Below are positions 1-64,000 of a stretch of 64,000 nucleotides of DNA, piece after piece (the first letter of the stretch is position 1; every line of letters begins with the position of its first letter). Source of the DNA: Verrucomicrobiota bacterium JB023 (lineage in GTDB: Bacteria > Verrucomicrobiota > Verrucomicrobiia > Verrucomicrobiales > Akkermansiaceae); the NCBI GenBank assembly GCA_030673895.1, contig JAUTCR010000005.1, forward strand, positions 310,001-374,000, read 5' to 3'. The notes under the pieces are model-generated. The model saw only the letters and a list, made by a program, of their open reading frames with translations. It made no database searches and was not told the origin of the DNA. A program made the position numbers and the translations under genes.

Positions 1-265
1 CCCCGAAGCGCTCAAGCTCGCTCAAGATCTTCGCAACTCCGGCCTCCGTATCGACTTTCCCCTCACCAAGACCAAGTTCGACAAACAGCTCAAGGCCGCC
101 ACCGCCACCATGGCTCCCTATGCGTTGATCATCGGTCGCGATTACCCCGAACTCAAACTCCGCCACCTTTCCTCCCGCCACAACGAAACGATCCGCGCCA
201 ACGCCCCCCTCGCCGACCTTCTCCGCGAACGCCTCGACAACCCCGAGGGAGGGCTTTTAGCATAA
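1..265 (+). CDS. hisS: histidyl-tRNA synthetase, C-terminal end (partial)
   Basis: The window opens inside this gene; 87 codons in frame 2 remain before TAA. The fragment looks like the anticodon-binding domain of class II histidyl-tRNA synthetase: a stretch FDKQLKAATATMAPYALIIG is followed by a strand with ELKLRHL and a final helix, matching the usual pattern of 'kqlk-A...gA-y-viiG' and then 'lK.l'. HisRS charges tRNA-His in the cytoplasm. A hisS gene directly ahead of aspS is a common bacterial order, which supports the call. Only the last domain is visible, so another class IIa synthetase with the same anticodon fold cannot be strictly excluded. A terminator follows, so aspS probably has its own promoter. 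Confidence 0.75.
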   Translation, partial: PEALKLAQDLRNSGLRIDFPLTKTKFDKQLKAATATMAPYALIIGRDYPELKLRHLSSRHNETIRANAPLADLLRERLDNPEGGLLA

Positions 266-291
266 ACTCCGACGAACGCCTCAGAGGTGCC

Positions 292-316
292 AAGGCTCAC
301 TGAAAGGGCCTTTTTT
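292..316 (+). terminator. intrinsic terminator after hisS
   Basis: The arms AAGGCTC and GGGCCTT form a 7-bp stem with one G-T pair around a 7-nt loop and run into six T residues. It lies 27 bases after the hisS stop. Confidence 0.7.
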
Positions 317-402
317 GCGACTCAACCCAAACTCCGAAACCATTTTCAACTAACTTTGCGGGACTTCTTCCCTCAATCGCTCAGCGACTCAACATCTTTC
401 AA

Positions 403-2202
<1,800 letters not shown>

Positions 2203-2270
2203 GAGTGAGCCAAAGCTGAGAAAGCACCCACGCGCGGGTCGCAACTTCTCTTGATATCAAATCAATTCAG

Positions 2271-2296
2271 CAGGCGATTTCCTCGGGAATCGCCTG
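2271..2296. terminator. hairpin between aspS and the convergent gene
   Basis: A near-perfect inverted repeat (CAGGCGATT with AATCGCCTG, inner bases also mostly pairing) sits between two converging genes. A clear T run is missing on either side, so it may be a weak bidirectional terminator or only a transcript-end hairpin. Confidence 0.45.
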
Positions 2297-2331
2297 TTCG
2301 CTTATCAGAGGCCAGTCGAGCCGCCGACGCT

Positions 2332-3579
2332 CTAGTCTTCTTGCCTCGCGACAGGAACGAGGATCGCATCCTCCATCCCGTGGATCTTCTTTTTGTCCGC
2401 CGGAACGATGGTTGCCAGGCAGCCGCCCAGCTGGACACCGGAGTCGCCGAGAAAATAATAGGGACAGAGCCTCGCCCTCCCCGTCATCATCCGCACGCTG
2501 CCTGTCTCCTTGTCGAAATAAGGATGCTCGATGAGCTTGGCTTCGCTGAAGCGTTGCATCATCCAAGGCTGCCGGTCGTGGTCCTTGAGAGCCTCTTCAA
2601 TGAGGCTGGCCCATCGGTCACCCGGTTCGTCATGCCCGATGTGCACCCCACGGCTCCCCCACGCCCGCTCGCTGAACCCGGAAACCTTGAGGACGAGGCG
2701 GCGGTCCCGTTGACTCATTTGTCCTACTTCTGCCCAAGAATTCACCTCGAGCCCCGGAATTGCCGCATGAGGAGGTAAAGGTTCGGGATCAAGCACCCAT
2801 CCTCTCGGGATCCACTTGCGGAGGAGCTCGAGATGCTTGCCTCTCATCTCCTCCTCCCAAAGGCGACGCAGACCGGGGGTCCAGAGAAGGGAGAGCCACA
2901 ATTTCTCCTCGAACAACGGCTTAATCGGGGGCGTGAGCCCCGCCTTGGCCGACGAAGTGTGTAAGCTGGGAATCGATTCCCAATCGAATAGCTCAAAAAA
3001 TCGATACCCCGGCTCGCCCGACCACTCCTCGGCCCGTCCGACCTCCATCTTACCTAGACGCTCGGCCAACCAGACCATCTCCGGCCGGTAGTCGGCGGAT
3101 TCCTCCGAGACCCAAATCGTGGCATCTTGGGGCAAAATTCCGCCAAAGCCATCAAGCATCCCCGACGGACCGCCCAAGGCATCGGGATAGACCGAGCCTA
3201 GCCAAGCCGTGATCCCCATCCCACCAGGCACGGAGTCGAGCTCGGTGATGGAAAATCCCTCCTCCGTGAGGAGCAGATCGGGTCGGATCACCCGGGGAAC
3301 AACCTCGGCCTGTGCCCCCTCCTTCTGCCAGTCCGTCATCCAGCTTGGCTTGCCGGCATCGAGGAGATTGGCCAGCCATGGAGCAACTTTTCCCTTGGCA
3401 CTGCGGCGATAAATCCGATCTTGAGCGGATTGGAAGGAGGCTAAAACAGGCCCCATCCGCTCCAACTCACGGACCTCGCCAGCATCCAGACGGAGGGGCT
3501 CCGGCGACATCAACCAATTTTTCCCGGCCAGAAATTCTCCCGGCCATGCCGCCCGCAACTCGTCCAAACTCAGTGCCAT
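2332..3579 (-). CDS. conserved protein resembling permuted ATP-grasp enzymes
   Basis: This 415-residue protein has no signal peptide or membrane segment. I do not recognise a named family with certainty. The middle part (PDLLLTEEGFSITELDSVPG, near 120-140) and the C-terminal part (LVLKVSGFSERAWGSRGVHI, then MMQRF, then RLCPYYF and KKIHGMEDAILVPV) resemble the nucleotide-binding pieces of circularly permuted ATP-grasp proteins such as glutathionylspermidine-synthase-like enzymes. That link is an inference from pattern. The ORF extends upstream to a TTG at 3663 that overlaps the ruvA stop; I prefer the ATG at 3579, which has AGGA a short distance ahead. It follows ruvA on the same strand with 80 bases between and may share its transcript. 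Confidence 0.7.
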   Translation of the reverse strand: MALSLDELRAAWPGEFLAGKNWLMSPEPLRLDAGEVRELERMGPVLASFQSAQDRIYRRSAKGKVAPWLANLLDAGKPSWMTDWQKEGAQAEVVPRVIRPDLLLTEEGFSITELDSVPGGMGITAWLGSVYPDALGGPSGMLDGFGGILPQDATIWVSEESADYRPEMVWLAERLGKMEVGRAEEWSGEPGYRFFELFDWESIPSLHTSSAKAGLTPPIKPLFEEKLWLSLLWTPGLRRLWEEEMRGKHLELLRKWIPRGWVLDPEPLPPHAAIPGLEVNSWAEVGQMSQRDRRLVLKVSGFSERAWGSRGVHIGHDEPGDRWASLIEEALKDHDRQPWMMQRFSEAKLIEHPYFDKETGSVRMMTGRARLCPYYFLGDSGVQLGGCLATIVPADKKKIHGMEDAILVPVARQED

Positions 3580-3659
3580 GATTTCAACAATCCTGTCCGC
3601 CCCGCACGAAACGGGCCCGGCAGAATCAGCCCTGAATACGCTTTTGCAACCCGGAAACC

Positions 3660-4247
3660 TCAACTCAAGCCGCGCAGGGCCTCCCGAATCAAGTCATCGA
3701 CGCCCGCCGCAGCGTTCGCCTTACGGGCAGCATCGACCGCCTTACGGGCTTCATTCTGCTTATAGCCCAGAGCAATCAGCGCCAGCTCCGCATCACGGGC
3801 AGCGCCTCCTGTCTCGGTGCCGCCTTGCCAACTCTCCACCACCCCGACTTTGTCTTTCAACTCCAGAACGACCCGTTCCGCAGTCTTCTTCCCAAGTCCC
3901 TTGATGCGGGAGAGGGCGGCCACGTCAGCCTCCACCACGTAGCGTTGAAAATCCTCGACTGGCATGCCGCTCAAGATGGCCATCGCGATTGAGGGCCCGA
4001 TGCCACTGACCCGCTCGATGAGGAGAAGAAAGAGATCCCGCTCTTCATCCGTAGCAAAGCCATACAGACTGAGCGTGTTCTCCCTCACGTAGAGATACGT
4101 CTTCAAGAAAACTTCGGCTCCTTTGAACGGATTGAGTCGGTCAAAGGTCGAAATCGGCACATGAACCAAGTAGCCCACGCCACCACAACCCACGACAAGC
4201 CGGTTCGGCAGGGCATCCCAAACCTCTCCTTTCAGCGCAGAAATCAT
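3660..4247 (-). CDS. ruvA: Holliday junction branch migration protein RuvA
   Basis: RuvA binds Holliday junctions as a tetramer and loads the RuvB motor. The 195-residue protein shows the normal order: an OB-fold N-terminus (MISALKGEVWDALPNRLVVG, then a long beta domain ending in LSLYGFATDEERDLF), two helix-hairpin-helix motifs (ISGIGP-like VSGIGPSIAMAIL and IKGLGKKTAERVVLEL), an acidic linker and a C-terminal three-helix domain (ALIALGYKQNEARKAV) that contacts RuvB. Start at ATG 4247 fits the family; the open frame runs 12 codons further upstream, which is not conserved. ruvB and ruvC are not in the window. Confidence 0.95.
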   Translation of the reverse strand: MISALKGEVWDALPNRLVVGCGGVGYLVHVPISTFDRLNPFKGAEVFLKTYLYVRENTLSLYGFATDEERDLFLLLIERVSGIGPSIAMAILSGMPVEDFQRYVVEADVAALSRIKGLGKKTAERVVLELKDKVGVVESWQGGTETGGAARDAELALIALGYKQNEARKAVDAARKANAAAGVDDLIREALRGLS

Positions 4248-4428
4248 CGAGAACGGTTCAACCAGCTTTTCCCAACCGACCAAGTCCCTTTACTGACAAC
4301 AGAAAGATCCTGTGTCATTTCCGTCAACAAATCCGCACTATGACCTTGCCAAGCCAACCGTCAAAAATAAGTTAGGCAGATTTTTGAGTCGCTTTTGTAA
4401 CAAATCAGCATTATAAACACCCCGCACT

Positions 4429-4734
4429 ATGGCAACCACGAAACGAACCCGCTTCTCTCGTCGACTTCCTGACCACGTCACCGACGAACTCGTCACAGTC
4501 TTGGCCGCAGAAAAAAAATTCTTCGGTTTCAATGAGCTTTTCGAGAAGGTCTTCGACCGACTTAAGGAGCGTAATGCAGTGAGCGGAGGCGAAGAAATGC
4601 TTCGTCTCCGGGCCTACGAAAAACTCCAAAACCTCGTGACCCGCGGTCTTGTCGAAAAAGACGGCAAGGAATACAAAGGTCTGGACCGCGTCATGGAAGC
4701 TCACAGCGACAACATGGCGAACCAGCAAGTCTGA
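4429..4734 (+). CDS. small basic/acidic protein with winged-helix-like pattern
   Basis: This 101-residue protein has a basic N-terminus (KRTRFSRR), a helical middle, and then LRAYEKLQNLVTRGLVEKDG followed by KEYKGLDRV, which looks like a recognition helix and wing of a winged-helix domain. I cannot name a family. No signal peptide or membrane segment. A TATAAA at 4412-4417 lies 11 bases before the ATG and could be the -10 box, giving a very short leader. It is a single-gene unit: a strong terminator follows at 4777. It may be a DNA-binding or nucleoid-associated protein; that is inference only. Confidence 0.6.
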   Translation: MATTKRTRFSRRLPDHVTDELVTVLAAEKKFFGFNELFEKVFDRLKERNAVSGGEEMLRLRAYEKLQNLVTRGLVEKDGKEYKGLDRVMEAHSDNMANQQV

Positions 4735-4776
4735 CACCCCAGACAATTATTGCTGGCACATTGCCGACAATTTCTT

Positions 4777-4808
4777 AAAAACCCCGCGTCACCCGACGCG
4801 GGTTTTTA
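4777..4808 (+). terminator. intrinsic terminator
   Basis: AAAACCCCGCGTC and GACGCGGGTTTTT pair around a short loop and end in five T residues. It separates the small winged-helix-like gene from nuoA. Confidence 0.85.
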
Positions 4809-4820
4809 ATTTCTACGATT

Positions 4821-5192
4821 ATGCTCTCCGATTACCTCCCCGTTCTCTTTCAGATCTTACTCGCGGTAGGCTTTGCTGCAATCTCGCTCGTTCTGAGCGT
4901 GGTGCTTGGCAAAAAGGGTCAGGCTGACGGAGTGAAAAATGAAGCCTACGAATGCGGGATGCTGCCAGTCGGCGACGGGACTCCCCGATTCTCGGTCAAA
5001 TTCTACCTCGTGGCGATGCTCTTCGTCATTTTCGACATCGAAGCTGTGTTCAGCTACGTCTGGGCGGTCTCCTTCAGCGACCTGATTCAAGAGAGCGCCA
5101 ATGTGCTCTGGTCGATGCTCCTTTTCTTTGGCGTGCTCACCCTCGCCTACATCTATGCTCTCAAGAAGGGAGCTCTGAGCTGGAAATCCTGA
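4821..5192 (+). CDS. nuoA: NADH-quinone oxidoreductase subunit A
   Basis: NuoA (NdhC family) is a small membrane subunit of respiratory complex I. The 123-residue product has the three expected transmembrane helices (about 8-28, 60-82, 93-113) and the conserved loop EAYECGMLPVGD with the family Cys, followed by FSVKFYLVAMLFVIFDIEAVF, cut here to the idea that the FDxEAVF motif is present near residue 73. Length matches the family. It is unusual that no nuoB or other nuo gene follows; the next gene is on the other strand. Either complex I genes are split in this genome or this is a second copy. Confidence 0.95.
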   Translation: MLSDYLPVLFQILLAVGFAAISLVLSVVLGKKGQADGVKNEAYECGMLPVGDGTPRFSVKFYLVAMLFVIFDIEAVFSYVWAVSFSDLIQESANVLWSMLLFFGVLTLAYIYALKKGALSWKS

Positions 5193-5373
5193 GTCTTTTT
5201 CAGGCTCTCAGCCAAAAAAGGTCGGAACTCTCCGGAAAAGCAGTGGAGACAGGCTTGCTCTGCCCCATGCGGGTTTCCTCGCACGTATTCTCCTGCCGCA
5301 TTCTGAACACGCGCGAATCATTTCCCTTCGCACCATCATCCCCGGATCACTGATTCCGTTCTGACTCAAGTTG

Positions 5374-5392
5374 CCTCCGCATGAAGCGGAGG
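5374..5392. other. hairpin in the nuoA/rhomboid intergenic region
   Basis: CCTCCGC and GCGGAGG pair perfectly around the loop ATGAA. There is no T run on either side. It lies in the 270-base convergent gap between nuoA and the rhomboid gene, which otherwise shows no feature I can name. Confidence 0.4.
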
Positions 5393-5462
5393 ACTCGTGT
5401 TCGTGAATCTCTCTGCTCCCTCCCCTATCGCTTGGAAGCTCGAGTGAGAGCAGCCTCATGCC

Positions 5463-6695
5463 TCAAGCCCCCTTCATCTTGACGACGGCCAGAACGGCCG
5501 AGAAAAGAAGCATGAGGGCGGAAAATATGCCGCAGGCGATATCGACCCCGGTCGACTTGGGCCGATGGGGTGAACTTGACTTGGGAAAGACCACCGCGCC
5601 GTATATCGCTCCCGCCAGCAAGCCACCCCCGTGGGCCCAGTTATCAATGAATTGATAACCGACGAAACCGATAAAAAAGGTAAGTAGGATACCCGCGACC
5701 AAGCGGCGAGTCGCCGGAATAGGCACCAGACGGGCGTGTAACCACTCGAAGACGAGCAGGAAACCCAGAAGCCCGAGAATTCCCCCCGAGGCTCCCACGG
5801 ACGGCTTCGCCAGTCCATACGCGGAGGCCATTCCTCCGACCACCATGGAAGCGAGGAACACCAACAGAAGATGCGGCCAGCGGGCCATCACTTCCGTTCG
5901 CCGCCCCAGGTAGAGCAAGCCCAGCCCATTCATCGCCAAGTGGAGCAGCCCTCCATGCAAGAAAGGTGCCGTGAGAAGACGCCAAAGCTCCCCCGCGTGA
6001 TAGCCACCTGCTTTAACGAGCCCTGCCTCAGGCAAACCTGCCAACTGCGGAATCCCTCCCAAAGTCAGCGTGGGAGCGAGCAAAGCTCCCAGGATGTGAC
6101 TTCCCGCCCGGGCAGACAAAAGCACCTGCACCAGATAAACCCCAATGAGAAGTCCGAGCAAAACCTTGGTCACCGGCGCATTCTGACGGCGAATCCAGAT
6201 CTCAAATCGCACCTCTGCGGCCTCGGAAGCCAGGTTTTCCTCGCTGAGGCGGGTCGCCTTGCGCTGGCTCTTCCATGCCTCATAAGCGGGCAAACCTCCG
6301 AACATCAGCCAGAGGACGATGTAAAAGCCTGTCTCTTGGCGTTGAAGATTGAAGCCAAGTGAAAACAGGAGATACCCCAGCGGAATGAGCAAAAAAAGAG
6401 CCTGAGACCGCTTGCTGAGCCAGCTCTCTTTCGCAAACTGGCTCTTGCGGGACTTCAGGCTTTCCAGCAGTGCGCTCTCTTCTTCCGGTGGAAAACACCG
6501 GGCTCTCTCAGGAGTCCAAATCAACCCTCCCGGATGGGCTGAATCCCTGAGCCAGTTCTCAAGCTCGGCAAAGGTCTCGAATGGCTTCGATTGCCCCCGA
6601 CCGACCACCACCCCGTAGGGTGAGCCTTCCGGCTTGGCCGGAAAAATCTTCTCGCGCTGCCAGGCTGGGAGGTCGGCCTCAGCTTCCGCGCTCAT
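5463..6695 (-). CDS. rhomboid-family intramembrane serine protease
   Basis: Rhomboids cut transmembrane substrates inside the membrane with a Ser-His dyad. Here the dyad is visible: GASGG with Ser303 and NWAHGGG with His355. The upstream loop HGGLLHLAMNGLGL (247-260) matches the conserved HxxxN region. The C-terminal half (about 175-385) holds the six core membrane helices and one extra. The first 95 residues form a soluble domain with an aromatic/Gly pattern, perhaps a GYF_2-like domain as often seen in this phylum; two further hydrophobic helices lie at 98-115 and 124-140. The gene is followed on the same strand, upstream, by secG with only five bases between, so they are probably cotranscribed. 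Confidence 0.92.
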   Translation of the reverse strand: MSAEAEADLPAWQREKIFPAKPEGSPYGVVVGRGQSKPFETFAELENWLRDSAHPGGLIWTPERARCFPPEEESALLESLKSRKSQFAKESWLSKRSQALFLLIPLGYLLFSLGFNLQRQETGFYIVLWLMFGGLPAYEAWKSQRKATRLSEENLASEAAEVRFEIWIRRQNAPVTKVLLGLLIGVYLVQVLLSARAGSHILGALLAPTLTLGGIPQLAGLPEAGLVKAGGYHAGELWRLLTAPFLHGGLLHLAMNGLGLLYLGRRTEVMARWPHLLLVFLASMVVGGMASAYGLAKPSVGASGGILGLLGFLLVFEWLHARLVPIPATRRLVAGILLTFFIGFVGYQFIDNWAHGGGLLAGAIYGAVVFPKSSSPHRPKSTGVDIACGIFSALMLLFSAVLAVVKMKGA

Positions 6696-6700
6696 AGGGC

Positions 6701-7255
6701 TCAGTCTTCAATCGGCTCTTCGCCCTCAGGCAGAGCGGTTTCCTCAGCAGGAGCGTCGTCAGGAAGAACTGGGGACTCATCTGTAGGAGCCGAGACCTCT
6801 TCAGCTGGTGCTGGCTCCTCGGAGGCGGGAGCATCCTCCTCCTCGTCAACATCAATGCCAACGCTTTCGAGAATGTTGAGGTTCGGCTCAGCAGCCTCTG
6901 TCTCAACTGGTGGAACCTCGCCAATTGCCGGAGCCGCCGTTTCTTCAAGAGGGGCAACTTTCGTGCCTTCTTCGATCTTGCCAGTTATTTGGTTCTGGCG
7001 ACCGACCAAGATGGCAAGAATCAGACTGATTAGGAAAAAGAGGCAGCCAAGCCACACGGTTGCCTTTTGCAGGAAACTGGTCGTTCCGGCACCGAGGAGT
7101 TGATCGGTCATCCCCGCTCCGAAGGCCGCACCGAGGCCTTCTTGCTTGGGGCGCTGCATCATCACGACGAGAATCATCAAAAGAGACACGAAAACGTGCA
7201 CGATGATCAGCAACGTGATGGAAATGGGAAGCCAGTTAATGTCCGCCAGAATCAT
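6701..7255 (-). CDS. secG: preprotein translocase subunit SecG with long acidic tail
   Basis: SecG is the small helper subunit of the SecYEG protein-export channel. Residues 1-85 match the family: two transmembrane helices (about 8-30 and 63-83) joined by the loop VVMMQRPKQEGLGAAFG, with the typical Gly-rich turn. Beyond residue 95 there is a tail of about 85 residues made almost only of Glu, Asp, Pro and Ala, which ordinary SecG (about 75-110 residues) lacks. I chose the ATG at 7255; ATG at 7285 is possible, and the open frame continues to a codon overlapping panD. It lies between panD and the rhomboid gene in one minus-strand cluster. Confidence 0.9.
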   Translation of the reverse strand: MILADINWLPISITLLIIVHVFVSLLMILVVMMQRPKQEGLGAAFGAGMTDQLLGAGTTSFLQKATVWLGCLFFLISLILAILVGRQNQITGKIEEGTKVAPLEETAAPAIGEVPPVETEAAEPNLNILESVGIDVDEEEDAPASEEPAPAEEVSAPTDESPVLPDDAPAEETALPEGEEPIED

Positions 7256-7320
7256 GGGCGGCGGACTATGGATAGCTGACCCCATGTTGTCAAAAGAAGA
7301 TTGAGGCAGAATCCATCGTC

Positions 7321-7668
7321 TCAAGACGATTGGGTGATCACCTCATTCTTTTCGTTCATCACGATGCGTTTGGCCGTGATGGGACCCTCGGACAAGCCGA
7401 AAGCCATAATCGTAACCCGCTCCCCTTTTTTGATGCGATGAGCGGCTCCGCCATTCATGATGATTTGCCGTGTGCCTGCCTTCCCAGTCTGGACGTAGGT
7501 CTCCAACCGATTGCCGGAGGTGACCGAGGCGACTAAAACCTTCTCGCCCGCGACGAGGTCGGTCATTTCCATCAAGTCTTCGGGAATCTCGATACTCCCT
7601 TCGTACTCAATATCCGCCGCGGTGATCATGGCCCGGTGGATCTTTGATTTGAGAAGCTGTCTGAACAT
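7321..7668 (-). CDS. panD: aspartate 1-decarboxylase, pyruvoyl type
   Basis: PanD makes beta-alanine from aspartate for pantothenate and coenzyme A synthesis. The 115-residue proenzyme has the self-cleavage site YEGSI with Gly24-Ser25 at the same position as in E. coli; Ser25 becomes the pyruvoyl group. Other family features include Lys9 (LKSKIHRA), and the strand NGGAAHRIKKGERV with MAFG after it. Length is typical. It is the first gene of a minus-strand run with secG and the rhomboid gene; no other pantothenate gene is in the window. Confidence 0.97.
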   Translation of the reverse strand: MFRQLLKSKIHRAMITAADIEYEGSIEIPEDLMEMTDLVAGEKVLVASVTSGNRLETYVQTGKAGTRQIIMNGGAAHRIKKGERVTIMAFGLSEGPITAKRIVMNEKNEVITQSS

Positions 7669-7721
7669 TCGCGGGGAAGTTCCTCGGGTGTCGGGGTCTC
7701 GTCAACGGTGAAAATACGCCG

Positions 7722-9332
7722 CTAGCGTTTCATGATACGATTGAGGGCCGAGTCGATCCCCGCCTTCACATCCGCGTCCTCGTGCTTGCTCGAAGCTTCC
7801 TGAAGATAAGGGACGCTCTCTTTACTGCCCACCGCACCCAAAATACTGACCGATGAACGCAGGATGGGTAGCTCGCGGGACTCCAGATAGGGCCAGATGA
7901 AGCTCTCAATCGCGGAACCAAATTCCTCCAAATAGGCTTGGTATTTACCCGGATCCTTCTGCCAAACACTGATCAGCAAGGGCATCGCGGTCGGCGTCTG
8001 GCGATCGCTGAGGAAGCGCACGATTCCCATCGGGAGGTCCCTTCCCTCGAGGAGGAGCTGATTGCCTTGGTCGACGACGAAATCATCGGCACCATCCCCC
8101 GGCTCAGACCACACCTTCAAGGCCTCCGCGACGTCGCCGGAAAATTCCGCGTCTAGATTCTCAGACAGCAGCGCAACCAGGCGCCGGGTGATATCGCTCC
8201 GCATCCGCACCGGCTCTGCCCGGGAGAGACGGCCCACTGCATTCCGGACACGTTCGCGGTCAATGTGCGCGAGCTCGTTGAAATTAAGCGTATAAAAGGC
8301 TTCCTCGGAGGGATCCTCCAGCTTCCGCATGGTATCGGAATCCGCTTCATTAAAAACAGTGCCGTCAAGATTGACTCCGACCACCCGAAGCTCGGCGAAG
8401 ATATCGATGACATCCCCAACCTTGGAAGCGACGGTCGCCACCTCCTCCAGGTCGAGGGACTGACCTTTAAGAATAAAGATGCCGCCGGGCCCCCGACCAT
8501 TGAACACCGGGCGCTCACTGAGCGGCAAACTCTGCTGGAAATAATTGCGTAGCTGCATTTGCAGGTGCTCATCCATCCGACGGATCCAGATGACGGCGAG
8601 ATTGCTTTCCCCCATACTGACCAAATCCGGCTGGATGGAAGCCTCCCATCGAATGATCTCCATCACATTCTCGAAGGTCAGATCATCGTCCGCGATATCG
8701 TAGAGCGAGGTTGGCACCGCGCCCCTCTCTATCTCGCGGGTGGGCTCGACCTCCCGCTCTGTAAATGGCCCCTTGTATTCCGGACTGCGATAGACGTCTG
8801 TCGTCCACACCAGTGCTGAGATCCCTGCCAATCCCAAGACCGAGATGACCACCGCCAGAAGCCGGTTACGCATCAAACCCCAAATCAGGAGCCCCGAACC
8901 AATCACTCCCAAGAAACCGCCCAAAATCATTCTCTGGGGCTTCTCGACGTCGGTCAGCGGGGCATCAAGGGACTCACCCGAGCCAAAGAAAAGAAAGCAA
9001 GCCGTGAGCACAAGGATGAGGAAACCGATTCCCGCAGCAAAATGATTCGCCAACGGAACGGGCCCGACATGCACCGGTGGGGGCGCGTCTTGATAGGCTG
9101 CGGTCCGGAACTCGACCGGCGCCGAGGACACCGGCGCCCGGCCAAACCGGCTGAGATCCGCATTTTTCTTAATCTCGTCCGGGAAGTAGCGTTCCTGAGT
9201 CCTTTTCGCCAACACGGCGTCAGTCACCTGGAAGCGGTGTTCGCAAGCACCACACTCAACAGTGCGGCCCTTCAGTTCCTCACTCACTTCGAAAGCCTGC
9301 TGGCAAGACGGGCACTCTATTCGCAAAATCAT
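7722..9332 (-). CDS. membrane protein with MJ0042-type zinc ribbon and C-terminal helical repeats
   Basis: This 536-residue protein begins with a zinc ribbon (CPSCQQAF and, after about 15 residues, CGACEHRF), followed by a linker and then three or four transmembrane helices between about residues 97 and 195. The remaining 340 residues are soluble, probably outside or on the membrane surface, and end in helical repeats of HEAT type (for example LPILRSSVSILGAVGSKESV and LQEASSKHEDADVKAGIDSA). The N-terminal ribbon resembles those that open many membrane proteins of Planctomycetes and Verrucomicrobia. I do not know its function. It has its own promoter region, shared divergently with the next gene. 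Confidence 0.75.
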   Translation of the reverse strand: MILRIECPSCQQAFEVSEELKGRTVECGACEHRFQVTDAVLAKRTQERYFPDEIKKNADLSRFGRAPVSSAPVEFRTAAYQDAPPPVHVGPVPLANHFAAGIGFLILVLTACFLFFGSGESLDAPLTDVEKPQRMILGGFLGVIGSGLLIWGLMRNRLLAVVISVLGLAGISALVWTTDVYRSPEYKGPFTEREVEPTREIERGAVPTSLYDIADDDLTFENVMEIIRWEASIQPDLVSMGESNLAVIWIRRMDEHLQMQLRNYFQQSLPLSERPVFNGRGPGGIFILKGQSLDLEEVATVASKVGDVIDIFAELRVVGVNLDGTVFNEADSDTMRKLEDPSEEAFYTLNFNELAHIDRERVRNAVGRLSRAEPVRMRSDITRRLVALLSENLDAEFSGDVAEALKVWSEPGDGADDFVVDQGNQLLLEGRDLPMGIVRFLSDRQTPTAMPLLISVWQKDPGKYQAYLEEFGSAIESFIWPYLESRELPILRSSVSILGAVGSKESVPYLQEASSKHEDADVKAGIDSALNRIMKR

Positions 9333-9568
9333 TTGTTAACTATACCGTGGCGGTTGTTGCCGTTAGTCTTCCCTTTTCTCCGAGTGGCATCAACACATTA
9401 AGTCAGCGAGTGAGGCAGCCCGGCCTGCCCCTTTCGGGCTCCTCCGACGGCTAGCTCGAAACCGAAGACAACGAACCCAGCTCCCAATAAGATCCCCCCC
9501 TCGGCTTTCCGCCGATTTCCCGAATTTTTAATTTAGGCAATCGCGCTGGAGACTGCTAGACAAGCCCC

Positions 9569-10276
9569 ATGCTTCCAGTCATCGAACGCCTTCTGGTTCT
9601 TCAACTTCGCGACAAAGAATTGGCCGATCTGGAAGCGGACCAGAAACGCATTCCGCAGGAGAAAGAACTGGCCAAGATGCGGCTGCAGTCCTCCGAATCC
9701 GCCGTTGCTCAAGCGAAGAAAGCGGTGCAGGAAAACGAGATGGCCATCAAGACCCTCGAACTCGATGGAGAAACGCGTAAGAACACCATCGGACGCTTGA
9801 AGACCCAGCAGTTTGAAACCCGCAAGAACGAGGAATTCCGAGCTATCGGCGTCGAGATCGAAAAATATCAGGCCGAGATTGATGACCTTGAAACCAAGGA
9901 ACTTGAGCTCATGGAGGCCGGCGACACCTTGCGGGATGTCCTGAACGAAGCCAACGACAAGCTCGCTAAAGCCAAGGAATCTGTTGAGGAAGAAATCTCC
10001 CTTCTTAGCCGACGGGAAGAAACCAATAACGAGAGACTAGCCGAGCTGAAAGAGCAGCGGGCGCGAGCGGCTGCGGCCGTCGAGGATCAAGAAGCGCTGG
10101 AACTTTATGAACGATTGCTCACCTCGCGCGGGACGAATTCCATCGTTTCTCTTGCAGCCAGCGGCCAATGCTCCGGATGCCACGTGAAGGTGACCCCCTC
10201 CACCCTTCTGCGAGTGAACGCGGACAAGGAGCTAGTCCAGTGTGAGAACTGCGCCCGCATTCTTTTCCCGGGTTAA
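9569..10276 (+). CDS. coiled-coil protein with C-terminal C4 zinc ribbon (DUF164/CT398-like)
   Basis: The 235-residue protein is almost wholly helical coiled coil (about 5-180, rich in Glu, Lys, Leu), probably a hairpin, and ends in a zinc ribbon with CSGCH near 205 and CENC near 227. This layout is that of the widespread DUF164 / CT398 family, whose function is not settled; the coiled-coil hairpin suggests binding to protein or nucleic-acid partners. The last TAA shares the bases TTAA with the stop codon of the convergent neighbour. ATG start about 16 bases after a short AT-rich stretch. Confidence 0.85.
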   Translation: MLPVIERLLVLQLRDKELADLEADQKRIPQEKELAKMRLQSSESAVAQAKKAVQENEMAIKTLELDGETRKNTIGRLKTQQFETRKNEEFRAIGVEIEKYQAEIDDLETKELELMEAGDTLRDVLNEANDKLAKAKESVEEEISLLSRREETNNERLAELKEQRARAAAAVEDQEALELYERLLTSRGTNSIVSLAASGQCSGCHVKVTPSTLLRVNADKELVQCENCARILFPG

Positions 10277-10767
10277 TCCGACTCACCCTCGGCAGGCTTG
10301 AGCTTCCAAGCGGGGTGAATCAATTTTTCCACCCTCACCTCGACGTTTTCCGGATTGTCGTCCGGCTCATACAAGTTCTCCGGCGGTGACAAGGTGACGA
10401 TGCGGTCTTCCTCCACTTCCTTCACTTCCTCGACGAGCACCCCACTGAAGTCACCGTCATCTCCGCTCCATTTCTGCCATTCGAAGTGAAATTTCTTTCC
10501 CTCGATCCACCAGATTCCCGTCGCGTAGTTCCGGAACCTGCGGAAAAATGTCCCCTCAATCGGCTCGCTAAAGGCAATCTCGAAGGTCCGATCCTCCTTC
10601 CGAATCATCTCCCATCTCATCCGCATTCTTTCCCCTCGCCACTTACCGACGAACTTCTTTTCCAGTTCGTTAAGAGGCCCGGTGGGAGCAACAGCTGATT
10701 CGGTCGCCTCATCTGCGTGGAGGGGCGTGATTAGAAGAAGGAGTAGGAATGGGAGAAGGCGCTTCAT
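10273..10767 (-). CDS. small secreted protein of unknown function
   Basis: The 164-residue product starts with a clear signal peptide (MKRLLPFLLLLLITPLHADE, cleavage after HA). The mature part contains KFVGKWRGERMRMRWEM and later strands rich in Trp, Phe and charged residues, a pattern like the 'GxW' opening of lipocalin-type beta barrels. No family can be named. It overlaps the stop of the convergent zinc-ribbon gene by four bases. Confidence 0.65.
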   Translation of the reverse strand: MKRLLPFLLLLLITPLHADEATESAVAPTGPLNELEKKFVGKWRGERMRMRWEMIRKEDRTFEIAFSEPIEGTFFRRFRNYATGIWWIEGKKFHFEWQKWSGDDGDFSGVLVEEVKEVEEDRIVTLSPPENLYEPDDNPENVEVRVEKLIHPAWKLKPAEGESD

Positions 10768-10830
10768 CTGGAGTTGAATGATTCACGCCCAAGCTGAGCT
10801 TCTGCGGAAGCTGGCACAAGGAGAAATGAA

Positions 10831-10867
10831 AAACCCCGCCCGCCCAATTCTTCGGGCAGCCGGGGTT
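10831..10867 (-). terminator. intrinsic terminator of the SNF2 gene
   Basis: AAACCCCG pairs with CGGGGTTT, with further partial pairing inside. Read on the minus strand the stem ends in GGGGTTTTT, directly after the stop of the SNF2-type gene. Confidence 0.8.
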
Positions 10868-10889
10868 TGAAAGTGAGAATATTTGGGGC

Positions 10890-13800
10890 TTAACCCTCCT
10901 CCTCGTCCAATTCACCTCCGTGATTGAGGATGAACTGAAGGTCATCGAGACCAAGGTTACTGGCAAAGCCTTCGTCGCCAAGGACGTTGCTCACCAGAGC
11001 GGTCTTCTGATGCTGGAGGACGCGGATCTTCTCCTCGACGGAATCGCGGGTCAGGAGACGGTAGGCAATCACCTTGTTCTTCTGGCCAATGCGGTGAGTC
11101 CGGTCAATCGCCTGGTTCTCGACGGCGGGGTTCCACCATGGATCGTAGAGGATGACGTAGGACGCCGAGGTCAGGTTGAGGCCCGCGCCACCGGCTTTCA
11201 ACGAGAGGAGGAAGACGGCCGGATCCTTGGTCGTCTGGAACCGCTCGATTTCCCCGCGACGATCCTTGGTTTGACCGGTCAGGTAATGAAGAGGGCGGCT
11301 ATCAACCTCAAGCTGCGCCTTGATGATCTCCAGCATGGAGACGAACTGGGAGAAGACGAGCACCTTGTGGCCTTCTTCCCGCAACTGGTCGAGAAGGTAG
11401 AAGAGGGCCGTGAGCTTCGCGCTTTCCTCCTTAAGATACTTCGGATCAATCAAGCCAGGGTGACAGCAGATCTGGCGGAGACGCATGAGACCCTGAAGGA
11501 TGGCAAAGGAATTCTTCTTCACCGCTTCATCAGAATCGAGTCCCAGCAGAGCCTTCTGGATCCGCTTCAGCTCGGCCTTATACATATCCATCTGGATACC
11601 CTCCATCTTCGCGTAAACTTCTTCCTCCGTTCTCGGCGGAAGATCCTTGGCCACCTGGAGCTTGGTGCGGCGGAGAAGGAAGGGCCTGAGGCGAGCAGCG
11701 AGGCGATTCTGGGACATCGGATCCTTCCGCTTGTCGAAGCGCTTCTTGAAGTAAGCCCGACTACCCAAGACCCCGGGCATAGCGAAGGCCATTAGCGACC
11801 ACATGTCCATGAGACGGTTCTCAATCGGAGTTCCCGTGAGCACGAGGCGATTTTGGGCCTCCAGCTCGCGGGCGCCTTTGGCAGCCTTGGAGTCAGGATT
11901 CTTAATCTGTTGCCCCTCATCGAGGATGACCACCAGCCAACGAATGCTTTTCAGCTCGTCGGAGCAGACGCGCAGCTGTGCGTAGTTGAGAACGAGAACA
12001 TCCACATTCGCGCGGATATTTTCCTCATCGAATTCATCACGTGACCGGAGCACCTGCACATTCAGCATCGGCGCAAACTTCTGGGTCTCCATTGCCCAGA
12101 CATCGAGGACGGACTTGGGACAGACCACGAGCGCAGGCATCTTCTTGTCCTGCTTGATGGCTTGCTCACGCAGCCAGAGGAGATAGGTGATACTCTGAAT
12201 CGTTTTCCCGAGTCCCATGTCATCCGCGAGGATGCCACCGAAGCCATTGGTCGCGAGGTAAGCCAGGAAGCGGAAACCTTCCGCCTGATAGGGCCGGAGC
12301 TCAGCTTGCAAGTCTGACGGGACGTCGGCATTGACCTCGATCTGAATATCCTTGGCGCGATCCTTGATGCGCTTCCAAGCCTTGGGATCGAAGACTTCCG
12401 CCGCTTTCGGGTCGGCCAGCTGCATGGCATGCATGCGGTGGGTCTCACCCGAAAGGTCGAAGGGATCGAGGCCCAGACGGGTGACCGCCTCGCGCTGATC
12501 ATCATCGAGCTTGATCTCCAATCGCATCCAGGAACCGTCTTCCATGCGGACGTAGCCACCCCGCGCGGCAACGAGCTGGCGAATCTGTGCTTTCGACAGA
12601 TTGACACCCTCCACATCGATGACGATCCGAAGGTCGAACCAGTCGATCTCCTGATTGACCACCTCGAAGCGGACTGCAGCGGTAACGGGATCGGCCAGAA
12701 TGGTCTTCAGTCGTCCATCCATCTCGACGTCCAAGAACTCGGGCATCGACTCACACCATTCGGCGAACTTCTCAGGAAACTGCTTGGTGACGCGGGCTTT
12801 GAAGGATCCCAGCTTCTCGTCGTAGGTCAGCCCCATCTCATCCAGAAGATGAGGAACAGGATACAGCTTCTCCCGTGCGAAGCGGAGCAGTTGATTGCCG
12901 CGGACAGCCTTTTGCTCGACCATCTCCCAACCGGCCCGGGTCATCTTCTCGGTGCGGCGGTCTTTCTTCTCAAGCGCGCTCACATCGATGACCAAGTGCT
13001 CGGTCTCGGCGGCGGTGAGCCCCTGCATGAGCTTCATCTCAAAGCGTGGGTAAAGGTCGAGATCGACCACCCGCTTCTTCATCGATTCCGGAAGGGTGGC
13101 TCCGATCTTGCGAAGGAATTCAACCCCTTCCAAGCTATCGATCACTCCCTTGGGGATGAGATAACGAGGCATCACCTCGGTATCGTCCAGCCAGCGCGGA
13201 GGTCCCGGAAAGACGGTTTCATCCGATTGGTAAAGTGGCTCACGACCAGGCAACAATCGAACGGAGTGCGAGACAGGCACCTCGGCCTTGGTGATCAGCT
13301 GGAGAGCAAAGGCATTCGGATTGCCCGGCTCATCTTCACATCGCCAGCGGAGAGCATCATCAACAACCTTGAAGTAATTCTCGTCGAGATTCACCAGATA
13401 GCCCTTCAGCTGCTTCTGGCGGAAAAGTCGGTTCATGACGGAGCAGGCCGCTTCGTCATCGAGGTCCAGCTTGGAATCCCCCGAAGCGCTGAGGAAGCTC
13501 ACGAACTCTTCCCAAAGCACCTGACTGGCCGTGTCCATGCGCAGCGCGGAATCAGCATAGAGGCCTTTGAGCCGTTCGATCTCCGGCTTGTCGCTCACGG
13601 GATACCAATCGCCGCCGTTTTCGCGGGCCTGCAAACGACCTTCATTCATGGTCGCGACGAGGCGGAACTCGACTTCGACCGGCTTGTCGATGGGCGGACG
13701 CTCGTTGACGCTCTCAATGCGCTCATACCAAGCGGCAATCTCGCGCTCCTGCTCCCAATCCCGCATCTTTTTCTGCACCGACTCAAGGTCAGTGATGCAG

Positions 13801-14405
13801 TTCATGAACTCGGGATAAGGCAGCTTCCGCTTGTAGAAGGCGTAGGCAATGTAGTTCCAAAACTCAATGATATCGCCCGGGGGAATTGGCCAGAGCTCCA
13901 ATGGCTCGTAGCTTTGAATCTCCCAGCGGGGACTCAGGCGGACCATGTCGTGGTCATGCAGTTCGCCCTCGATCGCATAGCGGCGATAGCGTTTCTCCAC
14001 CTTGCTGACGAAGTCGGCTTCCTTGTCATCCAGCTCGCGGTCGAGCTTCTCTTCAATGAGATCGAGAATCGGTGTGTCGTCGAATTCGTTCGGCGACTCC
14101 GGCAAGTCTTCACCCCGATGGAGCCGTTCCAGCATCGTCGCATACTGGGCCGCTCCCGATTCATTCTCGTCATCCGCAGTGCAGCTACCAAACCAGCGGT
14201 TGCCCTGCAGGCGAAGGGTCGTGCGATGAATCTTTCCATTATCATCGACCCGGCCCTGAATGAACAAGTGGTTTCCGAAGATCTGGGTCACAGCCGCATC
14301 CTGCTGAAGCTTCTCGCCTCGCTTCTGGACCTTCTCCGGAAAACTGTTCAAGAAATTTAGAGTCGCCCGATCCGGGTTGAGCGAAGACATCAAAGATTCT
14401 GCCAT
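10890..14405 (-). CDS. SNF2-family DNA translocase/helicase
   Basis: A 1171-residue ATPase of superfamily 2, Snf2 class, which moves on double-stranded DNA to remodel bound proteins. The C-terminal half carries both RecA-like lobes: motif I ADDMGLGKT near residue 730, motif II VILDEGQQIKN near 825 (DEGQ instead of DEAH, common in bacterial members), motif III VLTGTPIENRL, motif V GGAGLNLTSAS and motif VI DRTHRIGQ. The first 650 residues are a large region with no motif I can name, rich in Glu/Asp and Trp. Bacterial relatives of this size include HepA-like and 'DEAD/DEAH helicase' proteins of unknown role. No SWIM zinc motif seen at the N-terminus. It is a single-gene unit with its own terminator. 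Confidence 0.93.
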   Translation of the reverse strand: MAESLMSSLNPDRATLNFLNSFPEKVQKRGEKLQQDAAVTQIFGNHLFIQGRVDDNGKIHRTTLRLQGNRWFGSCTADDENESGAAQYATMLERLHRGEDLPESPNEFDDTPILDLIEEKLDRELDDKEADFVSKVEKRYRRYAIEGELHDHDMVRLSPRWEIQSYEPLELWPIPPGDIIEFWNYIAYAFYKRKLPYPEFMNCITDLESVQKKMRDWEQEREIAAWYERIESVNERPPIDKPVEVEFRLVATMNEGRLQARENGGDWYPVSDKPEIERLKGLYADSALRMDTASQVLWEEFVSFLSASGDSKLDLDDEAACSVMNRLFRQKQLKGYLVNLDENYFKVVDDALRWRCEDEPGNPNAFALQLITKAEVPVSHSVRLLPGREPLYQSDETVFPGPPRWLDDTEVMPRYLIPKGVIDSLEGVEFLRKIGATLPESMKKRVVDLDLYPRFEMKLMQGLTAAETEHLVIDVSALEKKDRRTEKMTRAGWEMVEQKAVRGNQLLRFAREKLYPVPHLLDEMGLTYDEKLGSFKARVTKQFPEKFAEWCESMPEFLDVEMDGRLKTILADPVTAAVRFEVVNQEIDWFDLRIVIDVEGVNLSKAQIRQLVAARGGYVRMEDGSWMRLEIKLDDDQREAVTRLGLDPFDLSGETHRMHAMQLADPKAAEVFDPKAWKRIKDRAKDIQIEVNADVPSDLQAELRPYQAEGFRFLAYLATNGFGGILADDMGLGKTIQSITYLLWLREQAIKQDKKMPALVVCPKSVLDVWAMETQKFAPMLNVQVLRSRDEFDEENIRANVDVLVLNYAQLRVCSDELKSIRWLVVILDEGQQIKNPDSKAAKGARELEAQNRLVLTGTPIENRLMDMWSLMAFAMPGVLGSRAYFKKRFDKRKDPMSQNRLAARLRPFLLRRTKLQVAKDLPPRTEEEVYAKMEGIQMDMYKAELKRIQKALLGLDSDEAVKKNSFAILQGLMRLRQICCHPGLIDPKYLKEESAKLTALFYLLDQLREEGHKVLVFSQFVSMLEIIKAQLEVDSRPLHYLTGQTKDRRGEIERFQTTKDPAVFLLSLKAGGAGLNLTSASYVILYDPWWNPAVENQAIDRTHRIGQKNKVIAYRLLTRDSVEEKIRVLQHQKTALVSNVLGDEGFASNLGLDDLQFILNHGGELDEEEG

Positions 14406-14684
14406 GTTTTATTACTTCCTGCGTTCGACTAAATGAGTTTTGGCCGCCTGAATCGCGGGGGGCGAAGTGACGGACGCGCAGCCTAGCACCAGCCTTTCCG
14501 AATTGGCAAGGATTCTACGAAATTGACGGAATTTCCCTCTGTCAACTCATGGTTTTCCATTCACGCCTAGTCGGCAGACCCGCACCAATCTCCGCTTTCT
14601 ACTCCGGCAGCCTCGGCCTAACAAATCGTTGTTATCGAACTTGGTAACAAGTTAACTGTGCTACTTCCTTCATCATCCCCGCGG

Positions 14685-16637
14685 TCACCCTACGCTGTCA
14701 TTGCTCAAGGCGAGCTCCGATACGAATGGAGGAATTGCGCAACCGATGCTGTCACCCATCGCCCGAAGGAGTTCGATTTCCCGACTCGTCAGATCCCCGT
14801 CCGAGGCCACGGCGCGCGCGCAGCCATTGAGGATGGCTCGCTTCAAAAGCGGAGAAGACTGCTCGAGCTTCTCGAGAGCAGCATTGATACGGGTGAGCGA
14901 AATTGCGTCTTCGTCAAGCAAGCCGCCTGCGGCCTGCCCTTCCCTATCGGCGGAGGCAAAAGCCTGCGCCGGCTCTTCATTCATTCGAGCAAAGGCCGAG
15001 TAAAGCAAGCGAGCTTCCTCAGCCACCTGCGCGATTTGCGTGTAAGCAATGCGGGCGAATCCGCGATGGCCAAAATGACTCTCCAGATGATGATCAACGA
15101 GTCGCTGCAGCATGTATTCGAAGAGGTCCACCCGGCCGTCACTGGCCATTAGATGACGTGTGATTTTGGCGAAGCGCTCGTATTCAGGCCGACTCAGGTT
15201 ACGCAAGGTGGGGATCGCTAGATCGACGAGCGCGATCTTGCGGGCCGAATGAAGCTCGGACAACTGTTGATGCCAGTGCAGCGAGAGCGTCGCCGCATCA
15301 TCTCCCGCAGCTTCCTGCAAATAGGTCACCTCGCCCGCCAACAAGCCCTCATCCTGGGCGAGGAGCAGGCCAAAGATGACAGCTTGAGCCTCATCTCTTC
15401 TCTGCACCGCCACTTGCCAGGACTCATCGAGGCCCTTGTAGATTGCTTGCCCCCGCTCGATATGCACACGATCAGAGGAAGAGAGGGAGGCCAACCCCGG
15501 CGGGATCTCATTGACCGCCAGGCCCATTGTGGGAGCTAATTTCGGCGTCGGCACCCGCGGACGCTGTCGCTGCCCCGCGATGGGAGGAAGTGAACTGCGG
15601 GTGAACTTGCCGTCCCAGTCCTTCTGAATCTTCTTGATGCGCAAGGAAAGAGGCGGGTGAGTGGCGAAGCCAAAGGCGAACATCCCCCCATCGGCGAAGA
15701 AGCAATGACTCGCCTCGGCGGCCTTGGCGCTCTCGATGCCCGAGCCTTGCCCACCGATTTTCTTCAGCGCCCCCGCTATGCCGGCTGGCTCGCGGGTGAA
15801 TTGCACTGCCGAGGCATCGGCAAGGAACTCCCGTTGCCGTGAAACCGCAGCTTGGAGAAGACGGGCAAAAAAGGTCCCGATGCCGCCAATGATAAGAAGA
15901 CCAAAGCCCAGGGCCAGAATCGCGATGAGGATTGCCCCCGCGCCATTGTTGTCGCGTCGGTTTCCTCCGCCCACCCGGACAAAGCGGAGCGACTCCAAAA
16001 GGCCACGCCCCAAGATCGAAATCACAACCAAGCCAAAGACCCAGCCGATCAGCCGCATATTCAGCTTCATGTCCCCATTGAGGATATGCGAAAACTCGTG
16101 CGCGATGACTCCCTGCAGCTCGGCTCGGCTGAGCCGGACCAGGCATCCCCGCGTCACTCCGATCGCGGCATTTCCGGGCTCGGTGCCCGCAGCAAAGGCA
16201 TTGATGCCCTCCTCGTTGTCGAGAACATACACTTGAGGAACGGGCACCCCGCTTGAGATCGCCATCTCTTCCACCACGTTAAGCAGCTTACGCTCATCTG
16301 TGTCGGTGGAAGAGGGCTCGATCAGCCGTCCTCCCAAGTCGCGGGCCACGACCCCTCCTCCGCCCCGCAACTGCATCCCTTTGAAGCCGCTGGCCAAAAG
16401 GATCAGCGCTCCCGATAAAGCTCCCGCGGTGCCCATCAATGCCCAAGGCAACTCGGCCAGCATGGTCCCCGCATCCGAGGCCAGCAGAAAGCCGGAATTG
16501 TCTCCATTAACGATCGTTGAGATAAGAAGGGTGAGAAGGCCGATAGCGATCACCACTCCCATCACGCAGAGAAGAAACAGCAGCAGCAGCCACCTCGTTT
16601 TCTTGCGAGCTGAGTCCTGTTCAGCGAAGAAATCCAT
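14685..16637 (-). CDS. M48 (HtpX-like) membrane metalloprotease with TerB-like C-terminal extension
   Basis: M48 proteases are zinc endopeptidases of the inner membrane involved in protein quality control. The catalytic site is HEFSH at residues 180-184, with a further Glu ligand in REFLADASA. Two N-terminal membrane helices lie at about 15-42 and 62-84, and two more at about 195-215 and 230-255. At 650 residues it is twice the length of HtpX. The last 300 residues are soluble and contain two motifs of the form ASDGxVDxxE / ASDGDLTSREIELL, which resemble TerB-like helical domains. Upstream on the same strand is lemA; LemA-M48 pairs are common, so the two very likely act together. Confidence 0.9.
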   Translation of the reverse strand: MDFFAEQDSARKKTRWLLLLFLLCVMGVVIAIGLLTLLISTIVNGDNSGFLLASDAGTMLAELPWALMGTAGALSGALILLASGFKGMQLRGGGGVVARDLGGRLIEPSSTDTDERKLLNVVEEMAISSGVPVPQVYVLDNEEGINAFAAGTEPGNAAIGVTRGCLVRLSRAELQGVIAHEFSHILNGDMKLNMRLIGWVFGLVVISILGRGLLESLRFVRVGGGNRRDNNGAGAILIAILALGFGLLIIGGIGTFFARLLQAAVSRQREFLADASAVQFTREPAGIAGALKKIGGQGSGIESAKAAEASHCFFADGGMFAFGFATHPPLSLRIKKIQKDWDGKFTRSSLPPIAGQRQRPRVPTPKLAPTMGLAVNEIPPGLASLSSSDRVHIERGQAIYKGLDESWQVAVQRRDEAQAVIFGLLLAQDEGLLAGEVTYLQEAAGDDAATLSLHWHQQLSELHSARKIALVDLAIPTLRNLSRPEYERFAKITRHLMASDGRVDLFEYMLQRLVDHHLESHFGHRGFARIAYTQIAQVAEEARLLYSAFARMNEEPAQAFASADREGQAAGGLLDEDAISLTRINAALEKLEQSSPLLKRAILNGCARAVASDGDLTSREIELLRAMGDSIGCAIPPFVSELALSNDSVG

Positions 16638-16718
16638 GTATCAGAAAGGGCGCTCGGGTTCTCGATTCCACCGACCTCGCCTCCTCGGGCGGCTTCTCTC
16701 AAGCCACCGCCTCTAGCC

Positions 16719-17312
16719 TTAGAACTTCACGTCCACGCGCTCACGCTCCTCGGGTCCGCTGACCTCGAAGAGGACGGCAGGACGGAAGTTGAAGAGATTC
16801 GCAATGATCGTCGTGGGGAAGGTCTCGGTCTTGGTATTATAAACCGTCACGGCATCATTGTAGGCTTGGCGGGAGAAGCCGACCTTATTCTCGGTGCTGG
16901 TGAGCTCCTCTTGCAACTGCAGCATATTCTCATTTGAACGAAGCTCGGGATAGGCCTCGCTGAGGGCAAAAAGACGCCCCAAGACACTGCCTAGGCCCCC
17001 TTCGGCCGCGCCCAGCTTGTTGACGGCTTCCGCGCTCTCCGGCGTCGCTCCGCCCCGCGCGCTCTCCGCCGCATTGCGTGCCTGAATCACGGCCTCCAAG
17101 GTTTCGCGCTCATGCTTCATGTAGCCCTTTGCGGTCTCGACCAGATTCGGAATCAGATCATGACGTCGTTTCAACTGCACATCGATTTGCGCAAATGCGT
17201 TGCGATAGCGATTCCGGGAACTCACCAAACTGTTGTATTGCCCAACCAACCAGATGCCGACGACAAGAAGGAGGACGACGATAACGATTAGTGCGATCAA
17301 GAATCCGTTCAT
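16719..17312 (-). CDS. lemA: LemA family protein
   Basis: LemA proteins have one N-terminal transmembrane helix (about 3-25) and a long helical domain facing outward. The family signature is visible: YNSLVSSRNRYRNAFAQIDV, then LKRRHDLIPNLVETAKGYM and the later ENKVGFSRQAYNDAV and YNTKTETFP. Length (197) is normal. The ATG at 17312 gives a start right before the membrane helix; a TTG three codons upstream is less likely. It precedes the M48 protease gene with 81 bases between, a pairing seen in many bacteria. The biochemical role of LemA is not established. Confidence 0.95.
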   Translation of the reverse strand: MNGFLIALIVIVVLLLVVGIWLVGQYNSLVSSRNRYRNAFAQIDVQLKRRHDLIPNLVETAKGYMKHERETLEAVIQARNAAESARGGATPESAEAVNKLGAAEGGLGSVLGRLFALSEAYPELRSNENMLQLQEELTSTENKVGFSRQAYNDAVTVYNTKTETFPTTIIANLFNFRPAVLFEVSGPEERERVDVKF

Positions 17313-17429
17313 TTCGGCCAATCTAGCAGAGCTTTACCGTCTGGCGATTACAAATCGCCCTTCGGATCACACCTCTTCCTAAGATTTTCGTTTCCCTATT
17401 CCTCGATTTCAACTTTGACTGCCCGCCGC

Positions 17430-18560
17430 ATGCTCACACCCGTACCCGACCGCCGCGATACTGGATCCCTCAAGTGGGACAAGCGCCCCGATCTCGACCC
17501 CTTCTGGGTCGCTGACATGGACTTCCAGAGCCCCCCGGAAGTGATCGACACCCTGCGTGACCGGATTGACCACGGCGTCTTCGGCTACGCCCTGCCCCAT
17601 GCCGGACTCGTCGATTCCGTTCTCGGCTATCTCGACCGCAGGATGAAGTATCAGGCGAAGGAGGAAGAAATCATTCATCTTGGCGGCCTCGTCCCCGCCC
17701 TTTCTCTCGCGGTCAGAGCGTTCTGCAAGCCGGGCGAGTCGGTCATGACCTGCACCCCCGTTTACCCCCCATTTCTCGGCGTCCATCACGATGGTGACAC
17801 TGAACTGATCACCGTCCCCCATCTTCACGACGGCGAAAAATGGACATTCGACTGGGCGAAACTCGTCGCCTCGGTTCGCAAGGACACGGGCGTTTTCATC
17901 CTTTCCAATCCCCAGAACCCTCTCGGGCGGGCCTTCACCAAGAAGGAAATCATCAAGCTAGCCACCTTCTGCAAGAAGCTGGGCATCGTCCTCCTCTCCG
18001 ATGAGATCCACTGCGATCTCATCCTCGACGAGTTCGAGACGCCGCACTTCTCCGCTCTCAATCTCCCCGAGGACTTACGAGCCAATACCATCACCCTGCT
18101 CTCCCCCTCCAAGACCTACAATATCGCTGGGCTTGGCTACGCTTACGCCGTGATCCCCGATGCCAGCCTGCGCCGCCGCTTCACCGCTGCCCGGGGTCAC
18201 ACCCTCGCCGAGATCAATGCCCTCGCCTACCATGCCGCCGAAGCCGCCTACCGTCACGGAGAGCCTTGGCGCGAGGAGCTTGTGGCAACTCTACGGGGAA
18301 ATCGCGACCTGCTGGTCAGAACCTTGGAAAGCGAATTGCCCGAGGCCGTGGTCCCTGAGATCGAGGCCACTTACCTCGCCTGGATCGACTGCTCGGCCCT
18401 ATCTCACGAAAATCCGGCCCTCCGGGCGGAGAAGAATGAGAAGCTCTTCGTCAGCGACGGCTCCTTCTTTGGCTACCCCAAGGCGGTCCGCTTCAATTAT
18501 GGCTGTCCGCGCAATCGCGTGGCCGCGGGCTTGGAGAAGCTCGTCCGCGCCCTCAGGTAG
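17430..18560 (+). CDS. PatB/MalY-type PLP-dependent C-S lyase
   Basis: Fold-type I PLP enzyme of 376 residues, closest in pattern to PatB/MalY cystathionine beta-lyases, which split cystathionine or cysteine conjugates to thiol, ammonia and pyruvate or 2-oxo acid. Motifs: RRDTGSLKWDKRPDLDPFWV and VADMDFQSPPEV at the start (both typical of this subfamily), SNPQNPLGRAF for cofactor binding, LLSDEIHCDLIL, and the Schiff-base lysine Lys228 in LSPSKTYNIAGLG. ATG 17430 fits the family N-terminus; a TTG five codons upstream is an alternative. The gene ends inside the end of the convergent TRIC gene (8-base overlap). It could be a general aminotransferase, but the signature favours a C-S lyase. Confidence 0.9.
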   Translation: MLTPVPDRRDTGSLKWDKRPDLDPFWVADMDFQSPPEVIDTLRDRIDHGVFGYALPHAGLVDSVLGYLDRRMKYQAKEEEIIHLGGLVPALSLAVRAFCKPGESVMTCTPVYPPFLGVHHDGDTELITVPHLHDGEKWTFDWAKLVASVRKDTGVFILSNPQNPLGRAFTKKEIIKLATFCKKLGIVLLSDEIHCDLILDEFETPHFSALNLPEDLRANTITLLSPSKTYNIAGLGYAYAVIPDASLRRRFTAARGHTLAEINALAYHAAEAAYRHGEPWREELVATLRGNRDLLVRTLESELPEAVVPEIEATYLAWIDCSALSHENPALRAEKNEKLFVSDGSFFGYPKAVRFNYGCPRNRVAAGLEKLVRALR

Positions 18561-19182
18561 CCTCCTCCTCGGACACCCCCACCCGGGGGTAGCTCCACTT
18601 GAAGCGCACGGCCAGCAATCGGAAAATCGTGACTACCGCCGCTCCGAGAATCATCGGCCCGGGACGCGGCATCTCCAGATGCTGCGCGATGATGAAGACC
18701 CAGCCTCCCGCGAAGCAGCAAGTCAAATTCATCGGCCTACCCGGCCGGAAAGTCTCAGGCACGCGATTACAAACAATCTCTGCAATCACTCCTCCGAAAC
18801 ATCCGGTCAGGACGCCGAAGAGTGAGGCCAGAAACCAAGTGGTGTCCGCCCTCAGCGCCAATGAAGCCCCCGTGATGGTGAACGCGCCCATCCCCAGAGC
18901 ATCCGGAATGGTGAGATAGCGCTCCAACGCCGTGATAACCCGCGGCAGGAAGGACGCGAGGAGAGCGATGCCAAAGACGATCAGCGGATAGTGAGGATAG
19001 GCGATCCAGAAAAGAGGCTCCCGATTAAGAAAAACGTCCCGCAAAGTCCCTCCACCGAATGCTGCCACGAAGGCCACCGCGAACATTCCCGTCACGTCCA
19101 TCTCCGTCCGAACGGCCAGAAGCACGCCATAGAAGGCAGCGCTCACGACAGCAATCAACTCGATGACCTGCAAGGGCGTCAT
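18553..19182 (-). CDS. TRIC-family membrane cation channel (UPF0126)
   Basis: The 209-residue protein has seven hydrophobic helices and the two internal repeats of the YadS/YicG (UPF0126) family: FVAAFGGGTLRDVFLNREP in the first half and SLFGVLTGCFGGVIAEIVC in the second, both with the Gly-rich pore motif. Family members are homologues of TRIC channels that conduct potassium and other monovalent cations. It overlaps the convergent PatB-type gene by eight bases. Confidence 0.9.
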   Translation of the reverse strand: MTPLQVIELIAVVSAAFYGVLLAVRTEMDVTGMFAVAFVAAFGGGTLRDVFLNREPLFWIAYPHYPLIVFGIALLASFLPRVITALERYLTIPDALGMGAFTITGASLALRADTTWFLASLFGVLTGCFGGVIAEIVCNRVPETFRPGRPMNLTCCFAGGWVFIIAQHLEMPRPGPMILGAAVVTIFRLLAVRFKWSYPRVGVSEEEAT

Positions 19183-19315
19183 GCCGACGTCATAAGCCCT
19201 TCGGCGCGTTTTTCCAATCCTCGTCCCGCTTGGGCCTATTCTGGCTTCCCGCCAGAGCCCGTCCCCTGCTTTTTCCGTGAGGCCTCAGATGCGGACTTCC
19301 CTCCCTCTTCGAAAC

Positions 19316-19390
19316 AATTTGCCGTAAGATTACGTGACCGGGAATGGTAAATGCTCTTCGGAGAGAAACGCGACTGCATAAATTTGCCGT
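19316..19390. repeat. two copies of AATTTGCCGT ahead of the DUF6288-like gene
   Basis: The 10-base word AATTTGCCGT occurs at 19316-19325 and again at 19381-19390, same orientation, 65 bases apart, just upstream of a possible -35 box. They could be regulator half-sites; nothing else in the sequence shows this. Confidence 0.4.
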
Positions 19391-19393
19391 TTA

Positions 19394-19420
19394 TTGACAA
19401 TTTAAACAGTCGATTATCCT
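19394..19420 (+). promoter_or_regulatory. possible sigma-70-type promoter
   Basis: TTGACA at 19394-19399 is a perfect -35 hexamer; TATCCT at 19415-19420 is a weak -10 with a 15-base spacer. It lies 17 bases before the start of the DUF6288-like gene. Confidence 0.35.
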
Positions 19421-19436
19421 TTTCGTCCACCTCCTT

Positions 19437-21791
19437 ATGCTAGCCTCACTCATGCCTGACTGGAAAATCGCCGCCACCCTCTTCGTCTCCGCCTCCTTCT
19501 TGAGCGCCGCCCCGGATCCTCCGGTACCCAAGAAAACGCTCGATTTCACGGCTGGAGACAGCCTGCCCAAGAATCGCTCCCACGATTGGACCCTGGGACC
19601 TACCGGCGCACGGGGATGGATGCAGATCTCGGGCAATGATGCCATGGGCACCAGTGCCACCTCCCGCCAGATCCTCATCACCGATGTCGACCGGGGATCG
19701 CCTGCCGATGGAGCGCTGAAGCGAGGCGACGTCATCACCGGCCTGAATGGCAAGCCCTTCACCTCCGATGCCCGCATCAGCCTCGCCAAGGAGATCAGCC
19801 GAGTGGAAAGCGCCGACGGCAAGCTCGAGATCGTCCGCTTCCGCGACGGGAAGAGTGACGAGGTCGTGATCTCACTGCCGACTTGGCCCGCCTACTCAGA
19901 CACCGCTCCTTACAACTGCCCCAAATCGAGTGCGATTCTCAAGGCCGGAGCGGACGCCTTAGTCAAGCGCGGTCTGGAACGACCGGCTATCGATAGCCAC
20001 ATCAACGCTCTCGCCCTCCTGGCGACTGGCAACGAAGCCTATCAGGATGCGATTCAGCAACACGCTCACCGCACAATCAAGGATCCTCTCTCTGCGGAGA
20101 TCGGCCTGGCCTGCTGGCACTTCTCCTTCGCCAACATCTTCCTGAGCGAATACTATCTCATCACCGGTGATGAAAAGGTCTTGCCGGAAATCACCCGCTT
20201 GAGCGGGCATCTCGTCAAGGGCCAGGGTCCGCTTGGCACCTGGGGTCACACGTTCGTGAATCCCGAAACCGACCGCCTCCGGGGCTATGGAGCGGTCAAT
20301 GCCGTCGGCCTTCCCGTCGCCATCTCCCTCGTTCTCGCCCGTGAGTGCGGCATCGAGTTGGATGGCTTGGATGAAGCCATCGTCCAGAGCGCGAATTTCT
20401 TTCAGCGTCACGTGGGTCTGGGAGCCATTCCTTATGGTGATGGCCCGGCCAATCTCCAGTATGGCCACGACGACAATGGCAAAAACTCGGCAGCAGCCGT
20501 ATTTTTCAATCTTCTCGGCGACCGCCCTGCGACGGAGTTCTACACCCGATGCGCCATCGCCAGCTACGGTCCGGACCGTGAGCAAGGCCACACGGGCAAC
20601 TTCTTCAATATGCTCTGGTCCATCCCCGCCGTTTCACTCGCCGGCCCTGAGGCCACGGGGGCCTGGATGGAGAAGTTCAGCTGGTATCTCGATTTCGCCC
20701 GCGACCCCGAGCTGGAATACCCTTACCAAGGCTACCCCCGCCAGCGTCGGGGTGCCGCCTACGCCTCTTGGGATTGCCCGGGCGCTTACCTCCTGCACTA
20801 TGCCGCTCCCTTGAAGAAGCTGCGCATCCTCGGCCGCGACCAAGCCGTTGACCTCGCCTACTCCCGGGAGCAGGCAGAGAGCATCGTTGCTGATGGCTCC
20901 CTTAATTACCGCAAGGCCAGCTTGGACTTCCTCAAGGAGAAACTCGCATCCTGGTCCCCCATCGTTCGTCACGAGGCCGCTCGCGAGTTGCGTCGCCGCA
21001 AGGCAAACCCGAAGACTGAAGTGACCTTGGCGGCCGCGAACCCGCTGGACCGCATTGCCGCTCTGCGGACCTCCACCGACTTCGAGGCCTGCGCCAAGAT
21101 GCTGCAGGATCCCGATCTGCGGGTCCGTGTCTCAGCCATCAACCGCTTGGCAGGCTTGAATAAGGAGCGCGCTGCCGCCGCTATCTTTAAGCACCTCGCC
21201 GACCATCCCGAGCCCGACCCAGTCTTGACCCAAACATTCGGCAATCGCTTTTTCCCTCTCGGAGCCAGTGCCGCTGCGGTGGGCAAGTTCCTCAATGGCC
21301 CCAAGGACCGCGAGTCCACCATCAAAGCCATCAACCGCTTGCTGGATGATGAGGACGCCCTGGTCTCCTCCCGCATCGCCATGGGGCTGAAGTATCTCCC
21401 CAGCGAAGAGCTGAATCCTCTGCTTCCCATCATGGTGAAAGGCTCTCAGAAGACTCCTGTGGGCAACGTCATGTTTGCGAACAAGCTCCAGGTTTCCTGC
21501 GCCGAGGTGCTCACCCACTTCAAGTATCAGGAAGGCCTCGAGGCCGCCACCTCCCTGCTCGTCAAGAAGGCCTGGGGCCGCAACGCCCGCTTCCCCCAGG
21601 CGGCCAAGCTCATCCTGGAATACAAGGGTCATGCCAAGGCCAGCCTGCCCACTCTGCGCAAGAGCCTTCGGGAAGACTACGGTCCGAAGCCGTCAAAATG
21701 GAAAACCCTCCTCGAGGAAACCATCGCGGTCATCGAATCCTTCCCCGAGCCTAAAGGCGAACTGAAAAGCGTCGCCGATGTCGCCAAGTGA
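19437..21791 (+). CDS. secreted PDZ / alpha-toroid / HEAT-repeat protein (DUF6288-like)
   Basis: A 784-residue exported protein. After an N-terminal signal peptide (ending around SAAPD at residue 25) comes a PDZ-like domain (about 80-140, with DRGSPADGALKRGDVITGLN), then an all-helical region (about 160-470) with repeated Gly/His/Trp patterns (LACWHFSFANIF, GQGPLGTWGHTFV, YGHDDNGKNSAAAVF) that suggests an alpha/alpha toroid, and finally HEAT-like repeats (about 490-770). This arrangement resembles the DUF6288 family of Planctomycetes and Verrucomicrobia; its activity is unknown. The next gene is a sulfatase and after that a LacI-like regulator, so a role in sulfated glycan handling is likely but inferred. 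The first codons contain a second ATG four codons downstream that also precedes the signal peptide. Confidence 0.75.
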   Translation: MLASLMPDWKIAATLFVSASFLSAAPDPPVPKKTLDFTAGDSLPKNRSHDWTLGPTGARGWMQISGNDAMGTSATSRQILITDVDRGSPADGALKRGDVITGLNGKPFTSDARISLAKEISRVESADGKLEIVRFRDGKSDEVVISLPTWPAYSDTAPYNCPKSSAILKAGADALVKRGLERPAIDSHINALALLATGNEAYQDAIQQHAHRTIKDPLSAEIGLACWHFSFANIFLSEYYLITGDEKVLPEITRLSGHLVKGQGPLGTWGHTFVNPETDRLRGYGAVNAVGLPVAISLVLARECGIELDGLDEAIVQSANFFQRHVGLGAIPYGDGPANLQYGHDDNGKNSAAAVFFNLLGDRPATEFYTRCAIASYGPDREQGHTGNFFNMLWSIPAVSLAGPEATGAWMEKFSWYLDFARDPELEYPYQGYPRQRRGAAYASWDCPGAYLLHYAAPLKKLRILGRDQAVDLAYSREQAESIVADGSLNYRKASLDFLKEKLASWSPIVRHEAARELRRRKANPKTEVTLAAANPLDRIAALRTSTDFEACAKMLQDPDLRVRVSAINRLAGLNKERAAAAIFKHLADHPEPDPVLTQTFGNRFFPLGASAAAVGKFLNGPKDRESTIKAINRLLDDEDALVSSRIAMGLKYLPSEELNPLLPIMVKGSQKTPVGNVMFANKLQVSCAEVLTHFKYQEGLEAATSLLVKKAWGRNARFPQAAKLILEYKGHAKASLPTLRKSLREDYGPKPSKWKTLLEETIAVIESFPEPKGELKSVADVAK

Positions 21792-21811
21792 GTTGTTGCC
21801 GCATCGCCAGT

Positions 21812-21853
21812 GAGGGAGAATCGGCCATCTAGTCGGCCGATTCTTACTCCCTC
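21812..21853. other. long hairpin between DUF6288-like and sulfatase genes
   Basis: GAATCGGCC and GGCCGATTC pair perfectly around ATCTAGTC, and outside a 4-base bulge GAGGGA pairs with TCCCTC. No T run follows. It may be a transcript-end or processing structure that uncouples the two genes. Confidence 0.5.
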
Positions 21854-21916
21854 CCCGGAGAGCCTCATCGGTAAAGGCCTCCCTTTCCAATAGACCCCTC
21901 TTTTCATCATAGCATC

Positions 21917-23413
21917 GTGAAAAAACGAAACTTAATCATCCGACTAATCAGCGCGTGCCTGCTCGCCTTGCCCGCGGCTGCCGCCGACCGCCCCAACATC
22001 GTCATCTTCCTCGCTGATGACCTGGGCTACGGCGACTTGGGCTCCTACGGCAATCAGATTATCCAGACACCTCATCTTGACCAGCTGGCCGACGATGGCG
22101 TCCGCTTGCTTGATTGCCATTCCGCAGGAACGGTTTGCTCACCCTCGCGGGCCGGACTCCTGACCGGGCGGACCCCTTATCGGACCGGCTTTTACACCAT
22201 CGCCGGGCCCGAGAAATGCCACTTGCGCAAGGAAGAGATCACCCTCCCTTCGCTCCTCAAAGAGGAAGGCTATGACACCTGCTTCGTCGGCAAATGGCAT
22301 TTGGGACGGTTCAAGAGTCAGCCCGATCCCGGCGACCACGGCTTTGACCACTGGTTTGCCACCGAGGTGAACGCCTTCGATGGACCAGAGGATACCGACC
22401 GTTGGGTCCGCAATGGCGAGGCAATCGGTAAGACCGGGCAATGGTATTGCGACGCCATCGTCAAGGAAGCGCAAGATTGGATCGCCAACCGCAAGGACCA
22501 GGAACGCCCCTACTTCCTCGTGGTCAGCTACCACGAGCCGCATACCCCGATTCACCCGCCCAAGGAGTATTCCGACCTTTACGACAACGAGCGCACCGAG
22601 ATGCTCGAATCCACCGTTGCCTACGGTCAGTATCACCGCCCGTTCAACAACGACATCAGCGGGAACAAGAAGTATTACTACGGCACCGTCACCCAGCTGG
22701 ACGCCAGCGTGGGCCGGCTTCTGAAAGCCATCGACGATCGCGGCGAGCGTGAGGAAAGCGTGATCATCTTCACCAGCGACAACGGGCCGGAAACCCCTGT
22801 CACTGTCGAGGAATCCAACAATCAATGGGAGGATCCCATCCGCGACCGTTGCTTCGGCAGCCCCGGTCCATGGCGCGGCATGAAACGCTACGTCTATGAG
22901 GGCGGTCACCGTGTGCCCGGCCTCGTGCGCTGGCCCGGCAAGGTCGAGCCCGGCTCCATCTCGGCCAGCCTGGTCAATGGCACCGACTGGCTACCCACCC
23001 TCTGCTCCGCCGTCGGCATCGAAGTGCCCGATGACCGGACCATCGACGGAGTCGACGCCCTCCCCGCCCTGCAAGGACAAGACGTCGAGCGGCCTATCCC
23101 GGCCTGCTGGACCTATCCGGTGAACTACAATGCCGATCTCATGGGCAGCATGGCAGTGCGCGACGGCAACTTTGTGATCATCGGCTGGTTCGAGCCCAAG
23201 CCCCACGGCGAGGACGCGCCCGGCTACTCGGAGTGGATTCGCTCGACCCCTATCCAATCCTTCGAGCTCTACGACCTCTCGATCGACACCAGTCAGAGCG
23301 CTCCACTCAATGAGGTTCGCCCTGAGAAGTTCGAAATGATGAAGGCCAAGATGCTCGAGCTCTGGAGCGGGATCCAAAAGGATGCCCCCGACTGGCCATC
23401 CTACGCCCATTAA
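21917..23413 (+). CDS. secreted type I sulfatase (arylsulfatase-like)
   Basis: A 498-residue exported sulfatase that removes sulfate esters, most likely from polysaccharides. It starts at GTG and has a signal peptide ending near AAADRPN (residue 23). The active-site signature is CSPSRAGLLTGR with Cys74, which must be changed to formylglycine by a maturase not found in this window. Calcium ligands are in FLADDLGYGDLG and FTSDNGPE; the conserved GKWHLG (near 135) is also present. It belongs to the S1 family by these motifs; the substrate cannot be told from sequence alone. It sits between a DUF6288-like gene and a GntR/LacI regulator and ends in a strong terminator. Confidence 0.95.
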   Translation: MKKRNLIIRLISACLLALPAAAADRPNIVIFLADDLGYGDLGSYGNQIIQTPHLDQLADDGVRLLDCHSAGTVCSPSRAGLLTGRTPYRTGFYTIAGPEKCHLRKEEITLPSLLKEEGYDTCFVGKWHLGRFKSQPDPGDHGFDHWFATEVNAFDGPEDTDRWVRNGEAIGKTGQWYCDAIVKEAQDWIANRKDQERPYFLVVSYHEPHTPIHPPKEYSDLYDNERTEMLESTVAYGQYHRPFNNDISGNKKYYYGTVTQLDASVGRLLKAIDDRGEREESVIIFTSDNGPETPVTVEESNNQWEDPIRDRCFGSPGPWRGMKRYVYEGGHRVPGLVRWPGKVEPGSISASLVNGTDWLPTLCSAVGIEVPDDRTIDGVDALPALQGQDVERPIPACWTYPVNYNADLMGSMAVRDGNFVIIGWFEPKPHGEDAPGYSEWIRSTPIQSFELYDLSIDTSQSAPLNEVRPEKFEMMKAKMLELWSGIQKDAPDWPSYAH

Positions 23414-23431
23414 TTCCCTCTCGACCCTTTA

Positions 23432-23462
23432 CGCCCGGGCCTCAGAAGCCCGGGCGTTTTTT
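23432..23462 (+). terminator. intrinsic terminator of the sulfatase gene
   Basis: CGCCCGGGC and GCCCGGGCG form a perfect 9-bp stem around CTCAGAA, followed by six T residues. Confidence 0.92.
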
Positions 23463-23546
23463 CGCCTCCTTTAGTCGAAAAAGAAAAACTGAAAGGGTTA
23501 ATTTCCAAATCGACAACCACCCCCCTTCTGGGGTAGCCTAGCGGCC

Positions 23547-24605
23547 TTGAAAATTCTTTCCGCCAGTGAACAGGTTGCCGCGCACCTGAAGAGATCGATT
23601 CAAGAAGGCCAGTGGTCCCGCTACATCCCGGGAGCGAAACGCCTTGCCAGCGAATTGAACGTCAATACCAAGACGGTCGAATCCGCCCTCCTGATTCTCG
23701 AGCGCGACGAGATCATCATCAATCAGGGTCCCGGCAAACGCCGGCTCATCATGCCCACGACCACGGAGTCCTCCCGCCAAGCTCGGGTCGGCATCCTTCT
23801 CTACGAGCAAGCGGATCGCCAGGTCCCTTATCTCATTGAGCTTCAGCACGCCCTGACCAAGGCGGGACATAGTGTCATCTTCGGGGAAAAGTCTCTCGTT
23901 CAGACGAAGATGAGGCTCAGCGCCATTGAGAAAACCGTTGAGCAAACTCCGGCGGACATCTGGCTGATTGTTGGTGGCCCCCGTCATGTCCTCGAGTGGT
24001 TTGCGGAGCGCCCGGAGCCCTCCTTTGCCATCTTCGGGCGCAGCTCCGAGGTCAATATTGCCGGCGCGGGTCCAGACAAGGCTCCCTGCTTTGCCGAGGC
24101 CACCCGAAAGCTCATCGGGCTCGGCCATCAACGCATCTCCCTCATCACCCGCAAGCTCCGCCGCCAGCCCACGCCCGGACTGTGTGAAAGAGCCTTTCTT
24201 GCTGAATTGGCCAAACATGGTCTCCCAACCAGCGACTTCAACCTGCCCGATTGGGACGAGTCGATTGAGGGACTCCAAGGCCTCTTGAAGTCGCTCTTCC
24301 AAGTGACTCCGCCGACGGCCCTCATCGTGGATGAAGTGCCTTTCCTCATCACCACCCTGCAATTTCTCGCCAGTCGCGGCCTGAAAGTCCCCGAGGACGT
24401 CTCCCTTGTGAGCAACGAATTCGACCCCAGCTTCATGTGGTGCAAGCCGACCTTTGCCCACGTCAACTGGAGCTCACGACGCCTGGTGGATTCCACCCTC
24501 CGCTGGGTCGATGCCACCACCCGTGGCAAGCAGACCCGCCGTCAGATCCGCCTGCAAGGCGAGTTCATCATGGGCGAGACCATTGCCCGGGCCAAGGGCC
24601 GTTAG
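23547..24605 (+). CDS. GntR-headed, LacI-like sugar-type transcription regulator
   Basis: The 352-residue protein has an N-terminal GntR-type winged helix (about 5-75: QVAAHLKRSIQEGQW, then LASELNVNTKTVESALLILE) and a C-terminal periplasmic-binding-protein fold (about 80-345) as in LacI repressors, with the typical VGILL strand, ALIVDE and DVSLVSNEFD. This hybrid is common in Verrucomicrobia near glycan genes. It probably senses a sugar and controls the neighbouring sulfatase/DUF6288-like genes, but its site is not seen. The start is TTG at 23547, 26 bases after the preceding open region; no good RBS is visible. Confidence 0.88.
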   Translation: MKILSASEQVAAHLKRSIQEGQWSRYIPGAKRLASELNVNTKTVESALLILERDEIIINQGPGKRRLIMPTTTESSRQARVGILLYEQADRQVPYLIELQHALTKAGHSVIFGEKSLVQTKMRLSAIEKTVEQTPADIWLIVGGPRHVLEWFAERPEPSFAIFGRSSEVNIAGAGPDKAPCFAEATRKLIGLGHQRISLITRKLRRQPTPGLCERAFLAELAKHGLPTSDFNLPDWDESIEGLQGLLKSLFQVTPPTALIVDEVPFLITTLQFLASRGLKVPEDVSLVSNEFDPSFMWCKPTFAHVNWSSRRLVDSTLRWVDATTRGKQTRRQIRLQGEFIMGETIARAKGR

Positions 24606-24615
24606 CAATCGGTCC

Positions 24616-25608
24616 TCAATCCGCATAGCGTGCCACCAAGGACTCTCCCACCGACGCCAGCCGGCGGCGAAGGGCGACCGGCTTCACCACCTCCACGTGT
24701 GGCCCCCAGCTCAAGACCCAGCGCTCGACCTCTTCCAGATGAGTCAGCTTAAGGGTCAACTCGAGTTCGCCCCCCTCGAGTTCCTTCCTCTCCTCGCTCT
24801 CGTGCCAAACCCTCTCCCGCACCAGCGCCGCGGCCCATGCATTGAAGCGAAGAACAACCCGCATCACCTTCTCTCCCCCGCCTCCTCCGAAAACCCCGAA
24901 GCTTCCTTTAAGGAACTGCCGCGCGCTGAATTGCTCCGGTCGCTGGAACTTCTGCCTTGTTAGCTTCACCCCGCCAATGCGCCCCAAGGCAAAAGTTCTC
25001 TCAGCCTCCCTGACTTCATCCCAAGCGAAGAGATACCAAGCCCCGCCGACATGCGCCAGATGCCAAGGCCGGACCCTTCGCTGCTCCTCCGCCTCCGCTC
25101 CCGGCTTCCGATAAGCGAATGTCACCACCGTCCTCTGCTTGACCCCCTTGGTCAGAGCGTCGAAGACTTCGGCGTCTGCCTGCACATTGCCTTTCTCCAA
25201 GATGCTCAAGGCTTCGCTCACTTCCCCCCACTCCACATCAAAGCTCATTTCCGCATAGACAGAGATTCGCTTGACCGCCGTCTCCAGCTGCTCGCCCAAG
25301 GGTGTGCCCCGCAAGGCCCCCGCCGCCCTCTCGGCTAAGAACAAGGCCACCAATTCGCCTTCGCTCAACTGAGTCACCGGCAAGTCAGGCAGAGGCCCCG
25401 TCAGGGTGTAACCGAACTCGGTGGAGTGATACTCGATGGGAGCCCCCAGCTGGTCTCGCAAGTAGTCGATGTCGCGCTGGATGCTCTTGGGCGAGACGCC
25501 ATAATCCATCGCCATCCGCTGACAATTGGGATAGTCGCCACTCTGGATCTGGGCCAAGACCCACATCGCCCGATTCACCGATGCTTTCCGGCTGTATCCC
25601 TCCGTCAT
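24616..25608 (-). CDS. WYL-domain transcription regulator
   Basis: The 330-residue protein has an N-terminal HTH (about 5-70: MAMDYGVSPKSIQRDIDYLR, typical of the DeoR/YafY type) and a WYL domain (about 150-240) with VTFAYRKP, RVRPWHLAHVGGAWYLFAWD and FALGRIGGVKL, then a C-terminal WCX-like extension with RFNAWAAALV. WYL proteins bind nucleic-acid or nucleotide ligands and often control phage-defence or DNA-damage genes. It is transcribed away from the vWA/helicase operon, with a palindrome in the 204-base gap. It converges with the GntR/LacI gene, ten bases apart. Confidence 0.92.
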   Translation of the reverse strand: MTEGYSRKASVNRAMWVLAQIQSGDYPNCQRMAMDYGVSPKSIQRDIDYLRDQLGAPIEYHSTEFGYTLTGPLPDLPVTQLSEGELVALFLAERAAGALRGTPLGEQLETAVKRISVYAEMSFDVEWGEVSEALSILEKGNVQADAEVFDALTKGVKQRTVVTFAYRKPGAEAEEQRRVRPWHLAHVGGAWYLFAWDEVREAERTFALGRIGGVKLTRQKFQRPEQFSARQFLKGSFGVFGGGGGEKVMRVVLRFNAWAAALVRERVWHESEERKELEGGELELTLKLTHLEEVERWVLSWGPHVEVVKPVALRRRLASVGESLVARYAD

Positions 25609-25655
25609 GGGAGCCTGTTTACGACATCAAAAAAAATTAGGCAATCTTTACCCTG

Positions 25656-25670
25656 GGACACTCTCTGTCC
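25656..25670. promoter_or_regulatory. inverted repeat, candidate operator of the WYL regulator
   Basis: GGACA, a 5-base spacer CTCTC and TGTCC form a perfect inverted repeat in the divergent gap, 47 bases from the WYL start and 142 bases from the vWA start. WYL regulators with this HTH type bind such sites; assignment to this regulator is an inference. Confidence 0.45.
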
Positions 25671-25812
25671 TACCCCACCTGCTAGAAACGGGATGTCTGC
25701 GCGAGTTGCGGTGCGGGTCCCGAGTCACCTTCCCCCACCAAGGCCATGGGTCTCGGCTGAGCCGGGGCCTGCACGGCAGCCCGTCGCAGGCAAATTCATC
25801 CAACAGAAAGAC

Positions 25813-26478
25813 ATGAACAACGACCTAACCGAAATCGCTTTCATCCTCGACAGCTCCGGCTCCATGCTCGCATTGGCGCAGCCCGCCATTGATGGCTTCA
25901 ACAGCTTCCTCGGAGACCAGCTCGCCGCCCCCGGCCAAGCGCGACTCTCCCTCGCTCTCTTCAATCACGACTATTCCCTCCCGGTAGCCTCTCTCCCGCT
26001 CGAAGATGTGCGGGAGCTCACCCCTGCGACCTATCGCCCCTCGGGGACGACGGCGCTCCTCGATGCCATTGGCCGAACCATCGACGACTTGGGGAAACGG
26101 CTGGCTAATATGCCCGAGAATGAGCGCCCCGGGCATATCGTGGTCGCCATCTTCACTGATGGACTGGAGAATTCGTCAACCGATTACACCCTTGCCCAAG
26201 TTCAAAGCCTGATCACCCATCAGACAGAGAAATATAATTGGGAGTTTCTCTTCCTCGCTGCCAATCAAGACGCCCTCGCCACGGCGGCTAGGATGGGAAT
26301 TCCTGAAAAAAGTGCCTCCACCATCGAATTCTCCCATGAGGGGCTAGCTAGTAGCACTGAAGCGTTCTCATCTAGCATCAGGGAATCCCGCAGCATGTTA
26401 TCCGAATGCGGCACGGTAGCGAGAGAAGAAAAGGTCGCCCTGAGTGAAGAATATGAGGCCTCTAGAAAGCGCCGTTAA
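25813..26478 (+). CDS. von Willebrand factor A domain protein
   Basis: A 221-residue soluble protein that is nearly all one vWA domain. The metal-ion-dependent adhesion site is complete: DSSGS (Asp13, Ser15, Ser17), a Thr in PSGTTALLDAIG and Asp in IFTDGLEN. No signal peptide, so it is cytoplasmic. The pattern (TEIAFILDSSGSM, then GGFN-like DGFNSFLGDQ, ALFNHDY) matches a widespread stand-alone vWA family. Such proteins often work with AAA or helicase partners. ATG 25813 has AGAAAG ahead of it; the frame is open much further upstream but that part has no conserved look. It heads the cassette with the two helicases and faces the WYL regulator. Confidence 0.88.
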   Translation: MNNDLTEIAFILDSSGSMLALAQPAIDGFNSFLGDQLAAPGQARLSLALFNHDYSLPVASLPLEDVRELTPATYRPSGTTALLDAIGRTIDDLGKRLANMPENERPGHIVVAIFTDGLENSSTDYTLAQVQSLITHQTEKYNWEFLFLAANQDALATAARMGIPEKSASTIEFSHEGLASSTEAFSSSIRESRSMLSECGTVAREEKVALSEEYEASRKRR

Positions 26479-26495
26479 AAAAAATTCCCCCCTCC

Positions 26496-26558
26496 CCGAA
26501 CGCTGGCCTGCGGGCCAACTCCATCGCAACGAGCAGCGGTCCCAGTGCCAGCGTTCGG
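26496..26558. repeat. 12-bp inverted repeat with 39-base loop between vWA and helicase genes
   Basis: CCGAACGCTGGC (26496-26507) and GCCAGCGTTCGG (26547-26558) are perfect complements. Within the loop CTGC and GCAG can pair too. An A7 run precedes the left arm, so on the minus strand a T run follows. It could be a terminator, an attenuator or a structured RNA. Confidence 0.6.
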
Positions 26559-26636
26559 TTTCTCTACAAGTCATCCTTTTGGGCAAGAGATATCAATTTG
26601 ACTTCTCAATTGGCGGAGGTTGGTTAAGCAGTCTTT

Positions 26637-28388
26637 GTGTCTTACTTCGCTGACCAATCCGGTCATTCCTTCATTGCCAACCTTCGCGAAGACACTCTCC
26701 GCGAAATCGCTACCGCGAAGAGCCAGCTGCAGGACATTTGGTCCCTCCCCTTGGAGACGCGGGTCAAGAAAGGTCATTCACTCGGACCTTTGCGAACTCT
26801 GCGTTTATCCGACAAGCGACTTCACTTATCCCATGAGACCGCGCTCTCACGGGATAATTTCTCCCGAATCCGTGAGGGGGATCTGCTCCGTCTGACCGCC
26901 AATCTTCCGGAGACCAGGGGCTGCCGGGCCTCCTTCTACGAGGACGATGGAGAGACGATCACCGTCGAACTACTTGATGCCCTGCCCGAGACCCTCCCAA
27001 GCACGGGATTGACTCTCGATCCCGACTTTTTTGATCCCACGGATCGCTTCCTGGCCGCGCTAGACGCCTTGCAGACCACTGAGCATGGTCGCGAGGTTGT
27101 CCTCCCCCTGCTCGAGGGCGGGCAAGATGGCGCCACCGATCTGGAGACCTATGAGGACGAGCTCGACGCCCTCGAGGCGCTCCCTGCGGACGAGCAATTC
27201 CATAGCTCGCAGTCCGAAGCCATCGCCCTCTGCATCGCGGCTTCCCGCTTCCATCTCGTTCAAGGACCTCCGGGAACAGGGAAAACCCATGTGCTCAGCG
27301 AGGTGGCAGCCCGCTTGATCGCCAGGGGGCACCGGGTGCTGCTGACCGGCCCCACGCACCGTTCCATCGACCATGCCCTCCGGGCCTGTCGGCGACGCAT
27401 CAGTGCCGAAACCCCAATCGCGAAGATTAGCCGGGTCAACTTCGATCCAAGCTCTCCCGTCGCACACTTCGAGAGATTTTCAGACGCCGAGCTTCCCGAG
27501 GACGCGCCCTATCTCATTGGCTCTACCCCGCACAATCTTTGGTCGAGTGCAAGCGGTCTCATGAGCCAGTTCTTTGATACCGTCCTCCTTGATGAGTCCT
27601 CTCAACTGACGCTCATGCTAGCGACCCTCGCCCTTCTGCGAGGAGAGAGATTTCTCTTCTTTGGTGACCACTGCCAGCTGCCCCCGGTCAGGCTCTCCGC
27701 CTCTCTGCTCGATACCGAAAGTCAGTCCATCTTCCTCAAACTGAGAAAGGCCGACTCGACCACCATGCTGACCGAGTCCTGGCGTCTCAATCGGGAACTC
27801 GCTGAATGGCCCTCCGCCACCTTCTATGACAATCGTCTGGAAGCTCGCTTTGATCGCCGGCTCTCGCTCTCTCCGGCTTCTCCCCATCCCGCCCTGCAAC
27901 CATCACCCAGCTTCGTGGCCATCCGTCATGACGAGGAGAATGCCACCAGCCGTTCCGCCGAGGAAGGGGAACTGCTTGCCGAGCTCATCCTCGATCTTCT
28001 CCGCGGCGGACTATCCCCCTCCGAGATCGCCGTGGTCACCCCCTTTCGCTCTCAAGCGGCACTCATCCGGCGCATTCTCAGGACCCGGTCCGAATTCTCC
28101 GACTGGCCCGTCCGGGAGCTGCTCGCCGACACCGTGGAGCGCTTGCAGGGTCAAGAACGAGAGGTGATTTTGATCTCCTTCGCCGCGTCCCAGAGCGACT
28201 TCATCCTTCCTCTTGCCAGCTTCCTCCTTGACGAGAAGCGGCTCAACGTCGCCATCACCCGGGCCCGCCGCAAGACGATTCTCATCCACTCGCAGACGCT
28301 TCTCGCAGTGGCCCGATCCTTGGCAGACTCCGAAGGCGACGAGGCCCGGGGTGCCAACGCCTTTTGCTCTCTACTAGATAATCCGTAA
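26637..28388 (+). CDS. UPF1/DNA2-like superfamily 1B helicase
   Basis: A 583-residue helicase. Motifs in order: Walker A GPPGTGKT (210-217), motif Ia GPTHRSIDHAL, Walker B LLDESSQLT (DESSQ, 319-323), motif III FGDHCQLPPV, motif IV TPFRSQAALIRR, motif V DTVERLQGQEREVILI and motif VI LNVAITRARRKTIL. These are typical of the UPF1-like group of 5'-3' helicases (COG1112). The first 190 residues include a beta-rich region (about 75-115) that looks like the OB/1B-type domain of this group. It starts at GTG 26637. Only 24 bases separate it from the second helicase, so the two are cotranscribed. No nuclease domain is visible. Confidence 0.9.
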   Translation: MSYFADQSGHSFIANLREDTLREIATAKSQLQDIWSLPLETRVKKGHSLGPLRTLRLSDKRLHLSHETALSRDNFSRIREGDLLRLTANLPETRGCRASFYEDDGETITVELLDALPETLPSTGLTLDPDFFDPTDRFLAALDALQTTEHGREVVLPLLEGGQDGATDLETYEDELDALEALPADEQFHSSQSEAIALCIAASRFHLVQGPPGTGKTHVLSEVAARLIARGHRVLLTGPTHRSIDHALRACRRRISAETPIAKISRVNFDPSSPVAHFERFSDAELPEDAPYLIGSTPHNLWSSASGLMSQFFDTVLLDESSQLTLMLATLALLRGERFLFFGDHCQLPPVRLSASLLDTESQSIFLKLRKADSTTMLTESWRLNRELAEWPSATFYDNRLEARFDRRLSLSPASPHPALQPSPSFVAIRHDEENATSRSAEEGELLAELILDLLRGGLSPSEIAVVTPFRSQAALIRRILRTRSEFSDWPVRELLADTVERLQGQEREVILISFAASQSDFILPLASFLLDEKRLNVAITRARRKTILIHSQTLLAVARSLADSEGDEARGANAFCSLLDNP

Positions 28389-28412
28389 CTCTCAACAACA
28401 TCCACCCTCCCT

Positions 28413-30464
28413 ATGGCTACGCTTATTCCCGAAAAGCCTTCCGGCACCACCACACCAGCGGTTGCCCGGCTTTTTCGCATTCTCAAGAAGCTGCCTGACA
28501 GCTTCACCGTCTGGCACAACTTTTCTCCGGACCAGCCCCATTTCCTGGTTCTTAACGAGCAACACCAGGCTTTCCTCATCCATGTCGCCGAGACGTCGGA
28601 AGAGTTGGCTCGTTCGGCTATCCAGCTCGATTTGTTAGCTGATGCGGAACAGGTGAGTCCTGACACCCTCGCCTCCGGGGAGGTCGAATTGTTAGCCAGC
28701 TTCCCCCTGCCTTCGGAGACGACCATCAGTCGGCTCCTGGTCTTTCCCAACGCGACCCAAGACACCCTTGACCAGATAACAATGCAGCGCTCCCAGCACT
28801 CCGAGGTCCGGTTTCTTGGCTTGGAAAGACAGAGCCCGGATGACTTCATCGCCTCCCTTGAGCAGCTTGCCGGCAAGCCCCTGCCCGAGCCCAAGCTCTT
28901 TAAGATTCGAGCCCAATTCACCCCGGAATCCGTCATCCCCACCCACCAGCGCCCTACCCTCATTGAGCGGGAAAGGGCGTCCTCGGAGAGCCCCATCTTT
29001 CTCGATCTCGATCAGGAAAAGCTGTTCAAGCAAGACCTGCTCCTGCCTCCTCCAGGCGAGGATCTCACCTCGACCTCTCGCCTGGTGACCGGGCCCGCCG
29101 GCTCTGGCAAATCGCTGGTGCTCCTCCATCGCGCCATCCTGGCGGCTCGCCTCAACGAAGGTGCACGCATGCTGATTCTCACCCATAACAGACCGATCAG
29201 CGTCCAGCTCAAGGAACGCTTCAGGGGCCTCGTCCCCCAAGGGGCGAAGGTGGAGTGGCGCACCTTTTTCTCTTGGGCCACGTCGATCATCAGGCCAGCC
29301 GAGACGGTCATTGGTGACGGCAAATTCCGCAATCGGCTCGCTTTGCTCAAGGCGACAAGGCCGGACTTGGGCAAGTTCACCGTCGACTTCCTCGCCGATG
29401 AGCTCGACTACCTGCGCGACCTCGGGGTCCGCAGCAAGGATGCCTATCTCTCCCTCGAGCGCTCGGGGCGATTGACCGCCCTGCAGGCTCCCGCGCGGGA
29501 GGCCATCTGGCAGCTGTTAGTCGATTACCGTCACGAGCTTGAGCGGGACAAGCTACTAGATTGGCCCGAGGTCGCCTTACGCTTCGAGGATCAGATTCGC
29601 CAAGCTCCAGAAAAGTTGGCTCCCGGCTACGACTTCATTTTCATCGATGAAGCCCAGTTCTTCGCCAAGATCTGGTTCGCCCCCGTCCTCTCGGCACTCA
29701 AGGGCAACGGGCAACTCTTCCTCTCCGCCGACCACACACAGGGCTTCCTCAAGCGGAGGCAGACGTGGCGCGACCTTGGTATCGATATCATCGGCCGGGC
29801 CCATCGCTTGGGTCGAGTCTATCGCTCGACCCGGCCCGTTGCCTCGGCAGCCCGCAATTTCTTCCTCAACCGGCAGCCAGTCAGCGCGGAAAAGGATCTC
29901 GCGGATATCCCCGACCTCTTGACCCCGGAGGACATCGCCAAATTGCCCGAGGGAGAATCGATCCATTTCTTCCGCTCAGGCTCCAAGGCTCAAGCGGTTA
30001 AGAAAGCGGCTGAGCTTGTTCGCCGTCAGCTTGAGGCCTCTCCCCGCTTGCGGGGCAACATCCTCGTTATCGAGGCGGATTCTTCCAGACTCGCGGAGAC
30101 AAGAGACACACTCAGGACCGAACTGGGCGCAGGCACCGTTCACTATCTTCAAGCCAAGTCCAGTGAGCGTCCCCCGGACGATCCCTGCTGCCGCCTGAGT
30201 TCTCTGAATGCCGCCACAGGTCTGGAGGCAACCAGCGTGATTCTTCTGGGTCTCGACACCCTCTTGGAAAAAGAAGGGGATCCCACTCTCAGTGCCGAGG
30301 CCGCCGCCGAGCTTCGACACTCCCAAACCCGCCTCATCTACGTCGCCCTCACCCGGGCCATCGCGCGACTCTCCATCGTGACCGAGCGAAGTGACCAATG
30401 GAAGAATCTGCTCGGGCTGGCGGCAAAAAAGAGCAGCGGACCCGAGCTTTGCCAAAGCACGTAA
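28413..30464 (+). CDS. UvrD/REP-like superfamily 1A helicase with NERD-like N-terminus
   Basis: A 683-residue ATPase. The core is of the UvrD/Rep type: Walker A TGPAGSGKS (227-234 for the P-loop), Walker B FIFIDEAQFF near 410, motif III-like QLFLSADHTQGFLKRR, and motif VI IYVALTRAIARLSIV near 640. The first 200 residues begin with a pattern (AVARLFRILKKLPDSFTVWH, FLVLNEQHQAFLIHVAE) like the NERD nuclease-related domain that precedes similar helicases, but the catalytic acidic and Lys residues of NERD are not clearly present, so activity is doubtful. It follows the UPF1-like helicase by 24 bases; two different SF1 helicases in one operon behind a vWA gene is unusual. Confidence 0.85.
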   Translation: MATLIPEKPSGTTTPAVARLFRILKKLPDSFTVWHNFSPDQPHFLVLNEQHQAFLIHVAETSEELARSAIQLDLLADAEQVSPDTLASGEVELLASFPLPSETTISRLLVFPNATQDTLDQITMQRSQHSEVRFLGLERQSPDDFIASLEQLAGKPLPEPKLFKIRAQFTPESVIPTHQRPTLIERERASSESPIFLDLDQEKLFKQDLLLPPPGEDLTSTSRLVTGPAGSGKSLVLLHRAILAARLNEGARMLILTHNRPISVQLKERFRGLVPQGAKVEWRTFFSWATSIIRPAETVIGDGKFRNRLALLKATRPDLGKFTVDFLADELDYLRDLGVRSKDAYLSLERSGRLTALQAPAREAIWQLLVDYRHELERDKLLDWPEVALRFEDQIRQAPEKLAPGYDFIFIDEAQFFAKIWFAPVLSALKGNGQLFLSADHTQGFLKRRQTWRDLGIDIIGRAHRLGRVYRSTRPVASAARNFFLNRQPVSAEKDLADIPDLLTPEDIAKLPEGESIHFFRSGSKAQAVKKAAELVRRQLEASPRLRGNILVIEADSSRLAETRDTLRTELGAGTVHYLQAKSSERPPDDPCCRLSSLNAATGLEATSVILLGLDTLLEKEGDPTLSAEAAAELRHSQTRLIYVALTRAIARLSIVTERSDQWKNLLGLAAKKSSGPELCQST

Positions 30465-30566
30465 GCAGAGAGGTAAAAGAAATGAAACGCCGCGCAAGAG
30501 ATGCGCATCCTATGCGAGCTGATGCGGCGCAAATATTCCTTCTTCGGCATACTTTCTCACTCGCCC

Positions 30567-31988
30567 ATGCCGAAGCAATCGAGGAAGTCGCCCAATCTAG
30601 AGACGGTCACCACCATCAATGATGACGGCTCGCACTACGTCCTCCACCCCGCGGATGTGAGCGGGAAGTACACCCTGCTGCGCCGGGTCGTGGCTTTCAT
30701 CCTCCTTGCGGTTTACATTCTCCTCCCGTGGATTCCCATCAATGGTCATCCCGCCGTCTTCCTCGATTTGGCGAACCGCCGCTTTCATCTCTTCGGCCTC
30801 ACCCTCGCCGCGCAAGACCTCTGGGTCCTTTTTTTCCTCATCTCCGGGCTCGGATTTTCCCTCTTCTTCATCACCTCTCTTCTCGGGCGATTGTGGTGCG
30901 GTTGGGCTTGCCCCTACACCATCTTCCTCGAGCACATCTTCCGTCGGGTCGAGCGTCTCATTGACGGTGATGCTCCCGCCCGCCGCCGCCTGGCTGCCGC
31001 GCCCTGGTCCCTCAAGAAGCTTGGGAAAAGGGTTCTCAAGCACGGCATCTATCTCCTCTCCGCAGCTCTCATCGCCCACATCTTCGTTTCCTACTTCACC
31101 TCCCTCACCGGGCTTTATGAAGCCATGCACAATAGCCCCTTGGAGAATGCGAAAGCCTTCGGCGTGGTCGTCTTTCTCACCGCAGTGCTCTACTTTTGCT
31201 TCTCATGGTTTCGCGAGCAATTTTGCATCATCCTTTGTCCCTACGGACGGATTCAATCGGCCCTCACCGACGACGATACCATGGTCATCGGCTACGACGA
31301 GAAGCGGGGGGAACCACGGGGCGCGAAGGGCAAGACCGAGGGCGACTGCATCGACTGCCGCCGCTGCGTCAACGTCTGCCCCACCGGCATCGATATCCGT
31401 AATGGGCTGCAGATCGAGTGCATCGGATGCGCGGCCTGTGTGGACGCCTGTAATGAAATCATGGTCAAGGTCGGGCAGCCAAAAGGGCTCGTCCGCTACG
31501 ATTCGCTCAATGGCCTCGCAGGAATCAAGCGCCGCATCCTCCGGCCCCGACTCTTCCTCTACCTCTTTCTCGCCGCGTTGGGGACCACCGCCTTGATCGG
31601 CTCATTGACCCAGCGGGCGAGGCCCTTCACCATGACCATCTCCCGGATGGCCGGACCTCCGCATTACACCACGGCCATGCACGTCAGCAACCGCTACGAG
31701 GTCCGCATCATCAACAAGAGAAAACAGGAAGCCACAGTCAAGGTCGGCCTCCTCTCACCTCTGCCCGGCTTCTCCCTCGCTGGAGGAGAAAAGGCCTTCA
31801 CAATCGAACCCGGGGGCGAGGTCGCCAGACCGGTCATCATTCTCTGCGATCGCGAGGATTACGCTGGTCCACGAGAGGTCGTGATCCAAGTGACGGCGGA
31901 CCCTGGACAAGCGGTGCTCGAGCAGACCGTGCGCTTCCTCGGGCCAAATCCCGGGAGCCTTCAGCAGCAGCCAAGCGAAGCGCCATGA
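30567..31988 (+). CDS. ccoG: cbb3 oxidase accessory protein CcoG (FixG/RdxA)
   Basis: CcoG is a membrane iron-sulfur protein that reduces copper for insertion into cbb3-type cytochrome oxidase. The 473-residue product has about five membrane helices, a CPYTIF motif in WCGWACPYTIFLEHIFRR, and two 4Fe-4S motifs in CIDCRRCVNVCPTGID and CIGCAACVDACN. The last 130 residues form the immunoglobulin-like outer domain. ATG 30567 is preferred over the upstream frame start at 30501. The stop overlaps the next ATG (ATGA), so it heads a coupled operon. The oxidase subunits ccoNOP are not in the window. Confidence 0.95.
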   Translation: MPKQSRKSPNLETVTTINDDGSHYVLHPADVSGKYTLLRRVVAFILLAVYILLPWIPINGHPAVFLDLANRRFHLFGLTLAAQDLWVLFFLISGLGFSLFFITSLLGRLWCGWACPYTIFLEHIFRRVERLIDGDAPARRRLAAAPWSLKKLGKRVLKHGIYLLSAALIAHIFVSYFTSLTGLYEAMHNSPLENAKAFGVVVFLTAVLYFCFSWFREQFCIILCPYGRIQSALTDDDTMVIGYDEKRGEPRGAKGKTEGDCIDCRRCVNVCPTGIDIRNGLQIECIGCAACVDACNEIMVKVGQPKGLVRYDSLNGLAGIKRRILRPRLFLYLFLAALGTTALIGSLTQRARPFTMTISRMAGPPHYTTAMHVSNRYEVRIINKRKQEATVKVGLLSPLPGFSLAGGEKAFTIEPGGEVARPVIILCDREDYAGPREVVIQVTADPGQAVLEQTVRFLGPNPGSLQQQPSEAP

Positions 31989-32239
31989 CGCGGGCATCAC
32001 AGGATACGCCCAGCATCCCGGAGGATTCGCGCAGCGCCATGCCGCGCGAGCGAGTAAACTATCAACCAATCATTCCCATGTTTCCCGCTTTCATCAAACA
32101 CCCGCTAGCCCTCGTGGCCTTGGTCTTCCTCCTCCTCATTGCGGCCTGGAGTGGCTTGATTTACATCGCGGTGAAAAACCAGGTGGAAGAGGTCCCGCTC
32201 AGCACGAAAGAACCCCAAGCCCAGCCCGACCATCTCTAA
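31985..32239 (+). CDS. small single-span membrane protein of the cco operon
   Basis: An 84-residue protein with one transmembrane helix (about 37-60) and a charged C-terminus. It overlaps the ccoG stop by four bases and lies directly before the SafE-type exporter, the place where fixH/ccoH normally sits. It is much shorter than FixH (about 150 residues) and lacks its outer domain, so it may be a replacement; no homology to FixH can be shown by eye. The N-terminal 30 residues are polar; starts at ATG 32039 or 32078 would also leave the helix intact. Confidence 0.65.
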   Translation: MTRASQDTPSIPEDSRSAMPRERVNYQPIIPMFPAFIKHPLALVALVFLLLIAAWSGLIYIAVKNQVEEVPLSTKEPQAQPDHL

Positions 32240-32241
32240 CC

Positions 32242-32958
32242 ATGGAATCCGTCGCCACAGTCTCCGCCGCACTCATCGCCGGTCTCGTGACCAGCGTGCA
32301 TTGCGTGGGCATGTGTGGCCCCATTGCCTGCACGGTCAGCTCAATGAAAGGCAATGAAACCTCCCGCTTGTTAGGAGCAACGACCTATCATCTTGGCCGC
32401 CTCCTTTCCTACGGCTCGATCGGAGCCCTGTGTGGGCTCGTCGGGGAGCAACCGCTGAAGTGGATCTTCAACTCTCCGGCCGTCATCCTGCCATGGTTTC
32501 TCGTCGCGGTTTTTGTTGTCACCGCGTTGGGTCTGTGGAAGCAGTTGCCCAAACCCGCTTTTCTTAACCGTCTCTTCGCCCAAGCCCGGATGAGGGCTTT
32601 CAAGCTCTCCGCCACCCACGGCGGATTCCTCCTCGGACTTGCCACTCCCATCCTCCCCTGCGGTCCTCTCTATCTCCTCTTCGCGGCCTGTCTGCTGACC
32701 GGCGATCCCTTGCGTGGCGCCGAATTCGCCCTCGCCTTCGGCCTCGGCACGGTGCCCCTGCTCTGGATCGCACAGCAATCCTTGACGCAAATCAAAAAGC
32801 TCATCCCTGCGACTACTTTCACCCACCTCCAGCGCGGCCTCGCCCTCGTCGCCGCCGGCATCATGCTCTTCCGCCTGCAAGACACCTTGCCGATGCCTGG
32901 CGAAGGGACGGCGAACAATCCGGAGGAGCTTCCCTCCTGCTGCCACGCGGCACCCTAA
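32242..32958 (+). CDS. sulfite exporter TauE/SafE-type membrane protein (copper-oxidase maturation)
   Basis: A 238-residue membrane protein with six or so helices and the motif HCVGMCGP near residue 21, typical of the SafE/DsbD-like branch found in cco operons (CcoI neighbours) and thought to handle copper or thiols. A second conserved motif is GLATPILPCGPLYLL. It ends in a Cys/His-rich tail (SCCHAAP) that could bind metal. It is placed between the small membrane protein and the CcoI ATPase with spacings of 2 and 11 bases, so it is part of the same operon. Confidence 0.9.
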   Translation: MESVATVSAALIAGLVTSVHCVGMCGPIACTVSSMKGNETSRLLGATTYHLGRLLSYGSIGALCGLVGEQPLKWIFNSPAVILPWFLVAVFVVTALGLWKQLPKPAFLNRLFAQARMRAFKLSATHGGFLLGLATPILPCGPLYLLFAACLLTGDPLRGAEFALAFGLGTVPLLWIAQQSLTQIKKLIPATTFTHLQRGLALVAAGIMLFRLQDTLPMPGEGTANNPEELPSCCHAAP

Positions 32959-32969
32959 TCCCATCTATC

Positions 32970-35381
32970 ATGTCCACCTGCCTCCATTGCGGGACCCCCA
33001 ATCCTTCACCGCAAGACCGCTTCTGCTGTTCCGGCTGCGAATTCGTCTATCAAACCTTGACCGATGAGGGCCTGGACCGCTTCTACGATCTGAAGGGCAA
33101 GGCCACCGGCATCCCGGTCAAGGATCGCCCCTTCCAGCCGCAAAATCTGGCTTGGCTAGAGCAACAGGAAAGCGTGGCGAACAGTCTCACCGTGGCCGTG
33201 AACGGGGTGACCTGCATCGGTTGTGTCTGGCTGATTGAGAAACTCTACCTTCAGCTTCCCGGCGCCCAATCAGCCGCGATTTTTCCTGACTCCGGACAGG
33301 CGACCTTCACTTGGGCAGAAGGCTCTAGCCCGCTGTCCGAGCTTGCGCGCGAACTCCCCCGCTATGGCTATTCGCTCTCCGCCCTGGACGCGGCGGAGAC
33401 GCCCGTGCGGGAGTCCTCGAAGCTGCTGGCCCGTCTGGGGCTCACCGCAGCCTTCGCCTTGAATGCGATGGCCTTTTCCCTGCCGCGCTACCTCGGCATG
33501 GACCCGGACTTCCTGCTCGCGGAGGCCTTTTCCCTCGTCACGCTTCTCTCCGCCACCTTCGCCTTGCTACTAGGGGGCACGTATTTCTTCACGAAGGCGA
33601 TCGCTTCCCTTCGTCGCGGCACCATCCACCTTGACCTACCTATCGCTCTAGGGCTCGCCCTCGCCTTCCTCGGCTCCCTGGCCGGCTACTTCTTGCAGGT
33701 CGAGAAGCTCCTCTACTTCGACTTCGTCGCCACGTTCACCACTCTCATGCTGGGAGGGCGCTACCTCCATCTGGCCGCCGCAGAACGGGCCCGCTCCAAT
33801 CTAACCAAGACCAATGCCCTCCCCGAATACGTGACTCTCTGCAGTGATGAGGATGGCGAACAATGCCGAGCACCTACCCGCTCCTTGACCTCCGGAACCC
33901 GCTTCCTCGTTGCCGAGGGCGCGCCTTTGCCCGTGACCAGTTTCCTCAATGACCAACCAGCCTCATTTTCCCTGGCTTGGATCAATGGCGAGCCCGAACC
34001 GCGTGACTTTCAGCCCGGCCAACGCATTCCCTCCGGCGCGGTTAATCTCAGCCGGAGCCCGGTGGAGGTCACCGCCGATGAGGCCTTTGCCGAGTCCCTC
34101 GTCTATCGCCTGACCCGTCCTGCCGAGCGCAACGAATCTTCCCCCCTTCTGCAACGCATCCTCCGCATCTACCTCATCGCGGTCATTGTAGTAGGAGTCG
34201 CCGGCGGCGTCTTCTGGTGGACACGGACGGGCCAAGCCATTGATGGCCTTCACGTCATGCTGTCCATCTTCGTGGTCAGTTGCCCCTGTGCGCTTGGCGT
34301 CGCCATCCCTCTGACCGACCGGCGAGCCGCGACCCATCTGCAAGGGTTCGGCGTCTTCGTTCAGAATACCAGCTTCTGGGGTCGACTTCGCCGTATTAAA
34401 AACCTCGTCCTCGACAAAACCGGCACCCTGACGCTGGAGCATCCCCGCCTCACTAATCCATCGGTCATCGAGAACTTGTCCCGGGAGGAACGCTCGGTCC
34501 TTCTCCATCTCACCAGCCAATCGCTGCATCCTCTCTCCCGCACCTTGCACGCCACCCTGGCAGCCCAAGGCAATCTCCCCCTCCCTGCCGCACAGCTGGG
34601 AGAAATCATCGAGACCCCCGGCCGGGGGCTCAGCACAAGCTATCAAGGCAGGACCTATCACTTGGGCAAACCCGCCTCCTCCTCATCGACCGAGTCTCCC
34701 TCCGCCAGGTCGGCTGAGGGCCCTACCGCCACCTTATCGCGTGATGCTTCGCCAATCGCCATCTTTCAATTCGAGGAATCCGCCCGACCGGATGCCGCGC
34801 TCTCCCTCGCGGCCACGCAGCTGCCTGTGACCATCCTCTCCGGGGACAAGAGCCAGCGCGTCAAAAGCTTTGCGCAATCCCTCGGACTCGAACCCGACAA
34901 GGCCCGGGGCGATCTGGAACCCGCTGGCAAGGCCCGCTTTGTGAAGACACTCAACCCCGCCCTTTTCTTGGGAGACGGGGCGAATGATTCCCTCGCCTTT
35001 GAGGAGGCCTGGGCCACCGGATCACCGGTCGCGGATCGCTCCCTACTCGATACCAAGGCGGACTTTCTCTTCACCCAACTCAGCCTCTCGTTCCTGCCCC
35101 ACCTCTTCGCTACGGCCAATTGGCGGCACCGCATTGTTCGTCGCATCCTCGCCTTCACGATTTGCTACAATTTGATAGCCGTCTCCATCTGCCTGAATGG
35201 GGCCATGAATCCCCTCCTGGCCGCCATCTTGATGCCCCTCTCCTCGCTTGCCTCCCTCGCCATTGCCATGGCTCCCATCGACCGGCAAAAAGCCGTTCGA
35301 GAAACGACGGGAAGCGGGGCCTCGTCCCCAGCAGCCCCTGCCCCGCCCATCAATGGCCTGGAAACCTCCCCTCCTTCATGA
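32970..35381 (+). CDS. ccoI: copper-type P1B ATPase (CcoI/FixI, CtpA-like)
   Basis: An 803-residue heavy-metal transport ATPase that exports copper towards cbb3 oxidase. Order of parts: an N-terminal Cys-rich zinc/copper finger (CLHCGTPNPS and CCSGCEF), a heavy-metal-associated domain with GVTCIGC, membrane helices, the translocation motif SCPCALG, the phosphorylation site DKTGTLT, the HP motif in SLHPLSR, and the hinge GDGANDSLAF. All key residues are present. The N-terminal finger is typical of the FixI/CcoI group in Bacteroidetes and Verrucomicrobia. The C-terminus has a Ser/Pro/Ala tail. Last gene of the cco operon. Confidence 0.95.
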   Translation: MSTCLHCGTPNPSPQDRFCCSGCEFVYQTLTDEGLDRFYDLKGKATGIPVKDRPFQPQNLAWLEQQESVANSLTVAVNGVTCIGCVWLIEKLYLQLPGAQSAAIFPDSGQATFTWAEGSSPLSELARELPRYGYSLSALDAAETPVRESSKLLARLGLTAAFALNAMAFSLPRYLGMDPDFLLAEAFSLVTLLSATFALLLGGTYFFTKAIASLRRGTIHLDLPIALGLALAFLGSLAGYFLQVEKLLYFDFVATFTTLMLGGRYLHLAAAERARSNLTKTNALPEYVTLCSDEDGEQCRAPTRSLTSGTRFLVAEGAPLPVTSFLNDQPASFSLAWINGEPEPRDFQPGQRIPSGAVNLSRSPVEVTADEAFAESLVYRLTRPAERNESSPLLQRILRIYLIAVIVVGVAGGVFWWTRTGQAIDGLHVMLSIFVVSCPCALGVAIPLTDRRAATHLQGFGVFVQNTSFWGRLRRIKNLVLDKTGTLTLEHPRLTNPSVIENLSREERSVLLHLTSQSLHPLSRTLHATLAAQGNLPLPAAQLGEIIETPGRGLSTSYQGRTYHLGKPASSSSTESPSARSAEGPTATLSRDASPIAIFQFEESARPDAALSLAATQLPVTILSGDKSQRVKSFAQSLGLEPDKARGDLEPAGKARFVKTLNPALFLGDGANDSLAFEEAWATGSPVADRSLLDTKADFLFTQLSLSFLPHLFATANWRHRIVRRILAFTICYNLIAVSICLNGAMNPLLAAILMPLSSLASLAIAMAPIDRQKAVRETTGSGASSPAAPAPPINGLETSPPS

Positions 35382-35490
35382 GCAAGCTGTATCGCGGCCA
35401 CGGGATCAATCTCCACGCTTGGGCAAAAGCGATGAATTGCGGTCTGCAAAGCTTGAGTTCAGACCAAAGCGGGCCTAACTTGTAGTTGAA

Positions 35491-36423
35491 ATGGACGTCG
35501 CGCCAAGTAGCCCTGCCAACAAGCTTCCCGGCTTTGAGCAAGCTCTGTTCAAACGCCTGCAAGCCTCCGACCTTTTCCAAAGTTATTGCGATGCCTTCCG
35601 CAATGCGACCGGGCTACCCCTTCGCTTCATGAGAGCAGACGAGCAATGGTGCCTTAATGAGCACCGCGAAAACCAGAGCCCTTTTTGTGAACGGCTCCAT
35701 CATTGCAAGGTGGCCTGCCATGATTGCTTGGATGTGAATCACCGCCTCATGAAGGAAGCTGAGGTCAATGGGCCCTCTTCATGCGGCTGCTTTGCGGGCC
35801 TTTGTGCCACCGCAGTCCCCATTAATCTGGGAGCGACCACGATTGGCTTTCTCAAGACCGGACAGGTTTTCCATCAGTTACCCACCGAATCCCAGTTCGA
35901 GCGCTTGGCCAGCAAGCTCGCGACCGACGGACTGGCCAGTGATGAGCTGGTCGAGTTGAAGCAAGCTTACTTCGAAACTCAGGTCGTGGATCCCAAGCGT
36001 TATGAGTCGATGGTTTCTCTGCTTGAGAACTTCGCCCAACAGCTCTCCCGCCACGCCGAAGAACTGGCGCTCACTGAGGAAGGCAAGGAGCCGGCCGCAA
36101 TCCTCAAGGCCCGCAAGTTCATCCACGCCCATCTCGATGAGCCCCTGCCCCTCGGGGTGATCGCCCGCCAGGCCGGGCTTTCCGAGTCGCACTTCTGCCG
36201 CGTGTTCAAGGAAATCACCGGCCTCACCCTCACCGATTACGTGACCCGGGCTCGCATCCAATGGGCGCGCAAGGAGCTACTCCGACCAGCGGCACGGGTT
36301 TCCGAGGTTGCCTTCAAGGTCGGCTTCCAGTCGCTTTCCCAATTCAACCGCTCCTTCGCCAAAATCAATGGCTGCTCGCCAACCACTTGGCGCGACAAGC
36401 AATTGGAGCAACTGAGCGCCTGA
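35491..36423 (+). CDS. AraC-family regulator with PocR sensory domain
   Basis: A 310-residue regulator. The first 170 residues form a PocR-type ligand-binding domain with the expected Cys pattern (FCERLHHCKVACHDCLDVN, then CGCFAGLCATAVPI and IGFLKTGQVF), which in relatives binds small ligands such as 1,2-propanediol or hydrocarbons. The last 100 residues are two AraC-type HTH motifs (LGVIARQAGLSESHFCRVFK and VSEVAFKVGFQSLSQFNRSF, then SPTTWR). Its target is unknown; neighbours are the cco operon upstream and mntR downstream. The start is ATG 35491. Confidence 0.9.
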   Translation: MDVAPSSPANKLPGFEQALFKRLQASDLFQSYCDAFRNATGLPLRFMRADEQWCLNEHRENQSPFCERLHHCKVACHDCLDVNHRLMKEAEVNGPSSCGCFAGLCATAVPINLGATTIGFLKTGQVFHQLPTESQFERLASKLATDGLASDELVELKQAYFETQVVDPKRYESMVSLLENFAQQLSRHAEELALTEEGKEPAAILKARKFIHAHLDEPLPLGVIARQAGLSESHFCRVFKEITGLTLTDYVTRARIQWARKELLRPAARVSEVAFKVGFQSLSQFNRSFAKINGCSPTTWRDKQLEQLSA

Positions 36424-36500
36424 ATCATCGCAAGAGAAAGTCGCCAAGAAGTCAGCCTTCGGGCTTGGCCCACTTTCCCCAGCCAGTCCAGACTGCGCCC

Positions 36501-36932
36501 ATGTCCTCCTCTCCCGACCGCATCGGCTCCACTGCCATGGAGGATTACCTTGAGCAGATCTCCCAGCTCATTGCCGAGAAGGGATATGCCCGGGTATCCG
36601 ACATTGCGGAGCGGTTGAATATCTCACGGGCTAGCGTCACGAACATGGTCAAGAGACTCGATGCGGAGGGCCTCGTCCTCCGGGAGCGTTACCGGGGCCT
36701 CGTCCTGACCGAGCGCGGGCAAGAAGTGGCGGACTACATCATCCGCCGCCACGAGATCCTCACCCGGCTCCTGCAGCTCTTTCCCATCGACGAGGAGACC
36801 ATTCACAACGATGTCGAGGGCATGGAGCATTACATCTCATCGCCCACGATGCGGGTGTTTGAAGCGCTGGTCAGTGAGCTGGAGAATTCCCCTGACGCAG
36901 TCCGCCGCATCAAGAGGAAGATCAAGCGCTGA
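36501..36932 (+). CDS. mntR: DtxR-family metal-dependent repressor (MntR-like)
   Basis: A 143-residue repressor of the DtxR/MntR family, which binds Mn2+ (or Fe2+) and then DNA. Seen are the helix SDIAERLNISRASVTNMVKR, the wing GLVLRERYRGLVLTERG and the dimerisation segment IHNDVEGMEHYIS. Length matches short MntR proteins without the SH3-like domain. The product is encoded next to an Mn/Zn ABC transporter and a palindrome of DtxR type in that transporter promoter (37354-37367), so it very likely represses it. Start at ATG 36501 precedes the conserved region; a longer open frame upstream has no conserved look. Confidence 0.9.
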   Translation: MSSSPDRIGSTAMEDYLEQISQLIAEKGYARVSDIAERLNISRASVTNMVKRLDAEGLVLRERYRGLVLTERGQEVADYIIRRHEILTRLLQLFPIDEETIHNDVEGMEHYISSPTMRVFEALVSELENSPDAVRRIKRKIKR

Positions 36933-36941
36933 CCCCCTTCC

Positions 36942-37265
36942 TCAGGACGTCACCTTCTTCACATACTGCGCCTTCAGGGCGATGGACATGTTGTCCATCT
37001 TGCAATCGATCTCATGGTCACCATCACGCAGTCGAATGGGCTTCGACTTGGTGCCACTCTTGAGAACGTGCGAAGTTCCCTTCATCTTGAGATCGGTGAT
37101 CATCTGGACGATATCGCCATCGCTGAGATGATTCCCATACGCGTCCTTCACCACCCGGGCTTCTTCCTCTCTGTCCCACTCGTGGCCACAGGTCATGCAC
37201 TCGTATTTGTCCTCAAGCTTGAGAACCTCCTCCATCTCACACAGCGGGCATTTCAATTCGCTCAT
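36942..37265 (-). CDS. yjdM: YjdM/PhnA-like zinc-ribbon protein
   Basis: The 107-residue protein has an N-terminal zinc ribbon (CPLCEMEEV, then CMTCGHEW) and a C-terminal SH3-like beta domain with LSDGDIVQMITDLKMKGTSH, the signature of the YjdM (formerly PhnA) family. Its biological role is unclear, and it is no longer thought to be needed for phosphonate use. It is convergent with mntR, nine bases apart, and divergent from the metal transporter. Confidence 0.9.
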   Translation of the reverse strand: MSELKCPLCEMEEVLKLEDKYECMTCGHEWDREEEARVVKDAYGNHLSDGDIVQMITDLKMKGTSHVLKSGTKSKPIRLRDGDHEIDCKMDNMSIALKAQYVKKVTS

Positions 37266-37353
37266 GCAAGGCTTCTAACGCTCCAAGGGTCGCTTGAAAA
37301 ATCCTCAGAACGAAAATTGTGGAACAATGAGGCAACTTTCACTTGTCACAAAA

Positions 37354-37367
37354 TTAGCTCAAGCTAA
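37354..37367. promoter_or_regulatory. DtxR/MntR-type palindrome in the metal-transporter promoter
   Basis: TTAGCT-CA-AGCTAA is a perfect 6-2-6 palindrome ten bases before the GTG start of the binding-protein gene. A TTGTCA lies just before it (37343-37348) and TAACAC overlaps its right end, so a repressor here would block the promoter. The TTAG...CTAA ends resemble DtxR/IdeR boxes. Confidence 0.65.
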
Positions 37368-37377
37368 CACTGATTGC

Positions 37378-38343
37378 GTGAAACACTTCTTTCTTGCTCT
37401 TTTCGGCTTGTCCCTGCTCGCCTGCAAGCCACCCGAATCAGCACAAACCGCCAAGCCTGACGGAGCCTACTCCATCGTCACGACCGTCGGCATGATCACC
37501 GACATCACCAAAAACATTGTGGGCGACGACGGCTTGGCCAGCGTGCAAGGGCTCATCGGGACAGGCATTGATCCCCACCTTTATAAGCCAACCCGGGATG
37601 ACATCCTCACCCTGCAGAAGGCGGATATCGTCTTCTACAATGGGCTCCATCTCGAGGGCAAATTAACCGATATCCTGGAGAAGATTGGCGAGAAGAAGCC
37701 TGTCCATGCGGTGGCCGACGGAATTCCGTCCGAGTTTTTTCTCAATGACGAGAACAAGCAGCACGACCCCCACCTCTGGATGGACGTAACGCTCTGGCTC
37801 GAAGCTGCCGAGTCCATCACCGGGCACTTGTCGGCCTACGATCCGGAGAACGAGGCACGCTATCGGGCGAACTTCGACGCCTATGCAGAGAAAATCGCCG
37901 GGCTCGACGCCTACGCTAAGCAAGCGATTGCCACCATCCCCGAGGACCAGCGGGTCCTCATCACCGCGCATGATGCCTTCAGCTACTTCGGCAAGGCCTA
38001 TGGCATCGAGGTCCGGGGCATTCAGGGGCTCTCAACGGAATCCGAGGCCGGAGTTTGGGATATTGAGAGAATGACCAATTTCATGATCGAGCGCAATATT
38101 CCCGCTCTCTTCGTGGAGAGCTCCGTGTCGGACAAGCACGTGCGCGCGCTCATCGAGGGCTGCGCGGCGAAAGGGCATCAGGTCACGGTCGGTGGCGAGC
38201 TCTTCTCTGATGCGATGGGTCCCACCGGAAGCTATGAGGGAACCTATCTTGGGATGATTGACCACAACGTCACCGTCATTGCCAACGCCCTCGGCGGACA
38301 AGCTGCTGGCTTTCGCAATCAATCTGATACCGAAGACCAGTAA
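37378..38343 (+). CDS. Mn/Zn ABC transporter substrate-binding lipoprotein (TroA/ZnuA type)
   Basis: A 321-residue lipoprotein that captures Mn2+ or Zn2+ outside the membrane. The signal peptide ends in the lipobox LLAC (Cys about residue 14). The cluster A-1 fold shows the metal ligands: GIDPHLYKP (His), HDPHLWMD (His), an acidic residue in the third loop and ELFSDAMGP (Asp) near the end. The loop between is short and has few His residues, so Mn is as likely as Zn. I chose GTG 37378 because it puts the signal peptide at the very N-terminus and leaves the palindrome outside the gene; ATG starts at 37294 and 37327 would add unlikely N-terminal residues. It begins the transporter operon. Confidence 0.92.
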   Translation: MKHFFLALFGLSLLACKPPESAQTAKPDGAYSIVTTVGMITDITKNIVGDDGLASVQGLIGTGIDPHLYKPTRDDILTLQKADIVFYNGLHLEGKLTDILEKIGEKKPVHAVADGIPSEFFLNDENKQHDPHLWMDVTLWLEAAESITGHLSAYDPENEARYRANFDAYAEKIAGLDAYAKQAIATIPEDQRVLITAHDAFSYFGKAYGIEVRGIQGLSTESEAGVWDIERMTNFMIERNIPALFVESSVSDKHVRALIEGCAAKGHQVTVGGELFSDAMGPTGSYEGTYLGMIDHNVTVIANALGGQAAGFRNQSDTEDQ

Positions 38344-38418
38344 GCTCTGGCAGAGGCGGCCCGATGGTCTGGGCAAATAAAGTTCGCACCACGCCGGGTT
38401 TGCCCTTCAATTGAGCTC

Positions 38419-39246
38419 ATGAAGTCCCTCATCAAGACCTTCTCCCCGCAAGGCGATGCCATGGGACCAACCCTTTCGGACCACCCGAAAGAGGTTCCCT
38501 TGGCCGTGCATGACCTCACCGTGGCCTATCATCGCAAGCCGGTCCTTTGGGATGTCGATCTGGACATCCCTGATGGCAAGCTGGTCGGCATCGTCGGCCC
38601 GAATGGCGCGGGTAAGTCGACCCTGCTCAAGGCCTGCCTGGACCTCATTCCCCGGACCTCGGGAGAGGTCGCCATCTACGGACATCCCTACAAGGAGCAG
38701 CGTCACCTCGTGGGCTATGTCCCCCAGCGGGAATCCGTGGACTGGGATTTCCCGGTCTCCGCTCTCGACGTCGTAGCGATGGGAACTTATCGCAAACTCG
38801 GGTGGTTCAAGCGGGTCGGCAAGCAGCAGAAGGAGCGTGCTCTCAATGCCCTCGATCAGGTGGGCATCGCCCACTTGGCCAATCGCCAGATCTCCCAGCT
38901 CTCCGGAGGACAGCAGCAGCGGGTGTTTCTCGCGCGGGCGCTGGCGCAGGATGCCCAGCTCTACTTCATGGACGAGCCCTTCGCCGCGGTGGATGCCGCT
39001 ACCGAACAAGCAATCGTCGAATTACTCCAAACCCTGAACAAGCAAGGCAAGACCTGCCTCGTGATTCATCATGATCTCGCCACGGTCGCCCGCTATTTTG
39101 ACTGGACTGTCTTGCTCAACATGCGGGTCGTGGCCGCCGGTCCCACTTCCGATATCTTCACCCCTGACAATTTGGAGAAGACCTATGGCGGCCAGCTCAA
39201 CGTGCTTAATCAAGCCGTGCAAGCCCTGCAGGAGATCACCAAATGA
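38419..39246 (+). CDS. Mn/Zn ABC transporter ATP-binding protein
   Basis: A 275-residue ABC ATPase of the MntB/ZnuC type. Motifs: Walker A GPNGAGKST, signature LSGGQQQR, Walker B LYFMDEPFAAVD and H-loop IHHDLATV. The family feature PQRESVDWDFPV (Q-loop region) is also present. It lies 75 bases after the binding-protein gene. The next gene is a sulfatase, not the permease. ATG 38419 is used; ATG 38461 is an alternative. Confidence 0.93.
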   Translation: MKSLIKTFSPQGDAMGPTLSDHPKEVPLAVHDLTVAYHRKPVLWDVDLDIPDGKLVGIVGPNGAGKSTLLKACLDLIPRTSGEVAIYGHPYKEQRHLVGYVPQRESVDWDFPVSALDVVAMGTYRKLGWFKRVGKQQKERALNALDQVGIAHLANRQISQLSGGQQQRVFLARALAQDAQLYFMDEPFAAVDAATEQAIVELLQTLNKQGKTCLVIHHDLATVARYFDWTVLLNMRVVAAGPTSDIFTPDNLEKTYGGQLNVLNQAVQALQEITK

Positions 39247-39309
39247 CAGCCGCCCCTAACTTCCCCGCTATCTGAAATGCCACCCTCTCTTTGCCCGTTA
39301 ATTGTCGGG

Positions 39310-40740
39310 ATGAAAAACCCTCTCCTTTCATTCGCCAGTCTCCTGTTCTTCGCCGGCGCCCTGCCGGGGGCAGCCGCCGAGCGCCCCAATGTCCTCCTCA
39401 TCTGCATCGACGATCTCCGTCCGGAGCTTGGCTGCTATGGTAAGGATTACATTGCCTCCCCTCACATCGATCACCTCGCCTCGCAAGGCCGCCTCTTCTC
39501 CCGCCATTACGTGCAAGCGCCTACCTGCGGCGCCTCCCGCTACACCCTCTTGACCGGCCAGTATGGACCCCGGGGGAACAAGGCCATCTTTGAGCGGAGT
39601 CGGAAGATTGCGGAAGGCAAGGAAGTGACTCCCTCGCTGCCTGCCTGGTTCCGCCAACACGGCTACACGACGGTCTCCGTCGGCAAAATTTCCCACCACC
39701 CGGGCGGACGGGGTGGCTCGGACTGGGATGACCAGACCAACCTCGAAATGCCCGAGAGCTGGGACCGTCATCTCATGCCAACCGGACCTTGGGGACATCC
39801 CCGGGGGGCGATGCACGGTCTCGCGAATGGCGAGACCCGGCAGCGGGTGGAGAAAGGCTCCATGGCCGTCTTCCAATCCTTCGATGGACCGGACACCAGC
39901 TATCCCGATGGTCTCATCCTGGAGGAATCACTCGCCCAGCTAGAGGACTTGGCAGCGGCGGAAGACCCCTTCTTTCTCGCCGTTGGCTTCATCCGCCCCC
40001 ACCTGCCTTTCGGCTCTCCCGCCAAATACTTCGAGCCTTACGAAGACGCTCAACTTCCTTCCATCCCCCATCCCGAGAAGCCCGAGGGCCAGACGACGTG
40101 GCATCGCTCCGGGGAATTCCATGGTCAGTACACAAGCTGGGGAAAGGATCCAAATACCGATGCTGAGTTCGCCACCGAGGTCCGCAAGCACTATGCGGCC
40201 TGCGTCACCTACGTTGATGAACTCGTCGGTCAAGTTCTGGCCCAGCTCGACGAATCTGGAGAAGCAGACAACACGATCATCGTTCTCTGGGGAGACCACG
40301 GCTGGCACTTGGGTGAGCACGCCATCTGGGGTAAGCATGCCCTCTTCGAGGAATCACTCCACTCGCCCCTCATCATCAAAATGCCGGAGACGCCAGAACC
40401 GGGCAAGGCCACCCCTGCCATCGTGGAGACCATCGACATCTACCCCACCCTGACCCGCTTGGCCAAACTCCCGCAGCCTGAAGCGCTCCATGGTGAATCC
40501 CTTCACCCCCTGCTGGAGAACCCTACCGGTGAAGGAAGCCCGGCGGTATCGTATAAGGGCAAGCACGAAACGATTCGCAACGATCGCTATCGGCTCATCG
40601 TCCACCCGGATGGCCACACCGAGCTCTACGACCAAGAATCAGGCTCCACCGAGAACATCGCCTCCAGTCACCCGGAAATCGTGGCCGACCTTACCGCCGA
40701 ACTGCAACGGAAGTTGGCTGTGCCGAAGGACGTCGAGTGA
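39310..40740 (+). CDS. secreted type I sulfatase (iduronate-2-sulfatase-like)
   Basis: A 476-residue exported sulfatase. A signal peptide ends near AAAERPN. The active site [11 protein letters not shown] has Cys73 in the CxASR form of the type I signature and needs conversion to formylglycine. Metal ligands lie in [10 protein letters not shown] and [11 protein letters not shown]; the GKISHHPGG region and later motifs fit the iduronate-2-sulfatase-like branch of the S1 family. The substrate is not decidable. The gene stands between the ATPase and permease genes of a metal transporter, on the same strand, a place with no evident functional link. ATG 39310 is preferred to 39277 because it starts the signal peptide. 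Confidence 0.93.
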
Positions 40741-40819
40741 CAGTCTCCTCCAAGCAAGAAAACGAATCCGGGCGAACGCTCCCCATCATTGCGAGCCTCA
40801 CATCCTGCAAGCGAATCCC

Positions 40820-42181
40820 ATGAGCCTCAGCGAAGTCATCCAGACCCTCACCCTGCAGAACTACAATACCCGCCTCGTCGTCCTCTCCACGACGGCGCTG
40901 GGCATTGCGGCCGGGCTGGTCGGCTCTTTCCTCTTACTACGCAAGCGCTCGCTGATGGGCGATGCCCTTTCTCACGCCACTCTCCCGGGCATCGCCCTGG
41001 CCTTCGGCATCCTGACCAGCCTTGGTCTCGACGGGAAGTCCCTGCCCGCCCTTCTCACCGGAGCCACCATCTCCGGGGTAGCCGGCGTCCTCCTGATGCT
41101 GGCCATCCAGCGCACCACGCGCCTTCGTGATGATGTCGCCATGGGCCTGGTGCTCTCCGTCTTTTTCGGCCTCGGCATTTCCCTGCTCACCTCGGTGCAG
41201 AATCTACCCGGTGCTTCTGCAGCCGGTCTGGAGTCCTTTATCTACGGCAAGTCCGCCTCCATGGTGAAGGGCGACTTCCTCCTCATCATCACCGTCGCGA
41301 TGGTGATCGTGGTGGCCGCCGCCATCCTTTTCAAGGAGTTCACCCTGCTCTGCTTCGACGACGCCTTCGCCGGCTCGCAAGGTTGGCCCACCCTCCTTCT
41401 CGATATCCTCCTGCTTGGCCTCGTCACCGCTGTGACGGTCATCGGCCTCCAGGCTGTGGGGCTGATCCTGATCATCGCCTTCCTTATCATCCCGCCCACC
41501 GCCGCCCGATTTTGGACAAACCGGCTCTCTCGCATGCTTCTCCTTTCCGCTGTCTTGGGCGCACTCAGTGGGTGGTTTGGCGCCACTCTCTCCGCCCTGT
41601 TGCCCAAGCTGCCCGCCGGGGCCGTCATCGTCCTCGTCGCCGCCGCACTCTTCATCACCAGCATGCTCTTCGCCCCCGCCCGGGGGATCCTGCCCCGGCA
41701 TCTCCGCCATCGTAAGCTGCGTCAAAAGGTCCATCGCCAGCACGTCCTGCGCGCCGCGTATGAAATTCTGGAAGCCGACGCCAAAGACGAACAATCTGAT
41801 GCTGCCAACTTTCACGTTGCCAATCACCCGCTCTCCATCGAGGCCGTCCTCCGCAAACGGACCTGGTCGCCCGAACAACTTCGGCGCACCCTCCGTGCCG
41901 AGAAGGCTCTCGGCCACCTTGAGCTCCTCCCCGATCGAAAGATCCTTCTCTCGGAGGCTGGCTTTGGCGAGGCGGCCCGGGTGACCCGGAATCACCGACT
42001 CTGGGAAGCTTATCTCGTCACTCACGCCGATGTCGCCCCCTCGCACGTCGACCGTGATGCCGACATGGTCGAGCACGTGCTCGAGGCCGACCTCGTCAGG
42101 GAACTCGAGCGGGTTCTGCGTACCAATCAATCCTGGATCCCCATCCCGCCGAGTCCTCACGAACTCTCGGCAAAACAATAG
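40820..42181 (+). CDS. Mn/Zn ABC transporter permease fused to DtxR-like domain
   Basis: A 453-residue protein. Residues 1-290 form the ABC-3 permease with eight or so helices (QNYNTRLVVLSTTALGIAAG, then GSFLLLRKRSLMGDALSHATLPGIALAF). The last 140 residues are soluble and match the DNA-binding and dimerisation parts of DtxR repressors: a helical segment with WSPEQLRRTLRAEKALGHL, a wing LLPDRKILLSEAGFGEAARV, and HRLWEAYLVTHADVAPSHVDRD then MVEHVLEADL. Fusions of this kind are known in Bacteroidetes and related phyla, yet a membrane-tied metal sensor is odd. It ends flush with the convergent glycosyltransferase. Confidence 0.9.
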   Translation: MSLSEVIQTLTLQNYNTRLVVLSTTALGIAAGLVGSFLLLRKRSLMGDALSHATLPGIALAFGILTSLGLDGKSLPALLTGATISGVAGVLLMLAIQRTTRLRDDVAMGLVLSVFFGLGISLLTSVQNLPGASAAGLESFIYGKSASMVKGDFLLIITVAMVIVVAAAILFKEFTLLCFDDAFAGSQGWPTLLLDILLLGLVTAVTVIGLQAVGLILIIAFLIIPPTAARFWTNRLSRMLLLSAVLGALSGWFGATLSALLPKLPAGAVIVLVAAALFITSMLFAPARGILPRHLRHRKLRQKVHRQHVLRAAYEILEADAKDEQSDAANFHVANHPLSIEAVLRKRTWSPEQLRRTLRAEKALGHLELLPDRKILLSEAGFGEAARVTRNHRLWEAYLVTHADVAPSHVDRDADMVEHVLEADLVRELERVLRTNQSWIPIPPSPHELSAKQ

Positions 42182-43429
42182 TCACGCCATCGACAGGATC
42201 CGGGCGAATACCTCATCCAGGCGAGCGCGGTCATGTCTCGCATGATAGTCGCCAAAGCGTTGGGCAAGCTCATTGCCCTCCCAATCCACGCCTTCCAAAA
42301 CCCGGGCGATGGCCTCGACCCCCTGCCCAACCTCTCCTTGGTCAATGGTTAATCCGATCCCATAGTCTTCCACCCGTTGGCCCACGCATTCTCCTCGCGT
42401 CGCTATCAGTGGACGATGAAAAAGCGCTCCTTTGGTCAGGGCATTGCTACTGCCCTCGAAATCCTCGTAAGCCGCGTAGATGACATCGAAGACTTTAATC
42501 AACGAGTTGAAGTCCCGGCCGTCGTTGACCCTTTCACCCGGCAACTCGAGATACACGTTATCGAGCTCGCCTTCCCGGACTCGCTCCGCAATTTGATCCA
42601 CGAACGCCTGCTCCTCCGGGGAACAGGTCTCCTTCGCATACTGCCCGGCTGCCACGAAATACCAGTCCTCGACTCCGGCGACCATCTCCGCAATGCGTAG
42701 CATGGTGAGAAACCCCTTCCTTTTCTCCAAGCTCACCATGCCGATGATCTTCCGACCCGCCGCACGTTTGATGATCTCAAGCGCGAGGTCCCCCGGCACG
42801 TCAGGATCCGTCTCATTGGTGATGTCAGGAAAAGCGATGATCTCCTTGCCCGTCTCCTTCCGCATCTCCTCCTCGAAGCGCTCGTCCAACACCCCGACGG
42901 CTACGCAATGTTCATTACGCAAGCTCCGGTCTCCCTTGGCCGCCCGATGAACCGACGACGCCTTGCGCGAGAAATGGTGATTGCGGAAATACAGTCCCGA
43001 CCATGGCTTCCCGATCATGTTCGGCACCGAGGTGGAAGGTTGAAAGCGGAGATACGAATCCAGCCAGGCGAGAAAAACAAAATCCCCTGTCCAGCCCGAA
43101 GACTTCTCCGCGAGATCGATCGCCTTCTTGAGGGCCTTCCACCGCATCACGGTGCTGACTGGATCGTGGTCCTGCCCCGGCCGCAAAAAAGAACGATCCG
43201 GATCATCCAACTGACCAGCTACGATGTTGCTCTCAAAGTCGATCCCCATCTCCTTGCAGATCCGGCTCGCTCCCTCCCGGAATTCATCCGGCTGTCGGCA
43301 CAAGCCGATCACCCGATGGCCGAGACGAAGCAAGGAGGCGGTGAACTCCAGAAAATAAGTAGGGTGATGACCATTCCATCGAGGGTCGGCCAAGACGATG
43401 GTTCTGGCGGAAGCTTGCGGTTGTTCCAT
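42182..43429 (-). CDS. GT-B type glycosyltransferase
   Basis: A 415-residue protein with the layout of GT-B enzymes (probably GT4-like). The N-terminus has the Gly/His-rich first strand (VLADPRWNGHHPTYF), and the C-terminal half carries GMVSLEKRKGFLTMLRIAEM, YFVAAGQY and the donor-site region VIYAAYEDFEGSSNALTKGA. No membrane helix. It would add a sugar to a cell-surface polymer or lipid; donor and acceptor are unknown. It lies downstream of a second glycosyltransferase with six bases between, so the two are one operon. Confidence 0.8.
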   Translation of the reverse strand: MEQPQASARTIVLADPRWNGHHPTYFLEFTASLLRLGHRVIGLCRQPDEFREGASRICKEMGIDFESNIVAGQLDDPDRSFLRPGQDHDPVSTVMRWKALKKAIDLAEKSSGWTGDFVFLAWLDSYLRFQPSTSVPNMIGKPWSGLYFRNHHFSRKASSVHRAAKGDRSLRNEHCVAVGVLDERFEEEMRKETGKEIIAFPDITNETDPDVPGDLALEIIKRAAGRKIIGMVSLEKRKGFLTMLRIAEMVAGVEDWYFVAAGQYAKETCSPEEQAFVDQIAERVREGELDNVYLELPGERVNDGRDFNSLIKVFDVIYAAYEDFEGSSNALTKGALFHRPLIATRGECVGQRVEDYGIGLTIDQGEVGQGVEAIARVLEGVDWEGNELAQRFGDYHARHDRARLDEVFARILSMA

Positions 43430-43435
43430 AGGTTC

Positions 43436-44641
43436 TCAGGCGAGGTTCTTCTTAAGGATCTCTTCGAATCGGTCTCCGATGCGTTTGATATCGAAAGTCT
43501 CCACCGCGTAGGCACGGGCTCTCGCACCCATCGCTTTCGCCGCAGGCAGATCATTGACCAGCTCCTTGGCGGAGGACAAAAATGCCTCTTCGTCAGCAGG
43601 AGCCACCGTCCTGCCTGCTTCCTGCTCCCGAATGACCCGGGAGGCCAAGTTGACCTCGGGCACGGCCAGCAAGATCGGTTTACCGGCACACAGGTAGGTG
43701 AGCACCTTGCTCGGAACCGAGAAGATCCCCGCATCCTCCTCAAGCACTCCGGTGAGGATATCTCCCGTAGCCAGGACCTCGGGCAACCTTTCGAAAGGCT
43801 GATAGCCTAACAAGACGAGATTATCCAACTTCTCAGCAGCCTTGCGCTCCTTCAACCAGTCCGAGCCCATTCCCTCGGAAATAACGACCACTCTCACTTC
43901 CGGTCGATCGGCAAAGCTCCGAGCCAAGCCCGCCAGCAGATTGGGATTGTGTTTCATCCCCAGGGTTCCGGTATAAAGAATGACCACCTTGTCATCCAAG
44001 CCCTGCTCGCGTGACCATTCGTTGTCCTTCTCGACCAAGGGAAGGCTGTCCAGAGGAGCCCAGTTGGGAATTACCGATACCCGCTCGTCCTTGACTCCAA
44101 ACTCTTCAGTCATGATGGGCTTGAAGTCTTCCGTGATGGCGACGATGTGGTCGGCAGCCTGAAAATGCCTCCGGTCTAGGCGCTTGTAGTAGCTACCAAT
44201 AAGCGAGCCCAAAACCGGGATCTTCTTTCGCACCAACTTATCAACCGCGATGCTGTAGAAATCCTGGCACCAATAGACAAAGCGGGCATCAATCTCTCGG
44301 CAGGCAGCCAACAAGCCGCCTTGCGCCTCCGTGGGGGTGTTCGACGAAAGAACAACATCGGGCTTCCACGCTCCAATCATCGCGCCAGCTTCCCGCCCAT
44401 ACGCGATCTCCATCTGACGCCGCTTGACGAAGGAATACTTGAACTCCGCGTATCTGTCAGACATCGGGACCTCGTAAGAATCGAACTCCAACGGATCGTC
44501 CGACCGCCGCTTCAACTCACCTCGCGGCGTCTGCAAGCCGCCCGCATAGGCATGCCTGACCGTGTATCCCCGCTCTGCCAATTCCCGGCTGAGTTGAACT
44601 TGAAAGGGGTGCCCCGCGTAATCGTGAACTAAAATCTTCAT
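43436..44641 (-). CDS. GT4-family glycosyltransferase
   Basis: A 401-residue GT-B glycosyltransferase of the WbuB-like GT4 group. Motifs: the first strand MKILVHDYAGHPFQVQLSR, YWCQDFYSIAVDKL, LYTGTLGMKHN for nucleotide-sugar binding, and FSVPSKVLTYLCAGKPIL with the E/K pattern of the donor site. It probably acts at the inner face of the membrane on exopolysaccharide or O-antigen-type glycan. First gene of a two-gene minus-strand operon; the 350 bases upstream contain no gene. Confidence 0.92.
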   Translation of the reverse strand: MKILVHDYAGHPFQVQLSRELAERGYTVRHAYAGGLQTPRGELKRRSDDPLEFDSYEVPMSDRYAEFKYSFVKRRQMEIAYGREAGAMIGAWKPDVVLSSNTPTEAQGGLLAACREIDARFVYWCQDFYSIAVDKLVRKKIPVLGSLIGSYYKRLDRRHFQAADHIVAITEDFKPIMTEEFGVKDERVSVIPNWAPLDSLPLVEKDNEWSREQGLDDKVVILYTGTLGMKHNPNLLAGLARSFADRPEVRVVVISEGMGSDWLKERKAAEKLDNLVLLGYQPFERLPEVLATGDILTGVLEEDAGIFSVPSKVLTYLCAGKPILLAVPEVNLASRVIREQEAGRTVAPADEEAFLSSAKELVNDLPAAKAMGARARAYAVETFDIKRIGDRFEEILKKNLA

Positions 44642-44991
44642 TCAGGAAGTTTCTGCTAATGAGAAAAATTGTCTGGAAGACTTTAATAAAAATTTCGGTA
44701 CCGGCCAGCACGGATAGCATATCGCTGCACAAATTTTAAAAATCCGACGAGAACACTTTCTCCTTCTGCGGCTGGCCAGAAGCTACCAAACAGCGAACCT
44801 CCCAATTCTCTATCCTCGCTCGACTTGGGAAGGCCTTTGAAGCCCCCCGTCCACCCGAACCGAACGATATAGAGATAGGGAAACGAAATAGGAAAAAATG
44901 GTGACAGAAACTCTCGAAACTCCTCGCTTGACGTAGCGAGGGAAAAACCCTAGCGTCCGCGCCCCGCAGAAAAAAATCTCTGGATCAAATT
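44642..44991. other. gene-free intergenic region
   Basis: This 350-base stretch is more AT-rich than its surroundings, especially at 44655-44750, and lies between the divergent glycosyltransferase and rpsU starts. It should hold both promoters. There is no ORF of note and no clear hairpin. Confidence 0.6.
44928..44956 (+). promoter_or_regulatory. possible rpsU promoter
   Basis: TTGACG (44928-44933) and TAGCGT (44951-44956) are 17 bases apart. The start of transcription would lie about 30 bases before the rpsU ATG. The -10 box is weak. Confidence 0.4.
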
Positions 44992-45243
44992 ATGGCAAAT
45001 AGCAATCTTCGTGGAATCGACGTCAAAAAGGGCGAACCAATCGATCGCGCCCTCAAGCGCTTGAAAACCAAACTGGATACCGAAGGAATCCTCGAAGAAA
45101 TGCGTCGTCGCCGCGCGTTCGAAACTCCCACCACCCGCTACCAGCGCAAGCAGCGCAGCGCTCCTAAGAGAAACAAAATCCGCTGGCGCTATGTCAGCGA
45201 CGAGGGCAGAAAGTCCGAAGAGTCCGCTACCGCTGATTCCTAA
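44992..45243 (+). CDS. rpsU: small ribosomal subunit protein S21
   Basis: S21 is a small basic protein of the 30S subunit. The 83-residue product shows the family pattern: VKKGEPIDRALKRLKTKLD, then GILEEMRRRRAFETPTTRYQ and basic residues. The C-terminal 20 residues are acidic and Ser-rich, longer than in most S21 proteins. A terminator follows at once. Confidence 0.93.
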   Translation: MANSNLRGIDVKKGEPIDRALKRLKTKLDTEGILEEMRRRRAFETPTTRYQRKQRSAPKRNKIRWRYVSDEGRKSEESATADS

Positions 45244-45274
45244 ACCATTCCCTGCGGGAAACTTTAAATGCAAG

Positions 45275-45299
45275 AAAGGCTCCAATCGGAGCCTTTTTT
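45275..45299 (+). terminator. intrinsic terminator of rpsU
   Basis: AAAGGCTCC and GGAGCCTTT pair perfectly around AATC and continue into six T residues. Confidence 0.92.
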
Positions 45300-45400
45300 G
45301 TTGCCCGCGAGAACCCTGGATCGAGGGAGGCAGGCCACCATTTTCTCGATTTTCCATCTCTGGGATTGGCCCTCCCCGCCCTCCCGTTCAAAAATAGGCC

Positions 45401-48316
45401 ATGACTCCCGCCGACCAACCCAACCGTCTTTTTCTGCTGGACGGTATGGCTCTCGTCTATCGCGCCCATTTCGCGCTAATTCGCAACCCCATCGTCAATT
45501 CAAAAGGAGTCAATACCTCCGCTCTCTTCGGCTTCACCAATACGCTGCTCTCGATCATCGAGAATGAGAAACCGACCCATCTGGCGGTGGCCTGGGACAC
45601 CTCGGCACCTACTCCCCGTCACGAAACCTTTCCCGAATACAAGGCCAATCGGGAGGACATGCCGGAAGAACTCGCTGCCGCCATCCCGGCCTGCAAGCAG
45701 CTGTGTCGCGCCTTCCATATCCCCCAGCTTGAGGTCGATGGCTACGAAGCCGATGACCTCATCGGGACATTAGCGAAAACTGCCGATCGGGAAGGCGGCT
45801 ATCACACCTTCATGGTCACGCCAGACAAGGACTTCGCCCAGCTCCTATCTCCCTCCACGACGATGTGGAAGCCCGGCCGCAAGGGCTCCGACCACGAGGC
45901 CATCACGCTGGATAAATTGCAAGAGGTCTGGGGAGTCGAGCAACCCCACCAAATCATCGACCTTCTCGGTCTGATGGGTGACACCGCCGACAACATTCCC
46001 GGCGTCCCCGGCGTGGGCCCCAAGACGGCCGTCAAGCTGATCGCCCAGTTCGGCAGCATCGAAAATCTTCTCGATAACACCTCTCAATTGAAGGGTAAGC
46101 AGAAGGAAAAGATTGAGGAAAATGCGGACAATGCCCGCCTGTCCAAAGACCTTGCCACCATCATCACCGATGCTCCTCTCGAGACCAGCTTCCAAGACCT
46201 CACTCTCAACGAGGCCGAAGATCGCGATACCGAGGCCATCAAAGCACTCTTCGCCGAGTATGAATTCCGCAGCCTCAGCAAACGCCTCTTCGGCGAAGAG
46301 CTAGCTACGGAGACCAGCTCTTCCGAGCCCACGGGAGAAGAAGGCGACGCGTCTCCCCTCTCTCCCGGCGAGCCAGTTACCTATCAATCCGGAGGAGCCA
46401 ACTACATTCTGGTCGACGACGAACAAAAAGAAGCCGAGCTCTTCTCCGCTCTGCAATCTGCCGCCGCCTATTGCTTCGACTTGGAAACCACCTCCCTCGA
46501 CCGATTCGAGGCCGAAATCCTGGGCATCGCTTTCGCCATCACCCCGGGGACGGCCTACTATCTCCCCTTTCGGGAAGAGCTGCGCCCAGCCCTGCAGAAA
46601 GTTCTCGCCCGGCCCTGCGAGAAGATTGGGCATAATCTTAAGTTCGACCTCCATATCCTGAATAGCCATCGCTTCACTGTCGCTGGCCCCTTCTTCGATA
46701 CCATGCTGGTGCACGCGCTCATCTACCCCGAGCAGCGACACACCCTCGACCGCCTCGCGGAGACTCTCCTCAATTACAAAACCATCAAGCTAACGGAAAT
46801 TGCGGACATCCTACCCGCTGACGGGGCCTCCGCTGCGACCGACGACGCCACAAAGACGAACGATACGGGGGACCTTTTCAGCCAAGTCAAAGAAGAGAAG
46901 CCAACCTCCTCTCGCTCCGCGGCCAAGAAAAATGCGGAGCTGGATATGCGCTCAATTCCTCTCGAGGCCTTGACCATCTACGCTGCTGAGGACGCTGATA
47001 TCACCATCCAACTCGCCGACAACCTGCGGCCACAGCTGGAGGAAAATGACTTGCGTCAAATTTACGAGACCGTGGAAGCACCGCTCCTGCCGGTCCTCGT
47101 CGCCATGGAAGCGGAAGGAATCGGATTCGATCCCCAACTTCTCGCCGAGGTCGATGCCGATCTCACCCAAACGATTGCAGAGCTCTCTTCCCGCATCACG
47201 CAGGCAGCAGGCCGGGAGTTCAATCTCAAGTCTCCCAAGCAGCTTGGTGAGATTCTCTTCGACGAGCTCAAGCTGACCGACAATCCGAAAAAGACCAAAA
47301 CCGGCCAATACAAGACCGACGAACAAACCCTGACCCTATTGGCCTCGGAGCACGCCATCGTCGCTGATATCCTCCGCTACCGGCAAGCGACCAAGCTGAA
47401 AAGCACCTACATTGATACGCTCCCCCAGGACGTCGCTCCCCACGACGAGCGCATCCACACCCACCTTCATCAGCACATCGCAGCGACCGGCCGCTTGGCT
47501 AGCTCGGATCCAAACCTGCAGAATATCCCCATCCGCACCGACTTGGGCCGCGAGATCCGCAAGGCGTTCGTCCCCCGGAAGAAGATCGGCTCGACCGACC
47601 AGCAAGAAACCACCCGCTTCACCCTCCTCGCAGCAGACTACTCCCAAGTCGAACTCCGCATCATGGCGGCGCTCTCTGGAGATCCCGGCATGATCGAAGC
47701 CTTCCAAAAGGACGAGGACATCCACACCGCTACCGCAGCCAAGGTTTACGGCATCCCTAGTAGCGAAGTCACTTCCGACCACCGTCGTACGGCCAAGATG
47801 GTGAACTTCGGCATCATCTACGGCATCTCCGCCTTTGGGCTGAGTCAACGCCTCGGAATCCCGCGCGGTGAGGCCGGAGAGATCATTGCCTCCTACTGGA
47901 AGCAATATCCCAAGGTGAAGGAATTCATGGAGACCACAATCGAGTCAGCCAAAGAAAAAGGCTACGTCGAGACGCTCTCGGGTCGGCGTCGCCGCTTCCC
48001 AGACATTGTGAGCCGGAATGCAACCATCCGCGGAAACGCGGAGCGGGCGGCCATCAACACCCCTATTCAAGGGACCGCTGCCGATATGATTAAGCTGGCC
48101 ATGATCAAGGTCGCCACCATGCTGGATGAGGAGCAGACTCGCTCCCGCATGCTCCTGCAAGTGCACGATGAACTCCTCTTCGACTTGGCTGATGAAGAAG
48201 CGGACTCACTCCCGCCCCGCATCATTGCGACGATGGAATCGGCTCTTCCCCTGCCCCACCAGGTTCCCATCAAGGTGGAGGCGGGAACTGGACAAACTTG
48301 GCTGGAAGCTCACTAG
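45401..48316 (+). CDS. polA: DNA polymerase I with 5'-3' and 3'-5' exonuclease domains
   Basis: A 971-residue family A polymerase for repair and Okazaki fragment processing. It has a 5'-3' flap nuclease domain (about 1-290, with LDGMALVYRAHFAL, AVAWDTSAPTPRHE, YEADDLIGTLA and GVPGVGPKTAVKL), a 3'-5' proofreading domain with all acidic sites present (Exo I FDLETTSLD, Exo II GHNLKFDLHIL, Exo III YAAEDADIT), and the polymerase domain with motif A DYSQVELRI, motif B RRTAKMVNFGIIYGIS and motif C QVHDELLFD. Proofreading thus appears intact, unlike in many thermophile enzymes. Between Exo II and III there is an insertion rich in Asp/Thr. Monocistronic. Confidence 0.97.
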   Translation: MTPADQPNRLFLLDGMALVYRAHFALIRNPIVNSKGVNTSALFGFTNTLLSIIENEKPTHLAVAWDTSAPTPRHETFPEYKANREDMPEELAAAIPACKQLCRAFHIPQLEVDGYEADDLIGTLAKTADREGGYHTFMVTPDKDFAQLLSPSTTMWKPGRKGSDHEAITLDKLQEVWGVEQPHQIIDLLGLMGDTADNIPGVPGVGPKTAVKLIAQFGSIENLLDNTSQLKGKQKEKIEENADNARLSKDLATIITDAPLETSFQDLTLNEAEDRDTEAIKALFAEYEFRSLSKRLFGEELATETSSSEPTGEEGDASPLSPGEPVTYQSGGANYILVDDEQKEAELFSALQSAAAYCFDLETTSLDRFEAEILGIAFAITPGTAYYLPFREELRPALQKVLARPCEKIGHNLKFDLHILNSHRFTVAGPFFDTMLVHALIYPEQRHTLDRLAETLLNYKTIKLTEIADILPADGASAATDDATKTNDTGDLFSQVKEEKPTSSRSAAKKNAELDMRSIPLEALTIYAAEDADITIQLADNLRPQLEENDLRQIYETVEAPLLPVLVAMEAEGIGFDPQLLAEVDADLTQTIAELSSRITQAAGREFNLKSPKQLGEILFDELKLTDNPKKTKTGQYKTDEQTLTLLASEHAIVADILRYRQATKLKSTYIDTLPQDVAPHDERIHTHLHQHIAATGRLASSDPNLQNIPIRTDLGREIRKAFVPRKKIGSTDQQETTRFTLLAADYSQVELRIMAALSGDPGMIEAFQKDEDIHTATAAKVYGIPSSEVTSDHRRTAKMVNFGIIYGISAFGLSQRLGIPRGEAGEIIASYWKQYPKVKEFMETTIESAKEKGYVETLSGRRRRFPDIVSRNATIRGNAERAAINTPIQGTAADMIKLAMIKVATMLDEEQTRSRMLLQVHDELLFDLADEEADSLPPRIIATMESALPLPHQVPIKVEAGTGQTWLEAH

Positions 48317-48451
48317 CCCCTCGTTGGCCGGAGAGCTTCCTAGAAAAATTTCACGCCTCCGGCTCGCAACGGTGGCATTTAGTTAACTTATATTAATTAT
48401 TCGACAGTCTGAACAAATTTTGACAGTTTCCTTCCACACACCACGACTAAC

Positions 48452-48709
48452 ATGAAAGAGAAACTGTCCGAACACCGGGAGGTGTTGGAGGCCATTGAAT
48501 ATGCGATTGAGAAAACTGACCAAGAAGAGCGGGAAAAACAGTCTAGTCTGAAGACGAAGAAGGGCGGAATGCGGAAGCTTGCCGCAAGAACCTCACGTGC
48601 CAAAGCGGTAGCAGCTCCCCGCGCTTCCCTGGGCCTCTTCCTCCCCATCGTCGCGCTTATCGGACTCGTTGCCGCCTATCTGGTTTGGCTGCTACTAGGT
48701 CAGCAGTAA
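48452..48709 (+). CDS. small tail-anchored membrane protein of unknown function
   Basis: An 85-residue protein with a charged N-terminal half (many Glu, Lys and Arg) and one transmembrane helix at about 59-81 followed only by GQQ, so it is likely tail-anchored with its N-terminus in the cytoplasm. I cannot name a family. It lies 135 bases after polA and has ATG and AT-rich upstream sequence typical of a promoter region. Confidence 0.6.
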   Translation: MKEKLSEHREVLEAIEYAIEKTDQEEREKQSSLKTKKGGMRKLAARTSRAKAVAAPRASLGLFLPIVALIGLVAAYLVWLLLGQQ

Positions 48710-48713
48710 AAAA

Positions 48714-48744
48714 AATGGACCGGAAACTGATTTTCCGATCCATT
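48714..48744 (-). terminator. intrinsic terminator of the aldo/keto reductase gene
   Basis: AATGGACCGGAAA and TTTTCCGATCCATT pair with one mismatch. On the minus strand the stem is followed by eight T residues. It could also stop the small membrane-protein transcript. Confidence 0.75.
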
Positions 48745-48792
48745 GCTCAGGCTTTCTGAGCCGAAAAAAACAGTAGCGGCAGATCCTGGCGC

Positions 48793-49911
48793 TCACCAGC
48801 TACGGCCCACGCCGTATTGATCAGCAACGGCGAGCAGGTCCTCGCGCATCGGCCACTCGTCGGGACGCTCACAGGGTCCATCATGACGTTGACTGGCTCC
48901 CTTGAGTGCCATGCACCCGGTATTGTCACCAATCGCGCGAACCGCCTCGACCTCCTCTGCGGAGAGCTTGACGTCGGGAAGATTGGCCAAGTTCGCAATT
49001 TGATCCTCGACGGAAATCGCATTCTCCCCGGCCTCTTGGATGAAGGTCGGGACGACGCTGGCGACGGGGTCTTGGGAGAGGCACCAGGCGGCGGCAAATT
49101 GCAGCATACTCAGGCCATGCTTCTCCGCGATCGGCCGCATCAGCTCCCGCTTTTCGCAGCCTCTCTCCACCCAGCCCTCCGGACGATAAGCGCGGTGGTC
49201 ACCGGGACGGAATTGGTGCCCCGGCTGCATGTCGTCATGAAAGACGCCCCCGTAATCAATGACCCGGGTTAGGATTTTGACCTGATTCTCTTTTGCTCCC
49301 GCCAAGACATGCTGTCCGGGCCAGGGCTCGAGGGGGTTGAGAATGATCATCGCCCAGTCGATGAGTTCAGCGTAGGAATTGAAGCACTTGAGCAAATCGA
49401 GGGTGAAGCCGTTCGCCGGACCCGGCGCGACACCCAGCCGCTCGGCCAAGCCTTCGTCCTTGAGGCGACGCATCCCCTCCCAGACAGCCTCGCTGGTGTA
49501 ACCGATTTCATCGGGATTGTGCAGCATGAGGAGGTCGAAGTGGTTCGTCTGACAACGCTCCAGCGAGCGCTCGCAAGCCATCCGCAGATAGGAGGCATAC
49601 TCCTTCTCAACATACCGATCCGGGTGGGTGAATCGGGGGTATCCCGCGCTCCCCTGCCGTTCCCCCTTGTAGAAATCGTGACCGATGATTCCGACAAGGG
49701 AGTAATCCTCGCGAGGAATCCCCTCGAGAGCTTGCCCCAACATCTCGTCAGCGCGCCCCAAGCCGTAAACATCCGCGGTAATGAACGTGCGGATTCCCTT
49801 CTCAAAGGCATGCCGAATGAGATTGAGATAACGTTCTTCACTCACCATTTCGCCAAAATGCATGAAGCGACCGCCGCTCCAGGTTCCGTAACAAGTTTTT
49901 GTCAAATCCAT
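48793..49911 (-). CDS. aldo/keto reductase family protein
   Basis: A 372-residue TIM-barrel oxidoreductase of the AKR superfamily, expected to use NADPH. The N-terminal strand TCYGTWSGGRF, the TADVYGLGRADEMLGQAL segment (Asp and Tyr of the catalytic tetrad) and LLMLHNPDEIG (His) fit the family. The Lys of the tetrad is not in its normal place: the strand reads YSLVGIIGHDFY where 'vatK' is usual, so catalysis may differ. The C-terminal part (GAKENQVKILTRVIDYGGVF, then LQFAAAWCLSQDPVASVVPT) is also typical. Substrate unknown. ATG 49911, monocistronic. Confidence 0.85.
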   Translation of the reverse strand: MDLTKTCYGTWSGGRFMHFGEMVSEERYLNLIRHAFEKGIRTFITADVYGLGRADEMLGQALEGIPREDYSLVGIIGHDFYKGERQGSAGYPRFTHPDRYVEKEYASYLRMACERSLERCQTNHFDLLMLHNPDEIGYTSEAVWEGMRRLKDEGLAERLGVAPGPANGFTLDLLKCFNSYAELIDWAMIILNPLEPWPGQHVLAGAKENQVKILTRVIDYGGVFHDDMQPGHQFRPGDHRAYRPEGWVERGCEKRELMRPIAEKHGLSMLQFAAAWCLSQDPVASVVPTFIQEAGENAISVEDQIANLANLPDVKLSAEEVEAVRAIGDNTGCMALKGASQRHDGPCERPDEWPMREDLLAVADQYGVGRSW

Positions 49912-50049
49912 CGTGCTTGGGCTGATCTACCCCTCGAAACCGATGAGATCAACACCCAGCAATTTCTGCGGACCAATTGAGACTCCAAGCCCAACGCATT
50001 TCGCCTAGCAAAAGACGGCGCATCGAAAAATCGGTATCGATACGTTCGC

Positions 50050-50078
50050 TTGATATTGTGCCAGAATCCTTTTAATAA
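50050..50078 (+). promoter_or_regulatory. possible serA promoter
   Basis: TTGATA at 50050-50055 with either TTTAAT (spacer 15) or TAATAA (spacer 17) as -10. It lies about 65 bases before the serA start. Confidence 0.4.
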
Positions 50079-50142
50079 CAAGGGTCCGCTGCGATCAATC
50101 GCACTTGAATCCCACCCCCGGCTCGCCTAAGCCGTCAGCGAC

Positions 50143-51744
50143 ATGGCAAACCGCGTTCTCGTTTCTGATCCCATCTCTGAGAAGGGAGTTGACCTTCTCA
50201 ACGCTCACCCGGACATCACTGCTGACTTCAAGGTCGGTCTCTCCCCGGAAGAACTCCTCTCCATCATTGGAGAATACGATGCTCTGGTTGTCCGCTCCCA
50301 AACGAAGGTGACCCCCGAGGTATTCGCTGCAGCCAAGAATCTCAAGGTTGTCGGCCGGGCCGGCGTCGGGGTGGACAACATTGACCGTGATGCCGCCAAT
50401 CAACACGGCGTCATTGTAATGAATACTCCCACGGGAAACACCATCTCAACCGCGGAGCACGCCTTCACCCTCATGCTCTCTGCCGCGCGCAACATCGCTC
50501 CCGGCCACCAGTCCGTCCTCAGCGGCAGCTTCAAGGAAGGCCGCAAAGCCAATCAGGGCATTGAGCTCAATGGCAAGCGGCTGGCCATTATCGGCATGGG
50601 CCGGATCGGAAGCGAATTCGCCAAGCGGGCTCAAGCCTTCAACATGCAGGTGGTCGCCTACGATCCCTTCCTCTCACAGGCTCGCGCCGATCAGATGAAG
50701 ATTGAACTGGCCGAGACCCCTGACGCCGCTCTCGAAGGTGCCGATGTGGTGACCTTGCACGTTCCTCTAACGGATGAGACCAAGCACATTCTCAACGCCG
50801 ACCGCCTGGCTCTGATGAAGAAGGGAGCCCTCGTCGTCAATTGCGCCCGGGGCGGCCTCATTGACGAAGCAGCCCTGAAGGCGTCCATCGATGCCGGACA
50901 CATCGCCGGTTGCGCGCTCGATGTTTATGAGGAAGAGCCGCCAGCCGCAGATCACCCGCTCCTTTCCCTGAACAAGTTTGTCGCCTTCACTCCCCACCTG
51001 GGAGCATCCACCGCCGAAGCTCAGGAAAACGTCGGAATCCAAGTTGCCGAGCAAGTGCGCGACTTCCTCGCGACCGGAGAAATCCGCAATGCGATCAACA
51101 TGCCTTCCCTTGATGCCACCGCTCGTCAGGAGATTGGCCCATACCTCGACCTCGCCGCCTCCTTGGGCAAGCTCGCCGCCAAGCTCGGACCGGAAAATCC
51201 CGACTCTCTACGCGTCTCCTACCACGGTCCCTTGGGCAAGAAAGACACCGGGCTCATCTCCCGCTCCGCCCTCACCTCACTCCTCGAGGCCTCCCGCCCT
51301 GATGGACAGGTCAATATCGTCAATGCTCCAGCCGTGGCCAAAGAGATGGGACTCGACTTGGTGGAATCAACTATCAACGCGCAGACCGAATACCAAGAGC
51401 TCGTCGTCGTCGAGCTGCGTAAGGGGGACAAGCGTTTCCGTCTGTCCGGCACCATCATTGGAAAGTCCCCCCGTATTGTTGAGATCGACAAGCTCTACGT
51501 GGACATCAATATTCAGGGCAACTTCCTCATCGTGCGCAATGATGACCGCCCGGGCATCGTCGGAGCCGTCGGCACCCTCCTCGGAGAGAACCATGCGAAT
51601 ATCGCCAACCTGTCTCTCGCCCGAAATAAGACCGAGGGCAATGCCCTGACCGTCATCGAGGTGGACGAGCCTCTGGGAGCCGAGCTAATGGATCAAATCC
51701 GCAACCTTCCGGGCGTGCTCTCTGCTACTGGAGCGACCCTCTAA
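50143..51744 (+). CDS. serA: D-3-phosphoglycerate dehydrogenase, long form
   Basis: SerA oxidises 3-phosphoglycerate with NAD as the first step of serine synthesis. At 533 residues it is the long form with a catalytic region (1-310), an intervening (ASB) domain and a C-terminal ACT domain (about 455-530, starting FLIVRNDDRPGIVGAVG) that usually binds serine for feedback control. Motifs: NAD site GMGRIGSEFAKRA, ARGGLIDEAAL, and HLGASTAEAQENVG with the catalytic His. All expected parts are present. ATG 50143. A strong terminator follows. Confidence 0.96.
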   Translation: MANRVLVSDPISEKGVDLLNAHPDITADFKVGLSPEELLSIIGEYDALVVRSQTKVTPEVFAAAKNLKVVGRAGVGVDNIDRDAANQHGVIVMNTPTGNTISTAEHAFTLMLSAARNIAPGHQSVLSGSFKEGRKANQGIELNGKRLAIIGMGRIGSEFAKRAQAFNMQVVAYDPFLSQARADQMKIELAETPDAALEGADVVTLHVPLTDETKHILNADRLALMKKGALVVNCARGGLIDEAALKASIDAGHIAGCALDVYEEEPPAADHPLLSLNKFVAFTPHLGASTAEAQENVGIQVAEQVRDFLATGEIRNAINMPSLDATARQEIGPYLDLAASLGKLAAKLGPENPDSLRVSYHGPLGKKDTGLISRSALTSLLEASRPDGQVNIVNAPAVAKEMGLDLVESTINAQTEYQELVVVELRKGDKRFRLSGTIIGKSPRIVEIDKLYVDINIQGNFLIVRNDDRPGIVGAVGTLLGENHANIANLSLARNKTEGNALTVIEVDEPLGAELMDQIRNLPGVLSATGATL

Positions 51745-51774
51745 AAACGAATCTTCTAGTAGAACAGTTTGACC

Positions 51775-51807
51775 AAAAAGCCGCACCTCCGAAGGGTGCG
51801 GCTTTTT
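51775..51807 (+). terminator. intrinsic terminator of serA
   Basis: AAAAAGCCGCACC and GGTGCGGCTTTTT pair around a short loop, with T and A runs at both ends, so it can also work in the other direction. Confidence 0.92.
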
Positions 51808-51834
51808 CATGGCTCCGTTTCAGGAACTAAAATA

Positions 51835-51856
51835 GGCGGAGGATTTCTCCTCCGCC
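51835..51856 (-). terminator. intrinsic terminator of the beta-barrel gene
   Basis: GGCGGAGGA and TCCTCCGCC form a perfect 9-bp stem around TTTC. On the minus strand TATTTTAG follows. Confidence 0.75.
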
Positions 51857-51892
51857 CTGTAAATTCTTTATACTCGGGTGACTGGTTCGAGT

Positions 51893-52492
51893 TTAGAAGT
51901 AGAAGCGCATACCCACTTCAAGCTGGGTGATGTTGTCCTTGATTTCGTCACCCACTCCGAGGGTGTCGTCAAGAGACCAGGTGAAGTTGGCGCCTGCATA
52001 GACAGCCATGTGTGAGCGGATGAAATACTTCAAACCGAGCTCACCGGCGAAGGCAACGCCGTCTTCTCCATCGATGCGGGTACCGACGCTGTCGTAGCGG
52101 TCACCAGCAGAAGCGAAGGTTGTCGCCAAGCCCACGTAGGGAACAAACTTGGTTCCGGTCGCGAAGTTATACTCGGTGAAGACACCAAATTGACCGCTGT
52201 CGAGGAGGTTACCATCTTGGCCAGCCCAATCGACGGTGAAACCCAATTCCCAGTTGTCCATGATGAACCAACCGTAGGTCAGGTTCAGGTCCCACTCGGC
52301 ACCATCACTCAGGTCGATGCTACCACCGATACCAAGTTCCTGGGTTCCCTTGGCCAACATCGGAAGGGAATCGTCGGAAAGATTCATGAATCCGCCGGAG
52401 GATTGCTCGGACATTCCGACTCCGTCAGTAACCACGCTTCCAGCGTGAGCGGCTGTGGTCGCCATTGCGGCGATGAGGATAGTTGCTTTCAT
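51893..52492 (-). CDS. outer-membrane beta-barrel protein
   Basis: A 199-residue exported protein. A signal peptide (MKATILIAAMATTAAHAGS) is followed by a short linker and then alternating strands with aromatic belts (WDLNLTYGWFIMDNWELGFT, VPYVGLATTFASAGD, GLKYFIRSHMAVYAGANFTW), ending in a terminal Phe (MRFYF), which is the signal for insertion by BamA. The number of strands suggests an eight-stranded OmpX/OmpA-like barrel. Role unknown. ATG 52492 has AGAG ahead and starts the signal peptide. It may be abundant, given the strong terminator and good RBS. Confidence 0.85.
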   Translation of the reverse strand: MKATILIAAMATTAAHAGSVVTDGVGMSEQSSGGFMNLSDDSLPMLAKGTQELGIGGSIDLSDGAEWDLNLTYGWFIMDNWELGFTVDWAGQDGNLLDSGQFGVFTEYNFATGTKFVPYVGLATTFASAGDRYDSVGTRIDGEDGVAFAGELGLKYFIRSHMAVYAGANFTWSLDDTLGVGDEIKDNITQLEVGMRFYF

Positions 52493-52636
52493 TTGTTTTT
52501 CTCTTTTGGTTGGGAAACTCACTCCGGGCCCATTGAGCAGGAGCGAGTTCGGCGGGAGTTAGCACGGGCCTCCCACCTCCGCTACTAATAATTTATTTTA
52601 TCTTTCCGAAATATTCGCCAGACTCCGGGGACCCTG

Positions 52637-53527
52637 GTGGAACCTCTCATCGACAGCTTTATCCTCTTCCTTGCGACTGAGCGGGGCCTCTCCCCCGCCT
52701 ATCAAAGCTCGGTAAGGCAGTCCCTTGACGCGCTGGCCACTTGGGCGGCAGGGAAGAAGCTCACCCACGCACGAGATCTCGGCACGGACGATCTCAGCGC
52801 CTTTCTTTCCCAGCGAAGAAAGGAAGGACTCTCTCCCTCATCGCAGCGTATCCTCGTCGTCCACCTAAAGATCTTCTTCCGCTTTCTCGTCAGCCGTCGT
52901 CACCTCGAACACGATCCGGCCGAACCACTGCTTGCACCCAAAACCACCGCCAAGCTTCCCGATACCTTGTCAGCCGCGCATGTCGCCAAACTTCTTGCCT
53001 CGATCAATCGCGATCACTTCCTGGCCCGGCGGGATTTAGCCATTTTGGAGCTATTCTACTCTTCCGGGCTCCGCCTCTCGGAGCTCTGTCAGTTTAGGTT
53101 TGAGAACTATGACGAGGAGGACGGCATTCTCCGGGTGACGGGGAAAGGTAATAAAACGAGGCTCGTCCCCATCGGGCGCAAGGCGATTGACGCCATCAAT
53201 GATTACCTGCGCAACGAACGACCCTCCCTGGTGAAGAGCGGGAAGACCTCATCCCATCTCTTCCTCTCGGTTCGGGGCGGCCCGCTTTCGCCGGATCGGG
53301 TTCGGCAGATTGTCAAAAAGCGGGCTGAGGCGGCTGGCCTCCCCCCCGGGATCTACCCCCACCTTTTGCGGCACTCCTTCGCGACCCACCTGCTTGAGGG
53401 CGGGGCAGATCTCAGGGTCATTCAGGAGCTACTCGGCCACGCGGATATCTCAACCACACAGATCTACACCCATCTCGATCAGAAGCACCTCATCGAGACC
53501 CACCGGAGCTTCCATCCTCGCGGTTGA
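52637..53527 (+). CDS. tyrosine recombinase of XerC/XerD type
   Basis: A 296-residue site-specific recombinase. An N-terminal SAM-like domain (about 1-85) is followed by the catalytic domain with Arg in SSGLRLSELCQ, Lys in VTGKGNKTRLVPIG, HLLRHSFATHLLEGG (His-x-x-Arg), LGHADISTTQIY (His and the nucleophile Tyr). Length and pattern match chromosomal XerC/XerD, which resolve chromosome dimers at dif. Whether it is XerC, XerD or the single Xer cannot be decided. GTG start. No integrase-type mobile element surrounds it, so a housekeeping role is likely. Confidence 0.93.
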   Translation: MEPLIDSFILFLATERGLSPAYQSSVRQSLDALATWAAGKKLTHARDLGTDDLSAFLSQRRKEGLSPSSQRILVVHLKIFFRFLVSRRHLEHDPAEPLLAPKTTAKLPDTLSAAHVAKLLASINRDHFLARRDLAILELFYSSGLRLSELCQFRFENYDEEDGILRVTGKGNKTRLVPIGRKAIDAINDYLRNERPSLVKSGKTSSHLFLSVRGGPLSPDRVRQIVKKRAEAAGLPPGIYPHLLRHSFATHLLEGGADLRVIQELLGHADISTTQIYTHLDQKHLIETHRSFHPRG

Positions 53528-53578
53528 GCGGACCATCCCCCGCATTGGGCGAGAAGGTGACGCCGGGACAGCAGCCGA

Positions 53579-54229
53579 TCAGCTGGCGAGGCTTTCCATC
53601 AATTCGATGACGATCTCGTCCGCTTCTTCCTCCAATTTTTCCCTCTCGCGCTCGCTCAGCTTTTTGTCGGACTTCGCTTTAAGCTTGAGAGAATCGAGTG
53701 CATCCATCTTTCGCTCGATGGTGCTCCGCTTGCCCTTGCTGATCTTTTCGGTCGCGATCCCAAACCAGAGAAGCTCACGGGCCCGCGCCTGCTCGCTATT
53801 GACATTTGGCGTGCCGGTGGCGGCATCGATGACACCATCCAAGCTCTCGGAGGCTTTCACCTGTAGCTTGCCCAATTCCTCCGCAAACTTCTCCTCGGAC
53901 ATCTTCTTGGCGTTGAGAACCAGCCTCACATAGTCCGTCCCGATGTCGCCGAAGCTCTCATCGGAGAGGCGCTCCTCCTTGACCGCCTTGTTCAAGCCTT
54001 CATAGAAGCTTTCCACATTGCTCTGGTTTTCCGTCGACAAGGAACCTTGCAGGGAAGCGGCTCCCAAAATGGCCGTCTTCCACGCTTCAAATTCGCCTTG
54101 CACGGAATGGAACTCGCGCCGGGCCACAACCTCGTCCCGGTTCACCATTCCCCTCTCGCCTCGCTGCGCGGGCAGAAGCGATGAACCAGTGGCGAATATC
54201 AATGCGGTGATGATCAATTGCTTTTTCAT
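53579..54229 (-). CDS. secreted helical protein of unknown function
   Basis: A 216-residue protein with a signal peptide (cleavage near LLPAQRG) and a mature part that is nearly all helical and highly charged, with long Lys/Glu stretches near the C-terminus (SKGKRSTIERKMDALDSLKL, then SEREREKLEEEADEI). No family recognised. It may be periplasmic. Its upstream neighbour, the lipoprotein gene, ends in a terminator, so it is a separate unit. Confidence 0.65.
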   Translation of the reverse strand: MKKQLIITALIFATGSSLLPAQRGERGMVNRDEVVARREFHSVQGEFEAWKTAILGAASLQGSLSTENQSNVESFYEGLNKAVKEERLSDESFGDIGTDYVRLVLNAKKMSEEKFAEELGKLQVKASESLDGVIDAATGTPNVNSEQARARELLWFGIATEKISKGKRSTIERKMDALDSLKLKAKSDKKLSEREREKLEEEADEIVIELMESLAS

Positions 54230-54264
54230 ACCCCCGATCGAACCCTCCCCTCCCGGAGGAGTCG

Positions 54265-54295
54265 CAAAAAAATAGGCGACCCCTGAAGGAGCCGC
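54265..54295 (-). terminator. intrinsic terminator of the lipoprotein gene
   Basis: On the minus strand GGCGGCTCC and GGGGTCGCC form a 9-bp stem with two G-T pairs around TTCA, then TATTTTTTT follows. Confidence 0.8.
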
Positions 54296-54334
54296 CCAAT
54301 TTGGTTAAGTTGTGGTCGGATTCCTTCCGCCCAA

Positions 54335-55108
54335 TTACTTGATCTCGATGGTGACCTTTTCCTTGGTCTCCATCTTCAATCCTTTGATTTCAGAAACCGT
54401 CTTGGCAATTGCTTCCCGGCCTTCGGCTCCCTCAATTTTCTTAAGCGCGCTGATGCCTCCTTCATTGGTCAGGATCTCATCCATGATGAAAGAGAGAAGA
54501 ACGACTTCGTCTCCATCCTGATAGGTTGCATTCGTCTCGGCGATTCCGCCCTCAGCCTCAATACGGGCCGTCATCTTCATGCCCGCCAGCATCGGTGCCA
54601 TCATCGCCATTTCCTCATCACTGGCTTCTTCGTCGCCGAAGCCCAGGTCCGCACTGTCAGGCTCGGGAAGGGTCACTGTCAGGACGCCATCATCGAATCC
54701 GAAGGAAGCTTTGTCTTCCTCCTCAACAGCGAGTTCCTCCTCGGTATCCATCATCGTTCCAGGGGAATAGGACACCTTGGTGATATCATCGAACTTATAG
54801 GTAGCAGTGATGACCAAGCCGCCATCTTTCTCAACCTTTTCAACGCCGACAAATTCAATTCCCTCACCATATTTGGAGGCTTGCTCCTTGAGCGATTCTT
54901 CGTCGAAGTCGGCCAAGGGATCTTCCGCACCCTCTTGCGCCTGGCTCATCTTCATCATGCCATAAGCTTGCGCACCAAAGGAAATCGTCTCTTGGATGGT
55001 TCCCGATCCGTCTTTCTTGACCGTAATCAAAGAGTCAACTTGCAAGCACCCGCTGAACATCGTCAACGCCATTACCGCGCCCAGCAGGGCCATTGCTTTT
55101 TTAATCAT
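54335..55108 (-). CDS. predicted lipoprotein, LppM-like beta-rich domain
   Basis: A 257-residue lipoprotein: signal peptide with lipobox FSGC (Cys about 20). The mature part starts LQVDSLITVKKDGSGTIQET, which resembles the opening of membrane-anchored proteins with a conserved 'xVxxDGSGxxxx' strand (as in LppM-like domains), then an acidic loop (residues about 150-185) and more strands. Function unknown; the family is common in several phyla. ATG 55108 directly precedes the signal peptide; the frame is open 32 codons further up without conserved features. Confidence 0.7.
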   Translation of the reverse strand: MIKKAMALLGAVMALTMFSGCLQVDSLITVKKDGSGTIQETISFGAQAYGMMKMSQAQEGAEDPLADFDEESLKEQASKYGEGIEFVGVEKVEKDGGLVITATYKFDDITKVSYSPGTMMDTEEELAVEEEDKASFGFDDGVLTVTLPEPDSADLGFGDEEASDEEMAMMAPMLAGMKMTARIEAEGGIAETNATYQDGDEVVLLSFIMDEILTNEGGISALKKIEGAEGREAIAKTVSEIKGLKMETKEKVTIEIK

Positions 55109-55409
55109 AGCGAGTTGAGTGAAGTCGATGCGCGCCTCCGGCTCAACTGCCAAATTGTGAACTTGGTGCCTTTCTGAAAAGCCTGTCCGTCTATCGCTTA
55201 TCAATCGGAATAACCAGCACCTCGCGCGGGCAATGTGACGCGAGTCACGCCCCCTTTTCGAAGGCCCCCTGGCTCGTCCGCCACGGAACCCGACAGGCCA
55301 TTAATCCATGTTCACGCGCATTCGCGGATTGCCTCGACTTCAGCCAAGCGAGCAATCACGGATAGACCGTTTGCGGCGAAGGCGGATTCATGTTCATCTC
55401 TCTGCAGCA

Positions 55410-56261
55410 GTGAGCACCGCCGTTGAAATCAATCACCTCGTCAAAGACTTCCCCGGACAATTGGGCAAGAAAAAGCACCGTGCGGTCGATGACGTCTCTC
55501 TCACCATCGGGACTGGCTCTGTCTATGGGCTCATCGGCCCCAATGGCTCGGGAAAATCGACGACGATGAAGGCTCTTCTCGGACTTCTCAAGCCGACCTC
55601 AGGGTCCTGTGAAATTTTTGGCAAGAACTCCCTCAAGACCGATTCCCGCCACGACGTCGGTTACCTGCCAGAGAACCCCTACTTCTATAAGCACCTCACC
55701 GGCCGCGAGACCCTCCGCTTCTATGGCAAGCTCTGCGGCATGAAGGGCCAAGCGCTCGAGACCCGGATCGCGGAACTTCTCGCCCTCACCTCTCTCGAAG
55801 AGGCGCGCGACCGCCGGCTCGGGGGCTATTCCAAGGGCATGCTCCAGCGTATCGGCCTTGCGCAGGCGATGATTCAAGCCCCCCGCCTCCTCATCCTCGA
55901 TGAGCCCACCGCTGGAGTCGATCCCCTCGGCTCGAGGCAAATCCGCGATCTCATCATGCGCCTGAAGGACGATGGCATCACCATCTTCCTTTGCTCCCAT
56001 CTCCTCGAGCAAGTGCAAGAGGTCTGCGATACCATCGGCATCATCCATCATGGCAAGATGCTCAAGCAAGGCCCGCTCGACGAGCTGGTCTCCCTGCACG
56101 ACCGCACGGAGGTGACCCTCCAAAATGCGAGTCCCTCCTTGATCGAATCGATCAAACAACTGGTCGCAGCGGAAGAAGGGACCGAGTTCCTCTCCGCCAC
56201 GCATCCGCGCACTTCGCTCGAGAAGCTCTTCCTCGAGCAGACCGACGATGGCCCCAGCTGA
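55410..56261 (+). CDS. ABC transporter ATP-binding protein (ABC-2/CcmA type)
   Basis: A 283-residue ABC ATPase with Walker A GPNGSGKST, signature YSKGMLQRIGLAQAM, Walker B LLILDEPTAGVDP and H-loop FLCSHLLEQV. The pattern matches ATPases of ABC-2 exporters such as those for gliding, Na+ or antibiotic resistance. No permease gene is next to it (a cyclophilin gene follows), so its partner is elsewhere. I chose the GTG at 55410 because the conserved N-terminus begins there; the frame is open further upstream. Confidence 0.88.
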   Translation: MSTAVEINHLVKDFPGQLGKKKHRAVDDVSLTIGTGSVYGLIGPNGSGKSTTMKALLGLLKPTSGSCEIFGKNSLKTDSRHDVGYLPENPYFYKHLTGRETLRFYGKLCGMKGQALETRIAELLALTSLEEARDRRLGGYSKGMLQRIGLAQAMIQAPRLLILDEPTAGVDPLGSRQIRDLIMRLKDDGITIFLCSHLLEQVQEVCDTIGIIHHGKMLKQGPLDELVSLHDRTEVTLQNASPSLIESIKQLVAAEEGTEFLSATHPRTSLEKLFLEQTDDGPS

Positions 56262-56327
56262 GCCCAGCGCGCTTCCTCTCACTTCCGTCTGGACTCTGGT
56301 CGCTTCCTTCCAGAGGCTCTGCCGCCC

Positions 56328-56822
56328 ATGGACGACATCAAAATCACCATCAAGACCAACAAGGGCGATATCGACATCACGCTCTTCCCCGACGACGCAC
56401 CAGTCACCGTGACCTCCTTTCTTCACCTCGCCTCCCGAGGCTTCTACGACGGTCTCACTTTCCACCGGGTCATCAGCAACTTCATGATCCAGGGCGGCTG
56501 CCCCTCCGGCACCGGCACTGGCGGCCCGGGCTACAAGTTCGAGTGCGAATGCAAGCCAAACCGCCGCCACGACAAGCCGGGCATCCTCTCCATGGCGAAT
56601 GCGGGTCCTAATACCAATGGCTCCCAATTCTTCATCACCCACGGCCCTACCCCACACCTTGACGGCAAGCACACCGTCTTTGGCGAAGTAACCAAAGGCC
56701 AGGACGTCGTCGACAGCATCCGCCAGAACGATGTCATCGAGGGCATCACTATCCACGGATCCACCGACGAACTCTTCGCCGCCCACGCCGACCGCATCGC
56801 GGATTGGAAGGCAGCAGCTTAA
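56328..56822 (+). CDS. cyclophilin-type peptidyl-prolyl cis-trans isomerase
   Basis: A 164-residue cytoplasmic PPIase. The active-site pattern is visible: [13 protein letters not shown] (Arg, Phe, Met, Gln), [17 protein letters not shown] and [12 protein letters not shown]. No signal peptide. A terminator follows at 56866. The length fits the small bacterial cyclophilins. Confidence 0.95.
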
Positions 56823-56865
56823 GCGCTCACGCTTCACCTTGGCGTCAAATTTTGGATATCGAATC

Positions 56866-56891
56866 ACGGGGCTGGTGAGGCCCCGTTTTTT
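56866..56891 (+). terminator. intrinsic terminator of the cyclophilin gene
   Basis: ACGGGGC and GCCCCGT pair perfectly around TGGTGAG, followed by six T residues. Confidence 0.92.
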
Positions 56892-57014
56892 GTTCCCCAT
56901 CAGCAGCGGTTTCAGCCCACTTCGAGGCTCGAAAAATTGACTGAAAGAATGCGCAAAAGGCCAAGGTAAATTTCGATTCGCCAATTTACAAGATTCCCCG
57001 TAAACTCGGCGACC

Positions 57015-57557
57015 ATGTTCGTCAAAACCCTCCTCCGCACTCTTCCCCTCGTCGGACTTTGCTCCGCACTTTGCTCATGTGGCGGCCTTCTTGGGATTCC
57101 CTTCGTCCCCATCGTCCAGAACCAAGAGAACCAAGAGACTCAACCTGCTCTTACTGTTCAGCGGCCTAAGGCCGGGGTCACGCAACAAGCCACCAAGCTC
57201 GCCGAAACGAAGGCGGAGCCCAAGCGCAAGCTCATCGCCGGTAAATACGTCGTCCGCTCCACCCAGCGGGGCAAGATGTCCTGGTATTCCGTCAAGACGA
57301 ATGGCGGCACCAAGACGGCCTCCGGCGAGCGCTTCAGCGACTCCGGAATGACCGCCGCCCACCGCACGCTCAAGTTCGGCACCCGGGTTCGCGTTACCAA
57401 TCAAAGCAATGGCAAGCAGGTTATCCTGCGCATCACCGACCGAGGCCCCTTTATCAAAGGGCGCATCATCGACGTCTCCATCGGAGCCGCCCGCAAACTA
57501 GGCTTCGTGAAGACCGGAGTCACCGCCTGCAAGGTCGAGGTGCTGAAGACACCGTAA
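57015..57557 (+). CDS. rlpA: RlpA-type septal lipoprotein / lytic transglycosylase
   Basis: A 180-residue lipoprotein with the lipobox LCSC (Cys about 22). After a Gln/Lys-rich linker comes a double-psi beta-barrel (about 90-178) with GKMSWYSVKTNGGTKTASGE, MTAAHRTLKFGTRVRVTNQ and ITDRGPFIKGRIIDVSIGAA, the RlpA signature including the catalytic Asp in TDRGPF. RlpA cleaves naked glycan strands at the septum in some bacteria. No SPOR domain is present, which RlpA of many Gram-negatives has; septum targeting may differ. Confidence 0.93.
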   Translation: MFVKTLLRTLPLVGLCSALCSCGGLLGIPFVPIVQNQENQETQPALTVQRPKAGVTQQATKLAETKAEPKRKLIAGKYVVRSTQRGKMSWYSVKTNGGTKTASGERFSDSGMTAAHRTLKFGTRVRVTNQSNGKQVILRITDRGPFIKGRIIDVSIGAARKLGFVKTGVTACKVEVLKTP

Positions 57558-57652
57558 ACCTCGAGCCGCGCGAACCTCATCCCAAGCGATACGCTGTTAC
57601 TCAGCACACCCGGACTCGCCTTCCCCGCCATCGACTGCTAAGGTGCGCCGAG

Positions 57653-59086
57653 ATGAAAACAACGCTCTCTCTCATTCTTGCCGGCGCCTTGGCTGCCAGT
57701 GCGACTGAGTTGATCACGCTGGGAGACTCCCTGACCTTCGCCTACGAGGCGACATTCGCCAACGAGGCCGAAATCCCCTTCGACGGCCCGATCGGCGACG
57801 GATTCGACCCCGATGAGGTGAAGAATTGGGCTGAGATTCTGCAGCAGCTGCGCGGTAGCGAATTCGACCTGGGTGAGCGGGACACCATCTCGGCTTCGAT
57901 TTCTTTTTTCACGATCACCTCCTTCTTTCGGCAGGAGCGAAACTGGGCCATCCCCGGGCTTAAGCTCAATCCCTTGCGTCGCTTCATCACCGGCGAGGCA
58001 ACCATCCTGACCCTTCTCGCCGAGAGCGAGGAATTCTCCAATTACGCGGAGCTCATCGAGAATACGGACTTCAATGAAGCCGAAGACTTTGCGGTCGGGG
58101 ACCTGAATGACCAGATCGAGAATTCAGACGGACGGCTGGTTCTCTTCATGGGCGGCAATGACGTTGACGCGATTTACGGCACTCTCTACGACGGAGGAAG
58201 TGCCGGAACCTTCATCACGGATTTCCTCGCGGATACCGCCGCCGTACTGACCCATATCCAGATGCTCAATCCGGACCTTCCCATCGCCTTGGTCAATGTT
58301 CCTCACGTCGGCATTACGCCGAATGTGAAAGAGGTTTACCCACCGGATGCGGTCAAAACCGCGCGGGTCACCGACTTCATGGAGGAACTAAATGAAGGTC
58401 TCGAGGACTTGGCAAACTCTCGTGGGATTGCCTATGCAGACATCTTCACCCCCACTCGATTTCTCTTGGACGCTGATCCGCTCTCCGTTTACGGCGTGCC
58501 TTTCACCAATGCAGCTACGGAGGCTGGAGCGACGGATGACGATCTTGAGTTCGTCTGGCTCAGTGGCGACCTGGCTCAAGGCTTCCACCCCAGCACCTCC
58601 GCCCAAGCGCTGATCGCCAACGAGATCATCGCCGCCTTCAATGACAAATACCAAGCTACCATTCCCGCCTTGACCACCAATGAGGTGCTTGTCGACCTCT
58701 TGCAGAGGGAGGAACAGGAAGTCGACATGAACTTCACCTCTTGGGCAGCCAGCTACTCTCTGGCCGGCTTGGACGCGGAGGATGACCAGGATGGTGACGG
58801 CATCCCCGCGGCTCTCGAGTTTGGCCTCGGCCTGAACCCTCTTTATGCGGACCGCTTCACCCTCGACTACTCCCTCACTCCGGAGCAATTGACCGTCACC
58901 TATCCCCTGCGCCTCCCCAGCTCCAGCCACGTCACCGTGACGCCGCAGTTCACGGACAATCTCGCCGACGGTTTTCAACCCTTCGATCCACTCCCCACTA
59001 TCGGCGAGGACCAGCTCTTCCGGGCGAGCCTTCCGCGGGAAAGTCCGCGAGCCTTCCTCAGGGTGAGCGCGACGCTTGAGCCCTAG
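57653..59086 (+). CDS. secreted SGNH/GDSL hydrolase with C-terminal extension
   Basis: A 477-residue exported esterase/lipase-like protein. The signal peptide ends near ASATEL; block I LGDSLTF carries the nucleophile Ser26, block III FMGGND the Asn, and block V GFHPS the His. The SGNH domain takes about 20-340. It is followed by a segment with ASYSLAGLDAEDDQDGDGIP, AALEFGLGLNP, a Ca-binding-like linker common in secreted Verrucomicrobia proteins that have autotransporter- or PEP-CTERM-like tails, and a beta-rich end. Substrate unknown; might act on acylated polysaccharide or lipids. Confidence 0.85.
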   Translation: MKTTLSLILAGALAASATELITLGDSLTFAYEATFANEAEIPFDGPIGDGFDPDEVKNWAEILQQLRGSEFDLGERDTISASISFFTITSFFRQERNWAIPGLKLNPLRRFITGEATILTLLAESEEFSNYAELIENTDFNEAEDFAVGDLNDQIENSDGRLVLFMGGNDVDAIYGTLYDGGSAGTFITDFLADTAAVLTHIQMLNPDLPIALVNVPHVGITPNVKEVYPPDAVKTARVTDFMEELNEGLEDLANSRGIAYADIFTPTRFLLDADPLSVYGVPFTNAATEAGATDDDLEFVWLSGDLAQGFHPSTSAQALIANEIIAAFNDKYQATIPALTTNEVLVDLLQREEQEVDMNFTSWAASYSLAGLDAEDDQDGDGIPAALEFGLGLNPLYADRFTLDYSLTPEQLTVTYPLRLPSSSHVTVTPQFTDNLADGFQPFDPLPTIGEDQLFRASLPRESPRAFLRVSATLEP

Positions 59087-59181
59087 GCGAGTCATCTTCC
59101 CCCCAAACCACCCCTTTCCTTCCTGAGACAAGGCAGGCTTCGAGATTGAATCCTGCGGCCCGCTCCACCTAGACTCCGCCC

Positions 59182-60162
<981 letters not shown>

Positions 60163-60308
60163 GCGCGGCTTAATCGCAGCCTAAGCGCGAGCGCCCGGGA
60201 TGCGTCCGGCCAGGATACGCCGATGGACGACGGAAAAATTTGCGTCACCCCTGCGGTAAGGTGCTACCTTGCCGCCATTCTGGGGTTTCAACTCCCGGAA
60301 TCCAGCTG

Positions 60309-61889
60309 ATGAAACCTCTCGAATCTTTCCTCGCCATCGCCTTCATCGCCCTCGCGGCCGTAGTGGGATGGCTCCTCTTCTACGATGCCACCGCGACCGA
60401 GGATCGACAGGTCGCCGCCGAGGCCAACGGTGCTACGCCTCTAACCCGGGATCCCGTCGCCTCCTCGCGGAGCGGCCAATCGGCGAAAAAGTCATCCAAT
60501 GTGACCATGGAGGATGTTCTCCTCGGCATCCCTGGCGAGCGACTCGTCCGCTTCGGCTCCGAGGAAGACTATCAGGCATTCCTCGAGTCACTCAATGGCT
60601 CCGGACTCCGTCTCCTTGGCCAGCTCGATGCCCTCCGCGTCGCCCGCATCGGCTACGATAGCATCTCGGACCTTGACGATTTCCTCGGCGATTTGGAGAA
60701 CGAGGCCAACTACCTCGTCACCGTCCCCGGCATCCCTGATAGCGGCTCCGTCCAGGCCGGTGCCATTGGCTTCGGAGACAGCGTTCTCGAGTGGCTCGGC
60801 GTCACCGGCGACAATTCCGCGTGGGGCGAAGGCGTCAAAATCGCCATCATTGACAGCGGAATCTCCGCTCACGATGCCCTGCCCGGCAACATTCTCCACC
60901 TCGACCTCACGCAGGGAGGTCCCAATGATTTCTTGAACGGACATGGCACCGCCGTGGCCTCGCTCATTGCCGGGGAGAGCGCAATCATCACCGGTCTCTC
61001 TCCCTCCGCGTCCCTCATTGATGTCCGAGTCGCCAATGGTGACGGTGAGTCCAGCTCCTTCCTGCTCGCGCAAGGCATCCTCGCCGCCGTCGACGCGGGC
61101 GCGGATCTCATCAATATCTCCATGGGCAGCTACGGGGACAGCATCGTGGTACGCGACGCCGTTGCCTATGCCGAGTCTGCAGGCGTCGCCGTCGTGGCTT
61201 CCTCGGGCAATGAGGGCTACGACCAACCCGCTTGGCCGGCCAACATTGCCGAAGTCACCGCCGTGGGTTCCGTCGATGCCAATGGCGACCTCGTCGACTT
61301 CTCCAATACGGGAGAAAACCTCGACCTCGTCGCCCCCGGCCTGCAAATTTATGCCGCTTGGCTCGATGGGAAATACGTCGAATTCACCGGCACCTCTGCC
61401 AGCGCACCGCTGGTCGTGGCCTCCGCCGCCACGGTGATGAGCGAGTTCGATCTCAGCGCCCAGGCCGCGGTCGACTACGTCATCAACTACGCCAGTGAGG
61501 GCGGCTACCCGGGACTCGATGAAGATTATGGCAACGGCGTTCTGAATGTCGGGACCACCATCAATTCCCAAACCAAGGGCATCTACGATCTCGCCGCCGT
61601 CTCGAACTACATTGATGACAATGGCGACCTGCTCGTCACCGTCCAAAATCAAGGCACGGAAACCTTCTCGAACAGTTCCCTCACCGTCTTCGCCAATGGG
61701 CTCAGCTCCTCCTTTAATGTCCCCAATCTGGCACCGACCGAAACCGAGACCTTCACCATCCCCGCCAATATCGACCCCGAGGACGGTTTCCTCATTGAGT
61801 CGGAGGTCACCATCAATGGAGCCTACGAGGACGCCAATCCTTACAACGATGCCAAGGTGAGCGAGCAAGATCCTCTCTTCGACGAGTAA
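60309..61889 (+). CDS. secreted subtilisin-family (S8) serine protease
   Basis: A 526-residue protease with an N-terminal signal anchor or peptide (about 8-27), a pro-region (about 40-160), and the S8 catalytic domain: Asp182 in IAIIDSGIS, His212 in NGHGTAVASLIAG, oxyanion Asn301 in SSGNEGYD and Ser363 in TGTSASAPLV. The last 100 residues form a beta domain (CARDB-like, LLVTVQNQGTETF). It is exported or surface-bound. ATG 60309 starts the signal. The next gene encodes a secreted cysteine-peptidase-like protein, so the two may form an extracellular protease pair. Confidence 0.9.
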   Translation: MKPLESFLAIAFIALAAVVGWLLFYDATATEDRQVAAEANGATPLTRDPVASSRSGQSAKKSSNVTMEDVLLGIPGERLVRFGSEEDYQAFLESLNGSGLRLLGQLDALRVARIGYDSISDLDDFLGDLENEANYLVTVPGIPDSGSVQAGAIGFGDSVLEWLGVTGDNSAWGEGVKIAIIDSGISAHDALPGNILHLDLTQGGPNDFLNGHGTAVASLIAGESAIITGLSPSASLIDVRVANGDGESSSFLLAQGILAAVDAGADLINISMGSYGDSIVVRDAVAYAESAGVAVVASSGNEGYDQPAWPANIAEVTAVGSVDANGDLVDFSNTGENLDLVAPGLQIYAAWLDGKYVEFTGTSASAPLVVASAATVMSEFDLSAQAAVDYVINYASEGGYPGLDEDYGNGVLNVGTTINSQTKGIYDLAAVSNYIDDNGDLLVTVQNQGTETFSNSSLTVFANGLSSSFNVPNLAPTETETFTIPANIDPEDGFLIESEVTINGAYEDANPYNDAKVSEQDPLFDE

Positions 61890-61948
61890 CCCATTCTTTC
61901 ATTTGCGGACCCACCCGCACTTGGTAAGGATCCCTCACTCGCTCGCCC

Positions 61949-62710
61949 ATGCATCGCGCCCTTCTTTTTCTCCTTCTCGCCTTACCGCTCTGCGGACAGC
62001 GGCTCGATCTCGTCGCGCCCCACCCGCAATTTGCTTGGGTCAACCAAGAGAACGGACCCGGCAACTCCTGCGGACCCGCCTCTCTCCTCAATGCCTTCGG
62101 GTCCGGCAGCCAGCGCTGGCAAGGGGTTTATCAGCGTGTGCCGGGCACCATCGACCAAGGACGCCTCAACTCCGTCATCAAAATCTGGGCTCTCCGCGAT
62201 TCCCTGCACCTGCCCGGGAGGAAACGGTGGCAAGACCGGCGGGGCATCAGCCTGAATGATCTCACGGACATCGCCAATGAAATGGCCTCTCTGGAGCGAA
62301 CCCCCGCCTTGAAGAGCGAACTCCTCTTCACGACCTCCTCCCGCCCGCGGGAAAAAACCCTCCGCCACGCGCACAAGCGGATGGCCAAGTCTCTGAAGAA
62401 CGGCCTTCCCCCCATCCTCTCCGTCCGGCGCTTCGTCTATCGCGACGGCCAATGGCAGGGTATCCAAGGCCACTTCGTCACCCTCATCGCCCTCCCTGCC
62501 CGATTACCCCGGGGTGCCACCTCCCTTCCCCTGCGCTACTTGGATCCCGTGGGTGGCCGCGTCCTCGATGCCCAGCTCATCCTCACCGATACGTCGCCTT
62601 CCGCCCCGTGCCTCATCCTCCGGGCACCAGGCACCTCCGCCGGCAAGCATCTCGTCCGCGGCAACGAACCCAGCCACCTCGGTCTCGCTGCCATCCTCGG
62701 CTGTTATTGA
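61949..62710 (+). CDS. secreted papain-like (C39-like) cysteine peptidase candidate
   Basis: A 253-residue exported protein with a signal peptide ending near PLCGQ. It has GNSCGPASLLNAF with Cys41, IQGHFVTLIAL with His175 and RYLDPVGG with Asp199: the order, spacing and surroundings of a Cys-His-Asp triad in C39-like papain-fold enzymes. The region between is basic and helical. Substrate unknown. It follows the subtilase gene with 59 bases between. Alternatively it could be a non-catalytic relative; the triad reading is my inference. Confidence 0.65.
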   Translation: MHRALLFLLLALPLCGQRLDLVAPHPQFAWVNQENGPGNSCGPASLLNAFGSGSQRWQGVYQRVPGTIDQGRLNSVIKIWALRDSLHLPGRKRWQDRRGISLNDLTDIANEMASLERTPALKSELLFTTSSRPREKTLRHAHKRMAKSLKNGLPPILSVRRFVYRDGQWQGIQGHFVTLIALPARLPRGATSLPLRYLDPVGGRVLDAQLILTDTSPSAPCLILRAPGTSAGKHLVRGNEPSHLGLAAILGCY

Positions 62711-62758
62711 CCCGATTTGGGGTTTTCTCACCGCGCGTGGCCTCCTTCCATTCCCCTC

Positions 62759-63211
62759 ATGCGCGCTCTCATTCAACGTGTCTCTCGAGCATCTGTCACC
62801 GTCGACGGACAAGTAATTGCCAATCAAGGCAATGGACTGCTCATCCTCCTCGGAATTGAGGAAGCGGATGACGGCGAAGACATCGCTTGGCTCGTTCGCA
62901 AGATAAGCCAAATGCGCATCTTCGAGGACGAGGAAGGGCGAATGAACCGCTCATTGCTCGACGTCGATGGAGAAGCCACCGTTGTTTCGCAATTCACCCT
63001 TCACGCCTCGACCAAAAAAGGAAACCGGCCCTCCTACCTCAGAGCCGCCAAACCGGCTCTCTCGAAGCCCCTCTACGAGCAATTCTGCCAATCATTCAGC
63101 ATCACCTTGGGGAAAGAGGTCCAGCGGGGACAATTCGGCGCCATGATGGATGTCGCCCTTGTTAATCAAGGCCCCGTCACCATCTGGCTGGACTCCAAAA
63201 ACCCCGAATGA
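62759..63211 (+). CDS. dtd: D-aminoacyl-tRNA deacylase
   Basis: A 150-residue enzyme that frees tRNA from mischarged D-amino acids. The family pattern is complete: RALIQRVSRASVTVDG, GLLILLGI, SQFTLHASTKKGNRPSY and NQGPVTIWLDS with the Gly-Pro motif of the DTD active site. ATG 62759 is preferred over an upstream frame start at 62717 because the first residues MRALIQRV are the conserved start. Confidence 0.96.
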   Translation: MRALIQRVSRASVTVDGQVIANQGNGLLILLGIEEADDGEDIAWLVRKISQMRIFEDEEGRMNRSLLDVDGEATVVSQFTLHASTKKGNRPSYLRAAKPALSKPLYEQFCQSFSITLGKEVQRGQFGAMMDVALVNQGPVTIWLDSKNPE

Positions 63212-63342
63212 ACCAGAGGCCCGGCCCTCATGTATTTACATTTGGCGAAAAAATCATCGCATTATCCCCTTTTCCCTTGAGACGACAACTAGCCGCATTA
63301 GCGTCGATAGTCTCAGAGTCGATTGATTCTGGGAACTAAATT

Positions 63343-63356
63343 GGAGGATATCCTCC
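63343..63356. promoter_or_regulatory. 14-bp palindrome ahead of the pseudopilin gene
   Basis: GGAGGATATCCTCC is a perfect palindrome lying 21 bases before the ATG. It contains GGAGG, but too far upstream to act as the ribosome binding site. It may be an operator or a short hairpin. Confidence 0.4.
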
Positions 63357-63377
63357 GCAACACAAATAGATAGAAGA

Positions 63378-64000
63378 ATGAAAACCAACCTACAGATAGC
63401 TAGAAAAGGCTTCACTCTGGTGGAGCTTCTCGTGGTGATTTCGATCATCGTGGTTCTCGCAGGTATCGCAACCCCAGCCGCCATGAAGGCCCTCAACAAG
63501 GCCGCTCTCGTGGAAGGCACCAACAACGTCCGTAACATCAAGCAAGGCCTCGACCTCTTTGCTGATGATATGAACGACGAATACCCCAACGACGATACCG
63601 CGGAAGAAATTCGCGAACTCCTCGACGACAGTGAAGCGGGTGGCAGCCGTGGCCGCGCCAGACTTGACTCATCATCTGGTCTCGACCGTCGCGGTGGCGT
63701 CGGTTCCCGTGGCCGTTCCGGCTCATCCAAGACCGCGAACAGCTACTTCGAGCAAGCCCTTGCCCGTCGTGCCATCGATTCCGATGAAATGTTCTACCAC
63801 ACCAACTTCAAGAAGGCGTTCAAAACTGGCCTCCGCCAGCCTAACAACGACCGTAAGCTTGAAGCCGGTGAGAACGTTTGGGGTTACAACATGGGCCTCC
63901 TCCGGACCTCCTCGAGCTACCAGCCACTTGTCTTCGATACTCCTATCGAGACCGGTGAATCTCCTAAGTTCGCTAAGAAAGTCTGGGATGGCAAAATCGT
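63378..64000 (+). CDS. type II secretion-like pseudopilin (partial)
   Basis: The gene runs off the window after 207 codons. It starts with MKTNLQIARKGFTLVELLVV, the prepilin cleavage/methylation motif (cleavage between Gly11 and Phe12, Glu16 as +5 residue), followed by a hydrophobic helix (to about 32) and a globular region with DLFADDMNDEYPND and a Gly/Arg/Ser-rich loop (about 80-115). Such pseudopilins are numerous in Verrucomicrobia and Planctomycetes, where they may form minor fibres. ATG 63378 with AGAAG ahead. The C-terminal part cannot be judged. Confidence 0.85.
   Translation, partial: MKTNLQIARKGFTLVELLVVISIIVVLAGIATPAAMKALNKAALVEGTNNVRNIKQGLDLFADDMNDEYPNDDTAEEIRELLDDSEAGGSRGRARLDSSSGLDRRGGVGSRGRSGSSKTANSYFEQALARRAIDSDEMFYHTNFKKAFKTGLRQPNNDRKLEAGENVWGYNMGLLRTSSSYQPLVFDTPIETGESPKFAKKVWDGKI

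Follow-up and report, generated by a model that had tools for sequence, protein, structure and literature searches.

The four adjacent genes at positions 24616–30464 of the window fall into two separate pairs, each conserved on its own, and this genome (G000) is the only one in which the two are found together. The window is the whole 64-kb stretch of DNA analyzed (G000:C5:310001-374000), and its source is congeneric with Roseibacillus persicicus KCTC 12988 (G001). The first pair, module A, consists of a WYL regulator and a stand-alone vWA protein, and the second, module B, of two helicases, Hel1 and Hel2. The reading that we favor, and hold to be fairly probable, is that of two independent modules lying side by side, with Hel1–Hel2 a mobile anti-phage operon of two motors and WYL–vWA a separate regulatory pair. 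The remaining 58 kb of the window hold ordinary chromosomal genes, and an inspection of the gene list by eye revealed no further recognizable defense gene elsewhere in the 64 kb.

Open reading frame coordinates and Pfam matches (WYL/WCX, VWA, AAA_11/AAA_12, and UvrD-helicase) confirmed all four genes and the anatomy described in an earlier note on this DNA: a WYL gene divergent from a vWA gene with a complete MIDAS, followed by a UPF1-like and then a UvrD-like helicase. The WYL-WCX transcriptional regulator (24616–25608, minus strand; 330 aa) matched Pfam WYL (7.9e-20) and WCX (9.6e-15) and weakly HTH_11; its top PADLOC match was a CRISPR-associated WYL model (PDLC01457, 2e-40), and its relatives in the PDB are PafBC and other WYL regulators. 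On the plus strand, the vWA open reading frame was listed from 25426, but homologues align from the ATG at 25813, giving a protein of 221 aa with its stop at 26478. The Pfam VWA match (2.7e-4) fell just short of the cut-off, while the MIDAS residues D13-S15-S17, T80, and D116 were invariant in an alignment of 20 sequences. With this start, the two genes are separated by 204 bp (25609–25812), presumed from the recurrent divergent arrangement to be a shared promoter/operator region; an operator search found no inverted repeat of at least 8 bp within it, and a promoter scan no sigma-70-type match. A GntR/LacI-type regulator gene (23547–24605) is convergent with the WYL gene and lies 10 bp from its stop codon. 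In G001, the nearest relative of this gene is found at another place (C7); the two species therefore differ in the segment that precedes the helicases.

Hel1 (26637–28388, plus strand; 583 aa, GTG start) is a UPF1/DNA2-like SF1B helicase, with Pfam matches to AAA_12 (9.2e-30) and AAA_11 (3e-23), top PDB profile matches to DNA2 (5.5e-55), SMUBP-2, and UPF1, and the motifs GPPGTGKT, DESSQ, QGQE, and RLNVAITR all intact. Hel2 (28413–30464, plus strand; 683 aa) begins 24 nt after Hel1 and is a UvrD-like SF1A helicase (Pfam UvrD-helicase 9.7e-11; top PDB matches UvrD/PcrA), likewise with intact helicase motifs. Of the degenerate NERD start suggested earlier for Hel2, a faint resemblance is left: the N-terminal ∼190 aa had no Pfam NERD match, a comparison with genuine NERD domains was weak (hhalign probability 53%, E 1.3e-4), and the ExK of the catalytic D...ExK signature was missing from all seven Hel2 N termini aligned. 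Judged by sequence, the region is probably a catalytically dead NERD-like domain. A single-sequence AlphaFold2 model of Hel2 was unusable (pLDDT 36), and the NERD-fold-compatible helix–three-strand–helix order that it gave for the N terminus carries no evidential weight.

To compare gene neighborhoods, we scanned 84,980 species genomes for the vWA gene and examined the best 80 vWA loci over up to 10 kb on each side; neither Hel1 nor Hel2 was present at any of them. Conversely, no WYL or vWA gene was found at the 14 other helicase-pair loci (∼255 kb, one locus being partial), where the sole weak match falls within a helicase gene, and the vWA-based and Hel2-based searches of relatives gave nonoverlapping neighborhoods. 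In the sister species G001, the helicases occupy the same site with no WYL–vWA pair upstream, and its own vWA gene is on another contig. The earlier claim that the four genes form one unit was thus not upheld, and as the combination is absent from all 80 vWA loci and all 14 other helicase-pair loci, we rejected the single four-gene unit. The outcome of the co-occurrence test set beforehand was split: the linkage of vWA to the helicases failed, but that of helicase to helicase held at every full-strength Hel2 match.

The region between the modules also contains a possible boundary. The 158 bp separating the vWA gene from Hel1 include a perfect 12-bp inverted repeat (26496–26507 and 26547–26558, plus strand) followed by TTTCTCT, which is present as a single copy in the genome and folds better than nearly all shuffled sequences (RNA fold z = −2.8). 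It looks like a terminator, though with a long loop and a weak T-run, and was unlisted by a simple terminator scan with a loop limit of 8. The hairpin and the absence of WYL–vWA from the sister species together suggest that the pair is a late and optional addition to the site. One could still propose that all four genes are one regulated defense system, in which WYL senses infection and vWA and the helicases act together: the genes are adjacent and, the WYL gene excepted, co-directional; co-directional genes, often with defense functions, are usual downstream of WYL–vWA, such that the helicases could be the current cargo; and distances of a few hundred base pairs from vWA to the next gene are seen among WYL–vWA loci. 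Given the lack of co-occurrence in either survey, the helicases standing without WYL–vWA in the sister species, and the intervening hairpin, we regard a single system as improbable.

The helicase pair itself is tightly conserved. Among 388 Verrucomicrobiota genomes, strong Hel2 matches (E<1e-130) showed a patchy distribution and were found in nine, each time with Hel1 directly upstream, while none of the weaker UvrD-like matches had this neighbor. Adding relatives found earlier and three Vibrio plasmids gave 15 helicase-pair loci, in all of which the gap between the genes is −59 to +37 nt, the overlaps being perhaps overstated by the starts of the ORF caller. Both reading frames are open throughout, with no stop codons, and the protein distances of Hel1 and Hel2 are strongly correlated (r = 0.956; reached by 0 of 2,000 permutations). 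The ATPase motifs are intact wherever a simple motif scan was able to read them, Walker A in all 30 proteins; a few variants of Hel1 motif II or VI lay outside the scan pattern, and the annotated Hel2 of L174 is C-terminally truncated. A phage origin of the helicases was considered and rejected, with no Hel2 relative among viral contigs or phage records.

The surroundings of the pair link it repeatedly to defense islands or mobile elements. On the Vibrio coralliilyticus plasmid pOCN014, it is placed between Gabija (GajA 4e-217, GajB 1.5e-266) and Septu (PtuA 1.5e-148); on V. parahaemolyticus pVPTW011, whose proteins are 35% (Hel1) and 27% (Hel2) identical to those in the window, the neighbors include a type IV HNH protein, an integrase, and Abi, and on a V. 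nigripulchritudo plasmid, a toxin–antitoxin pair and HipA. Of the other loci, G375 has HsdR, HNH, a GIY-YIG (PDC-S14) protein, and a phage integrase next to the pair, G211 HsdM/HsdS, G277 a zeta toxin, G242 Fic, and G147 an apparent transposase. In total, about half of the 15 loci have defense- or mobile-type neighbors, and about half ordinary chromosomal ones (G000, G001, G016, G044, G050, G054, and G401). The pair precedes ccoG-tauE-ccoI in both G000 and G001, with DNA identity of 66–74% across the block, a conservation of the sort expected of a resident chromosomal gene.

This last pattern bears on whether Hel1–Hel2 is instead an accessory of DNA repair or replication, acting in damage tolerance or in the clearance of R-loops and collisions. 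The nearest solved relatives, DNA2/UPF1 and UvrD/PcrA, would fit such a role, as would the conserved position beside ccoG in two Roseibacillus genomes and the housekeeping-like neighbors at about half of the loci. We nevertheless consider a nondefense role unlikely, as the pair is patchily present, is carried on plasmids, and is placed time and again beside Gabija, Septu, restriction-modification, integrase, and toxin–antitoxin genes. From this context, Hel1–Hel2 is probably an undescribed two-gene, nuclease-less candidate defense system.

Under the favored reading, a mechanism can be outlined. Helicases of the UPF1/DNA2 family are 5′→3′ motors and those of the UvrD/PcrA family 3′→5′ motors, and motors of opposite polarity placed on opposite strands travel in the same direction along a duplex, as in RecBCD. 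The tight operon, the co-inheritance, and the lack of a live nuclease led us to propose a dual-motor complex: Hel1 and Hel2 would most likely assemble into one complex and, by analogy with RecD and RecB, advance together along a duplex, each motor on its own strand, unwinding or stripping invading DNA or its replication intermediates. The NERD-like region of Hel2, lacking ExK, would serve binding or assembly, and degradation would be left to host nucleases, unless the block acts on replication.

The WYL–vWA pair has a different distribution. A WYL gene lies within 4.5 kb of vWA at 31 of the 80 best loci, with none at 4.5–10 kb upstream in any of the 80; the paired genes are mostly divergent, often with their starts at most 200 bp apart. 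The distances of the vWA and WYL proteins correlate at r = 0.86, a value reached by 0 of 2,000 permutations and to which shared species ancestry contributes. The gene following vWA is co-directional at 22 of 26 loci with WYL vs. 27 of 45 without (Fisher p = 0.036). At L142 and L140, unlike at other loci, the WYL and vWA genes share the same direction, and a large AddA/UvrD-like protein and a partner gene lie upstream, divergent from them.

What follows or adjoins the pair is often a defense system. According to PADLOC and Pfam, Cas3/Cas8 genes adjoin it in type I-C (L074, L136, and L143), type I-E (L128), and type I-G (L082, L111, and L141) contexts, and L054 has a Cas3/Cas8/Csb-like operon assigned to type I-G by sequence clustering with the other I-G loci. 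The same two sources placed BrxC beside the pair in L146, DruE in L107 and L056, and AbiEii in L107, with a type I methylase (L097), a type IV restriction enzyme (L114), a C5 methylase (L116), and PDC-S41 (L099) nearby. By our own count, defense-type neighbors are found at ∼14 of the 31 loci with WYL. Among the first three downstream genes at these loci, Cas3 accounts for 6 of 65 proteins, while among the 25 families listed for the 65 downstream proteins of loci lacking WYL there is no Cas model, a control that is imperfect in that some of its loci end just upstream and L133, beside an I-G operon, was left out, and in that the 25 families are part of a longer list. Scattered single PADLOC matches to BrxL, MTases, MzaB, and DpdE occur at the control loci. 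In G001, the vWA gene has a divergent WYL gene of a second, related type and is followed by SIR2_2 and HerA; SIR2–HerA is a known combination. Two tandem vWA copies occupy the same site in L073 (R. persicicus, contig NZ_BMXI01000005, ∼8.9–15 kb). One family, identified by Pfam as DUF932 in L091, follows WYL–vWA in both L091 and L146, in the latter before BrxC. In L041/L056 (G043), the vWA gene is a pseudogene, shifted in frame and interrupted by a stop codon, next to an intact WYL gene and adjoining DruE- and DpdE-like helicases.

The vWA family as such is not specific to defense, as it is common without WYL (49 of the 80 loci) and occurs in large phages (213 phage records). Large phages of Streptomyces, Microbacterium, Pseudomonas, and Gordonia commonly carry stand-alone relatives at ∼37–48% identity (records H21–H40). 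Both features would suit a proposal that the adjacency is functionless for module A and the pair a passing accessory with no effect on its neighbors. The tight linkage to WYL, the correlated divergence, and the recurrent placement beside unrelated defense systems are hard to reconcile with it, and we think it very improbable. The best reading of WYL–vWA is a separate, transferable, defense-associated regulatory pair that stands beside many different anti-phage systems. With Hel1–Hel2, this means that genomic context supports the earlier suggestion of a defense link for both halves of the locus.

In such a pair, the WYL protein would be a transcription factor responsive to a ligand, a nucleic acid or nucleotide, and the vWA protein a metal-dependent protein-binding partner or adaptor. 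PafBC, triggered by single-stranded DNA, is an example of a WYL protein as a sensor of this kind (PMC11804915). Module A, upstream of the resident helicase pair, may have taken over control of the helicases in G000; such pairs habitually precede defense genes, which makes this control plausible, with our own leaning slightly the other way. Somewhat unlikely is the fuller proposition that Hel1–Hel2 is a new nuclease-less system of opposed polarities and WYL–vWA a new plug-in regulator common to many defense systems that controls the helicases here. If true, one plug-in pair would be common to CRISPR-Cas types I-C, I-E, and I-G, BREX, Druantia-like systems, and restriction-modification, and could explain how a single control module serves unrelated defense systems. 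The locus offers two candidates for direct testing: a compact nuclease-less defense whose action would rest on a pair of helicase motors, and a vWA partner of WYL regulators found repeatedly alongside CRISPR-Cas, BREX, restriction, and SIR2–HerA genes.

Both pairs look undescribed in the open-access literature and in the 2023 PADLOC, and newer defense catalogues could contain either. PADLOC (2023) has no model specific to Hel1–Hel2, and neither the helicase pair nor WYL–vWA was found described in the open-access papers searched. The enrichment of WYL proteins near Cas genes is already known (PMC4012209), as is the occurrence of BrxR-type WYL regulators beside diverse defense systems (PMC9122601, PMC9122588); a vWA partner is unmentioned in these three and in the other open-access papers searched.

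Among known systems, Gabija is likewise a two-gene defense system with a UvrD-like SF1A helicase, but the partner of Hel2 is a UPF1/DNA2-like helicase and not an OLD-Toprim nuclease. Matches of Hel2 to GajB models are weak (1e-8), and the four-gene block has no GajA-like OLD-family nuclease, Hel1 being AAA_11/AAA_12. With MkoA of Mokosh, Hel1 shares the AAA_11/AAA_12 RNA/DNA helicase core (PADLOC 1.7e-41); however, the models are 1,112–1,607 aa long vs. 583 aa for Hel1, the helicase part alone was matched, the partner of Hel1 is UvrD-like, and no MkoB/MkoC-like gene was seen beside it. The NERD–UvrD helicases (PADLOC C3a187 and RTasNERD-Hel) resemble Hel2 in the N-terminal layout and the UvrD core (C3a187 5.2e-23), but Hel2 lacks the ExK catalytic residues, is paired with Hel1, and has no reverse transcriptase. 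The closest mechanistic parallel is RecBCD, which likewise combines one SF1A and one SF1B motor of opposite polarities by family, and by their sequences both motor types are present, intact, and co-inherited in Hel1–Hel2. The operon differs in being two separate small proteins with no RecC subunit, RecB nuclease domain, or Chi-type domain.

For module A, the MoxR–vWA conflict systems and TerY-P also use a vWA protein (PMC7159879), but the neighborhood of vWA in the window has no MoxR AAA+ ATPase and no PP2C or kinase gene. The BrxR/CapW regulators are HTH-WYL-WCX proteins found beside diverse defense systems (PMC9122601, PMC9122588). The WYL protein studied here has the WYL and WCX domains and a weak HTH, and related pairs adjoin defense systems; it differs in best matching a CRISPR-associated WYL model and in having a divergent stand-alone vWA partner. 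A helicase-based defense candidate with a WYL-type regulator belongs to kinds already known and is not a new kind.
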